A stretch of DNA of 42,705 nt, from the NCBI GenBank assembly GCA_024761205.1, contig JAMASS010000039.1, positions 178 to 42,882 of the forward strand, given 5' to 3'. The position numbers and the translations under genes were made by a program. This document shows positions 1 to 42,705 of the stretch, piece after piece; the first letter of the stretch is position 1, and each line of letters starts with the position of its first letter. The notes below the pieces were generated by a model. That model worked only from the letters and a program-made list of their open reading frames with translations, ran no database searches and was not told where the DNA came from. Origin of the DNA: Limisphaerales bacterium. GTDB lineage: Bacteria; Verrucomicrobiota; Verrucomicrobiia; Limisphaerales; AAA164-E04.

Positions 1-8
1 TTTATTTT

Positions 9-22
9 ATGCCCATAAATTA
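9..22 (-). repeat. IS-like terminal inverted repeat remnant
   Basis: Read on the minus strand this 14-mer is TAATTTATGGGCAT. It matches 13 of 14 bases of the 14-mer at 42026-42039, which lies just before the IS1595-like transposase at the right edge. The orientation is what would be expected if an element of the same kind ended here with its body to the left of the window. This is inference from one short match; AT-rich flanks make chance similarity possible. Confidence 0.4.
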
Positions 23-69
23 TTAAAATTGGAGCCGAATTAACTTCACCCGGAAATTCGCGGATAGTA

Positions 70-85
70 CCCCCCCCCCCCCCCC
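70..85 (+). repeat. Poly-C tract, 16 bases
   Basis: Sixteen consecutive C residues lie 11 bases upstream of the TTG start of the PEP-CTERM protein gene. The reading frame of that gene stays open leftwards through the tract to about position 19, but no in-frame start codon lies upstream, so a translational on/off switch is not evident. Such tracts can vary in length by slipped-strand mispairing and alter promoter spacing. They are also a classic place for sequencing error. Confidence 0.85.
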
Positions 86-96
86 GAGTTTATCGT

Positions 97-840
97 TTGA
101 AGACAGACCGCCCTCGGCGGACAGGCCAAGGGCTTAAGCTCACTCTCGCCGCCCTCCTGACCGCCCTCGCCCTCCAACCCGCCGCCGCCGTTGCTCAGAG
201 CATCATCGCTGTCGGCAACTTGGGACAGTCGCAGGAGTTTACCTGGAGAGTTTTACCTGGTGAATCGCTAGCGACACAGTTCACCGTCGGCCCGCCTCGC
301 GAAGGCTTCACCGGCTGGAAGCTGGACAGGATCACCGGGGGTTTTGATGATTCCGGAGGCTCACCCGGCACTTTTGAGGTCAGTATTCTAAACGATGACT
401 CCGGCTCACCCGGCCCTATCGATAGCCCGCTGGCGACCTTGACCGGGCAGGCCCCATTGAGTAGTGGAAGGTATGACTTCCTGTCGCCCGCCGGCACTAC
501 GATTTCCCTGGAACCGGAGACGTCCTATTGGCTGGCGTATATGCAGGTAGGAGGAGCAAGCTCTTCTGATTTTTACAGAATAGGCTTAACAGACGTGCCC
601 AATGAGGACTCCAGGGCTCTGCAGGGATGGTCGATTGGCGACAACCATTGGCAGAATCCGGATGGGAGTAGATGGCAAGAATTTAGCCACCCTAGCGGCA
701 CACGCGTTCCTTTCCGATTCCGCGTGTTTGTCACGCCGGTGCCGGAGCCCTCGGAGTATGCGCTTTTCTTTGCCTTGGGCTTGGGCGCCTTCGCCCTTTG
801 GCATCGCCGTCGCCAACGAGGGCAGCGAGCCGCCGCCTAG
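97..840 (+). CDS. Secreted PEP-CTERM protein, choice-of-anchor R-like
   Basis: This is a 247-residue exported protein. Residues 1-34 form a signal peptide with basic residues, a hydrophobic core and an AAAVAQ cleavage region. The body (about 35-212) resembles the choice-of-anchor R family: a repeated GGSPGTF/SGSPGP pattern, then a beta-rich segment with TSYWLAY near 142-148. The C-terminus is a textbook PEP-CTERM sorting signal: VPEPSE at 215-220, a hydrophobic stretch 221-235 and a basic tail starting HRRRQR. It would be processed and anchored to the envelope by an exosortase, which is not in the window. The start is TTG with no clear ribosome binding site, so the exact start is uncertain. 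It is convergent with the protease-like gene downstream. Its biological role is unknown. Confidence 0.8.
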   Translation: MKTDRPRRTGQGLKLTLAALLTALALQPAAAVAQSIIAVGNLGQSQEFTWRVLPGESLATQFTVGPPREGFTGWKLDRITGGFDDSGGSPGTFEVSILNDDSGSPGPIDSPLATLTGQAPLSSGRYDFLSPAGTTISLEPETSYWLAYMQVGGASSSDFYRIGLTDVPNEDSRALQGWSIGDNHWQNPDGSRWQEFSHPSGTRVPFRFRVFVTPVPEPSEYALFFALGLGAFALWHRRRQRGQRAAA

Positions 841-958
841 CACTTTCCCCTCGCACTAAAGCATCCCCGCCACCCAGCGGAAGAAAAAAGAGAGAGCACG
901 GCAACCAGCAAGCCAAAGAGAACGAAACCCGACGACTAATCGCCACGTACGCCATCGT

Positions 959-2002
959 CTACTCCGCATCACGCAACTTGAACTCATCCCCGAGCTTCGC
1001 CAACACCCGCCGCAGCAATGTCGTTGGCAAAGCAAAGGTCGTCACGCGATCCACTCGCGCAATATTGATCCCAATCACCCGGCCGCTCAAATCCATAACC
1101 GCTCCGCCCATGGAGCGGACGTGAACCGGAATGTCATGTTGCATCACCTGCTCGAAGCCTGACAAGCGAGTGGAGGTTTCGCCGCTCAAAAGCTGATTTC
1201 GGTCAAAATGCCCAAAATAAGTGGATCGAAATCCCAAAGTCACATTGAGATTCAGTGTCTCTTCGCCGCGATGCAGCATCAATTCCACATTCTCGCCGGG
1301 ATGATGCGCCGCGATGGCAGCCTGAAGCTGCTCCACTAAGAGGACCACCTCGCCATTCACGGAGCTAATGATGTCTCCTTGTTGAATTCCGGCGCGCGCT
1401 GCCGCCGTCTCCTCCAAAACTTGACCAACCTGAACGCCTCCCAATGCCAACCCCTGTCGCCCCATTAAAATTCCCAGGGCCCCGCCTTCGCGTTTGATCG
1501 ACCGGCTATTGGCACTAACGATCCCTATCTTCGCGCTCCGTTTAGGACCCGACGGACTGACCAGAATCTTGCCTCGGGAAACACGCACCACTTCATGCAA
1601 GGGAGCGACATGGGTGAGAGACACATCCAGTCGAAGGGCTGCAACATCGTTGTTCTCGTCCACAGCAACCGAGACCGGCAAGACCTCTCGACTATCCGGC
1701 AATCGCACCACAGTCTTCCAGCCCAGCTCACTCGCCTTCGTCACCACCAGCCCATCCTCGCGAACGATGGTTCCGAGAGCGACCCGTTCCTCAGCGTCAA
1801 GAATCTCGACAGTGATCGCCGCCAATCGCTGATCGAGCTCGGCCACAGACGATAACGTCTGCTTGCCATTGGTTCGGAGCGGTGCCGGCAATTTCTCCAA
1901 TGGCTCCAAGGCATAACAGACCCCCCAGGCTAAACTGATAACCCCAAAGAGACCCAACCCGAACGTTGCGTTCACCCCTCTGCTAAGCGGCTTTTCCATC
2001 AT
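959..2002 (-). CDS. Exported protease-like protein with dead active site and PDZ domain
   Basis: This is an HtrA/trypsin-like protein of about 350 residues. Numbered from the longest frame (start 2023), a membrane segment or signal lies at 17-38. The N-terminal half of a trypsin fold spans about 60-165, a PDZ domain about 185-262 (RAGIQQGDIISSVNGE), and the C-terminal trypsin segment about 298-335. All catalytic signatures can be located but two are changed. The TAAH position reads TKAS, the Asp is kept in NNDVAAL, and GNSGG reads RSMGG, so His and Ser are absent. The PDZ sits between the two halves instead of after them. I place the start at the ATG pair near 2002/1999, because GGAG lies 4-7 bases upstream. 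It follows the fusion protease gene within about 28 bases and is probably co-transcribed. It is likely a scaffold, chaperone or regulator and not an enzyme (inference). Confidence 0.75.
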   Translation of the reverse strand: MMEKPLSRGVNATFGLGLFGVISLAWGVCYALEPLEKLPAPLRTNGKQTLSSVAELDQRLAAITVEILDAEERVALGTIVREDGLVVTKASELGWKTVVRLPDSREVLPVSVAVDENNDVAALRLDVSLTHVAPLHEVVRVSRGKILVSPSGPKRSAKIGIVSANSRSIKREGGALGILMGRQGLALGGVQVGQVLEETAAARAGIQQGDIISSVNGEVVLLVEQLQAAIAAHHPGENVELMLHRGEETLNLNVTLGFRSTYFGHFDRNQLLSGETSTRLSGFEQVMQHDIPVHVRSMGGAVMDLSGRVIGINIARVDRVTTFALPTTLLRRVLAKLGDEFKLRDAE

Positions 2003-2029
2003 CAATCTCCACACTTCAACCAAGTAACC

Positions 2030-3721
2030 CTACTGCCGTCGCCCCCGAAACCGCTCCAGTTTGGCTTCCACATCGATCCACTCCGATTCCCGGAGAACAC
2101 GCAACCGAACGACCTCACCCACACGGCGACTGCTGAGCGCCACAAGATACTCCCAGTCATCCTCAACCACAAACTCATCCACTTGCCGGATAATATCGCC
2201 TCTCTTCAGCGGAGAGTCCTCTCGCTCCACTCGGACCACCCGCACGCCAGGATTGGCGTCCACCGTGCGAACCCCCAGCCCACCCCGGCGGCCGCGCATC
2301 CGATTTGGCGGGATCACCACCCCTTCCTTCATGGGCTTCCAGTGCCTCAAAAACGCCTTAATCGGCGCGTGGTAATTTTGGTCCAAGCGCCCACCGATGC
2401 GACTGTGAATACCAATCAATTCACCGCGCATATTAAAAAGCGCACTTCCGGAATCGCCGCCAATAATGCAACAATCCGAACGCATCAGATTATCCTTCTG
2501 CAAGATGATTCGACCGATTCGCGCCACCACGCCCCGATCATCATCCAAACCGCCGGGATGTCCCAACGCAAAACACCACTCCCCAACTCGCGTTTGATCC
2601 ATGCCCGCCAGCGGCACATAAGGAAACGGTCCCTCACCGTCAATCTTAACCATGGCGGCGTCAGCAAACCGGAAAGCCCCAAGACTCCTAGCATCATGAT
2701 TCGATCCATCGGCCAAGCGGATCCGAATGTCCCGACCCGTCCCGCTGACATGTGCAGCCGTTAGCACGTAACCATCGGGAGACACGAGCACCCCACCACC
2801 ATTACCACCGTTCACCACCACGATAGCCTTTTCCACCGAAGCGATCGCGCTCTGCAACCGATCCTCCATAGCTAGCAAGTCCTCAAGTCCCGTTGGCGTC
2901 GCGTTGACCCGCTCCTCCCGATCTTCCAGCCACTCCAATTCGACCAAAACCGGACGGTGATCCGATATGATGAGGTCATCGACAACGTCTACCTCCACCA
3001 CGCGCCAAGCATCGCGACAACGGATCAATATATAGTCGATCATCGACTGAGGAGCCACGGCATCGATCCAGTCGTCTGCCAACAAGGTCTGTATAGGAAC
3101 AGAGCTCGGACGCGCATTGAGGTCACCTGCGAGAATCACCGGCACATCCTCATCTCCACCAAAAACTTGACGAATCTGTTGCACCTGCTGCGTTCGAGTC
3201 GATTCACTCTGATGGCACAAATGGGTCCCCAGAAAATCAAAACTCGGTAAGCCGTTATCTGGGACAATCCGCGCCGCCAACACGATTCGCGGTTCCTGTC
3301 CGAATTCAAAAGGCAAGGGATGATTCCTTGAGTGTTCAATGGGAAACCGAGACAAGACCGCCTCGCCATATTCCCCTCCGTCGTAAGGCATAGCCGCGCC
3401 GAAAACGAAATTCATCTCGCAAAGCGCCGCTAAGCGTGCCGCCTGATCGACCCCGTTGACTCGCCCCGTTTTCCGGTCCACCTCCTGCAGGGCCACCACG
3501 TCAGGATTCAACCCGTTAATCATGCCGGCAAGCCGTTCGTAGTCGAACTTCCCATCGGTTCCCTCTCCGTGGTGAATATTGTAAGTCAAAACGCGGAGCC
3601 GCTCGGCATCGGCACTCACCGCACAGAGAACCGACAGGCTGATGGCGAGGCCCCACAAAAAGGATACTATTCGCCGTTCATCCCACGCGATCTTTCCCCC
3701 AGATTGAATCAATGTCCTCAT
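2030..3721 (-). CDS. Exported endonuclease/exonuclease/phosphatase-trypsin-PDZ fusion
   Basis: This 563-residue protein has three enzyme-type modules. A signal peptide (about 18-39) is followed by an EEP-fold hydrolase at 41-263 with its hallmark residues: YNIHH (Asn48), LQEVD (Glu80), THL (His167), AGDLNARP (Asp200, Asn202) and SDHRP (253-257). A short charged helical linker precedes a trypsin-like protease (about 290-460). Its triad looks intact: TAAHV (His324), FADAAMVKI (Asp354) and GGDSGSALF (Ser424). A PDZ domain follows at about 478-555. EEP enzymes cleave nucleic acids, phospholipids or inositol phosphates, and the substrate cannot be told from the sequence. The gene begins 21 bases after the CehA pseudogene and is followed directly by the dead protease-like gene. 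The junction is clean and in frame, so this is a real fusion in this sequence. I know of no standard family with this architecture. Confidence 0.85.
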   Translation of the reverse strand: MRTLIQSGGKIAWDERRIVSFLWGLAISLSVLCAVSADAERLRVLTYNIHHGEGTDGKFDYERLAGMINGLNPDVVALQEVDRKTGRVNGVDQAARLAALCEMNFVFGAAMPYDGGEYGEAVLSRFPIEHSRNHPLPFEFGQEPRIVLAARIVPDNGLPSFDFLGTHLCHQSESTRTQQVQQIRQVFGGDEDVPVILAGDLNARPSSVPIQTLLADDWIDAVAPQSMIDYILIRCRDAWRVVEVDVVDDLIISDHRPVLVELEWLEDREERVNATPTGLEDLLAMEDRLQSAIASVEKAIVVVNGGNGGGVLVSPDGYVLTAAHVSGTGRDIRIRLADGSNHDARSLGAFRFADAAMVKIDGEGPFPYVPLAGMDQTRVGEWCFALGHPGGLDDDRGVVARIGRIILQKDNLMRSDCCIIGGDSGSALFNMRGELIGIHSRIGGRLDQNYHAPIKAFLRHWKPMKEGVVIPPNRMRGRRGGLGVRTVDANPGVRVVRVEREDSPLKRGDIIRQVDEFVVEDDWEYLVALSSRRVGEVVRLRVLRESEWIDVEAKLERFRGRRQ

Positions 3722-3742
3722 CTTTTCACTGCCAAATCAAAA

Positions 3743-4911
3743 CTAGCGCGTCTCAACCAACTTCGCCTGATAAAACTCCAGCGCATCTCGATATTCACCA
3801 ATTACCTCGGCTGACAATACACCCCCGTGCCGCCGCAGTTCATTGGCCACGCGCTCAATCAAATACTTGACCTCAACCCACCTCGGTCGAATCGGACGCC
3901 TGTCCACCCAAATATGAAACGGTGCAGCATGCGCAAAACGCAATCGGCGATCTTCAGTCCAAGTAACGCACCGAACCGCCGTCCCACCGCTTGGCATAAG
4001 GTCAAAACCACAGTTGAGCAACGCGCAATAATTGCTGAATCCCCAATAAATCCAAGCCTCCTCCGTGTAACCGCGACTCGTGAGCTCCAGGTCCAAATAG
4101 CCCGAGAGATACTCCGGATACCCATCTCCATACCGAAACTTCATCCGCCAAACGTGATTATTCGTCAGCTCATATACATCCATGTCCACCCCCGGCAGCA
4201 ACATCATGGACCAAGGCCAGTTGTGCTTGTCAAGACCCGGCACCAAGCCCTGTCGCCGCACCGCTTGGATCACTGCGCAAACCGGATGCGCCTCCAAATC
4301 AATCAGTTCGCGATAAATCAAATCACCTCCACCCGGCACGGATACTGTCCGTGAACTTCGAACCGACGTCTCGGCGTACTCGGCAACCCAAAAAGCCAGT
4401 GGCAAGACCACGTTTAAATCTTCCGCCAAAACAGGGTTCAGCAAATCCACAACCGACCGATGGACGTGAGTATCGCCGGAATGCCACCCCACCCCTGTGA
4501 CGCCATATCGGGCCACTGCTCCGAGGACACCGTAACATCTCGGTTGATCCCCCCCTCATATTAACCTCGCACATAGACGGCAAATATTCCTTCCATCGCT
4601 CGACCGTCAACCGATATCTGCCAACCGGAAGGCCCAGCTCAACCGGATGCGCCGAAATCATCGTGTGCACCTCCTGACTCGCACCTCGCCGTCGATCACA
4701 AACAACCGCCGAACCCAAAAAAACTCCCGGATTTTACGGTGAAGAGTTCACCCTCGCTGTTCTCCAAATAAATTCAGGCCGGGAGTATTTGCTCTGACTG
4801 AGCATTGACAACCCGGCCAACCATCTGTCCGGCATTTAGGTACGATCCATTCGCCGCTGTCGCCAACAGAATTGTCAGCCACCACCATCGTTTGGAAAGA
4901 ATCCGAATCAT
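3743..4911 (-). pseudogene. CehA/McbA-type metallohydrolase, frameshifted
   Basis: The first start is the ATG at 4911, giving a signal peptide (RILSKRWWWLTILLATAANG) and then GRVVNAQSEQILPA before a stop. The coding sense continues in other frames: IYLENSEGE near 4765, then AHPVELGLPVGRYRLTVE near 4640 and EYLPSMCEVNMRG near 4565. The last 257 codons (4516 to 3743) are open and contain GWHSGDTHVHR, the HxH metal-binding signature of PHP-type CehA/McbA hydrolases. At least two frame changes (near 4774 and 4520-4560) break the gene. It lies 10 bases after the GGT pseudogene and 21 bases before the EEP-trypsin fusion, as in an operon. The C-terminal half looks recently intact, so the decay may be young. 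Confidence 0.75.
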
Positions 4912-4921
4912 AACACAAGGC

Positions 4922-6362
4922 CTAGCACCCGATTGCACAACCCACCTTCCGAGGCCCGGCTCCCCAAGAATACCGCAACAGCTCTTCCATACGCCAGATA
5001 CTCTGATACCCACCAAAGGCACTCACACCCGACTTCACTTGATGCCCCATCGCAACCAATGGTTCGCGGACTTCTCCCGAAATCCCCGCTTTCAACTGCA
5101 CCAACGCCCGGCCCGTAGAACGGCTTCCCGTTGGTATGGAACTCTCCGAATGGGACACTCGGGGTTGACCGCCTGCCTGTTGCGGCGGCATCCCAAAATC
5201 GGTCATGGTCATCACAAAACCTGCGAATGTCTCTGAGGTTGAAATACTCCCATCACTCCAAACGACATCACCGGTCACCCGTTCTTCGTCAAAAATCCGG
5301 GAATGACTGTACAAAACGGTCGCTTGTGCGGTTCCAACTTATTGATATCCTCGGGGTTGAATGAGAAGAGCTGATCGCGATTCTCCATCGCAACACCCAG
5401 CCCATCTGGCACATACCGGGAGACCCAGCCATGATAAAGCTCTTGAATGAAGGAAACCATATTCCCCTCTCCCTCCGCAGATGTCAGGCAAACTATGTCC
5501 GAATTTCCGGTCAGCCGCCCCGTGGCAACCTTTTGCACCGCCTTCTTGGGGCCCGCTCCTTCCCACATTCCTTCGAAATCAACCACTTCACCGGCACATC
5601 GGCAAAGTTCATAACAACATAATAAACTGCTCGATATTCAAAGGCCAACTTCTTGGCCTCAATGAAGAGATGGAGATGCCTCGCGGATTCGGCGTCAACC
5701 ATCTGATGTCGAAATGCTCGAGCATGTTCAAAATCTACAAGGCCGCGATACCCTGGCCATTCGGCGGGAGTTCCCACACATCAAAGCCACGATAATTGGC
5801 GCTCATCATTCGGCGATCCTCCCCCCCTCGCAGAAAGATCGCCATCTGTCCCTAGTCAAGCTCTCAAAAAAATCCGCGCATCCCGGGTTCTTGGAGATAT
5901 CCCCAAATCCTAAAAACTCCCCACCTCGCAGATAGGTATCGGTAATGTGGGATGCGTGGCACTCGGTGTCTTCAGCCAAACGCGAGGACAATCTGAGAAA
6001 TTGGAAAACTCGCATGCGCATAATAATATCGCCTCGGCCAGCAATTCCTGTCGCTTGAGTTTGCCATAGCGTTGTGACAAGGTACCCTTTCTTCCCAACC
6101 CGACACGCTCCAAGACAGCGGCGAGTGGAGACCGATCTTCTCAGCCTCCTCGAGACTCCAATGATACGACGAACAACCACTGGCATTGAGACCGTAAAGG
6201 GATTGGCTGACCCCTCATCCCGACCGATCACAAACAAGTCGCCACCAGGGCCATTGCTCATCGGTTCCACAACGTTCAAGACGGCGTTGGCAGCAATTAC
6301 CGCATCCACCACACTCCCTCCCTTCTTCAACACCTCGAAGACGGCCTGTCTCGCTAAGGGTT
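4922..6362 (-). pseudogene. Gamma-glutamyltransferase, heavily frameshifted
   Basis: Recognisable in order on the minus strand are KKGGSVVDAVIAANAVLNVV and EPMSNGPGGDLFVIGRD (6340-6220), then a scrambled middle. SAEGEGNMVSFIQELYHG and NPEDINKLEPHKRPF follow (about 5510-5310), and the C-terminal MTDFGMPPQQAGGQPR and ending PRKVGCAIGC (about 5200-4923). These are signature stretches of gamma-glutamyltranspeptidase, which hydrolyses or transfers gamma-glutamyl groups of glutathione. Many frame changes separate them. The nucleophile position, normally Thr in a DT-x-YL context, reads DIVCL here, consistent with loss of function. The gene heads the operon-like run that continues with the CehA pseudogene. 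The N-terminal export signal is missing. Confidence 0.8.
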
Positions 6363-6645
6363 AGCCCGTACACACAATCTCTTAACATTAAACTTGGAAG
6401 AAGGTTTAATTTGAGGCGTTGAGCAAATAAAGGACTTCGTCGCTCAAAAAGTCTCTAAAAAGCAGATGAAAAACGTCCCGCCTGAGAAAATTCAACCGGC
6501 ACAACCCCATGTTGGCGTCCGGCCATCGGCGTGTTGAGATACACTGGTGTAGAACTGGACTTGACTGAACTATATGTGAATCTTCTGGCGACCGCCATGA
6601 ATGTTCAAACAGCCAATTATACCCATCTCGGATTCGTCGACATTA

Positions 6646-7705
6646 TCAACAACACAGCCTCCCCACCTGAGCCTTTTCCTTCCCCTCATCACCCGTTCGC
6701 AACGCCTTTACCATTTTCTTAAACTCCTCCTCGAACTTAGCGTTATCGTGTTCCCATCCGGTGAAATCAGCAGCTAGGCGTGTAGTAATGGATTTCTTCT
6801 TGCCACTCTCGAATTCATCACTGAAGAGATAGCCATCCAGATTCAAAGGGATCAGAGACAGCATCTTCTTTTCCCGTTCCTTCATCAGTTTTTGCTCCTT
6901 CTCAAAAGCTGTGTCGATCTCATTGTCGCCCCACCGCTTGTCAGCGACGATTTTTATCAACAAAGCAAGACCTTATCCCAAAGCTTGATTCCTCGGTCCA
7001 CTTGCTCGTAAATGTCGTCTCCGGAGAGCAGTTGATGTTCATTGAGCCAGCAGTGAATCCCCTTTGCTTGAAGCTGGTCGTAGATTCTTTTAGCGAACGG
7101 CTTATCATTGTGATTGTATGAGAGGAAGCAGGAGTAAAATTCGATTGGGTTGTTGATCAAGGATTGTATGTATTTGATTCAAATATCCGTAAGCCTCAAA
7201 CCTTTCAAGAAGACATCGGGTTTACTATCCGACTTCTCCCAATGTCATGTTTCCTACATGAGGTTGGGCCGGAATAATTGCAAGTCTCAAGACCAATCGC
7301 CTCCTCTAGCCTGATCCCGATAAAATGAGTCATAAAAAGATTCGCAAAGCCAAGGTCAGAGCTTCGAATTTTAGTGGATTTAATGTACTGGTGAGATTCC
7401 TCTCTCGTAAATCACTTGCTTTGAAATTAACTCCGTTTATGTCCGCTCCGGACAAACTGACACCTGTAAGCTTTACATACGCAAGAGACGTATTCCTCAA
7501 GTATGGCGGAGACTTGCTTGCCTCAAATCAGCACAGTTTCCCCACGTTCCAGCTAGCTTGGCACCACTGATATCTACTTTCGCGAGTGAAATTCCATTCA
7601 AGTTAAATTTTGTGAGATCAGCTCCAACGAACTGAATGCCGGCGTCAATAAAGCTGATTGTGCTTAAATTGATCACACGCTCGAGGTTTTCATTCCTCAA
7701 GGCAT
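6646..7705 (-). pseudogene. Pentapeptide-repeat TIR-domain protein, broken
   Basis: The N-terminal part (7700 to about 7300) encodes pentapeptide repeats (FVGADLTKFNLNGISL, then in another frame LTGVSLSGADINGVNFKASD, then SDLGFANLF). After frame changes and a spacer comes a TIR domain. It starts EFYSCFLSYNHNDKPFAKRI and continues LNEHQLLSGDDIYEQVDRG to DKVLLC (7160-6957). In a shifted frame the end of the domain reads NEIDTAFEKEQKLMKE and SLIPLNLDGYLFSDEF (about 6925-6820). The C-terminal tail ends at 6646. The helix carrying the usual catalytic glutamate falls in the frameshift zone. Bacterial TIR proteins commonly degrade NAD+ in antiphage defence, and a pentapeptide-TIR arrangement is known in PVC bacteria and cyanobacteria. 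This copy is dead. Confidence 0.75.
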
Positions 7706-8180
7706 CTCACTCTTTAACCCCACTCCTCCGCCTATCCTCACATCATGCCTATATGGTAACGCTAGCCCAGCCAGATTGAGCGACGAACACGCCTCCGAAC
7801 GATCTCGAAGACATGAGCAGTAGCGAGAACAACTTCACTCCATGTAATCGGATGCTGATGACCGCACTTCACCTCACATAACGCCGCTTGCCTAGATAGG
7901 CAAACGTCGATTCATTAGGTTCTAGCTCCAAACCCTGAAGCTCCCAATGCAATCAACCGTTTTCTATCGGAGCTGGGGAAATGCATACTCAACAGGATCT
8001 ATAGGATGGATTTTCCGCAACTTGCTCATGTCTTGACCTCACCCCTTGCCTTGAATTCTGAGCATTGAACTTGGAACTCAAAAACTTGCACTTAGCACTC
8101 GAAACCCCTGCGAAGTTTTTCGAAAGGAAAAACTCTAATCTTGCCAAAGTGGATAAAGTTGGTAATTGCTCATCTCATGC
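7706..8180. other. Gene-free stretch
   Basis: About 470 bases between the TIR pseudogene and the tRNA. I see no convincing reading frame, conserved protein motif, RNA fold or repeat here. It may be fully decayed coding sequence. Confidence 0.5.
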
Positions 8181-8255
8181 GCGCGATTAGCTCAGCGGTA
8201 GAGCATCACCTTGACACGGTGGAGGTCACTGGTTCGAACCCAGTATCGCGCACCA
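8181..8255 (+). tRNA. tRNA-Val (anticodon GAC)
   Basis: The cloverleaf is complete. The acceptor arms are GCGCGAT and ATCGCGC, and the D arm is GCTC/GAGC. The anticodon arm TCACC-TTGACAC-GGTGG puts GAC at 8213-8215, which reads GTC (Val). The variable loop is AGGTC, and the T arm is ACTGG-TTCGAAC-CCAGT. The 3' ACCA is encoded. A run of six T follows at once. Confidence 0.97.
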
Positions 8256-8328
8256 TTTTTTCTCCTTACTTCCGATTACTTGACTCGCTTTAATTCGCAA
8301 AGATGCCGATGAAGCTCGTCCGATTTCC

Positions 8329-8499
8329 ATGATCCTCTCAAGGGTTCTTGCCATTGTCCTCTTTCTGCTGCCGGTTTCTCTCGTGGGCAATCCGGCAGGC
8401 GATTGCAAAACGCTGTATGAGACAACGACCACGCACCAATCGAAGACCGTGCCGCTAAGATACTCTCGTTTCGACAATGAGCGCCGCGTCGGCAATTAA
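8329..8499 (+). CDS. Possible small secreted peptide, unknown
   Basis: A 56-codon frame begins at ATG 8329. It has a signal-peptide-like start (ILSRVLAIVLFLLPVSLVG) and then a short polar tail ending in NERRVGN. It overlaps the first 23 bases of the permease gene, as in translationally coupled genes. No ribosome binding site is obvious and I recognise no family. It could equally be the tail of a decayed gene. Confidence 0.3.
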   Translation: MILSRVLAIVLFLLPVSLVGNPAGDCKTLYETTTTHQSKTVPLRYSRFDNERRVGN

Positions 8500-10036
8500 G
8501 CACGCCTGGCAGTCGCCGATCGTTTTGCGCGAATTAACCGAGTACTCGCGTCGGCCCTGGACTTATTGGACCCGCAGCCTCTTTGCTTTTGCTGCGCTTG
8601 GCATGCTGGTCATTGTCACTTTCTCTGAGGGATTTGCGCTTCGAGACGGCGAGGGATTTCAATTGATCCCGCCGTTGACCATTGTTCTCTTCCTGATCGC
8701 TAACATTGCAGGCATTCGGTCCACTTACGACACGATTGGCCGAGAGCGCCGTCAAGGCACCCTAAGCCTCATGTATCTCACCGGTCTCCAACCACAGGCG
8801 GTCATGATTGCGAAGCTGGCCTCCAATGGTCTGCAAAATGTTTGGGCCGTGATTGCGGTCCTGCCAATCCTAGGAATCCCGCTGCTCATTGGCGGTGTTT
8901 CAGGTCTGCTCTACGTCGAGATCATTCTCGCTATCCTGGCCACTCTATGGGTTGCGATGACCGTCGGCTTCGTCAAGTCTTGCGAGGAACAGAACGAGCA
9001 TCTGGCCTTTTCTAAAGCGCTTCGAAAAGTTTTCCTGCTCAACTTGAGTCCAATTGGCCCGGCCTGGTTGCTCCTCCACGCGTTTCTAGAATCTCATATT
9101 CTTTACTTCACGATACTGTTTTTCGCATTCAGCTATGGACTTCGAAGCTGGATCCTTGCCCAATCGCTGTTCGAACACGCGTGGCGGAACCAAGTCGATT
9201 CGATCTCACTTGATGACTCCATTCGTAACGCAGTGGCGACAAGTCAGAAACCCGGACGAATCCGACGTAACCAACAGCCACTCCACCTCCGAAGTGCGCC
9301 CCAAAAACGCGCCACCCTCAGACGATGTGATACCGATCCCGCCGAATGGATCGTCAAACGCTACGCCGATACCCGCCAGGTTTCAACCCGTCCCATTGGC
9401 TTCCTGTTCGTTCTCTTGACTTTGATCGTCGGAGGACTCTATAGCGCCCATGAACTGGAGCTCGAGGATTTTATCTTGCCCTACTTCATGATAATGGCAA
9501 TCGGAAAAATCTTCTTCGTCGTCGCTCTAGCCAAAATAGCTCCCCAGTCATTTGGCGAGATCACGGCTAATGGCGCAATCGAAATCCTTCAGACAACGCC
9601 GCTTCGCATCGCAGACATCATCAGGCGAGTGCTCGGTAATCTCCGTCGCGATTTCCTACTGGGAGGAATCCCGTTTGTTGTTGCAGACTTGGTGGTTCTC
9701 GGCCTGGCCCACCACCATCCATCCTTTAAAGAAAATTCGGCTAAGCAGGTCCTCGAAATCTTCATCTATCACAACACCTTGTTTTGGCCACTAGCGCTGG
9801 CAACCGTCACTGTGGGTATCTGGATGGGGATCAAACATAGAAGTCTGGCACGTGGGGCCTATTGGACTATCGTTTACGTCCTCATCCTACCCGGAATTTC
9901 AATTCTCCTACTGAACGAATCTCGCTTCTACCTGACAGCGGGAATCCTGGTCTATAGCGCATGGTGGATTGCCTACTCTTGTCTACGGCTATTTCAGGCG
10001 AAAAAAGAGCCGCAGACACTTGTTCCGCCTCAGTAG
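8477..10036 (+). CDS. ABC-2-type transporter permease, multi-spanning
   Basis: This 519-residue integral membrane protein has roughly ten to twelve hydrophobic segments. They fall in two blocks (about 31-222 and 307-505) around a basic cytoplasmic loop (about 240-300). The N-terminal pattern (SPIVLRELTEYSRRPWTY) and GRERRQGTLSLMYLTGLQP after the second membrane segment match PVC ABC-2-like permeases. In these, an (R)EGTLGLLFLT-type motif precedes a module for contact with the ATPase. The ATPase partner normally lies alongside but is not found here, so the subunit may pair with one encoded elsewhere or be an orphan. The substrate is unknown. The frame is intact. Confidence 0.75.
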   Translation: MSAASAIKHAWQSPIVLRELTEYSRRPWTYWTRSLFAFAALGMLVIVTFSEGFALRDGEGFQLIPPLTIVLFLIANIAGIRSTYDTIGRERRQGTLSLMYLTGLQPQAVMIAKLASNGLQNVWAVIAVLPILGIPLLIGGVSGLLYVEIILAILATLWVAMTVGFVKSCEEQNEHLAFSKALRKVFLLNLSPIGPAWLLLHAFLESHILYFTILFFAFSYGLRSWILAQSLFEHAWRNQVDSISLDDSIRNAVATSQKPGRIRRNQQPLHLRSAPQKRATLRRCDTDPAEWIVKRYADTRQVSTRPIGFLFVLLTLIVGGLYSAHELELEDFILPYFMIMAIGKIFFVVALAKIAPQSFGEITANGAIEILQTTPLRIADIIRRVLGNLRRDFLLGGIPFVVADLVVLGLAHHHPSFKENSAKQVLEIFIYHNTLFWPLALATVTVGIWMGIKHRSLARGAYWTIVYVLILPGISILLLNESRFYLTAGILVYSAWWIAYSCLRLFQAKKEPQTLVPPQ

Positions 10037-10399
10037 TCCCCACCTTGCAGATCATCCTGGACTGTGCCCGCCTGCTGCTTTGCCCCAGCGCAGACTGCTG
10101 CGCCCCGAGGGAGAGGGACTAGATTCAAACTGTGAAATACACCGAATACACGGATTTAAACAACCAACCCGCCGCATTCCGTCTTCCGTATTTAAACATC
10201 TGCCCGAATAAGTTTCCGGAAACTTAGGCTGCGCTAGGTTCTGTTTTCTGCTTTGGGTTGCCTCTGCATTGGTGGCATTTCGAGATTTAACTCAAAGCCG
10301 AAAACATCGCCGCCCAAGAATAGACCTCGGCCAACCAGAACCACAGCCACCGCTTGAAGACTCGGCGCGTCCGGTGTTCAGGCAATGCTCTCCCCGAAA
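10037..10399. other. Gene-free stretch after the permease gene
   Basis: About 360 bases downstream of the permease stop. No protein family, RNA fold or terminator with a T tract can be recognised. Confidence 0.4.
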
Positions 10400-10720
10400 C
10401 CGGTTCACCCCTTGATGACCGGAGGGTTCACCCCTGGATCCGCCAGCTTAACCAAGCCGGGGTCGGTGGCTTGATTTCCCCGCCCGGACGCCTCGCAAAG
10501 CGAAGCGGCGGTGCGCCGCCGGGCTCTTCCGTGTCTCCTGGACGAACTTGGTGGCGGGAGGGGAAGGCGCCGATTCAAGCCTCCCTCGACTGCCACCCTC
10601 CCCGTCGGAGGGTAACCTGATCGAAAGGGCTGGCGTCGGCTCAAGGCCGGCGGGTTCCAAGATGACATCACCCGCTCCCCGCAGGAAGTGACGGATCGCC
10701 TCGGCTAGCGCTTCGGCCAT
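10400..10720. other. GC-rich block with strong hairpin
   Basis: This stretch is clearly richer in G and C than its neighbours. It contains a perfect 6-base-pair hairpin CGGCGG-TGCG-CCGCCG (10506-10521) and further C/G runs. A 90-codon minus frame (10720-10448, starting AEALAEAIRHFL) spans it, but its composition is low in complexity and I recognise no family. I looked for RNase P, tmRNA and SRP RNA signatures and saw none. It may be decayed coding DNA or a structured non-coding element. Confidence 0.35.
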
Positions 10721-10739
10721 TTGTGAACGCCTCCCGACA

Positions 10740-11444
10740 AACCGCCTTCATCCACGCTTTCCCAAAATGATTTTTCGGCAGATAGTAATATCAAGTTCAC
10801 CTCTTTGTTTCCCCGAGTATCTGACGTCATTTCCGTCTTTGCATCACAGACCAGCCTAGTCCAATAAGCCCGAAGTCTCAGATATTCCCGTAGCTGATCT
10901 GAGTGCCGCAATGGGACAGGGCCTCGATCGTTTGAAAAACCACCCTCGGGCATACCACCACGGCAGTTCTTCTCGGATCATCGGATGTCGGCAAATCGAC
11001 GCTGACCAACGCCCTACTAGAACGAGAGCAAAGGCGGATCAAGAAGGCCATCCCGGAAGACGACAGCAGAGGATGCCATACGCCCTTCAACAGCCAGATG
11101 CTTCGTATCCCAGATCATGGCTGGCTCATTGACTCGTTGGGTTTGCGGAAAGTACAGCCGTGGGAGCGATTGAAGGCGTCGAACCGGCCTTCTCGGAAAT
11201 CGAGATACTCGCTCAGCAATGTCTTCTGGGATTGTCACCAGGATCAGGAACAAGGCTGCGCCGTGTTAAAAGCACTGGATCAATGATTCCTTCCGGAGCG
11301 GTTCCTAGACAACTACCACCGGCTATGCGCAAGCAACCTACCAGAATCAACAAGTCGATCAGCAGTCTGGCCACAGAGGAACGTCATGACAAACCCCTCG
11401 CAAAGAAAGTTCGACGCATCATCAAGGAGAAAGGAGGACGGTAG
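10740..11444 (+). pseudogene. rsgA: Ribosome small-subunit GTPase RsgA, broken
   Basis: RsgA is a circularly permuted GTPase that helps 30S ribosome maturation. Pieces in the right order but different frames are AMGQGLDRL (about 10910), the P-loop LLGSSDVGKSTLTNA (about 10970), and MLRIPDHGWLIDSLGLRK (about 11098). FSEIEILAQQC (about 11190), the zinc-binding region with CHQDQEQGCAVLKAL (about 11235-11280) and a tail ending HDKPLAKKVRRIIKEKGGR follow. The switch DTPG reads DSLG. At least four frame changes are needed to read through, and the N-terminal OB domain is not recognisable. It is convergent with the glycerol genes. A functional rsgA elsewhere is possible. Confidence 0.75.
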
Positions 11445-11475
11445 GAACGCGAACACTCTTGTCCTCGATAGACAC

Positions 11476-11503
11476 ACTCGACGCGGGATAGGTGTGTCCG
11501 CGC
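11476..11503 (-). repeat. Dispersed GCGCGGACAC repeat, copy 1
   Basis: On the minus strand this reads GGCGCGGACACACC followed by a degenerate CGCG segment. It resembles the element at 36197-36224 and part of the one at 32261-32292. It lies just beyond the 3' end of the glpK remnant, in the same orientation relative to the gene as the copy after the sialidase gene. It may be a decayed intergenic hairpin or terminator. Confidence 0.4.
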
Positions 11504-11504
11504 C

Positions 11505-12230
11505 CTAACCCTCAATCCACTGTTTCGACCGCTCCAGCACTCGTTTCAATCCACATAAAGTCGATCGCGCACCTTCGCTTCCATGGCGGGCTTGAATCGA
11601 GCGTCGACCGGCCATTGTTTTGCGATCTCGGCTTGATTTTCCAATAGCCAGCGGACAAGCCCGCAAGATAGGCCGCGCCCAGTGCCGTCGTTTCGGCAAT
11701 CATCGGTCGGACCCCGGCACGCCGAGGATATCCGACTGAAACTGCATTAGAAAGTTGTTAAGACTGGCACTGCCGTCGACTCGTAATTCCTTCTTCAAAC
11801 GAATGACCATGTCCGCCTCCATCGCGTGCAACAAATCCTTCGATGGATAGTCGATGGATTCCAATGCTGCACGAGCGATGTGTCCCCGATTTGATCCGCG
11901 CACCAAACCGACGATTCATTCCCCGCTCGCAAGCACCCTAACAGGGTGTTCCCAGCCGTCGTCGTCGTCAATGGTTCGCGCCAACGCCTCGACATCTGCG
12001 GGATTCTTCCGAGGCCATCGCGCAACCATTGCACCACCGTGCCCCCAATAAACACACTCCCCTTCAAAGACAACCTTGGTCTTCCCGCCCACTTTCCCAG
12101 CCACCGTCGTTAATAGTTTGTTGAACGAAGTCGCTACAGCGGCGTGTTTTTGAAAATTGTCAATAATGCAGGGTTGAGTGAAGAAAAGCGGCATTGAGCT
12201 TTCGAGTTGAGGGTCATGATGAAGGGGGGA
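11505..12230 (-). pseudogene. glpK: Glycerol kinase, C-terminal half, frameshifted
   Basis: Glycerol kinase converts glycerol to glycerol-3-phosphate. Segments in order on the minus strand are SFNKLLTTVAGKVGGKTK (about 12110), then in another frame GSVFIGGTVVQWLRDGLG (about 12050). [19 protein letters not shown] and [20 protein letters not shown] follow (11880-11720), then [17 protein letters not shown] (about 11690-11640). The ATP-binding N-terminal domain is missing: the similarity begins only around the middle of the family. At least three frame changes are present. It follows the glpF remnant in the same direction, the usual glpFK order, with a deletion removing the end of one gene and the start of the other. 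Confidence 0.8.
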
Positions 12231-12280
12231 GGGGAGCCTGCCCTTCATTCAAACCCCTTGATGGATTCGGTATGGGCATA

Positions 12281-12297
12281 AAAAATCATCACCCTCC
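12281..12297 (+). repeat. 17-base dispersed repeat at the glpF/glpK junction
   Basis: AAAAATCATCACCCTCC is identical over 17 bases to 25663-25679, where it is part of a larger palindromic intergenic element. Here it sits where the glpF similarity stops and just before the glpK similarity starts. Confidence 0.6.
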
Positions 12298-12299
12298 CT

Positions 12300-12748
12300 T
12301 GCAATGGGGAGCAACTGATACGCAGCGGCCCCAAGTCACGCGCCGGGCTACGAATCCCCGGTCCGTGCAGAAGACCGCCAACTTCGCTCCCTGATCCTCG
12401 GTAGCTTCAAAGTGCGGGTGATACGCCAGCCACACCAGCACGCCTCCTAAAATTCTCCCCTATCACCTGAGCCAACACATATCACGGGACTTGACTCCCA
12501 GGCAAAACCACCCATGGCCACCATTCCTAGCGTCACCGCGGGATTCAGATGGGCCTCACTGACAGAAAAACACAATGGACCGCCAGCCCCCAGCCCGGCC
12601 AATCACAATCCAACCGGAACTGTTGCCCTAGTCTTGCCAAGTACTACGTTCGCCACCACACTATTGCCCAAGATAATGAAAATCATGTGCCTATCAACTC
12701 TGTCAGATAAGAGGATACAAAATAAATCGCTTGAAAAGGATCGGGCAT
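12300..12748 (-). pseudogene. glpF: Glycerol facilitator (MIP/aquaporin family), truncated
   Basis: The reading starts at ATG 12748 (PDPFQAIYFVSSYLTELIGT). It then changes frame to IFIILGNSVVANVVLGKT, NSSGWIVIGRAGGW and SEAHLNPAVTLGMVAMGG, which holds the first NPA pore motif of MIP channels. A further frame gives VLVWLAYHPHFEATED and GAKLAVFCTD, after which the similarity ends at about 12300. The second half of the channel, with the second NPA, is absent. This is the upstream partner of the glpK remnant. The pair would have provided facilitated glycerol entry and trapping by phosphorylation, and both are dead. Confidence 0.8.
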
Positions 12749-12909
12749 AGAAGAGCGCCCAACCGGATTTAATTCAACCGCAAAGCGCTACTAGTGCCGT
12801 GCGACAAAAGGAGAGCCTTGAGAGGCGCAGCAGGCTGCCCGCAGTCCAAGATCTTCGCCTGGACACCGCCCAAGGCAAACAGGGATAGTTGCCAACAACT
12901 TAGCAACCA

Positions 12910-13647
12910 ATGAAAATCGAAATCTGCATCAACTCCCCAGCGAGTGCCATCGCCGCGCAAAAAGGTGGTGCCGACCGAGTGGAACTCTGTGCCAATCTGT
13001 TGGAAGGCGGAACCACACCCAGCATTGGAGCCGTCCAAACAGCCCGCGCTCATGTGTCCCTGAGCCTTCACGTCATTGTCCGCCCTCGTGGCGGTGACTT
13101 TTTCTTTGACGCGATTGAAGTCGAAACCATGCTCCACGACATTGAGACCATGAAAAAACTGCGGGTCGAGGGCATCGTGATCGGTTCTCTCACCGCCGAG
13201 GGCGACGTCGACATCAAGCAGACACGAGAACTCATCAAGGCAGCCCGACCGTTGAGCGTTACCTATCACCGCGCCTTCGATATGTGCCGCGATCCGTTTC
13301 AAGCCATGGAGACATTGATCGAACTCGGCGTGGACCGCATCCTGACTTCCGGCCAAGAGGAATCGGTGATCGAAGGCATGGATCTTATCCGTGACCTCAA
13401 CCAAAAGGCTGCTGGCCGAATCATCATCATGCCGGGCGGTGGTGTCACACCCAGGAATCTCCCGAAGCTCATCGCCCACACGGGTGTCTGCGAAGTCCAT
13501 TTTGCAGCGATGAAAACATTGCCCAGCCAAATGCAGTTTCGAAATCCGCGGGTCTACCTGGGAGGCACCTTGAGGCCGCCCGAATACGAGGCCGAGGTCG
13601 CCGATGAGCAAGTCATTGCCTCAATGCGCGCCAGTCTTAATTCGTAG
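12910..13647 (+). CDS. cutC: Copper homeostasis protein CutC
   Basis: This is a 245-residue TIM-barrel protein of the CutC family, full length for bacteria. Diagnostic segments are the start KIEICINSPASAIAAQKGGA, DRVELCANLLEGGTTPS, VIVRPRGGDFFF, VTYHRAFDM, DRILTSGQE and IIIMPGGGV. CutC was originally tied to copper tolerance in E. coli, but its reaction is not established. No stop or frameshift is present although both neighbours are pseudogenes, suggesting that selection keeps it. No clear ribosome binding site precedes the ATG. The long open frame on the opposite strand is only a shadow. Confidence 0.95.
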   Translation: MKIEICINSPASAIAAQKGGADRVELCANLLEGGTTPSIGAVQTARAHVSLSLHVIVRPRGGDFFFDAIEVETMLHDIETMKKLRVEGIVIGSLTAEGDVDIKQTRELIKAARPLSVTYHRAFDMCRDPFQAMETLIELGVDRILTSGQEESVIEGMDLIRDLNQKAAGRIIIMPGGGVTPRNLPKLIAHTGVCEVHFAAMKTLPSQMQFRNPRVYLGGTLRPPEYEAEVADEQVIASMRASLNS

Positions 13648-13664
13648 TGAATGGAGTCCCGATC

Positions 13665-14070
13665 AGCCGCGCCCCCAAAACGGCACTCCAATTGGCAGTA
13701 CAATACCTTCGAGGAAATTAACATCGGCCGGCAGCTGAGTCATGCCCACGACCACGCGGGCAAGATCGCAGGATTCATCAGCCCCTCACTCTCCGCCAGC
13801 TCCCACGGCGAAGGTCGCGCGAGTCTCCTTGAAGAGCTGGACGACATCGTTTTCTTGATCCACATCAATCGGAACGGCGATGCAGGAGCGCCCCAGCCAA
13901 CAATCTCATCTTTCTTCACCTGAGAGAACTTCTCTCCACGTTCCGAGCCAGCCAACACAATCGACACGCCCTCCTGTGCAAAAGCCAGGGCAATACTCCG
14001 CCCAACCCACTGCTCGCTCCCGTAACGATCACAACCTGATTCTTCGCTTGCTCCACAAGACTAAGCGAGC
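13665..14070 (-). pseudogene. Short-chain dehydrogenase/reductase, truncated
   Basis: The minus strand starts with KNQVVIVTGASSGLGG, the TGxxxGxG nucleotide-binding motif of SDR oxidoreductases. A frame change gives IALAFAQEGVSIVLAGSERG, and then FSQVKKDEIVGWGAPA and DVDQENDVVQLFKETR in another frame. The catalytic YxxxK region is absent because similarity stops within about 130 residues. It is convergent with cutC. The original substrate cannot be told. Confidence 0.65.
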
Positions 14071-14322
14071 TTGGACGACTCCAACTCTTTTGAACAAGAG
14101 CCCGGTTAGAAACGGACTCTTCTTAGGCAAACGAGGTAGGGCAAGATTCCGTTGCGCCGCTCTCACCGAGATCGGTAACAGCGAACTGACGAGACCGTTT
14201 CATCGACCAAGCATCCTGTCAATCTCGTATCCAACCTCCGTAACCTAGCGAGGGAGAAGGGCTCGAAAGACTCTCGCCTCACCTTTCCGTGATGGCGGTT
14301 GCTTCGTAAGATGGATGAATTC

Positions 14323-16581
14323 TTAAAACACCCAAGGACGCGCCTGCTTGATCGCTAAATGGCTGTCGCGGGTCACCTTGAATTCGATTTCCATGGCAAA
14401 CCGATCCTCCGGGGTTTTCCCGTAGAGGTCTCGGAATTCGCGATGAATTTTTTGCAAGCAATCACTCAATTCCTGCAAGTGCTCATCGTTGAGGATTTGA
14501 GCCCCGTCAGCGGTTTTGTTTGATGATCGCATCACTTTCGTATCCGCAGCATCCCACCAACTGATTAGCAACTCCTCTGGAACGGAGGCCACTTCCGGAT
14601 TGGTCACGAGATCTTCACCGACCTGAACGTTCACATAATAGTTCCCGTAGGTTTGATAAAGAATGTCATCCGTCACAGCGACGCCGTTGGCCCGCTCGCC
14701 CTGATAATTTGGATGCACCAAAACCCCCATGGCCGACGCAAAGTGATTGATGCGATAGAACTCACGTTCCTCAAAAGTCCTAAAATTCCACAGGCTCGCA
14801 AACACCTGCTTGATCGACTTGGCCAGATGACCTTCATGTGGATGGTGCGTATAGGAACTATAAAGACCGGCACCACTGAATCCCGGAAGATCCTCGTTGT
14901 TGGTGCTTGATCGCACGCGAATCGGAGTACCTTCAGGAAACGAACGCTGCAGCTCCCCAAGAACCACCATCATCCAGGCCGGCATCTCGCCTTCGCACAC
15001 CGCCTTGCGAAACTTCTTCAATCCCTTGATTCGGGCCTCCCGATCGTTTTTAAAATCCGACCGAGCCAATAGAGCCGCGGCTTTGGCGTAAAGCTGGTTG
15101 TGCTTCATAAATCCATCATAGAAGGCAAACGGAACGGCAAATCCATCGGGTACGGTAAACGCATCAAACTCGAATCGACGCATCGTCGCTAGGTTCGCCG
15201 CCTTGACACCGACTGACTTCGCATCGTCAAATCCAATCTCGGCGAACGAACGAATTCTCTTCACGGACAAATCCCGTTGCGGCGTTTGCGGTTCAGTTGG
15301 CCGAATACCGGCAAAGTGCGCTTCGACCTCCGCAGCACTGGCTTCACGGATTTCGTATCCATCAGACGTGACCTTGTAGAAGATGTTTTTGCCGACCAGC
15401 AATTGGACCGCGGCATTCTTTGAACCGTCGGCCAAGAAAGCATTGGGAATTTTATCTTGCACCGCCCGCAGGTTCACGTGAGACAACGGGGTTTGTCGTG
15501 CCCCGGTGATGATTCCCGCAACCCGAGGCATTTCATTGGGCAAGGTGTCATAAATCACGACATCTCTCGGATTGGGCCGCTCGTCCAGCCTCATAACTCT
15601 GAGGCGACCGAACGATTCACCAACGTTCAGCGGAAGAAAGGCAATCTTACCAAATAAATCTTCGTCGAGATAGACCGGCAGATCACCCGCTTCGTACAGC
15701 GATTTCTCTTCCCGGTAACGCGACATGGCACCGGGCATCGGATAGTAGCCCAACTTCCCCTTCAAAAGGGGCATCTTTTCCACCAACATCCCATAAGCAA
15801 ACTTGACTTGGGCATACGGAAACGAATCGTTCGGCTCAAACTCGTAGGTATACAAGCCGGTGCTTCCATTCGGTGCCTTGGTTAGCGGGCGATAAACAAG
15901 CACGCCACGCATCTGCCCGCTGTCGCCTCGGCCGAAACCCCGCATAGATATTCCCACTGCGCGCATGAACATCATATGGGCTCGATGGGTTATGGTATTG
16001 ATAAAATACAACTTGGGATCATCAGACCCCACGCCTTCAATCTGGAACTTCACAAACTCCTGACTGTCGAGATGCCGATCAATCAACACCTCAGACCCTT
16101 GGTAGGCCAACTTCTTGAAGGTGGCTCGATCCGGAATCACGGCAACGCCATCCCCAAACTTCACCTCTTCCGGGTCCTGTTGTTCCACCGCTTCCCCACC
16201 CACTTGACCGAATCCAAAGCCGCCCCGCCCCCGGAAGTTTAGCCGCGTCTCCTCGCTCGAGATCATCCCGTCGTTGTTTTTGTCTACGAACCGGAGGGCT
16301 GAGGAAGCCCCCGCAATCTCCGCCCGGGAAAGCTCGCCATCCTTATCCCGGTCGATAGCAGCAAATAAAGGATCCATCCGAAGGAAGTTGCCAAACCCGC
16401 CCCTACTACGTCCAAACCCTCCGAACCCGCCAAAGCTGCTGTCCCCGACGCCCGGATCACCAGGCCGCCCGGGCGGCGGACCACTCATGGCTGGCTGAGA
16501 TTGGATGTTGGTTCCCCAGTAAAATAAACTATTGCCGAGCAACAACGCTATCAACCCCAGCTTTTTCGATGTGCTTCTCAT
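14323..16581 (-). CDS. Exported EF-hand protein with PEP synthase/dikinase-like domains
   Basis: This is an intact 752-residue protein. An N-terminal hydrophobic signal (about 8-28) is followed by a Gly/Pro-rich linker. Two EF-hand calcium loops follow: DRDKDGELSRAE (77-88) and DKNNDGMISSEE (100-111). A 350-residue middle region comes next. It carries a PEP-utilising swivel-like motif, TPLSHVN (364-370), whose His368 is placed like the phospho-histidine of dikinases. The C-terminal part is a PPDK/PEP-synthase N-terminal ATP-grasp: SVGVKAANLATM (456-467), IRVRSSTNNEDLPGFSGAG (554-572) and the final KQARPW. The swivel before ATP-grasp order is reversed relative to PEP synthase, resembling water-dikinase-like PVC proteins. 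An ATP-using dikinase that carries an export signal and calcium loops is unexpected, and its substrate is unknown. Confidence 0.8.
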   Translation of the reverse strand: MRSTSKKLGLIALLLGNSLFYWGTNIQSQPAMSGPPPGRPGDPGVGDSSFGGFGGFGRSRGGFGNFLRMDPLFAAIDRDKDGELSRAEIAGASSALRFVDKNNDGMISSEETRLNFRGRGGFGFGQVGGEAVEQQDPEEVKFGDGVAVIPDRATFKKLAYQGSEVLIDRHLDSQEFVKFQIEGVGSDDPKLYFINTITHRAHMMFMRAVGISMRGFGRGDSGQMRGVLVYRPLTKAPNGSTGLYTYEFEPNDSFPYAQVKFAYGMLVEKMPLLKGKLGYYPMPGAMSRYREEKSLYEAGDLPVYLDEDLFGKIAFLPLNVGESFGRLRVMRLDERPNPRDVVIYDTLPNEMPRVAGIITGARQTPLSHVNLRAVQDKIPNAFLADGSKNAAVQLLVGKNIFYKVTSDGYEIREASAAEVEAHFAGIRPTEPQTPQRDLSVKRIRSFAEIGFDDAKSVGVKAANLATMRRFEFDAFTVPDGFAVPFAFYDGFMKHNQLYAKAAALLARSDFKNDREARIKGLKKFRKAVCEGEMPAWMMVVLGELQRSFPEGTPIRVRSSTNNEDLPGFSGAGLYSSYTHHPHEGHLAKSIKQVFASLWNFRTFEEREFYRINHFASAMGVLVHPNYQGERANGVAVTDDILYQTYGNYYVNVQVGEDLVTNPEVASVPEELLISWWDAADTKVMRSSNKTADGAQILNDEHLQELSDCLQKIHREFRDLYGKTPEDRFAMEIEFKVTRDSHLAIKQARPWVF

Positions 16582-17011
16582 TTCCGCCTAAAAACGCTTT
16601 CCAAGGGTATCGCACCGGTGACCATAGTGAAAACAGATGCGAATGCTTATACTTCAGTCACATTTTAGCAACAAATGAAGGGCGAAACAACGACTGATCG
16701 CGGTATCAAACGAGAAATGGGAACCTTGCAGGCACACGATCTTTACGTGTCGAAAAATGAGCACAGTGGTTTCACTCTTTCCAAAAAGCCCCCGCGCGGT
16801 TCGCTAATTAAATATTCGCTATCGTTCAATCTGCCGCTAGAACTGCACGATTGCCTCCGAAAAACAGGGATCACGGAGAATTCATGAACCGAAATCTGAT
16901 CTCCAATGAATGAGATGATTCATCAGAATCGGACTTTGGCACCGCGATAGCTTGCCTGCCGAAATCAACCTCAGGGTCACTTCGAGATAAAACAAAGCTC
17001 GCGTAATTTCT
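16582..17011. other. Divergent intergenic region
   Basis: About 430 bases separate the divergent dikinase-like gene and the porin pseudogene, so promoters for both should lie here. A 70-codon plus frame (16675-16887) has no recognisable family, signal or ribosome binding site and I do not call it a gene. No strong hairpin or repeat was seen. Confidence 0.4.
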
Positions 17012-18299
17012 ATGACAGAAACTTCAAGAACCGCCCGGAATCGAACCTTTCTTAAAACAAGCCTTCTCACCATGATGATGATCATTGGCGGGCAAGCACT
17101 TGCCCAAGAGCAAGCCGAGGAGAAAAAGTCCGCCTGGAACTTCCTGCCCGATGCGGTAAAGGAAGGCAAGATCAACGTCAACAGTCTCCTCCGTTGGGAG
17201 TGGGCGGACCAAGAGTCGTTTGGAGGCGATCCGGCCCCAAAGGAATCGAACGCCTTCACCATTCGGAATCGAGTAGGCTTCACCACGGGGAGCCTCTACA
17301 ACTTCAAATCCATGATCGAGTTCGAAGACGTAACGATCATCGGAAACGAAAACAACTACAACCAAGCCGGCATCAACCCGGCGGTGCTGGCCGCACCGTC
17401 ATCGCTGATCCGGAAACGACCGAAATCAACCGAGCTTGGTTGGCCTACGAAAACTGGGACACCGTCGCTAAGTTTGGACGCCAACGTATCACCCTTGATG
17501 GCGCTCGATTTATCGGGGATGTCATCTGGCGGCAAAATCAACAAACTTACGACGGCGTCACCGTGGTCAATACGAGACTCGCAGACATCAGCCTCCTCTA
17601 CAGCTACATCTCAAACGTGAATCAGGTCCTCGGCGACGAGCATCCCGCGGGCGACTTTGACTCGGACTCGCACATCATCAACGGCTCCTATAGCGGCTGG
17701 AAGGCAGGCACACTCACTGGTTATAATACCTACCTCCTCGATCTGAACGATTCGCCAGCCAACTCAAGTGCTACTTACGGGGGAAGCTTTGTCGGCAGCA
17801 CGCCTCTGAGCGACACAGTCGCTGCAACCTATCACGCGGAGTACGCCTACCAAACAGACAATGGCAACAACCCACTGAACTACGATGCGAACTATTACCA
17901 CTTCTCCCTTGGCGCGAAGCACAAGAAGTTCGACTACGGTGTCGGCTACGAGGTCCTGGGTTCGGACGGCGGCGCAAAAGGCTTCGCAACACCATTGGCC
18001 ACACTCCACAAATTCAACGGCTGGGCCGACGCCTTTCTCGCCACACCGGCCGATGGTTTGGATGATCTTTACGCCTGGGTTGCGTTGTTTTGCCCGGAAG
18101 TATTCCCTTGAAATTCTTCTATCATGATTTTTCGGCAGAAGACGGCGGTGTTAACTATGGTCACGAATTCGACCTCGTTGCCTCCAAGAAACTCAGCAAG
18201 AACTTTACTCTCCTGACCAACTACGGCCACTACGAAGAAGGAGATGACGGTCTAGCCGGCCGGACCCGTTTCTGGCTGCAGCTTGCGTTCAACTACTAA
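17012..18299 (+). pseudogene. Outer-membrane porin, alginate-export-like, two frameshifts
   Basis: Joining three frames gives a near full-length beta-barrel protein of about 425 residues. The first (17012 to about 17395) carries a signal peptide ending GQALAQ, then KEGKINVNSLLRWEWAD and FKSMIEFEDVTIIGNENNY. The second (about 17400-18075) includes TEINRAWLAYENWDTVAKFG, TYDGVTVVNTRLADISLLYS and FNGWADAFLATPADGLDDLY. The third (about 18090-18299) ends SKNFTLLTNYGHYEE and TRFWLQLAFNY, with the C-terminal aromatic residue usual in outer-membrane barrels. Similarity is to alginate-export/anion-porin-like families. Only two indels, near 17395 and 18080, break it. It is either a very young pseudogene or two local sequence errors. 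A palindromic element follows the stop. Confidence 0.7.
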
Positions 18300-18319
18300 G
18301 CGTCCGCGAACGGAGCTCC

Positions 18320-18358
18320 GGTGGGGCGAGAGCATCTCCGATGGAGTCTCACCCCACC
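18320..18358 (+). repeat. Palindromic hairpin after porin gene
   Basis: The arms GGTGGGGCGAGA (18320-18331) and TCTCACCCCACC (18347-18358) pair over 12 positions with one G-T wobble, and an inner CTCC-GAT-GGAG pairs as well. It begins 20 bases after the porin stop. It could work as a terminator, although no T tract follows. Its GGTGGGGCGAGA arm recurs in related elements at 30800 and 38371-38535. Confidence 0.6.
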
Positions 18359-18840
18359 AAACTTACTGGCGACGGCTCCCCGCCCGCGGATAAGCCTTTA
18401 CTCCGCCGGGGCTGTTTCCACACCTCTGAAGTGTAAGGAACAGCGGATGAGCATCCGATCAATCAAAACACGCTCTCGTCGGTTATCGATCGCATGATTC
18501 AACTTCCCAGCGCGGCTGCAATCGCCACCATTTGGTGGTTGAAGAGGGTTTCGGATCACAAATGCGGCGGTTCTACTGGAACTAATATCTACGGCTCTCT
18601 CCTAATCATCTCCGAACTCAGTGGTTAAACCACACCCTCAAGCGTGGTCATGACCCTCTGCGATTCCAGCGAACGGTAACTCGATACGCTTTACCATCGC
18701 GAGTGGCTTGACAGTCAAGGCATTAACATCGAACCCTATATTCAGCAGCTGAAGGCATTCGAACAACAAAGTAAACTCAACCCTTTGCGACCATCTTCAA
18801 TCCATAGTCTCAATTAAAAAATCGCTGCTCAAACCATCCA
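18359..18840. other. Gene-free stretch
   Basis: About 480 bases with no recognised gene. A short plus-strand reading near 18700-18790 (EWLDSQGINIEPYIQQLKAF) looks protein-like but I cannot place it. It is probably decayed coding sequence. Confidence 0.3.
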
Positions 18841-19184
18841 TCAATCCCCACCTTTGACCTTGATCTCGGCAGCATCAGGTGTGTTCAGACGAATCCGCTC
18901 GTAAATGACCGCCCGCTGTTTTCCGTCCCGTGATAGCTTGATCCCAGTCTTTTTCGCATTCTCCTCAAAACCCCCGGCCCTCGCAATCACCTGGGCAATG
19001 ATAATGTCCGTATTGAGGGCAACTGATAAAAACAGGGGTTCTTCACTTGACCTAAAATCACAACTTTTTGTGGGCCACGGGTGACTTGATTTGGCAGTCG
19101 AATAAAATCGCCAACTTTTAAACGAGAAGGTTCAGCGAGAAGGAGGCCACCAAAGTGCGTAATTCGTAGATGCACTAGCCACAA
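18841..19184 (-). pseudogene. Polysaccharide export protein (SLBB domain) fragment
   Basis: The minus strand reads AEPSRLKVGDFIRLPNQVTR, VVILGQVKNPCFYQLP, and, after a frame change, NTDIIIAQVIARAGGFEENA. RDGKQRAVIYERIRLN and AAEIKVKGGD then lead to a stop. The VLGQVKNPGFY pattern and a following RAGGF are typical of SLBB domains of Wza/GumB-like exopolysaccharide outer-membrane proteins. The N-terminal export domain and the C-terminus are missing, so only one module survives. It suggests that a capsule or exopolysaccharide locus was once here. Confidence 0.65.
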
Positions 19185-19189
19185 AGTCA

Positions 19190-20530
19190 GACCTGATCTG
19201 GTTTAATCCAATCTGTCTTTGGCAGACACGAAACAACGAAATCAAGCCGACCGTGACACAAAAACGCCAGACCGACTAATAAAAGCAAGCGACTACGACG
19301 GCAATTAGCCGAAGCAAAATAGGTCTCGGCATCCGTCAGCAGAATGCACAACCCCACCGGCGACTGATGCTCACCGGCCTCCCCATTGAATCCCGCCGCC
19401 AAGGTTCCCTCGATCGGTTTCCCAATGAAGATACCGCCAACCCCACACCGCCATATCAAGATAGGGCTCAAATTCAAAGACTCGTTTCGCACGATTCAGA
19501 GAAGCCACAAAGTCACTCCAAGACCGCCCAAGAACCGCGTCCCCTATCGTCAAAAACAATCAAAACACCACCTCCTCATCCTTAAAAAACCCCGGGCAAC
19601 GATAAGGGACTTATCCGTTCCCAACAAAAATTTCGACCTCGTCACCCGGAAGAATCGCCACAACCGCTGATCAACCCGCCACATGAGATCGATAAAATCC
19701 CAGCCCTAACTCTCGGAACGGTGACGACTCTTGAGGACAAGCTCGAATTCACAGAGAGGATGCAGGGTGAATTGATCCAGATTCCCCTCAATTGGCACCC
19801 GATTGCAAAAAAGGCACTCTCCAACTCCGAAATCTCCTCGACAATTTCCAGAAATCGGAGACCTGCCAACACCCCCGCTCGGGTCCCTATCTCCGAAAGC
19901 TCATTGAAAAACTCCTCGAAGACCCGACGGAAACAGAGAGCGGCTACCTCAAGAACACCACGCCTCAGCGCCATTTCGCCACACTCACAAAGCCCCATCC
20001 CTATCCTTCGTAACGGCCCCTCAGCTTCTCTAACGAGCAATCTCAGTATCGAACGCCGATCATCCCAAACGTGGAGGAATCCAAAGCCTCCTGAATACGC
20101 TCAATATGCAGCCAAGGCGTCATGGCATCCACTCCCCTCTCTCGACATGTTTGCCACGGGAGACACCCCTAGGGCCAGGGTGACTCTCCAATTGCCCGTC
20201 GGCACTCCGTCAACTGCCTAGGCTGCCCCTTCTTCGAAATTCTCACAAGCAGCTAAAAACTCATCCATAAGCAACTCGCCACAATCCCTCATAGACTGCG
20301 CCACCACCACAGCCGATCCCGACCATTCGTGTCCCTTGACCCCAGCCAACAGCGGCGCTAAGACAGCAACAGCAGCGAATCCGATAATCCTCCGTCTCTT
20401 ACCATCTGGCCGCCCATCAGACATCATCCCTCAATGCTCCCCAACCTGCACCATCCGGTCGCCAGCCACGCACTGCCAGCGTGCTATTGCCGCTCCTGAC
20501 TCCGATAGGTTTACATGGTCAGGGACAACC
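19190..20530. other. Decayed region, origin unresolved
   Basis: About 1.3 kb with only short protein-like pieces. On the minus strand FVASLNRAKRVFEFEPYLDM (near 19470-19530) and a hydrophobic LLLLVGLAFLCHG (near 19260-19290) may belong to the dead polysaccharide locus next to it. A minus frame at 20427-20218 has a membrane-like KRRRIIGFAAVAVLAPLLAG. None can be assigned to a family. I see no RNA gene or insertion sequence here. Confidence 0.35.
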
Positions 20531-20544
20531 CTCATCCTTCCAAG

Positions 20545-21924
20545 CGGAAATCACCCCGCTACTCACAGGGAAATGCATGCCCTGCCACCAACCCAAGCGA
20601 TCATAAAGGTAAACTCGATCTCACAGCGAGATCCGGTCTCTTGCCAGCAGGAAAACGGAGTCGTCTCTTTGCCGTCGATCAACCTGCCAATTCTCGGCTG
20701 CTAAAACGCCTGCCCTCGGCAAAATGCCGTCCGAAGATCGAGGACGATCTCAAAAACTTTCGAACGCTGAAATTGGGCACCTCACCCAGTGGTCCCGGCC
20801 GGCGCACCGTGGCCGGGACCAGGCCGAACTCAGGGTCTCTTTGACAAAACCATCCACGAACATGCGGGCCGCGATTAGTGGTCGCTGCGACCGATCAAAC
20901 GCGCCCCCTGCCACGACCACAAATTGATCCGATCCACCAAAGTGACTATTACCAAGTCGCCAGTTATTTCTGGGCCGGCTATATCAGTCAAACCAATCAA
21001 AGCAGTCCCAGCAAGGAACGACTTGACTTTGAGCAGGTATACGGTTGGACCGACAAAGGCCCGCAAGTCGAGCCGAGCCACCGCCTCATCAATAGCGAAC
21101 ACCACAAGTCTGATCCGGAGGTCACTCCGGGATTCCTTTCCGCCATTCCCAGCCTAGATCAACCCTTCCACCCCTCCGCCCGAGAACAATGCCACCACGC
21201 ACCGTCGCCTCCAATTGTCCAACGCATCTGGGATAAGCAAAGCCCCTCTCACCGCGAGGCTGATCAACCTCTTTAGCAACGCCACTTCGGCCACGGACTC
21301 GTGCGCACGCCAAACGACTTTGACTTCAAGAACGCTCCATCGGCCCATCCTGACCTAGTGGATTAGTTGGCTGTGGAGTTGATCGTGCCCACGGTCAAGT
21401 GCTGGGCTGGGCCACAGTGGACCTTAAAGCGCAGGCATAAATTCACCATGCTCTCAAATACCTATCGTCAAACCTCTTATCACAATCGCCATAACAACTA
21501 CGTGCTCAAAGATCCCGAGAACCGATTACTCTGGCACTTTCATCGCCAACGCCTCAATGCGGAGGCATTGCGGGACTCGATGCTCATCACGAACGATCAG
21601 CTCAACCGCAAGATGGGCGGCCCGAACTCTTTCCCAACCATGAGTCCAGAAGCCTTGAAAGAGCTCTCGCGCAAAGGCAGCGCGCGGGCGCGCCTCCACA
21701 CCTGCCGAACACTGCAACGAAACGTCTACATAATGACTCCGCGCTCGCTACTCCTTCCCCTCATGACTGACTTTGACCTCACCGAAACCCCACAAGCTCA
21801 AGATCACCTAGTAGCGCAAACCGCCCAATTCGAGCGCCTGCGAGATCAGTCAGACCGGGCCAATCCCCCCCACGCTCTGGTTTCGCTCTGCCATGTCCCC
21901 CTCAACACCAACGAATTCCTCTGA
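20545..21924 (+). pseudogene. Planctomycete cytochrome c DUF1549/DUF1553 protein, deleted and frameshifted
   Basis: An intact haem-binding GKCMPCHQP (about 20569-20595) begins the PSD1-type cytochrome domain and is followed by KGKLDLTARSGLLPAGKR and SRLLKRLPSAKCRPKIEDD. Only about 110 codons later comes the end of DUF1549 (PCHDHK, then DPIHQSDYYQVASYF), so roughly 240 codons are missing. DUF1553 follows in pieces: HFGHGLVRTPNDFDFKNA (about 21280), KFTMLSNTYRQTSYHN, NRLLWHFHRQRLNAEALRD, LNRKMGGPNSFPTMSPE and YIMTPRSLLLPLMTDFDL. These proteins are PVC-specific, exported and thought to act in polymer degradation. Multiple frame changes make the copy dead. Confidence 0.75.
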
Positions 21925-21929
21925 GAAAG

Positions 21930-22160
21930 GGGCAATGGCTTCACGGGCCTCACCGTGGATGGCTGGCAGCGTTAAGAGCGGCATCAGCTCTGGCGAGCCT
22001 CATGAATCCGGCTTCGAGGCCACGGCGAACAAAGCCCACATCCACGTTACCACCCTCATCTCCTAGGACTCGACCACGAACGCCTGCCTACTTCATCAGA
22101 GACGCCAAGAAACCCTCATTAACATCCACGGCCAGGTCATCAAAGAAATCTGTGTTAAAA
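21930..22160 (+). pseudogene. DUF1501 protein, C-terminal remnant
   Basis: Pieces GEPHESGFEATANKAHIHV, LGLDHERL and LINIHGQVIKEI (about 21990-22155) match the conserved end of DUF1501 proteins, normally encoded directly after DUF1549/DUF1553 genes. Only the last ~75 residues remain and they begin right after the DUF1553 remnant. A deletion must have removed the end of one gene and most of the other. Two frame changes are visible. Confidence 0.6.
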
Positions 22161-22242
22161 GGAAAATTGAACAGCAAGCAACGGAGAAAGCGGATTTGGG
22201 AATTTCCTTTCTCTGTTCTCTCCAGTCCCTCCTGTTCAAAAA

Positions 22243-25200
22243 TCACTCGAACGAAATCCGCTTCGGAGCTTCTACCGTACCGGGCTTTGCCGGCGTTTTG
22301 AGTGTCAGCAGAAAGGCCATCAAGTCCTCAATCTCCTGTGGTTTCAATAAAACGCCAAATGGCGGCATCGGGGACACTTCAGCGGGATACCCTTCGGCGA
22401 TCGTCGCTTGCGGCTCCAACAGGCTTTGGCGGATGTAGTCCGAGTGCTTGCGCCGGGCGATGCCGTCCAGCACCGGGCCCACCGTACCTCCCTCGCCCTC
22501 AAGTCGATGACACCGGGCGCACGAGGCGACCGGGTGCTTCCGAAAAATCTGCTTGCCACGGCCTACATCACCCGCCGCCGCCTCATCAGCATCCATCGGT
22601 TCGTAAGTGATCTCCTGCAGTGATAGATCATCATAATACGCTTCACCGATCGATGTTCCCCAACCACCAAAGAGACAGTTGATGACGATGGAACTCCGAT
22701 TGCCCGAATTGAAGATCGCCTCGACCTCCGTCCAGTGATTCCGCTTTTGCAGGGCCTTCGTCAACACTCCCTGCATCGAATGGACGTTCAACAGCGCACC
22801 CATGGCACCATTAACGCCTCGGGTCATGATCCAACCGGATAGGCGATATTCTGTATTCGGCTTTACCGCCACTTCGGTCCGCCATCCGGCGTCCGCACCC
22901 CTATCCGATTCAATCTTTAAAGCACGGCTGCCGCTCCGGCGAAAAGGAGCCACCATAGTCACCGAGAAGGAGGCCTCTCCTCGACCCCCGTAAGTGTGCG
23001 TCTGCCAACCTTTCGGTGCATCCGCAGGACCTTCTTCAAACGATGGATTCACGAGCAGGTTGGGCCCGAATTCCCTGCCTCCCAGAGCGATGCCATATCG
23101 CTGCGACATAGTTTTTAAGGCCAACGAGATCCAGGGATCTTCCCGATTCTCGGGATCCATAAAGAGCCGATTAACCGCTCGTCGGACCGTTTCCGAAGGC
23201 GCCAAATGCGCCATCTTGATTAGAGCATCCCGGCGAACTGCCAGATTTGCATCAGCGACCACGGCGGTATCGAACAATAACCGTTCGCCTTCCGTATCGT
23301 TGCTGAGAGCTCGAATGGCGTTTTGTTTTAACGCAGGGTTGGAGCTTAGCAACGCAGCCTGATGCACCAGACGATCCAAGCGCCCCATTCCATGCAACGC
23401 CCAAAGGGCATGTACGGAAGATTGACCGCCCTCGACCACTTCCTTTCGCAGCAACTGAAGCGCGTCAGCAGCATCGGCCTCTACGAGCAATCGCTGCGCG
23501 GTCAGCCGCCAAAATAGGTTGTCATCAGACAGTGCCCGAACCAATGCCCGCGCTCGAGCCCCCTCGAGCGACGTCGTCCTCGGCGCGGAAGCACTTTCCC
23601 AAACCAACCGATATATCCGCCCATGCTGACGGTCGCGATTGGGATTAATATGGGCATTGCCGATCCCTCGCTTGGCCGCGTAGCCACCCCGATCGACCGA
23701 CGGCGTTGGATTGTGTTGGATGATAAAATTGTACCAATCAGCGATCCACAGCGCACCATCCGGGCCGACCTCTGCCGCGACGGGCGAAAACCACTCATCC
23801 GCACTGGCGACCAATGAGAAGGCGCTCTTCGCTCGAAATCCCGATCCATCGGGCAACATCCGAAACCCGCCCAAGAGGTGTCCGGTCGGCCCGCAGACAA
23901 AAGCCATCGAATCGCGCCATGATTCAGGAAACGCCGACGAGGTTGCCAACGCATGCCCTGCCCCAGCCGTGTAGTTCCCAAAGGCATCCACTTGACGAAC
24001 ATTCGGCGTGAGCGGATGAAAGGCCCGAGAATCAGCAATCATTAAGGCGGTCACACCCCGAGAATCTCCATATCCCGTGGCTGGAAAACCGCAAAAAAAA
24101 CTCGGGTTGTTGTTAGCGGTTGAACCAAAAACATCACCCGCCGCATTAAATCCGAAACCCCAGGTATTATTGTTAAACTGGTGCAAGAAAGTGACATCTT
24201 CGCCTCTCTGTCCCATCCGAAACACACCTGAACCGAAACGATTCGGCTCGCCCGATACTTCACCAGCATAACCCGAATAACCGACCGTTCCCCAAATCCG
24301 ATTATCAAACCCATACCGCAGATTAGAGGGGCCGGCATGCGTATCCTGAACGCCCCAGCCGGTATTCAACACTTGGCGAATATCCGCCCGATCATCTCCA
24401 TCAATATCCTTTAAAAACAACATGTCTGGAGCGTGGGCCACAATAAATCCGCCATTGCAGGGAACCAGCGCGGTGGGAATGTTCAGACCGTCAGCAAAGA
24501 TGGTTACTTTATCGCAACGTCCGTCTGCGTCCGTATCCTCCAAAATCTTGATTCGATCCCTGCCCTGGCGCCCTTCCTTAATCTCATTCGGATAATCGAT
24601 AGTTTCCGCCACCCATAAACGACCGCGTTCGTCCCAGCTGAGGGCGATAGGATTCACAATATCCGGCTCACTGGCAACCAACTCCAAGCGAAACCCCATA
24701 GGGACGCGTGTGTAGTCCATACTGTCCTCGGGTAAAAGAGGCAGCTGATACCTGAGTGGTTCCGGACGACGCTCGTAGTTGGGAATATCCGCGCGTCGTT
24801 CGTACTGAAGCGGGCGGCGGCTTTTCAGAAAGGCTTCATAACGCGCGCGGCGTTCATCCCCGACCGACCACAAAATGCCCTTTTTCAGCAATTGATGAAA
24901 TTCAGCTCGGCTCCACACCCGATGATCGTGTCCCGATGCGGTATAAAACACGCGCCCCTTCCCCTGAGTTCGCACCCAAGTCCAAGGTTCAGGTTCGGTG
25001 TGGGGATCCCCTGGCGCAGCATCTCGCACTTGCAACACCGTTCGGTTTTCAGGATTGTGATTTGAGTGGAAGTAGGTTTCGTCCCAGGCTTCAAGCTCGG
25101 GCACTCCGGCGATCGCTGAATGGGCGGCATTCGTCGTCCGCACTTTGAAGACCCCGGATTGATGACTCTTGAATCGTCCCCCAACCAACTGGTCAAACCC

Positions 25201-25566
25201 CGGTTCATTGGCAAAACACCAACTCGCACAATGAATCGGAAGGAATCCACCGCCTTCCTCGACATACGACATGAGATTCTGCCATTGGTGAGACTCCAAC
25301 ACGGCATGATTGGCGTAGACCAAAAACGCATCAAATCGGCGCAGAAACTCGCCATTGCCGAGCGCCTCTTCTACCGAAGTCACGTAGTCAAAATAGATTG
25401 CGTCCGGCCCCAATGCTTGTTCGAGCATGGGATAGTAGAGGTTGGAGTTGTGATGTTCACTTTCATGCCCAAGGAAAAGCACACGGATCGGCCCTTCAGC
25501 GGCAAATGACCGGACCAACGAATAAATCAAAAAGACAAAACCAACAAAAGAGAATTGAATGCGCAT
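22243..25566 (-). CDS. ThuA - PVC-type dehydrogenase - HEAT - CBM - cytochrome c protein
   Basis: This is an intact 1107-residue exported protein. After a signal peptide (1-23) there is a ThuA (trehalose-utilisation-like) domain, starting IRVLFLGHESEHHNSNLYYP, to about 240. A PVC-type membrane-bound dehydrogenase/beta-propeller domain (about 280-640) contains SWDERGRLWVAETIDYP and DGALWIADWYNFIIQHNP. A HEAT-like helical region (about 660-800) is followed by a carbohydrate-binding-like jelly roll (about 825-985, NLLVNPSFEEGPADAPKGW). The C-terminal cytochrome c has CARCH (1016-1020) and a candidate axial Met in SPMPPFG. It probably oxidises a sugar or other small molecule and passes electrons to its own haem, but the substrate is unknown. 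The Ser/Thr kinase gene lies just upstream on the same strand, separated by a palindromic repeat. Confidence 0.85.
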   Translation of the reverse strand: MRIQFSFVGFVFLIYSLVRSFAAEGPIRVLFLGHESEHHNSNLYYPMLEQALGPDAIYFDYVTSVEEALGNGEFLRRFDAFLVYANHAVLESHQWQNLMSYVEEGGGFLPIHCASWCFANEPGFDQLVGGRFKSHQSGVFKVRTTNAAHSAIAGVPELEAWDETYFHSNHNPENRTVLQVRDAAPGDPHTEPEPWTWVRTQGKGRVFYTASGHDHRVWSRAEFHQLLKKGILWSVGDERRARYEAFLKSRRPLQYERRADIPNYERRPEPLRYQLPLLPEDSMDYTRVPMGFRLELVASEPDIVNPIALSWDERGRLWVAETIDYPNEIKEGRQGRDRIKILEDTDADGRCDKVTIFADGLNIPTALVPCNGGFIVAHAPDMLFLKDIDGDDRADIRQVLNTGWGVQDTHAGPSNLRYGFDNRIWGTVGYSGYAGEVSGEPNRFGSGVFRMGQRGEDVTFLHQFNNNTWGFGFNAAGDVFGSTANNNPSFFCGFPATGYGDSRGVTALMIADSRAFHPLTPNVRQVDAFGNYTAGAGHALATSSAFPESWRDSMAFVCGPTGHLLGGFRMLPDGSGFRAKSAFSLVASADEWFSPVAAEVGPDGALWIADWYNFIIQHNPTPSVDRGGYAAKRGIGNAHINPNRDRQHGRIYRLVWESASAPRTTSLEGARARALVRALSDDNLFWRLTAQRLLVEADAADALQLLRKEVVEGGQSSVHALWALHGMGRLDRLVHQAALLSSNPALKQNAIRALSNDTEGERLLFDTAVVADANLAVRRDALIKMAHLAPSETVRRAVNRLFMDPENREDPWISLALKTMSQRYGIALGGREFGPNLLVNPSFEEGPADAPKGWQTHTYGGRGEASFSVTMVAPFRRSGSRALKIESDRGADAGWRTEVAVKPNTEYRLSGWIMTRGVNGAMGALLNVHSMQGVLTKALQKRNHWTEVEAIFNSGNRSSIVINCLFGGWGTSIGEAYYDDLSLQEITYEPMDADEAAAGDVGRGKQIFRKHPVASCARCHRLEGEGGTVGPVLDGIARRKHSDYIRQSLLEPQATIAEGYPAEVSPMPPFGVLLKPQEIEDLMAFLLTLKTPAKPGTVEAPKRISFE

Positions 25567-25649
25567 CTCTGCTTACTCTTGATTGAATCGGTGAAGCCAG
25601 AGATTAACAGTGAGCGAAATCCAGAGCCAGCACGATTTCTAGCGAAGGA

Positions 25650-25758
25650 GGGGAAAGCGGTGAAAAATCATCACCCTCCAAAACCTAGTGGCAACAACCG
25701 AGGCCATCAAACCACGTGAAAGCATCCTAGAAAGCGGTGATCCTTCACCGCTTTCCCC
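25650..25758. repeat. Composite palindromic intergenic element
   Basis: GGGGAAAGCGGTGAA (25650-25664) and TTCACCGCTTTCCCC (25744-25758) are perfect 15-base inverted repeats. The right arm is part of a perfect hairpin, AAAGCGGTGA-TCCT-TCACCGCTTT (25731-25754), lying directly beyond the kinase stop codon. The left part continues into AAAAATCATCACCCTCC, which recurs at 12281. The hairpin may end kinase transcription, although no T run follows. The core recurs at 30957-30988. Confidence 0.75.
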
Positions 25759-27968
25759 TACCCAGCCACTCGAGTGCGCTCACCCAGATTGATTTGCAAA
25801 GTCGGCTCAAGAATCGTCGAAGACTTCGGAGCGCCAGCCTTCGGCCGCTCACCCTGCCGTGCCCGGAAAGCCACCCACCAATCCTCCCGCTCCTTGGACG
25901 TCCATTTTCCATGGGCCGATGACTGATGCAGCGCCGCCACCATAGCTCGAGCTGAGGCAGGCCGGTTCACCGGCTTCTTTTCCAAACACTGGAGGATCAA
26001 ATTCTCCAAAGTCGGATCGACGGACGTGCCCAAACGCTCACGCGGCGGTTCCGGCGTCTTCGAAGCATGCTCCTGCATCACCTCGAACGCCGACTCCCCA
26101 TCAAATACGTGCCCCCCGGTAAGAAGATAATAAGCCAACAACCCTACGGCGTAGAGATCGCTTCGCTGATCCACCCGATCCGGTCGAGACACGGCCTCCG
26201 GCGCGATAAACTGCGGCGTGCCGGCAATAGTAAAGGCATGGGTCGCCTCAGTCGAAGTCGCTTTATCATCGCAACAAGATTTCACTAAACCGAAATCCAG
26301 CACCTTCACCATGTCCGCTAGGCCACCTCGATCACAGACAATAATATTCGCCGGTTTGATATCCCGATGCACCAGACCCGTCTCATGAGCCTCGCTCAAT
26401 GACGCACAAATCTGCTCCAGGATATGAATGACCCGGCCTTCCTGCAGCCGACCCTCAAGCTGAATGAGCTCTCGCAGATTGATGCCATCGAGAAACTCCA
26501 TGGCATAGTAAAATATCCCGTCCGGCGTATGGCCATAGTCGAAGATTTGAATCGTGTTAGGATGCACCAACCGGCAGGTCAACTGCACCTCGCGCTCGAA
26601 ACGCCGAATGGACATGGCATCCGCCTTTTCCGGCAACAAAAGTTTGACCGCCGTATCACGTCGCAGCAGGGCATGCCGCGCCCGGTAAACCGCTCCCATC
26701 CCGCCTTCACCGATTTTCTTTTCCAAAGTGTACTGTCCCAACTCCTTGGCCTCTAAAGCGACATCTTCCATCTGCCGACGCAACATAACGTTGAAATACG
26801 AAAACAGAAACAAACCGACCCCGCACAGCACCGAAAGGAGCAGCAAAATCAGAAAAACCAGCCGCAACACCCGCAGCGGCTGAAAAGCCTCAGCCGCGTC
26901 CAATTTTGTCGCCACACCAAACCGATACTTTGGCAACCAACGCCAAGCCCCCACCACGGGAACACCGCGATAGTCCCGAAAGCCTTTGACGTCGATCCCA
27001 TTACCTCCCGCAACAGCATCCTGAACCAGCTTCGTTAACGGCCAAGATTCGTGGGGCGTCCTCGGCTCATAGCCCCCGACCAAATTCCCCCCCGGATCCC
27101 GCAACTCCAAATTCAAAGCGGAACTGCCCCTCGGTCCGCTGTCATTGATCAACCCCAAACCTTGGAGCATTCCCTCAAACCGACTCTGCGAAAGCATGAC
27201 CCCGTTCTGATCAAACGCGAATGTCTCACCCGTCTCTCCGGAACGAGCCACCGACAAAATCCGGGTGAACTCCCGCTCCGGCTGAATCATCAGACCAATG
27301 GCCGCAGCCACACTTCCATCCGTCCCCCGAATCGGCGCCGCCACGGCCATAATTGTCCGATTCCTCCGTCGCCCGCCACGACGACCGGGACCGCCGCCAA
27401 ACCTCGGATCCTCTCCCGGACCAAAACCGCCTTTCACTCCAGCCCGCATTTGCCTCGGATCGGGACGCGGCGGTTTGTAGGGGGTTAAAAGAACGGACTC
27501 TTCAGTATCAAAGATATACCGAAACGTTTCCAATGCTTCATCGTGCAACTGATCCCCAAGCATACCGTGAAACGGCGCTGAGATAATGATCCCCTCCGGA
27601 TCAATAATCACGAAACCCAACCGCATGGCTTGAAGCCGCGGCCCAACATAATCCTGAAGCACCTGAACTTCCTCATATTCTCGCAGCGCCTCGGCGGCCG
27701 CTCCATCCTTTGACACGCGATCAACGACTGCCAAAGCCAACGACTGTATCTTCTCCTCCGATGCCAAGCTATCCACGAAGCGCAACTGATTGTCGATCCA
27801 GATGTTGAGAGCAGTCACATTGGCCGTGATCATGGATTGCAACTCATTGCTCAATTGCTGCTCGATCGCCCGCCGGACTTCAGAGTTGCACCACCACCCG
27901 GTCAACGCCACGGACACCGCCACCCCCACCGGGATCAACCAAACCTTCTCTCGCCAGCTAAATCTCAT
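25758..27968 (-). CDS. Transmembrane Ser/Thr protein kinase with extracellular Cache-like sensor
   Basis: This is an intact 736-residue receptor kinase. Membrane helix 1 lies at about 9-26 and an extracellular sensor at 27-365. The sensor has a double-Cache look (an N-terminal long helix, then LGFVIIDPEGIIISAPFHG and ETFAFDQNGVMLSQSRFEG) and an unusual Gly/Arg/Pro-rich insertion (about 165-203). Helix 2 lies at about 366-393. The Hanks-type kinase has the Gly-loop IGEGGMGAVY (419-428), Lys442, HRDIKPAN (534-541), DFG (558-560) and APE (589-591), so it should be active. A 60-residue tail includes several Ser/Thr. It would sense a small ligand outside and phosphorylate cytoplasmic targets. It is followed by the ThuA-cytochrome gene, a possible functional partner. 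Confidence 0.9.
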   Translation of the reverse strand: MRFSWREKVWLIPVGVAVSVALTGWWCNSEVRRAIEQQLSNELQSMITANVTALNIWIDNQLRFVDSLASEEKIQSLALAVVDRVSKDGAAAEALREYEEVQVLQDYVGPRLQAMRLGFVIIDPEGIIISAPFHGMLGDQLHDEALETFRYIFDTEESVLLTPYKPPRPDPRQMRAGVKGGFGPGEDPRFGGGPGRRGGRRRNRTIMAVAAPIRGTDGSVAAAIGLMIQPEREFTRILSVARSGETGETFAFDQNGVMLSQSRFEGMLQGLGLINDSGPRGSSALNLELRDPGGNLVGGYEPRTPHESWPLTKLVQDAVAGGNGIDVKGFRDYRGVPVVGAWRWLPKYRFGVATKLDAAEAFQPLRVLRLVFLILLLLSVLCGVGLFLFSYFNVMLRRQMEDVALEAKELGQYTLEKKIGEGGMGAVYRARHALLRRDTAVKLLLPEKADAMSIRRFEREVQLTCRLVHPNTIQIFDYGHTPDGIFYYAMEFLDGINLRELIQLEGRLQEGRVIHILEQICASLSEAHETGLVHRDIKPANIIVCDRGGLADMVKVLDFGLVKSCCDDKATSTEATHAFTIAGTPQFIAPEAVSRPDRVDQRSDLYAVGLLAYYLLTGGHVFDGESAFEVMQEHASKTPEPPRERLGTSVDPTLENLILQCLEKKPVNRPASARAMVAALHQSSAHGKWTSKEREDWWVAFRARQGERPKAGAPKSSTILEPTLQINLGERTRVAG

Positions 27969-28140
27969 GTTCGAGCCATTCGCTCACCCCAACCGCCACG
28001 GCCCCACCATATCCGCAGACGAAAGAACCCTCGAGAAAGTTTCAAGGTGTCTGGACTCGTGCCAACATCCGCAATCCAGCGCCCTCTCGCCGGGGAGCGA
28101 AACAAAAATGAGCCAAATTACCTTGGCTGCTTACGCAGAC

Positions 28141-29244
28141 TCATTCGGAAAGTGCCGCCAACCGCCAGGTTAGCTCGCGCTCCATACCGACCGGCAGCGG
28201 AGTAACCGGCCCCTCCGGCGTCTCTAGAAGATCGCACCGACCAACCTGCCGCTCGAGGCGAAACCCCTGTTCGGGGAGCGGCAGTCCATAAAAAGCGGCG
28301 CCATTGCGACAAAGGAAGCGTTCAAACGACGCTTGACCTGCCTCCGAATCCATTGACACGCCACATTCCTCGAACGCCATCGCATAAAGCTGTGGCGCAC
28401 AGCCTCCAGTAAAACAACCCGCAGCACACCCGCCGGCCGTGGCTTTAGTCGTGTGCGGGGCACTATCCGTTCCGGCAAAAAACTGGCTTTGTTTCGACGC
28501 CGTAACCGCAGATCTGAGCGCCGCACGGTCCGCCTCAAATTTCACAATCGGCAGGCAATAAAGATGATATCGAAGACCTTGAATCAAATGTCCAACCGTG
28601 TACAACAAATGCTGAGGTGTCACAGTGGCAGCCACCCGTTCACCCGCCAACTGAACAAATTGGACCGCCGCCTCGCTCGTCACATGCTCGCAAACCACAC
28701 GCAACCGAGGATGCTGATCCATCAGCCGGGGCATCTTCTCCCGATAAAAGATCGACTCCGCATGATCCACAGCATCGAAATACCGATCCCCTGACAGGCC
28801 GTGCTGTTCGCCGTGAAGGCAAAGTACGATGCCGGTTTCCTCCAACTCTCGCAGCACCTCCCCCCCAATCAGTTCCTCCAGAGAAACCCCATGCTCAGCA
28901 TTAGTCGTTCCGTAGGGTGGATAATACTTACACGCTTGCAACATGCCCCGAGCCACGCCTTCAACAATCATCTCCGGCGTCGTTGCTCGGGTTAAATAGA
29001 GCGGCACGATCAACGCCTCAAAAGCGCCGCCGCCAGCAGCATTGAGATCATGGAGATAGTGCTCGATCGACCAACTCGCCTCCAATGCCTCACCAAAGAC
29101 TCGTGACACTGGCGGCTTGGTATTCGGCATGGCCACCCCCCCCGCGCATCCCATGTCGAGATGCGCCCGGATGTAGGCGCCCATCGCCGGTCCCTGGCGA
29201 AAGTGCGCGTGGAAATCAAACCACTTTGGAAGATCCAAAATCAT
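28141..29244 (-). CDS. pyrC: Dihydroorotase
   Basis: Dihydroorotase closes carbamoyl aspartate to dihydroorotate in pyrimidine synthesis. The zinc site is complete: FDFHAHFR (HxH), the carboxylated-lysine region ACKYYPPYGTT, the zinc-binding histidines in CLHGEQ and CEHVTS, and the catalytic aspartate in GTDSAPHTTKA. The protein is of the homodimeric PyrC type. The frame is open as far as 29364, but I start it at ATG 29244 (ILDLPKWFDFHAHFRQ). The preceding 40 codons do not look like the family and would overlap the gntP gene, whereas 29244 leaves a 47-base gap and has GGAG and GGGG upstream. It shares its strand and probably its transcript with gntP. Confidence 0.93.
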   Translation of the reverse strand: MILDLPKWFDFHAHFRQGPAMGAYIRAHLDMGCAGGVAMPNTKPPVSRVFGEALEASWSIEHYLHDLNAAGGGAFEALIVPLYLTRATTPEMIVEGVARGMLQACKYYPPYGTTNAEHGVSLEELIGGEVLRELEETGIVLCLHGEQHGLSGDRYFDAVDHAESIFYREKMPRLMDQHPRLRVVCEHVTSEAAVQFVQLAGERVAATVTPQHLLYTVGHLIQGLRYHLYCLPIVKFEADRAALRSAVTASKQSQFFAGTDSAPHTTKATAGGCAAGCFTGGCAPQLYAMAFEECGVSMDSEAGQASFERFLCRNGAAFYGLPLPEQGFRLERQVGRCDLLETPEGPVTPLPVGMERELTWRLAALSE

Positions 29245-29291
29245 CGTTACCCCGTTCTCCGTAAACCATCCCGCCAAGATGGACAGTAATG

Positions 29292-30743
29292 CTAGACAAA
29301 CAAGGAGACTATCAGCGCCAATCCAAATCCAACCACCGAAATCATGGTGGAAATCATGCTCCAAGAACGAAGAGTCTGCGCTTCAGTCATCCGAAAATAC
29401 CGGGAAATCATCCAGAAACCCGAATCATTTACATGGGAAAAACCCGTTGCTCCAGCGGCGATACAAATCGTCACCAAGGCAAGATTCTGCTGATTGAGAT
29501 TTTCTACAAAGCCAACCATCAACCCCGCAGCCGTCAGCATGGCCACAGTCGCCGATCCCTGGGCAAGGCGCACTAAAATTGCGAATACATACGCCAATAC
29601 CAACACCGGAATCCCCGACTCCCTAAATACCTCCTCCAAGGCCCCCGTAATATTCGTCTCCTGCAAAACTCCCTTGAACACCCCACCCGCTCCCGTGATC
29701 AAGATGATGATTCCCGCGGGTCCCAACGCTTTGGTCGAGACCTCCAACAAGACCTCCTTCGACACTCCCCGGCGCGTCCCAAGAAAGTAAATAGCGATCA
29801 ACGTCGACAAAAGCAACGCAATCACAGGATGCCCAAAGAAATAGACAACCTGAAGCAGAGGATTTGCCGTGGTTAAAGCGTCCGCCAAATCGGTCTGACG
29901 TTCGCTATTGGACAGGGTCGAATCCAAACCAGCAGCCGTCATCTGCTCAACGACCGTACTGGTTAAGATCAAACCGATCGGTAGCACGACCAAAAACAAA
30001 ATCAATCCCATGCTAGGCAGTCCGCGCGAGTCCGCGTCCACCTCACCCTCGGGTTCCGGCAAACGAATATCAATTCCCTTGACGATCCTCTCTGTGACCC
30101 AAGGACCGCAAATGATCGCCGTTGGCAATCCCACGATCACGCCGAAAAGAATCACCCACCCCAAATTCACCCCTAAGATGTATCCCACCGCCACCGGTCC
30201 CGGCGTCGGCGGCACAAAAGCATGGGTCACCGCCATCCCCACCACCAGCGGCATGCCAAAGGTCAGCAACGGTTTCTTCGTATCGCGTGCCAACGCATAC
30301 AACAAAGGCGCTAACATCACCAACGCCACATCCAGAAAGACAGGAATCGAGATAATAAATCCCGTGATCAACATGGCCCACGAGGCCTTCTGCTCGCCAA
30401 AGACCCTCACTAGTGAAGTAGCCAGCGACTGCGTCCCCCCGGAATGCTCCAAAATCGCGCCGAAAATCGCGCCAATCCCGATGATCGTAGCGATAAACCC
30501 CAATGCCCTGCCCATACTACTCACAATGGTCTCCGCCACTTGCGTGAGCGGTATCGCATCCGGATTCACAAACTTAGAAGCAACGGCAACAACCACCGAA
30601 ACCAAAATCAAGGCGAGAAATGCCTGCAACTTGAAACGCAGAATCAAAAACAGCAGCAGAGCAATCCCGAAAACCAATAACGCAATCAGCTGACCCACCG
30701 GTAATGCCGCAAAGAATAGGTGCACCAAGTGGTTAGACCACAA
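29292..30743 (-). CDS. gntP: GntP-family gluconate:H+ symporter
   Basis: This is an intact 483-residue membrane transporter with about 12-14 hydrophobic segments. Family signatures include GIGAIFGAILEHSGG, TGFIISIPVFLDVALVML, THAFVPPTPGPVAVGYILG, LITGAGGVFKGVLQETNI, RLAQGSATVAMLTAAGL and TGFSHVNDSGFWMISRYF. GntP permeases import gluconate or related sugar acids with protons. No gluconate kinase or dehydratase is nearby, although an enolase-superfamily sugar-acid dehydratase-like pseudogene lies just upstream on the same strand and may once have been its pathway partner. The start is TTG at 30743 with AGGGG only two bases away, so a slightly later TTG or GTG is possible. Confidence 0.93.
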   Translation of the reverse strand: MWSNHLVHLFFAALPVGQLIALLVFGIALLLFLILRFKLQAFLALILVSVVVAVASKFVNPDAIPLTQVAETIVSSMGRALGFIATIIGIGAIFGAILEHSGGTQSLATSLVRVFGEQKASWAMLITGFIISIPVFLDVALVMLAPLLYALARDTKKPLLTFGMPLVVGMAVTHAFVPPTPGPVAVGYILGVNLGWVILFGVIVGLPTAIICGPWVTERIVKGIDIRLPEPEGEVDADSRGLPSMGLILFLVVLPIGLILTSTVVEQMTAAGLDSTLSNSERQTDLADALTTANPLLQVVYFFGHPVIALLLSTLIAIYFLGTRRGVSKEVLLEVSTKALGPAGIIILITGAGGVFKGVLQETNITGALEEVFRESGIPVLVLAYVFAILVRLAQGSATVAMLTAAGLMVGFVENLNQQNLALVTICIAAGATGFSHVNDSGFWMISRYFRMTEAQTLRSWSMISTMISVVGFGLALIVSLFV

Positions 30744-30799
30744 TTCCCCTAGTCACGTCAACGTCATAGCCGCAACAACGGCGTAGCAGCATGAAACGA

Positions 30800-30875
30800 G
30801 GTGGGACGAGAATCCCCCATCCGAGCCGCCGTCCTCCTTCACTAAAGCTACAAAGGAAGGGATTCCCTTGCGTTG
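30800..30875 (+). repeat. Palindromic intergenic element, family B copy
   Basis: GTGGGACGAGAATCCC, then CGAGCCGCC, a pyrimidine/purine hairpin region and GGAAGGGATTCCC parallel, in the same order, the pieces of the element at 38371-38460. It lies upstream of gntP. It is a degenerate copy, and its function is unknown. Confidence 0.4.
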
Positions 30876-30956
30876 CGTGGTCGCCGAAATGCTCCCGCTT
30901 ATTCCATGATTCCGATCTCGGCGATAGCGGCTCGCCGATACCAGCCTGTGTAAAAA

Positions 30957-30988
30957 GCTGCAAGCAGTGAAAGATCACCGCTTGCAGC
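30957..30988 (-). repeat. Palindromic intergenic element, family A hairpin
   Basis: The arms GCTGCAAGCAGTGA and TCACCGCTTGCAGC pair over 14 positions with one mismatch, around the loop AAGA. On the minus strand the core GCGGTGATCTTTCACTGC matches GCGGTGATCCTTCACCGC at 25734-25751 in 16 of 18 bases. It lies between the enolase-superfamily pseudogene and gntP and could act as a terminator or RNA stabiliser. Confidence 0.65.
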
Positions 30989-31084
30989 CGCCGGATGCAC
31001 TCAGTTGGCACTATAATGCCGTCAGACCAGAGCATTTTCACACACTCTGATAGACTCACCTCAAATTACCGACGGCAGCAACCG

Positions 31085-32240
31085 CACCCCTCCCATAAAC
31101 TTCTCAACGCCTTCCGGACTCCAAACGAAACCAAGCCCCGGTCCTCTCCAGAATCTGAACGAGGCCCTCCTCACTGAGGACAATAGGCTCCGCCAACAAC
31201 CCCTCGACATACGGAGCCGGCGCGATGTACTCAGACCCATCGCGCGCTCGGAACCGCCAGCACCAACTGCATACCCGCCGCCAATCCCACCGCCGTATTT
31301 CATCCATGCCGAACAAACCGAACCGAATGATCATCCACGCATTGAGCGATCCGAAACCCCTCGCTAATACCCCCGACCCTAGTGACGTCTAGTTGAATGT
31401 AGCCCACCGCCCGTCATTCGATCCATTCCAATAAAGGACTAATGGCGCGTCAACACTCCAACAACGGGTGATCGCCAATAGCGCATTCTCGGTGAATTTC
31501 ACATAACCCTCCAAATCATCCAGACGCAACGCTTCCTCAAACCAAAACCATCTCGTAGTCCGCCAACATCTTGGCCGTATTCCAAGCCCACTTGTACCCA
31601 TGCGGCCAAAACGCATCTGAACCACCGGTATCGATCATCAGCTCCACATCGGGGCCCGAGCATCTCACGGGCAGCGAGCACAATCGCTTCGTCAATCTTC
31701 GCGTCCCGCCGCCTACAGACACCTCATTCGATCTTGATCGCTCGAAAACCACGTGCAAGACCATCATCAAACTTCGGTCGCATTTGATCCGGATCCCCCC
31801 CACGAACATAAAACCACAAGGCTTAATGCGATCCCGATAACGTCCTCCGAGCAACCAGCAAATCAGTTGCTTCGTCACCCCGCCCAGGATGTCCCAAAAA
31901 ATGATCTCGATCCCCGAGCCGGCGTGAGTGATCGCCTCACCCCGTCCTGCCAAAACGTTTGCTGATACAATCGCTCTGAAATGGCCACCGGATCAATAGC
32001 GGATGCTCCAATCAAAAACGGCCGCACAACATCCAACACTCCTTCAATCAGACTTGCCGACGTGAAGATATGCTCAAACCCGTCCCACCCTCATCAGGGA
32101 GGACCTCCACCAGGGTGTGCAAACTGTTCTCCCGATCGAGAAACTCCTCGTCCCACCCTCCAGTCCGGAGTCTCGCCCGGCAGCGGCAACAACCGAACAT
32201 CCCAAATCTTCACCTGCTCCAACAAATCAAGCAACCGATG
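31085..32240 (-). pseudogene. Mandelate racemase/enolase-superfamily protein, frameshifted
   Basis: The order on the minus strand is intact although the frame is not. VKIWDVRLLPLPGETPDW (about 32215) is followed by GSGIEIIFWDILG and QLICWLLGGRYRDRIKP (about 31915-31830). DVELMIDTGGSDAFWPHG comes next (about 31650-31600), then FEEALRLDDLEGYVKFTENA (about 31540-31480), the EYIAPAPYVEGLLAEPIVLS segment (about 31230) and a C-terminal LVQILER. These are marks of the mandelate racemase/muconate lactonising group, which includes sugar-acid dehydratases. The metal-binding Asp of MIDTGG and the EE of FEEALR remain, but the third ligand and general-base region (about 31440-31300) is scrambled. It lies upstream of gntP on the same strand. 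Confidence 0.75.
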
Positions 32241-32260
32241 CACAACAAAAAGAGCAACAG

Positions 32261-32292
32261 AGCGCGGACACTCCCGTCCGCCGGGCGTGGTT
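32261..32292 (+). repeat. Dispersed GCGCGGACACTCC repeat, copy 2
   Basis: AGCGCGGACACTCCCGTC is identical to the element at 36199-36216 except for one base, and a shared GTGGTT closes both copies. It lies at the 5' side of the enolase-superfamily pseudogene. The palindrome is less perfect than in the copy at 36197. Confidence 0.55.
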
Positions 32293-32299
32293 GAAAAGG

Positions 32300-32840
32300 G
32301 ATTCATATAAGCTAACTACGCGCGAGTCTAACTAGCCGGTGCTTCAGACTCCCCATCAGGGCTTCAGTCAGAACAGAGCTTGGCGATTTCCTCGGGCGAG
32401 GCGTCGATAGACGGGAGCGTAACGACGGACGAGGCCTTGTCAGGTCTCTCGGGCGTGTCGGTCTTGGGGCATGACACTGTCTCCGGAGCCCGGCTCGCCG
32501 TCGGCATGAGGGCGACTCTGATTCGGGAATCGACTCATCGAACCTCACGCCCACGCGATTAGCACCCAAAGCAATAAACTTCTCCGTGCTTTCCAGGTTG
32601 GCGCCGTCAGTGCATCCGGCAAACACCACCACTGGAAGCTGTTTCGGGTTGACCGAATCAACTCGATGACAATGCTGAGTGAGAAGTTCGCCGGTCCTCG
32701 GCCCGAATATCGTCAGAACGATAGAGCGATGAAGGGCGGGATTCTCTTTCAGCTTTGATGAGTCCGCAGTCACACTCGCTCGGCTTGCCGGCTGGCGCGT
32801 TGTGGATAACACAATCTGATGCCATGAGTAGACATGACGA
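32300..32840. other. Decayed coding region, family not identified
   Basis: The minus strand holds a protein-like run: ALHRSIVLTIFGPRTGELLT, QLPVVVFAGCTDGANLESTE and KFIALGANRVGVRFDES (about 32740-32525). A further frame follows, MPTASRAPETVSCPK to SIDASPEEIAKLCSD (about 32515-32385). FIALGANRVGV is reminiscent of the last strands of a TIM-barrel aldolase and SPEEIAKLC of an aldolase N-terminus, but they are in the wrong relative order for one gene. I do not assign a function. Confidence 0.3.
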
Positions 32841-32844
32841 TGGC

Positions 32845-33755
32845 CTCCAACTCCACAATATGCACCCGAAGACGAGCCTCAACTCCCTACTCAAGAGCAC
32901 CAGCAGTTGACCGGATACTTTCAGTCGCTCCTCGATCAATTTCTCCAATCCAACAATACTGTTTCACCGATTGTTATGCCTCACCTCGACCGTTACGAAT
33001 ACAACAGGGCGGTTCGAGACCTCCTCTCGCTAAAAGGCGATATTTATCCATTGCCCGAAAAATCATTCGTCCGAACAAACCCTACTTTGATCCCGCTTCC
33101 GGGCGATTACCGCAGACGATCGCCGCCAGCAATCGGACGCAGGGAAAGAACCAGATCAAGAAGCCGATTCTCGCCGGAGTCGTTCCCTTTGCCATGGATC
33201 TTCAGTCCGAGCACAGATTTAACAACCTAGCGCAAACCTGACTCACCCTCTTCCTCGAACGCGCATTCCGCAAACACGTCGATGACGCCACGCTCGATAC
33301 GTTAGGTTCTTGGCAAAATCTCTGCAAAAGACCGAGTCTTTTACTGACAGCATGAAAGCCGTGGACACCGGTGTCCTGGCTTCCCTCGAGTGCCGTTCTT
33401 ACCATGACCGCCTCCTCTCTCCGCACCAGCCCATCAATCGCGACAGCTGGATGGCCTCGGTGATTTTTACCCTCCCCCCCCGCCGGATGTCGTGCCGTAG
33501 ATCGAAGAAGACGATGCCAAGATCAAGCCTCAAGAGCTCACACTCGGCAGCGCCTCAAACAGCACCAAACGAACGGAAGCTGCGCCTCCTGTCATTCCAA
33601 GATCGACCCTCTCGGTTTTCCTTGGAAAACTTTGATGAGATCGGGCGCTAGCGCTACACACCGGGGCGCCCCATCCACACGAGTGGCCAACTCTTCGGCA
33701 AAGCGGAATTCAAAAACATCATCAGGTTCAAGGACGCCATCCTCGAAACCCGGAA
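32845..33755 (+). pseudogene. DUF1587/DUF1592/DUF1585 cytochrome-type PVC protein, broken
   Basis: QLTGYFQSLLDQFLQSN and HLDRYEYNRAVRDLLSLKGD (32907-33060, DUF1587) are followed in another frame by FDPASGRLPQTIAASNRTQG and VPFAMDLQSEHRFNN. FLERAFRKHVDD (33255) then SFTDSMKAVDTGVLAS (33335-33382) represent DUF1592. CASCHSKIDPLGF (near 33574-33612) keeps a haem-binding CxxCH, and RFSLENFDEIGR with SGQLFGKAEFKNIIRFKDA represent DUF1588/DUF1585. Several hundred residues are missing in between. These multi-domain exported proteins are typical of PVC bacteria and are encoded ahead of DUF1552 genes, as here. Confidence 0.7.
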
Positions 33756-34515
33756 TGGTTCATAAGAGGCGTGACCCCCAAAGCGGTCTTTAACCGACTC
33801 TTCGCAGACGACGAGCATGCCCCGTCGTGAACATTCTTGATCTAGTCATGGATAACGCCAAGTCTCCCAACCGGGAACTCGGCCGCACCAATCAGCAAAA
33901 GCTAGGCGAATACATGGATTCTGTTCGAGCGGTGGAGATTCAAATCGAGCACGTCAAACATCGTCAAAAGCAGATCGATCAACTCCAGCTCCAACCGCCC
34001 ATTAAACCCGGGCAAGCCATGCCCTGCGATGAATCCATCCAAATCATGGGCAAATCTGATGATTCTCGCCCAGCAAACAGATCTGACCCGCATGGCGACG
34101 CTCAGACCACACCCCAACGCTGGAGATCCCCCTAATAATTCACCGCCTCTTTGATAAACCCATCCAACACTATGACATCATAACCAAGGCGACGAAGAAA
34201 CGCTCCGAAACCGCAAGGAACTCAGACCGCCTTCACCTAGAACAATTTGCTCGGCTAGTGGCAAGGATGGGTGCGATCCGGGAAGGCAAAGAGACCCTTC
34301 CGGATAAACATGATGTTCACTTTGGTCTCCGGTCTGAGTAGCGGTGATCTCTACATTTACACCGACGATCGTGATCGCCGGAAACGGCGGCGGCAAGATT
34401 GCGATGAACCAACATCTCAAACCGCCGGAAGGAACGCCGATTGCCAATCGCTAGTTGACCATGGCGCAGTTGAGAGGTGTGAAGCGGGATGCATTGCCGA
34501 CAACACGGAGCCGTT
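33756..34515 (+). pseudogene. DUF1552 protein, 5'-deleted and frameshifted
   Basis: Similarity starts abruptly with GVTPKAVFNRLFADDEHA (33769), which normally lies well inside DUF1552 proteins. It continues in a new frame as ILDLVMDNAKSPNRELGR and QQKLGEYMDSVRAVEIQIE (33830-33950). Later pieces GNGGGKIAMNQHLKPPEGTP, LTMAQLRGVKRDA and a final GPLTIG (34375-34515) match the end of the family. The junction with the preceding DUF1585 fragment lies within about 15 bases of 33755, indicating a deletion through the gene boundary. The function of the family is unknown. Confidence 0.65.
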
Positions 34516-34960
34516 GACGATTGGCGGAGAAAGCCTTGGCGGAGATCCAGCTTTCGGACACGCGAAAACCACGACCAAAAGGCACTCAGTCGCCACGCTC
34601 CAAGATGCCACCGCGCAGCCGTTTGCGCTGCGATTTCTCCGACGGCTTTGATGGCACCGCCCTTCCTTCCAGCCAATGAGCCCAGCAAAAGAAACCTTCA
34701 AAAAGTTTCTCAATTTAGCCGCAATGACTACATCTTGATCCGTAATTTCCTGAACACTGAGACCTGCTCTCACCGGGAAGGGATGCGCGAACACAGCAAG
34801 GTCACTACCTTGAGGTTTGGCCAAGGCATCGTGAATTGCCCGCAAGCTCAAGATGAAACGAATGAACACGCCCTGACCACCAAGCCCAGGACTTGTTGGC
34901 CCACAACGCACTCACAATCCACCGCGCCGACGCTTAAGAAGACAAAACCACCGGAAAGAT
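34516..34960. other. Decayed coding region after DUF1552 remnant
   Basis: About 440 bases with no open gene. Plus-strand pieces such as ENHDQKALSRHAPRC and KETFKKFLNLAA could derive from an ankyrin-repeat protein, a type sometimes found beside DUF1592/DUF1552 genes. The match is too weak to claim. Confidence 0.2.
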
Positions 34961-35003
34961 TTTGCTTCCACCGACCAGTCAAGTGCATGCTTTCTGCTCA
35001 ACC

Positions 35004-36164
35004 ATGAACCAAAGCACCATTCCGCTTGTCGCCATGATCGGACTCTCGCACGCATTTGCTCTCACCACCCTTGCCGTCGACAAGCCGCTCGAAGCCGGTA
35101 TTCAACCGTTTCTCGGCCAGCCGCAACTTGAAATGCAAGCACTGTTCGGAGACGAACGATTTCCCAACGTCGTCGTCACCACCAAAGGCACCGTCGTCGC
35201 CACATGGGGCAGCAAGGGTGTGAAAGCTCGGCGCAGCGAAGATGGCGGCAAAAACTGGGGGCCGGAGATTGTGATTGCCGATCCGGGATTCCACGGAGGC
35301 GGCACCACGGTCGATGAAAACTCCGGCGACATTTTAGCCTTCGTCGAGGATCAGCACCCGCCAGCACCGCTCACGATCTATCGAAGCCAGGACGACGGCA
35401 AGACTTGGACCGCTGCGAACACGACCATTCACCCCGATATTCGTGGCAACGTTCCCTCGATGCACATGAACGAACATGGCATCACTCTCAGCCGTGGCCA
35501 ACACAAAGGTCGCCTCGTTCGCCCCTCGCGATACTACGGCAAAAAGAACGCCCGCGAAGAGTGGGCCACCCATTACACCAATGCCATCTACAGTGACGAC
35601 GGCGGTAAGACATGGCATAGCAGTCATCCTTTTCCAGAAAACGGCACTGGAGAAGCAGCGGTTGTCGAACTCGCCGATGGAAGTCTCTACTACAACTCCC
35701 GGGTCCACTGGCAAGAACGCCCGAATAATCGACGGCGCCGCGGCGCCGTCAGCACCGACGGAGGACAAACTTGGAAAGACTGGCACATCGTCGAGATTCT
35801 TCCCGACGGCCCGCAAGATACCAGCTACGGCTGCATGGGCGGTCTCACCCGCCTGCCTATCAAAGGGAGGGATATCTTGATTTATAGCAATTGCGACAGC
35901 CCCAAGGGTCGCCACCACGGCACCCTTTGGGCCAGTTTCGACGGGGGCAAGACCTGGCCTGTCAAGCGATTGCTCTCCGAAGAGAAGTTCGCCTACTCTT
36001 CACTCACCACGGGGCGATCGAATACGCCATCTGAAGGCTGGATTTACCTTCACTTCGAAGGAGGTCCAACCGGTGCATCGACCATCGCTCGCTTCAATCT
36101 AGCCTGGCTTCTAAAAGGCACACCGACTGGAGACGGATCCATCCCCGCACCGCTTAAACGCTGA
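35004..36164 (+). CDS. Exported sialidase-like BNR/Asp-box glycosidase
   Basis: This is an intact protein of 386 residues from ATG 35004, which gives a proper signal peptide (MNQSTIPLVAMIGLSHAFAL). The longer open frame from 34962 adds residues with no signal character. Five Asp-box (SxDxGxxW) turns of a six-bladed sialidase propeller are present: SEDGGKNW, SQDDGKTW, SDDGGKTW, STDGGQTW and SFDGGKTW. Arginines in RLVRPSRYYG and TTGRSNTPSEGW and the acidic GTGEAAVVELADGSLYYNSR are placed like catalytic residues of exo-alpha-sialidases (GH33-like). It probably removes sialic acid or a related sugar from extracellular glycans. It is intact although both neighbours are dead, which suggests that it is under selection. 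A hairpin repeat follows 33 bases downstream. Confidence 0.82.
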   Translation: MNQSTIPLVAMIGLSHAFALTTLAVDKPLEAGIQPFLGQPQLEMQALFGDERFPNVVVTTKGTVVATWGSKGVKARRSEDGGKNWGPEIVIADPGFHGGGTTVDENSGDILAFVEDQHPPAPLTIYRSQDDGKTWTAANTTIHPDIRGNVPSMHMNEHGITLSRGQHKGRLVRPSRYYGKKNAREEWATHYTNAIYSDDGGKTWHSSHPFPENGTGEAAVVELADGSLYYNSRVHWQERPNNRRRRGAVSTDGGQTWKDWHIVEILPDGPQDTSYGCMGGLTRLPIKGRDILIYSNCDSPKGRHHGTLWASFDGGKTWPVKRLLSEEKFAYSSLTTGRSNTPSEGWIYLHFEGGPTGASTIARFNLAWLLKGTPTGDGSIPAPLKR

Positions 36165-36196
36165 GTCTTAATCAGTGCAACCGCCCGGAACTAACC

Positions 36197-36224
36197 GGAG
36201 CGCGGACACTCCTGTCTGCGCTCC
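36197..36224 (+). terminator. Hairpin after sialidase gene, dispersed repeat copy 3
   Basis: GGAGCGCGGAC and GTCTGCGCTCC pair over 11 positions with one G-T wobble around a 6-base loop. It stands 33 bases after the sialidase stop, but no T run follows, so a terminator role is likely but unproven. The sequence recurs at 32261 and, degenerate, at 11476. Confidence 0.55.
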
Positions 36225-36389
36225 GTGGTTTCATCGACCGCATCTCAATAAATCTTTTCAAAAGGATAATTGACATTACCAAAGATGCGAGACGGCTTGA
36301 AACTTCCCTTCATTCGGGTGCCACCCTACCATACCCTAATGACCACTACGGCCCAGCGCGCTACAGTTCTTCATTGCCATTCTTACCCT

Positions 36390-37768
36390 CGGTTTAGCTA
36401 GAGCCAACGTGAACGCCGAACACCCCCCGGCATCCACACGGGTGCGGTGGAACGAGATATTACACCGCCAGTCGGCATGGAGATACTCCACTACTTCCGC
36501 AACAACGTCGGTGTCTACGGGGCCCTTATATTTGTGCACACTCGCCCTTGAAGACGACCAGGAAACCTCGTTCGTCCTCATCACTGCCGATATGGTCTGC
36601 GCAGGCTTCCCTGTCAGTAATAAATTACGTGCACAAGTCAAAACCGAAACGGGAGCCACCGAGGTATGGCTCAATTGCAGCCATTCCCATCATTCCCATG
36701 CGTCCCGTTGGCTCTGTTCAAATCATCCGCCAGATAAGCCCTGAACCGAGGAGCTGATGGGGGACGAATGTACCGGGATGATCATCCCATTAGCGAATCG
36801 CCAAGAGAAACTCAGTGGAACCAAATGGTCCGCGATGTGGACGCGGCCATTGTTACGGAGGCAGAACAAAAGCTGGCTCCCGCCACCCTCCACCGCGGTC
36901 GCGAAACAGTGCAGGTAGGATTCAAACCGTCGTCTCGCCAATTCCGAAGGCTACACCTACATGGGGGCAATCGCGACGGCCCCGTCGTTCCTTGGGTCGA
37001 TGTACTCACTCGCCCAGTTCCGCGACACCAAAAAGCCAATCACCGTACTTTTCGAGCATTCCGCGCATCCGGCCACTGTCCCCAAGACAGCAACCTCGCC
37101 AGCACCCACTTTCCGGGGCGCCACTGTGTCGCGGATTCGAAAGAATCCAGGCAGCGATGTCATTGTGCTCTTTGGCCAAAGCTGCAACGGCAATATCAAC
37201 AACCATCCGCTTCGCACAGCCACGCAAACACCGTCAAATCCAGACACCTGCCAGCCGCCGCCATCCTCAAGACCATTCGCAACAGCAACCCGATAATCCA
37301 CCACCATCAAACTTGGCCATCAGCAAATTCAACTCCCCGCCCACTAATCGCCGCCCGAAGTCCTCGCAAAACTCATCAAAGAAAGCCAAGACAATCCGGC
37401 TCACCTAATACAGCTGAACCGAATCACAGTATTCAAGCGAAGAACCAAATGCCGGCCTGTCGTTTTGACGTCAACGGCCTGATGCTCGGTAACGAATGAT
37501 GACTGGTCGGCATGTCCTATGAAACATTCATCGAATACGAACTTTGGATTGACGCAATGCGCCGTTTAATCGGACAATGACTCTCTTCCCTCACCAATGG
37601 TGGCCGCGCCTATATCGGAACCGACGAAGCACTCGCTCTAGGACCCAAGAGAGGCTATGAAGCGAGCAATCTCCCAAGCTGGGCGGGTCATGAAATCATG
37701 CCCTGCACCTCGGAGCGCCCATCGTTGGATGTGAAAAAATGATCCAGGACGCCCTCAAATCACTCTGA
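36390..37768 (+). pseudogene. Neutral ceramidase-like protein, heavily frameshifted
   Basis: VERDITPPVGMEILHYFRNN (36452) is the entry signature of the neutral/alkaline ceramidase N-terminal family. It is followed by LCTLALEDDQETSFVLITAD and WLNCSHSHHSH (36530-36705), which correspond to metal-binding motifs. Next come KLAPATLHRGRE and NRDGPVVPWVDVL (36870-37000), LFEHSAHPATVP (37045-37090), and SDVIVLFGQSCNGNINNHP (37150-37210). The C-terminal VGMSYETFIEYELWIDAM and SLTNGGRAYIGTDEALALGP end in GCEKMIQDALKSL (37510-37768). Members cleave ceramide or related amides outside the cell. There are at least six frame changes and stops. It sits between the intact sialidase and a dead ThuA gene. Confidence 0.75.
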
Positions 37769-37774
37769 CAGGTG

Positions 37775-38330
37775 CTGACGCCGCATATGAAGACCAGAGC
37801 TCTCGCCCTTTTTCTTGGTTGGCAACACCACAGCTCAACATCCCTGGCAGCGCCCCAGCATGCGCGATCCAGCACTGGTCAATCAGATCATCAGTCCTAT
37901 CGAATTGAAGAGGCTCTCACGTGGTTTCAATGTCGTTTGAGTCTGGGGCATTGACAGGACTCACGCGCCCGGCGCCCACAAATACACCAAAACCAAAGTT
38001 CCCTCAAAGGCCTGCTGGCCAGCGTCTCCCAAATCACCTTCGACAGTGCTCAGCAGTTCACTTCAGAAGAGCAGTGGGGAAAGGTGGATATCATCGTGTT
38101 TTATATCCAACTCGAAACCATCCGAAAACAGCAGTTCGATCTGATGGACAAATTTCTCAAGCGAGGCGGCGGACTGGTAGCGATCCATGCTGCCTTCATC
38201 CAATTTCCGAGCGGCGACACGCTAGCGACTCGATTCCGGGCCACACCCTGTTCACCTTCAATGATCCCTACTAGCGGATCATCCTACTTCTCGGACTGGC
38301 CTGGACTGTGCGAAAATCCTTGATCCTTTG
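37775..38330 (+). pseudogene. ThuA-like domain protein, broken
   Basis: A frame at 38084 reads DIIVFYIQLETIRKQQFDLM, then DKFLKRGGGLVAIHAAFIQF, typical of ThuA/trehalose-utilisation domains. Before it lie fragments such as HPWQRPSMRDPALVNQ and VDRTHAPG-like pieces in shifting frames. After it the similarity ends near 38280. The ThuA domain of the large cytochrome protein at 22243-25566 is distinct and intact. The role of these domains in PVC bacteria is unknown. Confidence 0.6.
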
Positions 38331-38370
38331 AAAGTCCTGGTCACAAAAGGAGTGATCATGTGAGTAGAAG

Positions 38371-38535
38371 ACGGGGCTAGACTCTGCCAGGTGGATGGAG
38401 CGTCTCTCAAGCCGCCCTCTTTCGTCGTTCAACGAAGGAGGGAAGGAATCCCGACAGGATTGAGGCGGCCAACGCATAACCCGAAATCCGTCTCGCGTTG
38501 TGAGACGGCGGCTTGACAGAGTCTCGCCCCACCTC
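38371..38535. repeat. Compound palindromic element upstream of xylA
   Basis: The plus strand has GGGGCTAGACTCTGCCA (38374-38390) and CTCAAGCCGCC (38406-38416). The minus strand of 38508-38530 carries GGGGCGAGACTCTG followed by TCAAGCCGCC. Between them an inner hairpin (38415-38425 with 38432-38442, CCCTCTTTCGT/ACGAAGGAGGG) pairs over 11 positions with one wobble. It lies 95 bases before xylA and could affect its expression. Confidence 0.6.
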
Positions 38536-38629
38536 ACCAATCGTATCCACATTCAACCGACTCGAAGCCGCCATTTGAGCTTGACGCTCCCACTATGTTT
38601 CCAGTCCAATCGCCCAAAGCAATTCTACC

Positions 38630-39946
38630 ATGGCTGCGTCAGCATTCCCAAAAATCAAGAAAATCCGGTACGAAGGGCCTCAGTCCAAGAACCCTCTGTC
38701 CTTCAAATATTATAATGAAGACGAGGTCATCAAGGGCAAGACAATGAAGGAGCATCTGCGCTTCTCGGTCGTGTACTGGCATACTTTCCGAAACGCACTT
38801 TGCGATCCATTTGGTGTAGGCACGGCCATCCGCCCGTGGGACGACGGTACGGACTCAGTCAAGAACGCGCAAACGCGTGCTCGAGTTGCCTTCGAATTCA
38901 TCGAAAAACTTGGAGCACCTTACTACGCGTTCCACGATCGCGATGTGGCCCCCGAGGCTAAGAGCCTGTCCAAGACCAACCAAAACTTGGACGCCGTAGT
39001 CAAGGTATTGAAGGCAGAACAAGAGCGCACGGGAATCAATCTGCTATGGGGAACGGCCTGCCTCTTCGCCCATCCCCGTTACATGCACGGTGCCGCCACA
39101 AGTTGCAATGCCGATGTCTTTGCCTACGCCGGCGCGCAGGTCAAAAAGGCTCTGGAAGTGACGAAGGAACTCAAAGGCGAAGGCTATGTTTTCTGGGGTG
39201 GTCGCGAGGGTTACACCACCCTATTGAACACCAATCTGAAACGGGAGATGGACCATCTGGGCCAGTTCCTCCATATGGCGGTTGACTACAAGAAGAAGAT
39301 CGGCTTCAAAGGCCAATTTTACATTGAGCCCAAACCCAAGGAACCCACCAAACACCAATATGACTCCGATGTTGCGGCCTGCTTGAATTTCCTCCGGGAA
39401 TACAACCTCATGGACCACTTCAAGCTCAACGTGGAAACCAACCATGCGACCCTGGCCGGACACACCATGCACCATGAGTTGGAGGTGGCCTCTGCCGCCG
39501 GCGCCCTTGGTTCCATCGATGCCAACACCGGCGACCTTATGTTGGGTTGGGACACCGACCAGTTTCCCACGGATGTTTATCTCACCGCCCACTGCATGCT
39601 GACCATCCTTAAAGATGGCGGCATTGCCCCCGGCGGCGTGAATTTTGACGCCAAAGTTCGGCGCGAGAGCTTCGAACCGATAGACCTCTTTCACGGACAC
39701 ATCGTCGGCATGGACGCCTTCGCTCGCGGTTTGCGAGTGGCTGCCGCCATCCGGGCCGATGGCCGACTAGCCGATTTCGTCGAGAAACGCTACTCGTCTT
39801 GGGACGAAGGCATCGGCGCTAAGATCGAATCAGGAGAGGTTTCTTTCCAAGACCTCGAGAATTACATCCTCAAAAAAGGCAAGACGGCCAAGAATGAGAG
39901 CGGCCGTCAAGAGTTGCTCGAGGGTTTGATCAACGAGTTTATCTAG
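38630..39946 (+). CDS. xylA: Xylose isomerase
   Basis: This 438-residue protein has the length of class II xylose isomerases. It interconverts D-xylose and D-xylulose with two divalent metals. The active-site histidine and aspartate are in [23 protein letters not shown], the metal and substrate lysine region [34 protein letters not shown] and [20 protein letters not shown] are all intact. No xylulokinase is in the window. The ATG at 38630 is the only sensible start (the family begins near this KIRYEG) but lacks a clear ribosome binding site. It is convergent with the GAF histidine kinase gene, 74 bases away, and a long palindromic element lies upstream. Confidence 0.97.
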
Positions 39947-40020
39947 AGAGAGCGGCGCGTTCTCTAAAGATCAGGATTTCGCTTGCGGGCGTCTTCGTGT
40001 CACTCGCCTCACCCAGTCTT

Positions 40021-41793
40021 CTAAGGCGAGGGGCAGGAAACGCCCCTCGCCGTTTCCGCTGGCTGCTCAACAGGCAGCACCACGGTGAACGTTGTACCAA
40101 CACCGACAGAGGACTTGAGTTTGATTTCCCCTGAATGGGTCTCAACAATCCGCCCGACGATCGCCAAGCCCAACCCAACACCGGAAGATTTCTGACTATC
40201 GAGCACCGAGTGAAATGTGCGCGACATTATTTGCTCGGTCATCCCCTCGCCCGTATCTTCAAATTCAATTGCGATCTGCCCTCCCCCCAGATTTCGATGT
40301 CGCTCCGCCAACCGTTTCGTTCGGATGGTCAAACGTCCGCCCTTCGGCATCGCCTCCACTGCGTTCAGGGTGAGATTGAGAAAGGCCTGCTCGAGTTGCG
40401 TGGCATCCGCCTCGAGTCTGGGAATCGCTGAATCCAACTCCCGCTTCAGCTCGATCCCATGCTTCTTGAGCTTGTGCCGCGTCAGAAGACCCAAATCATC
40501 CAACAGCAGATTGACATCAATCACTTCCCACAAGGGATCACTCTGTCGAGCAAACGCCAGGATCCGCTCGACGATCCGATTGAGATGATCCATTTTGTCC
40601 CCTAGCACTCTGGCATCCCTTGCCCGCGGATCCCCCTCGTCAAACTTTAGATCCAGCGCGTGATAAATCATCTTCATCACGGTCAAGGGATTGCGAATCT
40701 CATGAGCGATCTCCGCCGCCAGCAAACCCAGTGCGGACAACTTTTCGTTCTGCCGCAGCTTCTCCTCGATCCCACGCATGTGGTCGTAAAGCCTAGCCTT
40801 CTCGATCGCCGTGGCGGAAGCCGAAGCAAAGGCCGTCAAGATTCGGATCTCTTCATCGGAAAAACTATGCCGTTTATCGGTATAGACATTAAGGACACCG
40901 ATACAGTTCTCACCGTGAATCAAAGGCACGCACAGCAGCGACACCAGCCCTTCAATTTCCGCCACAGCCGTATGCTGATAGATCCCGGACACCCGGACAT
41001 CCATGACCTGTACCGGGCGCTGGCTCCGCACCACGCTGCCCGCCATACTCTCCCGAATATCGAGCCGCGGTTTCCCCAAATAGGTTTGCCCGGCACCAAT
41101 CGATGACCGCAATTCCAGGGATTCCCCAGTTTCATCGAGCATCAGAAGCGAGCAAAGCTTAACCGACATCAGGTTTCGCGCCTCACGAGTCACGGAATCC
41201 AACGCCTCATCAAGATTCACCGTCGATTGAATACTCTGATTCACCGCCACCAAAGATTCAAACATTCGGGCTTTGAAACGAAGCTGCTCGTAGAGCCAGG
41301 TATTCTGAATCACTTTGGCCGCCTGCACAGCCAACTCCTCAAGCAGGGATTGATCGGCGTCGCCAAAGGCGTCAACCACATCGGAATCCACATTCAACAC
41401 ACCGCGAACCTCGCCCCGAATATCCATGGGCACGGCCAATTCAGAGTTCACCCCTTTGCGAACCGGAACATAGCGAGAATCCTCCGCTACCTTGCCACAG
41501 CGCGCCGGTTTGCCCGTCCGTGCCACCCAGCCGGTAATCCCCTGACCGATCCGCAATCGAAATCCGATGGAGCTCGAAGGCAAACCACAAGACGCCTCTA
41601 ACTCCAAAAACCCGGTGGTGGGATTGACCAGAGACACCGACGCTGAATTCGCATTCGTCAGCTGCAGCGCCTGCCCCAGAATAAGATCCAACGCCTGTGA
41701 AGGATCGAGGGACGAGTGAATGACATTGCTGACCTCGTAAAGGTGCTGCAAGCGCTCATGTTTCGCTTTCAATTCGTCCAGTCCGCCACTCAC
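40021..41793 (-). CDS. Soluble GAF-GAF sensor histidine kinase
   Basis: This intact 590-residue protein has no membrane segment. A short coiled-coil start is followed by GAF 1 (about 18-165, ending in the EELAVQAAKVIQN helix) and GAF 2 (about 185-335). A HisKA helix has the phospho-acceptor His364 in EIAHEIRNPLT. The HATPase domain has its N-box NLTLNAVEAMP (Asn477), the G1 box DTGEGM (513-518) and the G2 box SGVGLGLAIVG (537-547). It would sense a cytoplasmic ligand or redox state and pass a phosphate to a response regulator. No regulator gene is adjacent, so its partner is encoded elsewhere. No DNA-binding or receiver domain is attached. Confidence 0.92.
   Translation of the reverse strand: MSGGLDELKAKHERLQHLYEVSNVIHSSLDPSQALDLILGQALQLTNANSASVSLVNPTTGFLELEASCGLPSSSIGFRLRIGQGITGWVARTGKPARCGKVAEDSRYVPVRKGVNSELAVPMDIRGEVRGVLNVDSDVVDAFGDADQSLLEELAVQAAKVIQNTWLYEQLRFKARMFESLVAVNQSIQSTVNLDEALDSVTREARNLMSVKLCSLLMLDETGESLELRSSIGAGQTYLGKPRLDIRESMAGSVVRSQRPVQVMDVRVSGIYQHTAVAEIEGLVSLLCVPLIHGENCIGVLNVYTDKRHSFSDEEIRILTAFASASATAIEKARLYDHMRGIEEKLRQNEKLSALGLLAAEIAHEIRNPLTVMKMIYHALDLKFDEGDPRARDARVLGDKMDHLNRIVERILAFARQSDPLWEVIDVNLLLDDLGLLTRHKLKKHGIELKRELDSAIPRLEADATQLEQAFLNLTLNAVEAMPKGGRLTIRTKRLAERHRNLGGGQIAIEFEDTGEGMTEQIMSRTFHSVLDSQKSSGVGLGLAIVGRIVETHSGEIKLKSSVGVGTTFTVVLPVEQPAETARGVSCPSP
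40025..40051. terminator. Hairpin between convergent genes
   Basis: GGCGAGGGGC and GCCCCTCGCC form a perfect 10-base-pair stem around the loop AGGAAAC. It overlaps the last codons of the histidine kinase and lies about 80 bases after xylA. Its place between converging genes suggests a bidirectional terminator or mRNA end protection, but no T run follows on either strand. Confidence 0.5.
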
Positions 41794-42025
41794 AGAGAGA
41801 AGTTAAGCACAGAACAGACCTCGTGACGATCTCTCTTGATTCCGCTTGAGCAAGAATAGCACAATTCATGCCTCAATGCCTTCATGTGATGATGTTCGCA
41901 CCCGTGAAATACTGGAATCGACTCCGGTGGATCGGGTTTTATAGCGCCCCTGCACCCTATTCGGTGGGACCGCCTCAGCCACGGCTCACTCGGCTAAAAA
42001 TTTTGGGAATTATTATACGCAATGA

Positions 42026-42039
42026 TAAATTATGGGCAT
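42026..42039 (+). repeat. Putative terminal repeat of an IS1595-like element
   Basis: TAAATTATGGGCAT lies 16 bases before the transposase start, in an AT-rich stretch. It matches 13 of 14 bases of the inverted sequence at 9-22. It is probably part of the left terminal repeat of the element whose transposase follows, but the outer boundary and target duplication cannot be fixed here. Confidence 0.45.
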
Positions 42040-42054
42040 GACTGGCAGCGGGTG

Positions 42055-42705
42055 ATGCTTCACCTCGGGCGTGCGGATGAGGGCGCGCTTGTGAATCTGT
42101 TGACCATATTCCAACGCTTTCCGGATCAAAAAGCCTGCCTTGCGCATTGGGTGCGGGCGCGCTGGAGTGATGAACCTCACTGCCCCCATTGCGGCAGTGG
42201 CAAGGTGGCCCGCAAAGCCGACAACCTCCGTATTGGACGCTGGACCTGCCATGTCTGCAAGTCTAGTTTTAACGTCTTGGCGGGAACTCTTTTTAAGAAA
42301 ACCAGGGTCCCGCTCCAGAGATGGTTCATGGCTATGGGCATCCCGATCAACGCCAAGAAGAGCTTATCCCGCCACCAATTGGCCCGCGACCTCGGGGTGG
42401 CGCAGCCCGCCGCCCTGCGCTTGCAGCGGCTTCCATGGCGGGGGAAGCAGCGCCTGTCCTGCAAGGCATCGCCGAGGCCGACGAAACTTACGTGGGCGGC
42501 AAGCCGCGCAAAGGGAGCAGCCCCAAGAGTTCTGCTACTAGCCCCTCCCCGAGTTTTACGAGGCAAAGGCACCCGTAAAACTCCGGTCATTGGCGCTGTA
42601 GAACGGGGCGGAAGGGGTTGTCGCCCCGCGTTGCCGAGTCCTTGTCCGGCAAGGGCATTCTCCCTGTCCTGCCAGGGGCTGTTGAAAAGCAGGGCACCCT
42701 TCCGG
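42055..42705 (+). pseudogene. IS1595-family transposase, frameshifted and cut by the window edge
   Basis: From ATG 42055 the frame runs to the edge without a stop. It begins with the IS1595 N-terminal zinc-ribbon region: FQRFPDQKACLAHWVRARW, CPHCGSGKVARKAD, GRWTCHVCKSSFNVLAGTLF, and the helix-turn-helix SLSRHQLARDLGVAQP. At about 42430 the family sequence jumps to another frame: QGIAEADETYVGGKPRKG, which contains the first Asp of the DDE-type catalytic site. It returns at TRKTPVIGAVERGG and shifts again before AESLSGKGILPVLPG. Three frame changes within 200 bases make it inactive. The rest of the element is outside the window. Confidence 0.75.

What the first reader, a model, noticed from the sequence alone, without database searches (positions are those of the whole stretch)
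2030..3721. Three-module secreted enzyme: EEP nuclease/phosphatase fused to a live trypsin and a PDZ domain
The sequence shows complete catalytic signatures of two unrelated hydrolases in one exported chain (EEP: Asn48, Glu80, Asp200/Asn202, SDH 253-255; protease: His324, Asp354, Ser424) plus a PDZ reader. I know of no standard family with this architecture. A protease that carries its own nuclease, phosphatase or phospholipase could act as a toxin-like, self-processing or surface-remodelling enzyme (inference). It is fully intact in a region where its operon partners are dead.
Basis: partly seen in the sequence, partly recalled or inferred. Interest (0 to 1): 0.65.

Follow-up and report, generated by a model that had tools for sequence, protein, structure and literature searches.

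The report
Protease fused to phosphoester-cutting enzyme
In one genus of uncultured Verrucomicrobiota, an exported HtrA-type protease carries a second, unrelated enzyme domain at its front end, and it is encoded next to a dead look-alike protease that relatives across the phylum nearly always keep beside it; the three-part protein is real and conserved, but its substrates are unknown.

Summary
Window 2030-3721(-) encodes one intact 563-aa protein with a signal-like N-terminus, an EEP domain (endonuclease/exonuclease/phosphatase), an HtrA-type trypsin and a PDZ domain.

It is not a frame error. All four held genomes of the genus carry the same fusion (60-63% identical). None of the other 316 genomes of the order does; in sister genera EEP and protease hits lie on separate contigs. 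Each half falls in a single clade, which fits one fusion event.

The larger pattern lies just outside the coordinates. The protease half belongs to a Verrucomicrobiota family that is followed by the same partner in 50 of 53 loci. In the window that partner is the next gene (959-2023(-)). It is a conserved pseudoprotease: a trypsin fold with PDZ nested inside it, His replaced by Ser and the catalytic Ser lost. In eight loci the active protease and the pseudoprotease are fused in one reading frame.

Most likely this is an exported active/inactive HtrA pair, like MamE/MamO in principle, whose active member gained an EEP hydrolase in one genus. Substrates and EEP activity are untested. Toxin function has no support.

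The parts
2030..3721 (-). Whole gene: EEP + HtrA-type protease + PDZ, 563 aa
   Evidence: Intact ORF; same fusion in all four held genomes of the genus
3602..3721 (-). N-terminal region (residues 1-40) with a hydrophobic helix, probable Sec signal peptide
   Evidence: Read from the sequence; helix 15-33 in the predicted model; no signal-peptide predictor was run
2957..3589 (-). EEP hydrolase domain (residues 45-255)
   Evidence: PF03372 E 2.5e-19; model matches 4ruw Z 28.8, rmsd 2.0 over 229 residues; catalytic residues conserved 22/22
2408..2800 (-). HtrA-type serine protease domain (residues 308-438); H324, D354, S424
   Evidence: PF13365 E 2.5e-23; triad conserved 53/53; HhoA Z 23.2
2057..2284 (-). 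C-terminal PDZ domain (residues 480-555)
   Evidence: PF13180 E 9.3e-10
959..2023 (-). Partner gene: HtrA-like pseudoprotease, 354 aa, with PDZ nested inside the trypsin fold
   Evidence: Pfam Trypsin_2 and PDZ_2; model pLDDT 90.9 matches AlgW Z 25.2 with only 184 residues aligned across model 58-349; His to Ser 41/42, catalytic Ser never Ser in 42
3743..4902 (-). Broken CehA/McbA-type metallohydrolase gene (pseudogene)
   Evidence: tblastn with the intact L034 copy: three frames, about 117 residues missing inside
4928..6378 (-). Broken gamma-glutamyltransferase gene (pseudogene)
   Evidence: tblastn with the intact L034 copy: pieces in three frames

Best explanation
An exported, HtrA-type serine protease with C-terminal PDZ acquired an EEP-type metal-dependent phosphoesterase at its N-terminus in the ancestor of one genus, taking the place of the protease's own leader. 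It works together with the pseudoprotease encoded next to it, which probably regulates, scaffolds or targets it in a mixed complex. The EEP domain most likely cleaves a phosphoester (phosphorylated glycan, lipid or nucleotide) at the same place in the envelope where the protease cuts proteins. Shown: the architecture, its conservation in four genomes, conserved active sites, the conserved partner, and natural fusions of protease and partner. Inferred: export, physical complex, catalytic activity, substrates.
For: All four genus genomes carry the fusion and no other genome of the order's 320 does. Active sites are conserved. Nonsynonymous change is far below synonymous change in all three domains (pN 0.15-0.35, pS 0.67-0.86). 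Protease followed by pseudoprotease in 50 of 53 loci, most within 20 bp, often overlapping by 4 bp. Both are in one reading frame in eight loci of six genomes, in both orders. Fused protease halves form one clade (100/100) and fused EEP halves one clade (91/97). The precedent for an active HtrA needing an inactive HtrA-like partner is MamE/MamO (PMC4794232).
Against: No biochemical data. The relative placement of EEP and protease in the model is uncertain (pTM 0.69). The fusion is confined to one genus with four genomes, so the EEP could be a recent and marginal addition. Operon partners GGT and CehA are lost or broken in some members, so the shared pathway is not clear. A complex between protease and pseudoprotease could not be modelled.
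Confidence: 0.5

Rival explanations
1. An ordinary envelope quality-control HtrA; the EEP domain is a passenger kept for secretion or co-expression, with no joint function.
For: Protease relatives without EEP keep the same pseudoprotease partner across the phylum, and the fusion is restricted to one genus.
Against: EEP catalytic residues stay invariant in all four fusions and EEP shows low nonsynonymous change, so it is not decaying.
Confidence: 0.25
2. The EEP domain serves as a non-catalytic ligand-binding or targeting module for phosphorylated surface molecules, bringing the protease to its site.
For: Several inactive enzymes are used as binding modules (established knowledge); here the neighbouring gene is itself a dead enzyme.
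Against: All metal and catalytic positions tested in EEP are intact.
Confidence: 0.15
3. A toxin-like or self-processing effector.
For: Signal-bearing chain with two hydrolases.
Against: Nothing toxin-specific was found; both halves are common as separate genes in the phylum.
Confidence: 0.04
4. The fusion is an assembly or frame artefact joining two genes.
For: The two genes just upstream are broken in this genome.
Against: Same in-frame fusion in four genomes at 60-63% identity.
Confidence: 0.01

Closest known systems
HtrA/Deg (Do) serine proteases: HhoA, MucD, DegP, DegQ
   Same: Trypsin-fold protease with H-D-S triad followed by PDZ; structural matches Z 22-23 for HhoA and MucD
   Different: An EEP domain at the N-terminus; far below the curated cut-off of the Do family (114.7 against 416.2 bits)
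Stand-alone EEP hydrolases, for example 4ruw (Beutenbergia) and BT3783 mannosyl-6-phosphatase (4c1r)
   Same: EEP fold; Z 28.8 and 25.0
   Different: Not reported as fused to a protease; substrate of the domain here unknown
MamE/MamO, active HtrA and pseudoprotease pair of magnetotactic bacteria (PMC4794232)
   Same: Active HtrA-type protease working with a catalytically dead HtrA-like partner
   Different: MamO has a TauE-like domain and a metal-binding role; the partner here has a PDZ nested inside its dead protease domain, and the pair is in Verrucomicrobiota
Tryp-Endonuclease_NS protein of Fusobacterium nucleatum (PMC2605481)
   Same: Trypsin joined to a nuclease-type hydrolase in one chain
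   Different: Unrelated nuclease family; no PDZ or EEP named there

Membership tests
HtrA/Deg (Do) protease family | Trypsin-fold domain with His-Asp-Ser triad | tested here: met
   H324, D354, S424 in 53/53; fold match
HtrA/Deg (Do) protease family | One or more C-terminal PDZ domains | tested here: met
   PDZ_2 480-555
HtrA/Deg (Do) protease family | Curated NCBIfam score for the Do family (TIGR02037) | tested here: not met
   114.7 bits against a cut-off of 416.2; so HtrA-like, not a called Do member
HtrA/Deg (Do) protease family | Trimer-based oligomer | not testable with these tools
   Single-chain prediction only
EEP superfamily | Pfam Exo_endo_phos above gathering score | tested here: met
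   70.3 bits against 24.5
EEP superfamily | Conserved metal and catalytic residues (Asn, Glu, His, Asp-x-Asn, Asp-His) | tested here: met
   N48, E80, H167, D200, N202, D254, H255 in 20/20
EEP superfamily | Metal-dependent phosphoesterase activity | not testable with these tools
   Needs protein
MamE/MamO pair | Active HtrA-type protease encoded with a dead HtrA-like partner | tested here: met
   Adjacent in 50/53 loci; partner active site lost
MamE/MamO pair | Membership in the MamE or MamO protein families | tested here: not met
   MamO 42.8 and MamE 34.1 bits for the fusion, and MamE 36.8 bits for the window partner, against cut-offs of 800; works like it in principle, not a member

The most novel reading that the evidence does not exclude
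A phylum-wide, uncharacterised class of paired HtrA systems in which an active protease is governed by a pseudoprotease with a PDZ inserted into its dead catalytic fold; in one genus the active member also gained an EEP hydrolase, giving one complex that cuts both peptide and phosphoester bonds.
Probability: 0.35. Interest if true: 0.7.

Novelty: new variant of a known kind. Interest (0 to 1): 0.5.

Why it matters
It would show how a stress-type protease is combined with a second, chemically unrelated hydrolase, and it points to a widespread active/inactive HtrA pair in Verrucomicrobiota for which the literature searches made here found no description. Relatives with the plain, unfused cassette would allow a direct test of how a dead HtrA-like partner controls a live one; the precedent found here is MamE/MamO.

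Tried and rejected
Frame-error origin of the fusion: rejected by four genomes. Search for an intermediate with EEP and protease as adjacent separate genes: none seen in the loci fetched. Plasmid records: 824 match, none covers 80% of the query. Literature: no paper found describing the fusion or the Verrucomicrobiota pair; the library is limited to open-licence papers. N-terminal extensions on L045, L046 and L056 were considered as further fusions; by eye their translations look like upstream read-through with a later signal-like segment, and they were not scanned for domains. Structure searches by Foldseek on the whole models listed only HtrA proteases among the rows shown. Other phyla were reached only by the pattern-limited genome scan, so an independent fusion elsewhere is not excluded.

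Full report
What is there. The window's minus strand carries one intact 563-residue ORF at 2030-3721. Pfam places Exo_endo_phos at 45-255, Trypsin_2 at 308-438 and PDZ_2 at 480-555, each above its curated cut-off. The best NCBIfam profile for the C-terminal part is the Do/HtrA protease subfamily, though well under its cut-off.

The fusion is real and restricted. Searches of the family found the full-length fusion in the other three genomes of the genus as well (alignment, 60-63% identity to the window protein). A profile of the four fusions run over all 320 held genomes of the order found full-length matches only in those four; elsewhere the matches cover either the EEP half or the protease half. 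In the two sister genera, seven genomes, no full-length match was found; where both halves were seen in one genome they lie on different contigs. UBA2970 is one of the four: its contig length equals that of a held genome. Trees put the fused protease halves in one clade (100/100) and the fused EEP halves in one clade (91/97), in line with one fusion event. Synonymous differences are near saturation (pS 0.67-0.86) while nonsynonymous differences are 0.15-0.35 in all three domains, as expected for genes under constraint.

The partner gene. The next gene, 959-2023(-), is HtrA-like but dead. In 42 homologues the His position is Ser in 41 and Thr in one, the Asp is kept in 41, and the position of the catalytic Ser is Met, Val, Cys, Ile or Thr, never Ser. 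Pfam finds the first part of the trypsin profile before the PDZ, and in L030 the last part after it; the predicted model (pLDDT 90.9) aligns to HtrA proteases with about 184 residues spread over model residues 58-349 (AlgW Z 25.2, rmsd 2.0). The natural reading is a PDZ nested inside a trypsin fold; the coordinates of the model were not inspected. Conserved residues around the lost site (Lys96, Ser98, Glu99) suggest that the dead site still has a role (inference).

The pair. Among 53 loci with the protease half, 50 have a pseudoprotease next to it on the same strand, most with gaps of under 20 bp or short overlaps. Of the three left, L092 has both in one ORF, L037 ends within the partner gene, and L029 has another gene downstream. 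Eight ORFs in six genomes hold both proteins in one frame, in both orders. A search of 387 genomes of the phylum found the pseudoprotease in 37, often twice. In the window's genus three genomes also carry a second, unfused protease-pseudoprotease pair.

The operon. In two relatives (L075, L076) the order is gamma-glutamyltransferase, CehA/McbA-type metallohydrolase, fusion, pseudoprotease, with short overlaps between several of them; in L077 the metallohydrolase was not found between the two. In the window the first two genes are broken across frames with losses, while fusion and pseudoprotease are intact.

Structure. The model of the fusion has high local confidence (pLDDT 90.1) but pTM 0.69, so the arrangement of domains is unsure. 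The EEP part matches solved EEP enzymes (4ruw Z 28.8; BT3783 mannosyl-6-phosphatase Z 25.0; also nocturnin and TDP2), and the protease part matches HhoA and MucD. These matches show fold, not substrate.

How it most likely works. An exported HtrA-type protease acts with a dead HtrA-like partner; this is like MamE/MamO, where the inactive MamO is needed for MamE-dependent proteolysis (PMC4794232), but the proteins are not members of those families. In one genus the active member gained an EEP phosphoesterase at its front. Export, complex formation, activity and substrates are inferred. Two surveys of trypsin and PDZ architectures were searched for the word exonuclease and had no hit; one lists a trypsin joined to a different nuclease family (PMC2605481; PMC6411480).

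Verdict. The finding is correct as an observation, new in architecture within what was searched, and best read as a new variant of the HtrA kind. The toxin idea has no support. The phylum-wide pair is the more general result.

Noticed in passing
window 959-2023; L006-L057, L078-L094: The protease half's family is nearly always followed by a homologue of the window's downstream pseudoprotease, across several Verrucomicrobiota families.
   Followed up: yes
L092, L095-L101: Eight natural single-frame fusions of active protease and pseudoprotease, in both orders.
   Followed up: yes
window 3743-6378: Two neighbouring genes (CehA/McbA-type metallohydrolase and gamma-glutamyltransferase) are broken here but intact in L075 and L076.
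   Followed up: partly
L029; G234:C46:106897-107901: One genome has the protease without the partner beside it, and a pseudoprotease hit on another contig.
   Followed up: no
L086, L087, L088: Second, unfused protease-pseudoprotease cassettes in three genomes of the same genus; by eye their neighbours look like mutY-like and 2-thiouridylase-like genes.
   Followed up: partly
window 97-840: Short ORF whose C-terminus (VPEPSEYALFFALGLGAFALWHRRRQR) looks like a PEP-CTERM sorting signal; no Pfam match.
   Followed up: no

Follow-up and report, generated by a model that had tools for sequence, protein, structure and literature searches.

How a phosphotransferase that leaves the cytoplasm would obtain its phosphate, and on what it would act, is the question raised by one gene in a 42,705-nucleotide stretch of DNA from a Limisphaerales bacterium (hereafter the window); phosphorylation beyond the cytoplasmic membrane is poorly understood in bacteria, ATP being scarce there. 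The original prediction placed a signal sequence, two EF-hands, a phospho-histidine-like motif and a PEP-synthase-type ATP-grasp in a single product, and this observation proved real. The open reading frame of 752 aa started with ATG and contained no internal stops; reading frame, Pfam matches and structure agreed on one intact chain with an exported-type N-terminus, EF-hands, a phospho-histidine swivel domain and a complete ATP-grasp (Table 1). Chance was ruled out by 80 further loci with close homologues and by the invariance of the catalytic residues in 37 aligned sequences.

Table 1. Features of the gene and its product, with positions in the window.
Feature	Position	Strand	Evidence
Whole gene, 752 aa	14323..16581	(-)	Intact ORF; PPDK_N and EF-hand above Pfam cut-off
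Signal-like N-terminus, residues 1-30 (KK, then hydrophobic stretch)	16492..16581	(-)	Sequence; hydropathy scan of the family
EF-hand pair, residues 70-113 (loops 77-88 = 16318-16353; 100-111 = 16249-16284)	16243..16374	(-)	Pfam EF-hand_5
Middle domain, residues 137-311, invariant H202 and K178	15649..16173	(-)	No Pfam match; confident model; invariant columns
Phospho-histidine swivel domain, residues 312-414, H368 in QTPLSHVN (15472-15495)	15340..15648	(-)	Structural alignment to 5fbu; H368 conservation
PPDK_N-type ATP-grasp, residues 439-752 (K460, R557, S576, E731, E733, Q746, R748)	14326..15267	(-)	5hv1/2ols alignments; conservation

Three other genes of the window were recorded in passing. 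An exported porin-like frame at 17012-18111 (+) is split into overlapping frames at 17012-17620 and 17194-18111, probably by a frameshift, as a pseudogene or through an assembly error. The product of 2030-3721 (-) combines an endonuclease/exonuclease/phosphatase domain, a trypsin-like protease and a PDZ domain in one chain, and that of 25758-27968 (-) is a Ser/Thr protein kinase that carries a dCache sensor domain of extracellular type.

The PPDK_N family of Pfam matched residues 455-749 (E 6.2e-30, 105 bits against a cut-off of 27). An AlphaFold2 model built with 37 family sequences had a mean pLDDT of 84.4, exceeded 85 for most of residues 137-752 and fell below 50 only at residues 1-3, 20-61, 116-128 and 216-218. 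Structural alignment of this model superimposed the ATP-grasp on rifampin phosphotransferase (RPH, 5hv1; Z 30.2, rmsd 2.5, 290 residues) and on PEP synthase (2ols; Z 30.1, rmsd 2.2, 287 residues); score and fold together assign the protein to the PPDK_N ATP-grasp superfamily. The next domain towards the N-terminus aligned with residues 754-867 of the RPH swivel domain (5fbu; Z 10.6, rmsd 2.7, 97 aligned). The TPLSHVN motif occupies residues 364-370, and H368 lies within the matched stretch, so that fold and conserved histidine alike identify a phospho-histidine swivel domain. NCBIfam models for PEP synthase and related enzymes matched the protein only far under their cut-offs.

All 19 residues tested were identical in 37/37 aligned sequences, namely H368, K460, R555, R557, S558-T560, E563, D564, E656, N661, E731, E733, K745, Q746, R748, H202, N370 and R372. 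In gap-free stretches of the alignment to RPH, with the 12-residue offset between chain and native numbering counted by hand, K460 corresponded to Lys22, R557 to Arg117 and the invariant S576 to Thr136; the phosphate-positioning Lys22 and Arg117 are thus kept identical, and the Thr136 site is an invariant serine. The RPH study describes Lys22Ala as abolishing activity and mutants of Arg117 and Thr136 as losing the second half-reaction (PMC4844700). The ATP-binding and phospho-histidine residues, whose absence would have spoken against the original prediction, are present on both structural and sequence alignment. The window protein is hence predicted to be a catalytically complete His-swivel phosphotransferase of the PEP-synthase/RPH superfamily.

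The middle domain, when folded alone, gave a confident model (pLDDT 88.6) and no recognised fold. No Pfam family covered residues 137-350, and no convincing PDB match was obtained (best Foldseek E 0.036; best VIA Z 4.4 over ~90 residues), which does not show that the fold is new. PPK1 was tried as a relative (E 0.10, Z 4.2, rmsd 4.8, 106 aligned) and is not claimed, because these scores lie below the stated noise level of the tool. The domain also bears on the idea of small-molecule substrates beyond the membrane, or of a reverse reaction that, as in PPDK, would yield ATP there. Small-molecule dikinases do occur in the same superfamily, RPH and HpeHI among them (PMC4844700, PMC12167813), and bacterial PPDK is described as running towards ATP (PMC5371819), but the window protein has neither a PEP/pyruvate-binding barrel nor a known small-molecule site, and its middle domain is without clear PDB relatives. 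We consider this idea very unlikely.

The N-terminus of the window protein consists of a K/R-rich start and a hydrophobic segment (LGLIALLLGNSLFYWG). A crude hydropathy scan, in which the start was taken as the best of several candidates and 5/86 homologues were left out as cut or masked, detected such a segment in 79/81 homologues; the two failures were L097, at a contig start, and L111, which was borderline. Since the same scan, as a loose control, passed 148/271 other ORFs of >=400 aa, it is supportive and not decisive. In many relatives the segment ends in AxA-Q type sites (AxA-like, for example, in L064, L078 and L087), and the N-terminus was positively charged in 75/81 homologues. Under the positive-inside rule, a positive N-terminus stays in and the chain beyond the segment lies outside. 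The enzyme would therefore face outwards even with an uncleaved anchor, and the orientation that would have contradicted the original prediction, an anchor holding the enzyme in the cytoplasm, is not the one indicated. Export is accordingly predicted from the segment and its charge across the family, although the window copy shows no clear cleavage site. That unclear site, together with anchor-like N-termini in Poribacterial copies, could also mean that the segment does not export every relative, or that the protein is simply a cytoplasmic dikinase tethered to the membrane. With AxA-like ends in so many relatives and the positive charge almost throughout, this is highly improbable.

Both EF-hand loops (DRDKDGELSRAE and DKNNDGMISSEE, in chain order) are canonical, and EF-hand_5 matched two stretches (34.2 bits against a cut-off of 25.9). 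As a canonical loop was found in only 43/82 homologues with an N-terminal region, the EF-hands are optional, and are best explained as a Ca2+-binding add-on that would serve placement or regulation. The EF-hand N-terminus of one Poribacterial homologue (L044) matched that of a CotH kinase in the same genome (L146) with 45% identity over 74 aa (E 4e-15).

The scan of genome contigs returned 162 relatives, 80 of which were kept as the loci with close homologues. Relatives occur in Poribacteria, Verrucomicrobia, Planctomycetes, Bryobacterales, Gammaproteobacteria, Chloroflexi, Latescibacteria and Bacteroidetes MAGs; duplicates are kept in the counts (L010 and L101 are apparently the same genome). 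The homologue is nevertheless rare: at E 1e-100 and with the centres included, it was present in 1/297 genomes in the phylum of G060 and in 7/392 in that of G073, and the close form (>50% identity) in 6/58 relatives of the window genome (G000-G003, G011 and G045). Plasmids gave no match at 1e-20. In L152 (1529-7212), a distant swivel/ATP-grasp homologue of ~1090 aa directly follows a CotH-ankyrin gene. ORFs of 750-760 aa beside distant homologues of ~1100 aa were considered as CotH and rejected by Pfam (L153, L154) or BLAST (L168).

The search for homologues and their neighbours led to a recurrent gene cluster. When all ORFs of the loci were clustered, genes for a VTC-domain protein of the polyphosphate-polymerase type and for the membrane protein DUF4956 were found to adjoin the homologue; with profiles built in the analysis, both were same-strand neighbours in 13/114 loci, the window being negative, and G679, from a later Planctomycetota sample, added a 14th. 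Pfam confirmed the identity of the neighbours in 4/4 proteins scanned and in 2/2 of L156. In all 14 loci the three genes were contiguous on one strand, in three orders: VTC-DUF4956-homologue in nine Bryobacterales/Terriglobia loci, in 8/9 of which the predicted start of the homologue meets the last codon of DUF4956; DUF4956-VTC-homologue in L040 and L064; and homologue-VTC-DUF4956 in L097, L100 and L172. These loci belong to Acidobacteria, Planctomycetes and one proteobacterial MAG; L097, titled Proteobacteria, came from the phylum sample of a planctomycete and fell among Planctomycetes on the tree. A hand estimate from ~40 VTC matches, 27 genomes of ~5 Mb and a 6-kb target zone gave ~0.05 adjacencies by chance versus 8 seen. 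Each of the eight adjacency genomes among the 50 with a homologue had one PF09359 match, and the neighbour of the homologue was the VTC gene. In the literature searched, to which the statement is confined, no paper described an exported PPDK-like protein with VTC or DUF4956, and this context of the homologue is a new result.

The original prediction had named a polysaccharide as a possible substrate, as in glucan water dikinases (GWD). The product would then be a bacterial equivalent of plant GWD, an exported glycan dikinase acting on extracellular or periplasmic polysaccharide. Its swivel domain precedes the ATP-grasp as in GWD and PWD, and GWD1_pHisD was the best Pfam match in the swivel region (residues 354-418, E 0.0044), recurring in L156 (E 0.0066), but its 17 bits fall short of the cut-off of 27. 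In streptococci and clostridia, genes for CotH, poly-phosphate polymerase and DUF4956 are described as adjoining pel exopolysaccharide clusters (PMC7112168). On the other side, Pfam matched the window protein to no carbohydrate-binding family, and no polysaccharide locus was shared among the ten neighbour clusters inspected by eye; most clusters apart from VTC/DUF4956 were limited to a single lineage, for example Poribacteria. A polysaccharide substrate is for these reasons fairly unlikely, and the gene context points instead to a role parallel to that of CotH.

This parallel emerged from the distribution of CotH. Among the matches listed, 27 of 50 genomes with a homologue contained VTC, 44 DUF4956 and 38 CotH, and 23/50 had no PF09359 match; per-genome numbers of CotH matches are lower bounds. 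Within the 27 VTC-bearing genomes, and among the matches listed, the homologue adjoined VTC in 7/7 genomes without CotH versus 1/20 with it (L064), a difference with a Fisher p of 9e-6 that ignores relatedness. Five further genomes with the adjacency likewise lacked CotH (5/5), giving 12 VTC-bearing, CotH-less genomes, all with adjacency; in this further set the VTC count covers the adjacency genomes. G679 had one weak CotH match (E 7.7e-7). On a tree of 69 homologues, adjacency required 5 changes and CotH loss 6, and 9/14 adjacency loci are Bryobacterales/Terriglobia. After phylogenetic correction, 3-4 contrasts agreed and 0 opposed (p 0.125-0.25), so the association is suggestive of displacement of CotH and does not prove it. 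A tree of VTC, inspected for partner switching, had long branches and few CotH labels and was uninterpretable.

The window genome shows the other occupant of the same slot. Its copy of the homologue is not near VTC; elsewhere it carries CotH (at least 13 matches) and two VTC-DUF4956 pairs, and in region C43 the order is DUF4956-VTC-CotH, matching DUF4956-VTC-homologue in L040 and L064. In its 58 relatives, VTC and DUF4956 were found in the same 46 genomes, and 46/46 had CotH. Across the VTC-DUF4956 regions examined, the pair often stood without CotH next to it: CotH was the neighbour in 7/20 wider regions (C43 included) and in 1/30 short ones. Two Poribacterial CotH genes with an EF-hand N-terminus directly adjoin DUF4956, and the Poribacterial genomes searched gave no VTC by PF09359. 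Like the position of the window copy and the often missing CotH neighbour, other combinations speak against a replacement of CotH: G011 has the homologue and at least 27 CotH matches without VTC or DUF4956; G103-G107, among the matches listed, have it without CotH or VTC; and G461 has it without CotH or an adjacent VTC. In L173-L176, VTC-DUF4956 pairs are followed by a short protein, LTD-like by eye, that resembles the N-terminal part of the L151 CotH protein and is perhaps a CotH remnant.

CotH phosphorylates spore-coat proteins. The window protein could by the same parallel be a protein kinase in effect, acting on basic or Ser-rich secreted proteins. A candidate acceptor occurs in one Verrucomicrobial clade, where the gene next downstream encodes a secreted EF-hand protein with RRERPSGAAGEQ-type repeats: this gene follows on the same strand after 62-64 bp in L036, L037 and L090, and L006 has a related one. 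These EF-hand proteins with basic, Ser-containing repeats are encoded at 4980-5516 (L036), 10132-10752 (L037), 3228-3887 (L090) and 3620-4282 (L006). An EF-hand ORF within 3 kb was present, however, in only 6/87 loci (the window and L001 being the same gene), 4 of them in one clade. Protein acceptors of this kind are thus a possibility, if a fairly unlikely one.

The explanation we favour, and hold to be slightly on the probable side, is that the window protein is an exported ATP-dependent His-swivel phosphotransferase that does a job like that of exported CotH kinases on a surface or matrix macromolecule, its family taking the place of CotH beside VTC-DUF4956 in several lineages. By analogy with the superfamily, ATP would be cleaved in the ATP-grasp, H368 would carry the phosphate, and the swivel domain would deliver it to an acceptor at the middle domain, whose fold is unrecognised. 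The signal-like N-terminus suggests that the reaction takes place outside the cytoplasmic membrane; the CotH parallel and the gene context suggest the macromolecular acceptor class, and the latter also that in several lineages the family partners the VTC-DUF4956 membrane module where CotH is otherwise found. Both the substrate and the route by which the donor arrives are inferred.

The question of the donor, asked by the original prediction, was a good one, and the VTC and DUF4956 neighbours in relatives provide a testable lead. ATP might leak out or be exported, or polyphosphate made by VTC might stand in for it. One scheme would make the two a membrane donor supply: VTC would form polyphosphate (or triphosphate) from cytoplasmic ATP, DUF4956 would pass it across, and CotH and His-swivel kinases, as two interchangeable folds, would spend it on surface macromolecules. 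We regard this scheme as speculative and unlikely as it stands. A second exported kinase family, unrelated to CotH and replacing it beside VTC-DUF4956, would open the donor question to direct tests and would provide DUF4956, seldom mentioned in the literature searched, with its first functional frame.

Compared with known systems, the window protein shares with RPH the ATP-grasp and swivel folds and the equivalents of Lys22 and Arg117. RPH has the ATP-grasp first and the His domain last, whereas the swivel comes first here; the window protein lacks the RIF-binding domain, has a signal-like part and EF-hands at the N-terminus, and scores 60.6 against 999 bits for the RPH equivalog. With PEP synthase and PPDK (2ols, 1dik) it shares the ATP-grasp (Z 30.1 and 22.8) and, presumably, the phospho-histidine chemistry. 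Unlike in these enzymes, the swivel precedes the ATP-grasp and the chain ends after it, without a C-terminal PEP/pyruvate barrel; PEP synthase equivalogs scored 85.1 against 598 bits (NF005057) and 72.7 against 739.75 (TIGR01418). The canonical histidine motif is GGxT[S/C]HAA with a regulatory Thr (PMC12167813), whereas QTPLSHVN keeps the histidine and preceding Ser and has Leu at the Thr position. HpeHI (9goj) is an ATP-grasp relative (Z 23.6), but a two-component dikinase of separate polypeptides in phenolics catabolism (PMC12167813).

The domain order called reversed in the original prediction is so relative to PEP synthase and RPH. Plant GWD and PWD have the swivel domain and then the ATP-grasp, so the order itself is not new, although its setting is. 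The likeness to these plant enzymes extends to the weak GWD1_pHisD match; the window protein differs in being bacterial and predicted to be exported, and no starch-binding module was found in it. It belongs to another Pfam family than CotH: PF08757 gave no match in the window protein, and the CotH fold is unrelated and protein-kinase-like. With the systems of CotH, VTC and DUF4956 the family shares the arrangement of an exported-type kinase beside VTC-DUF4956. That slot is filled by the homologue in 14 loci, the window copy standing elsewhere, and a similar EF-hand N-terminus occurs on Poribacterial CotH kinases.
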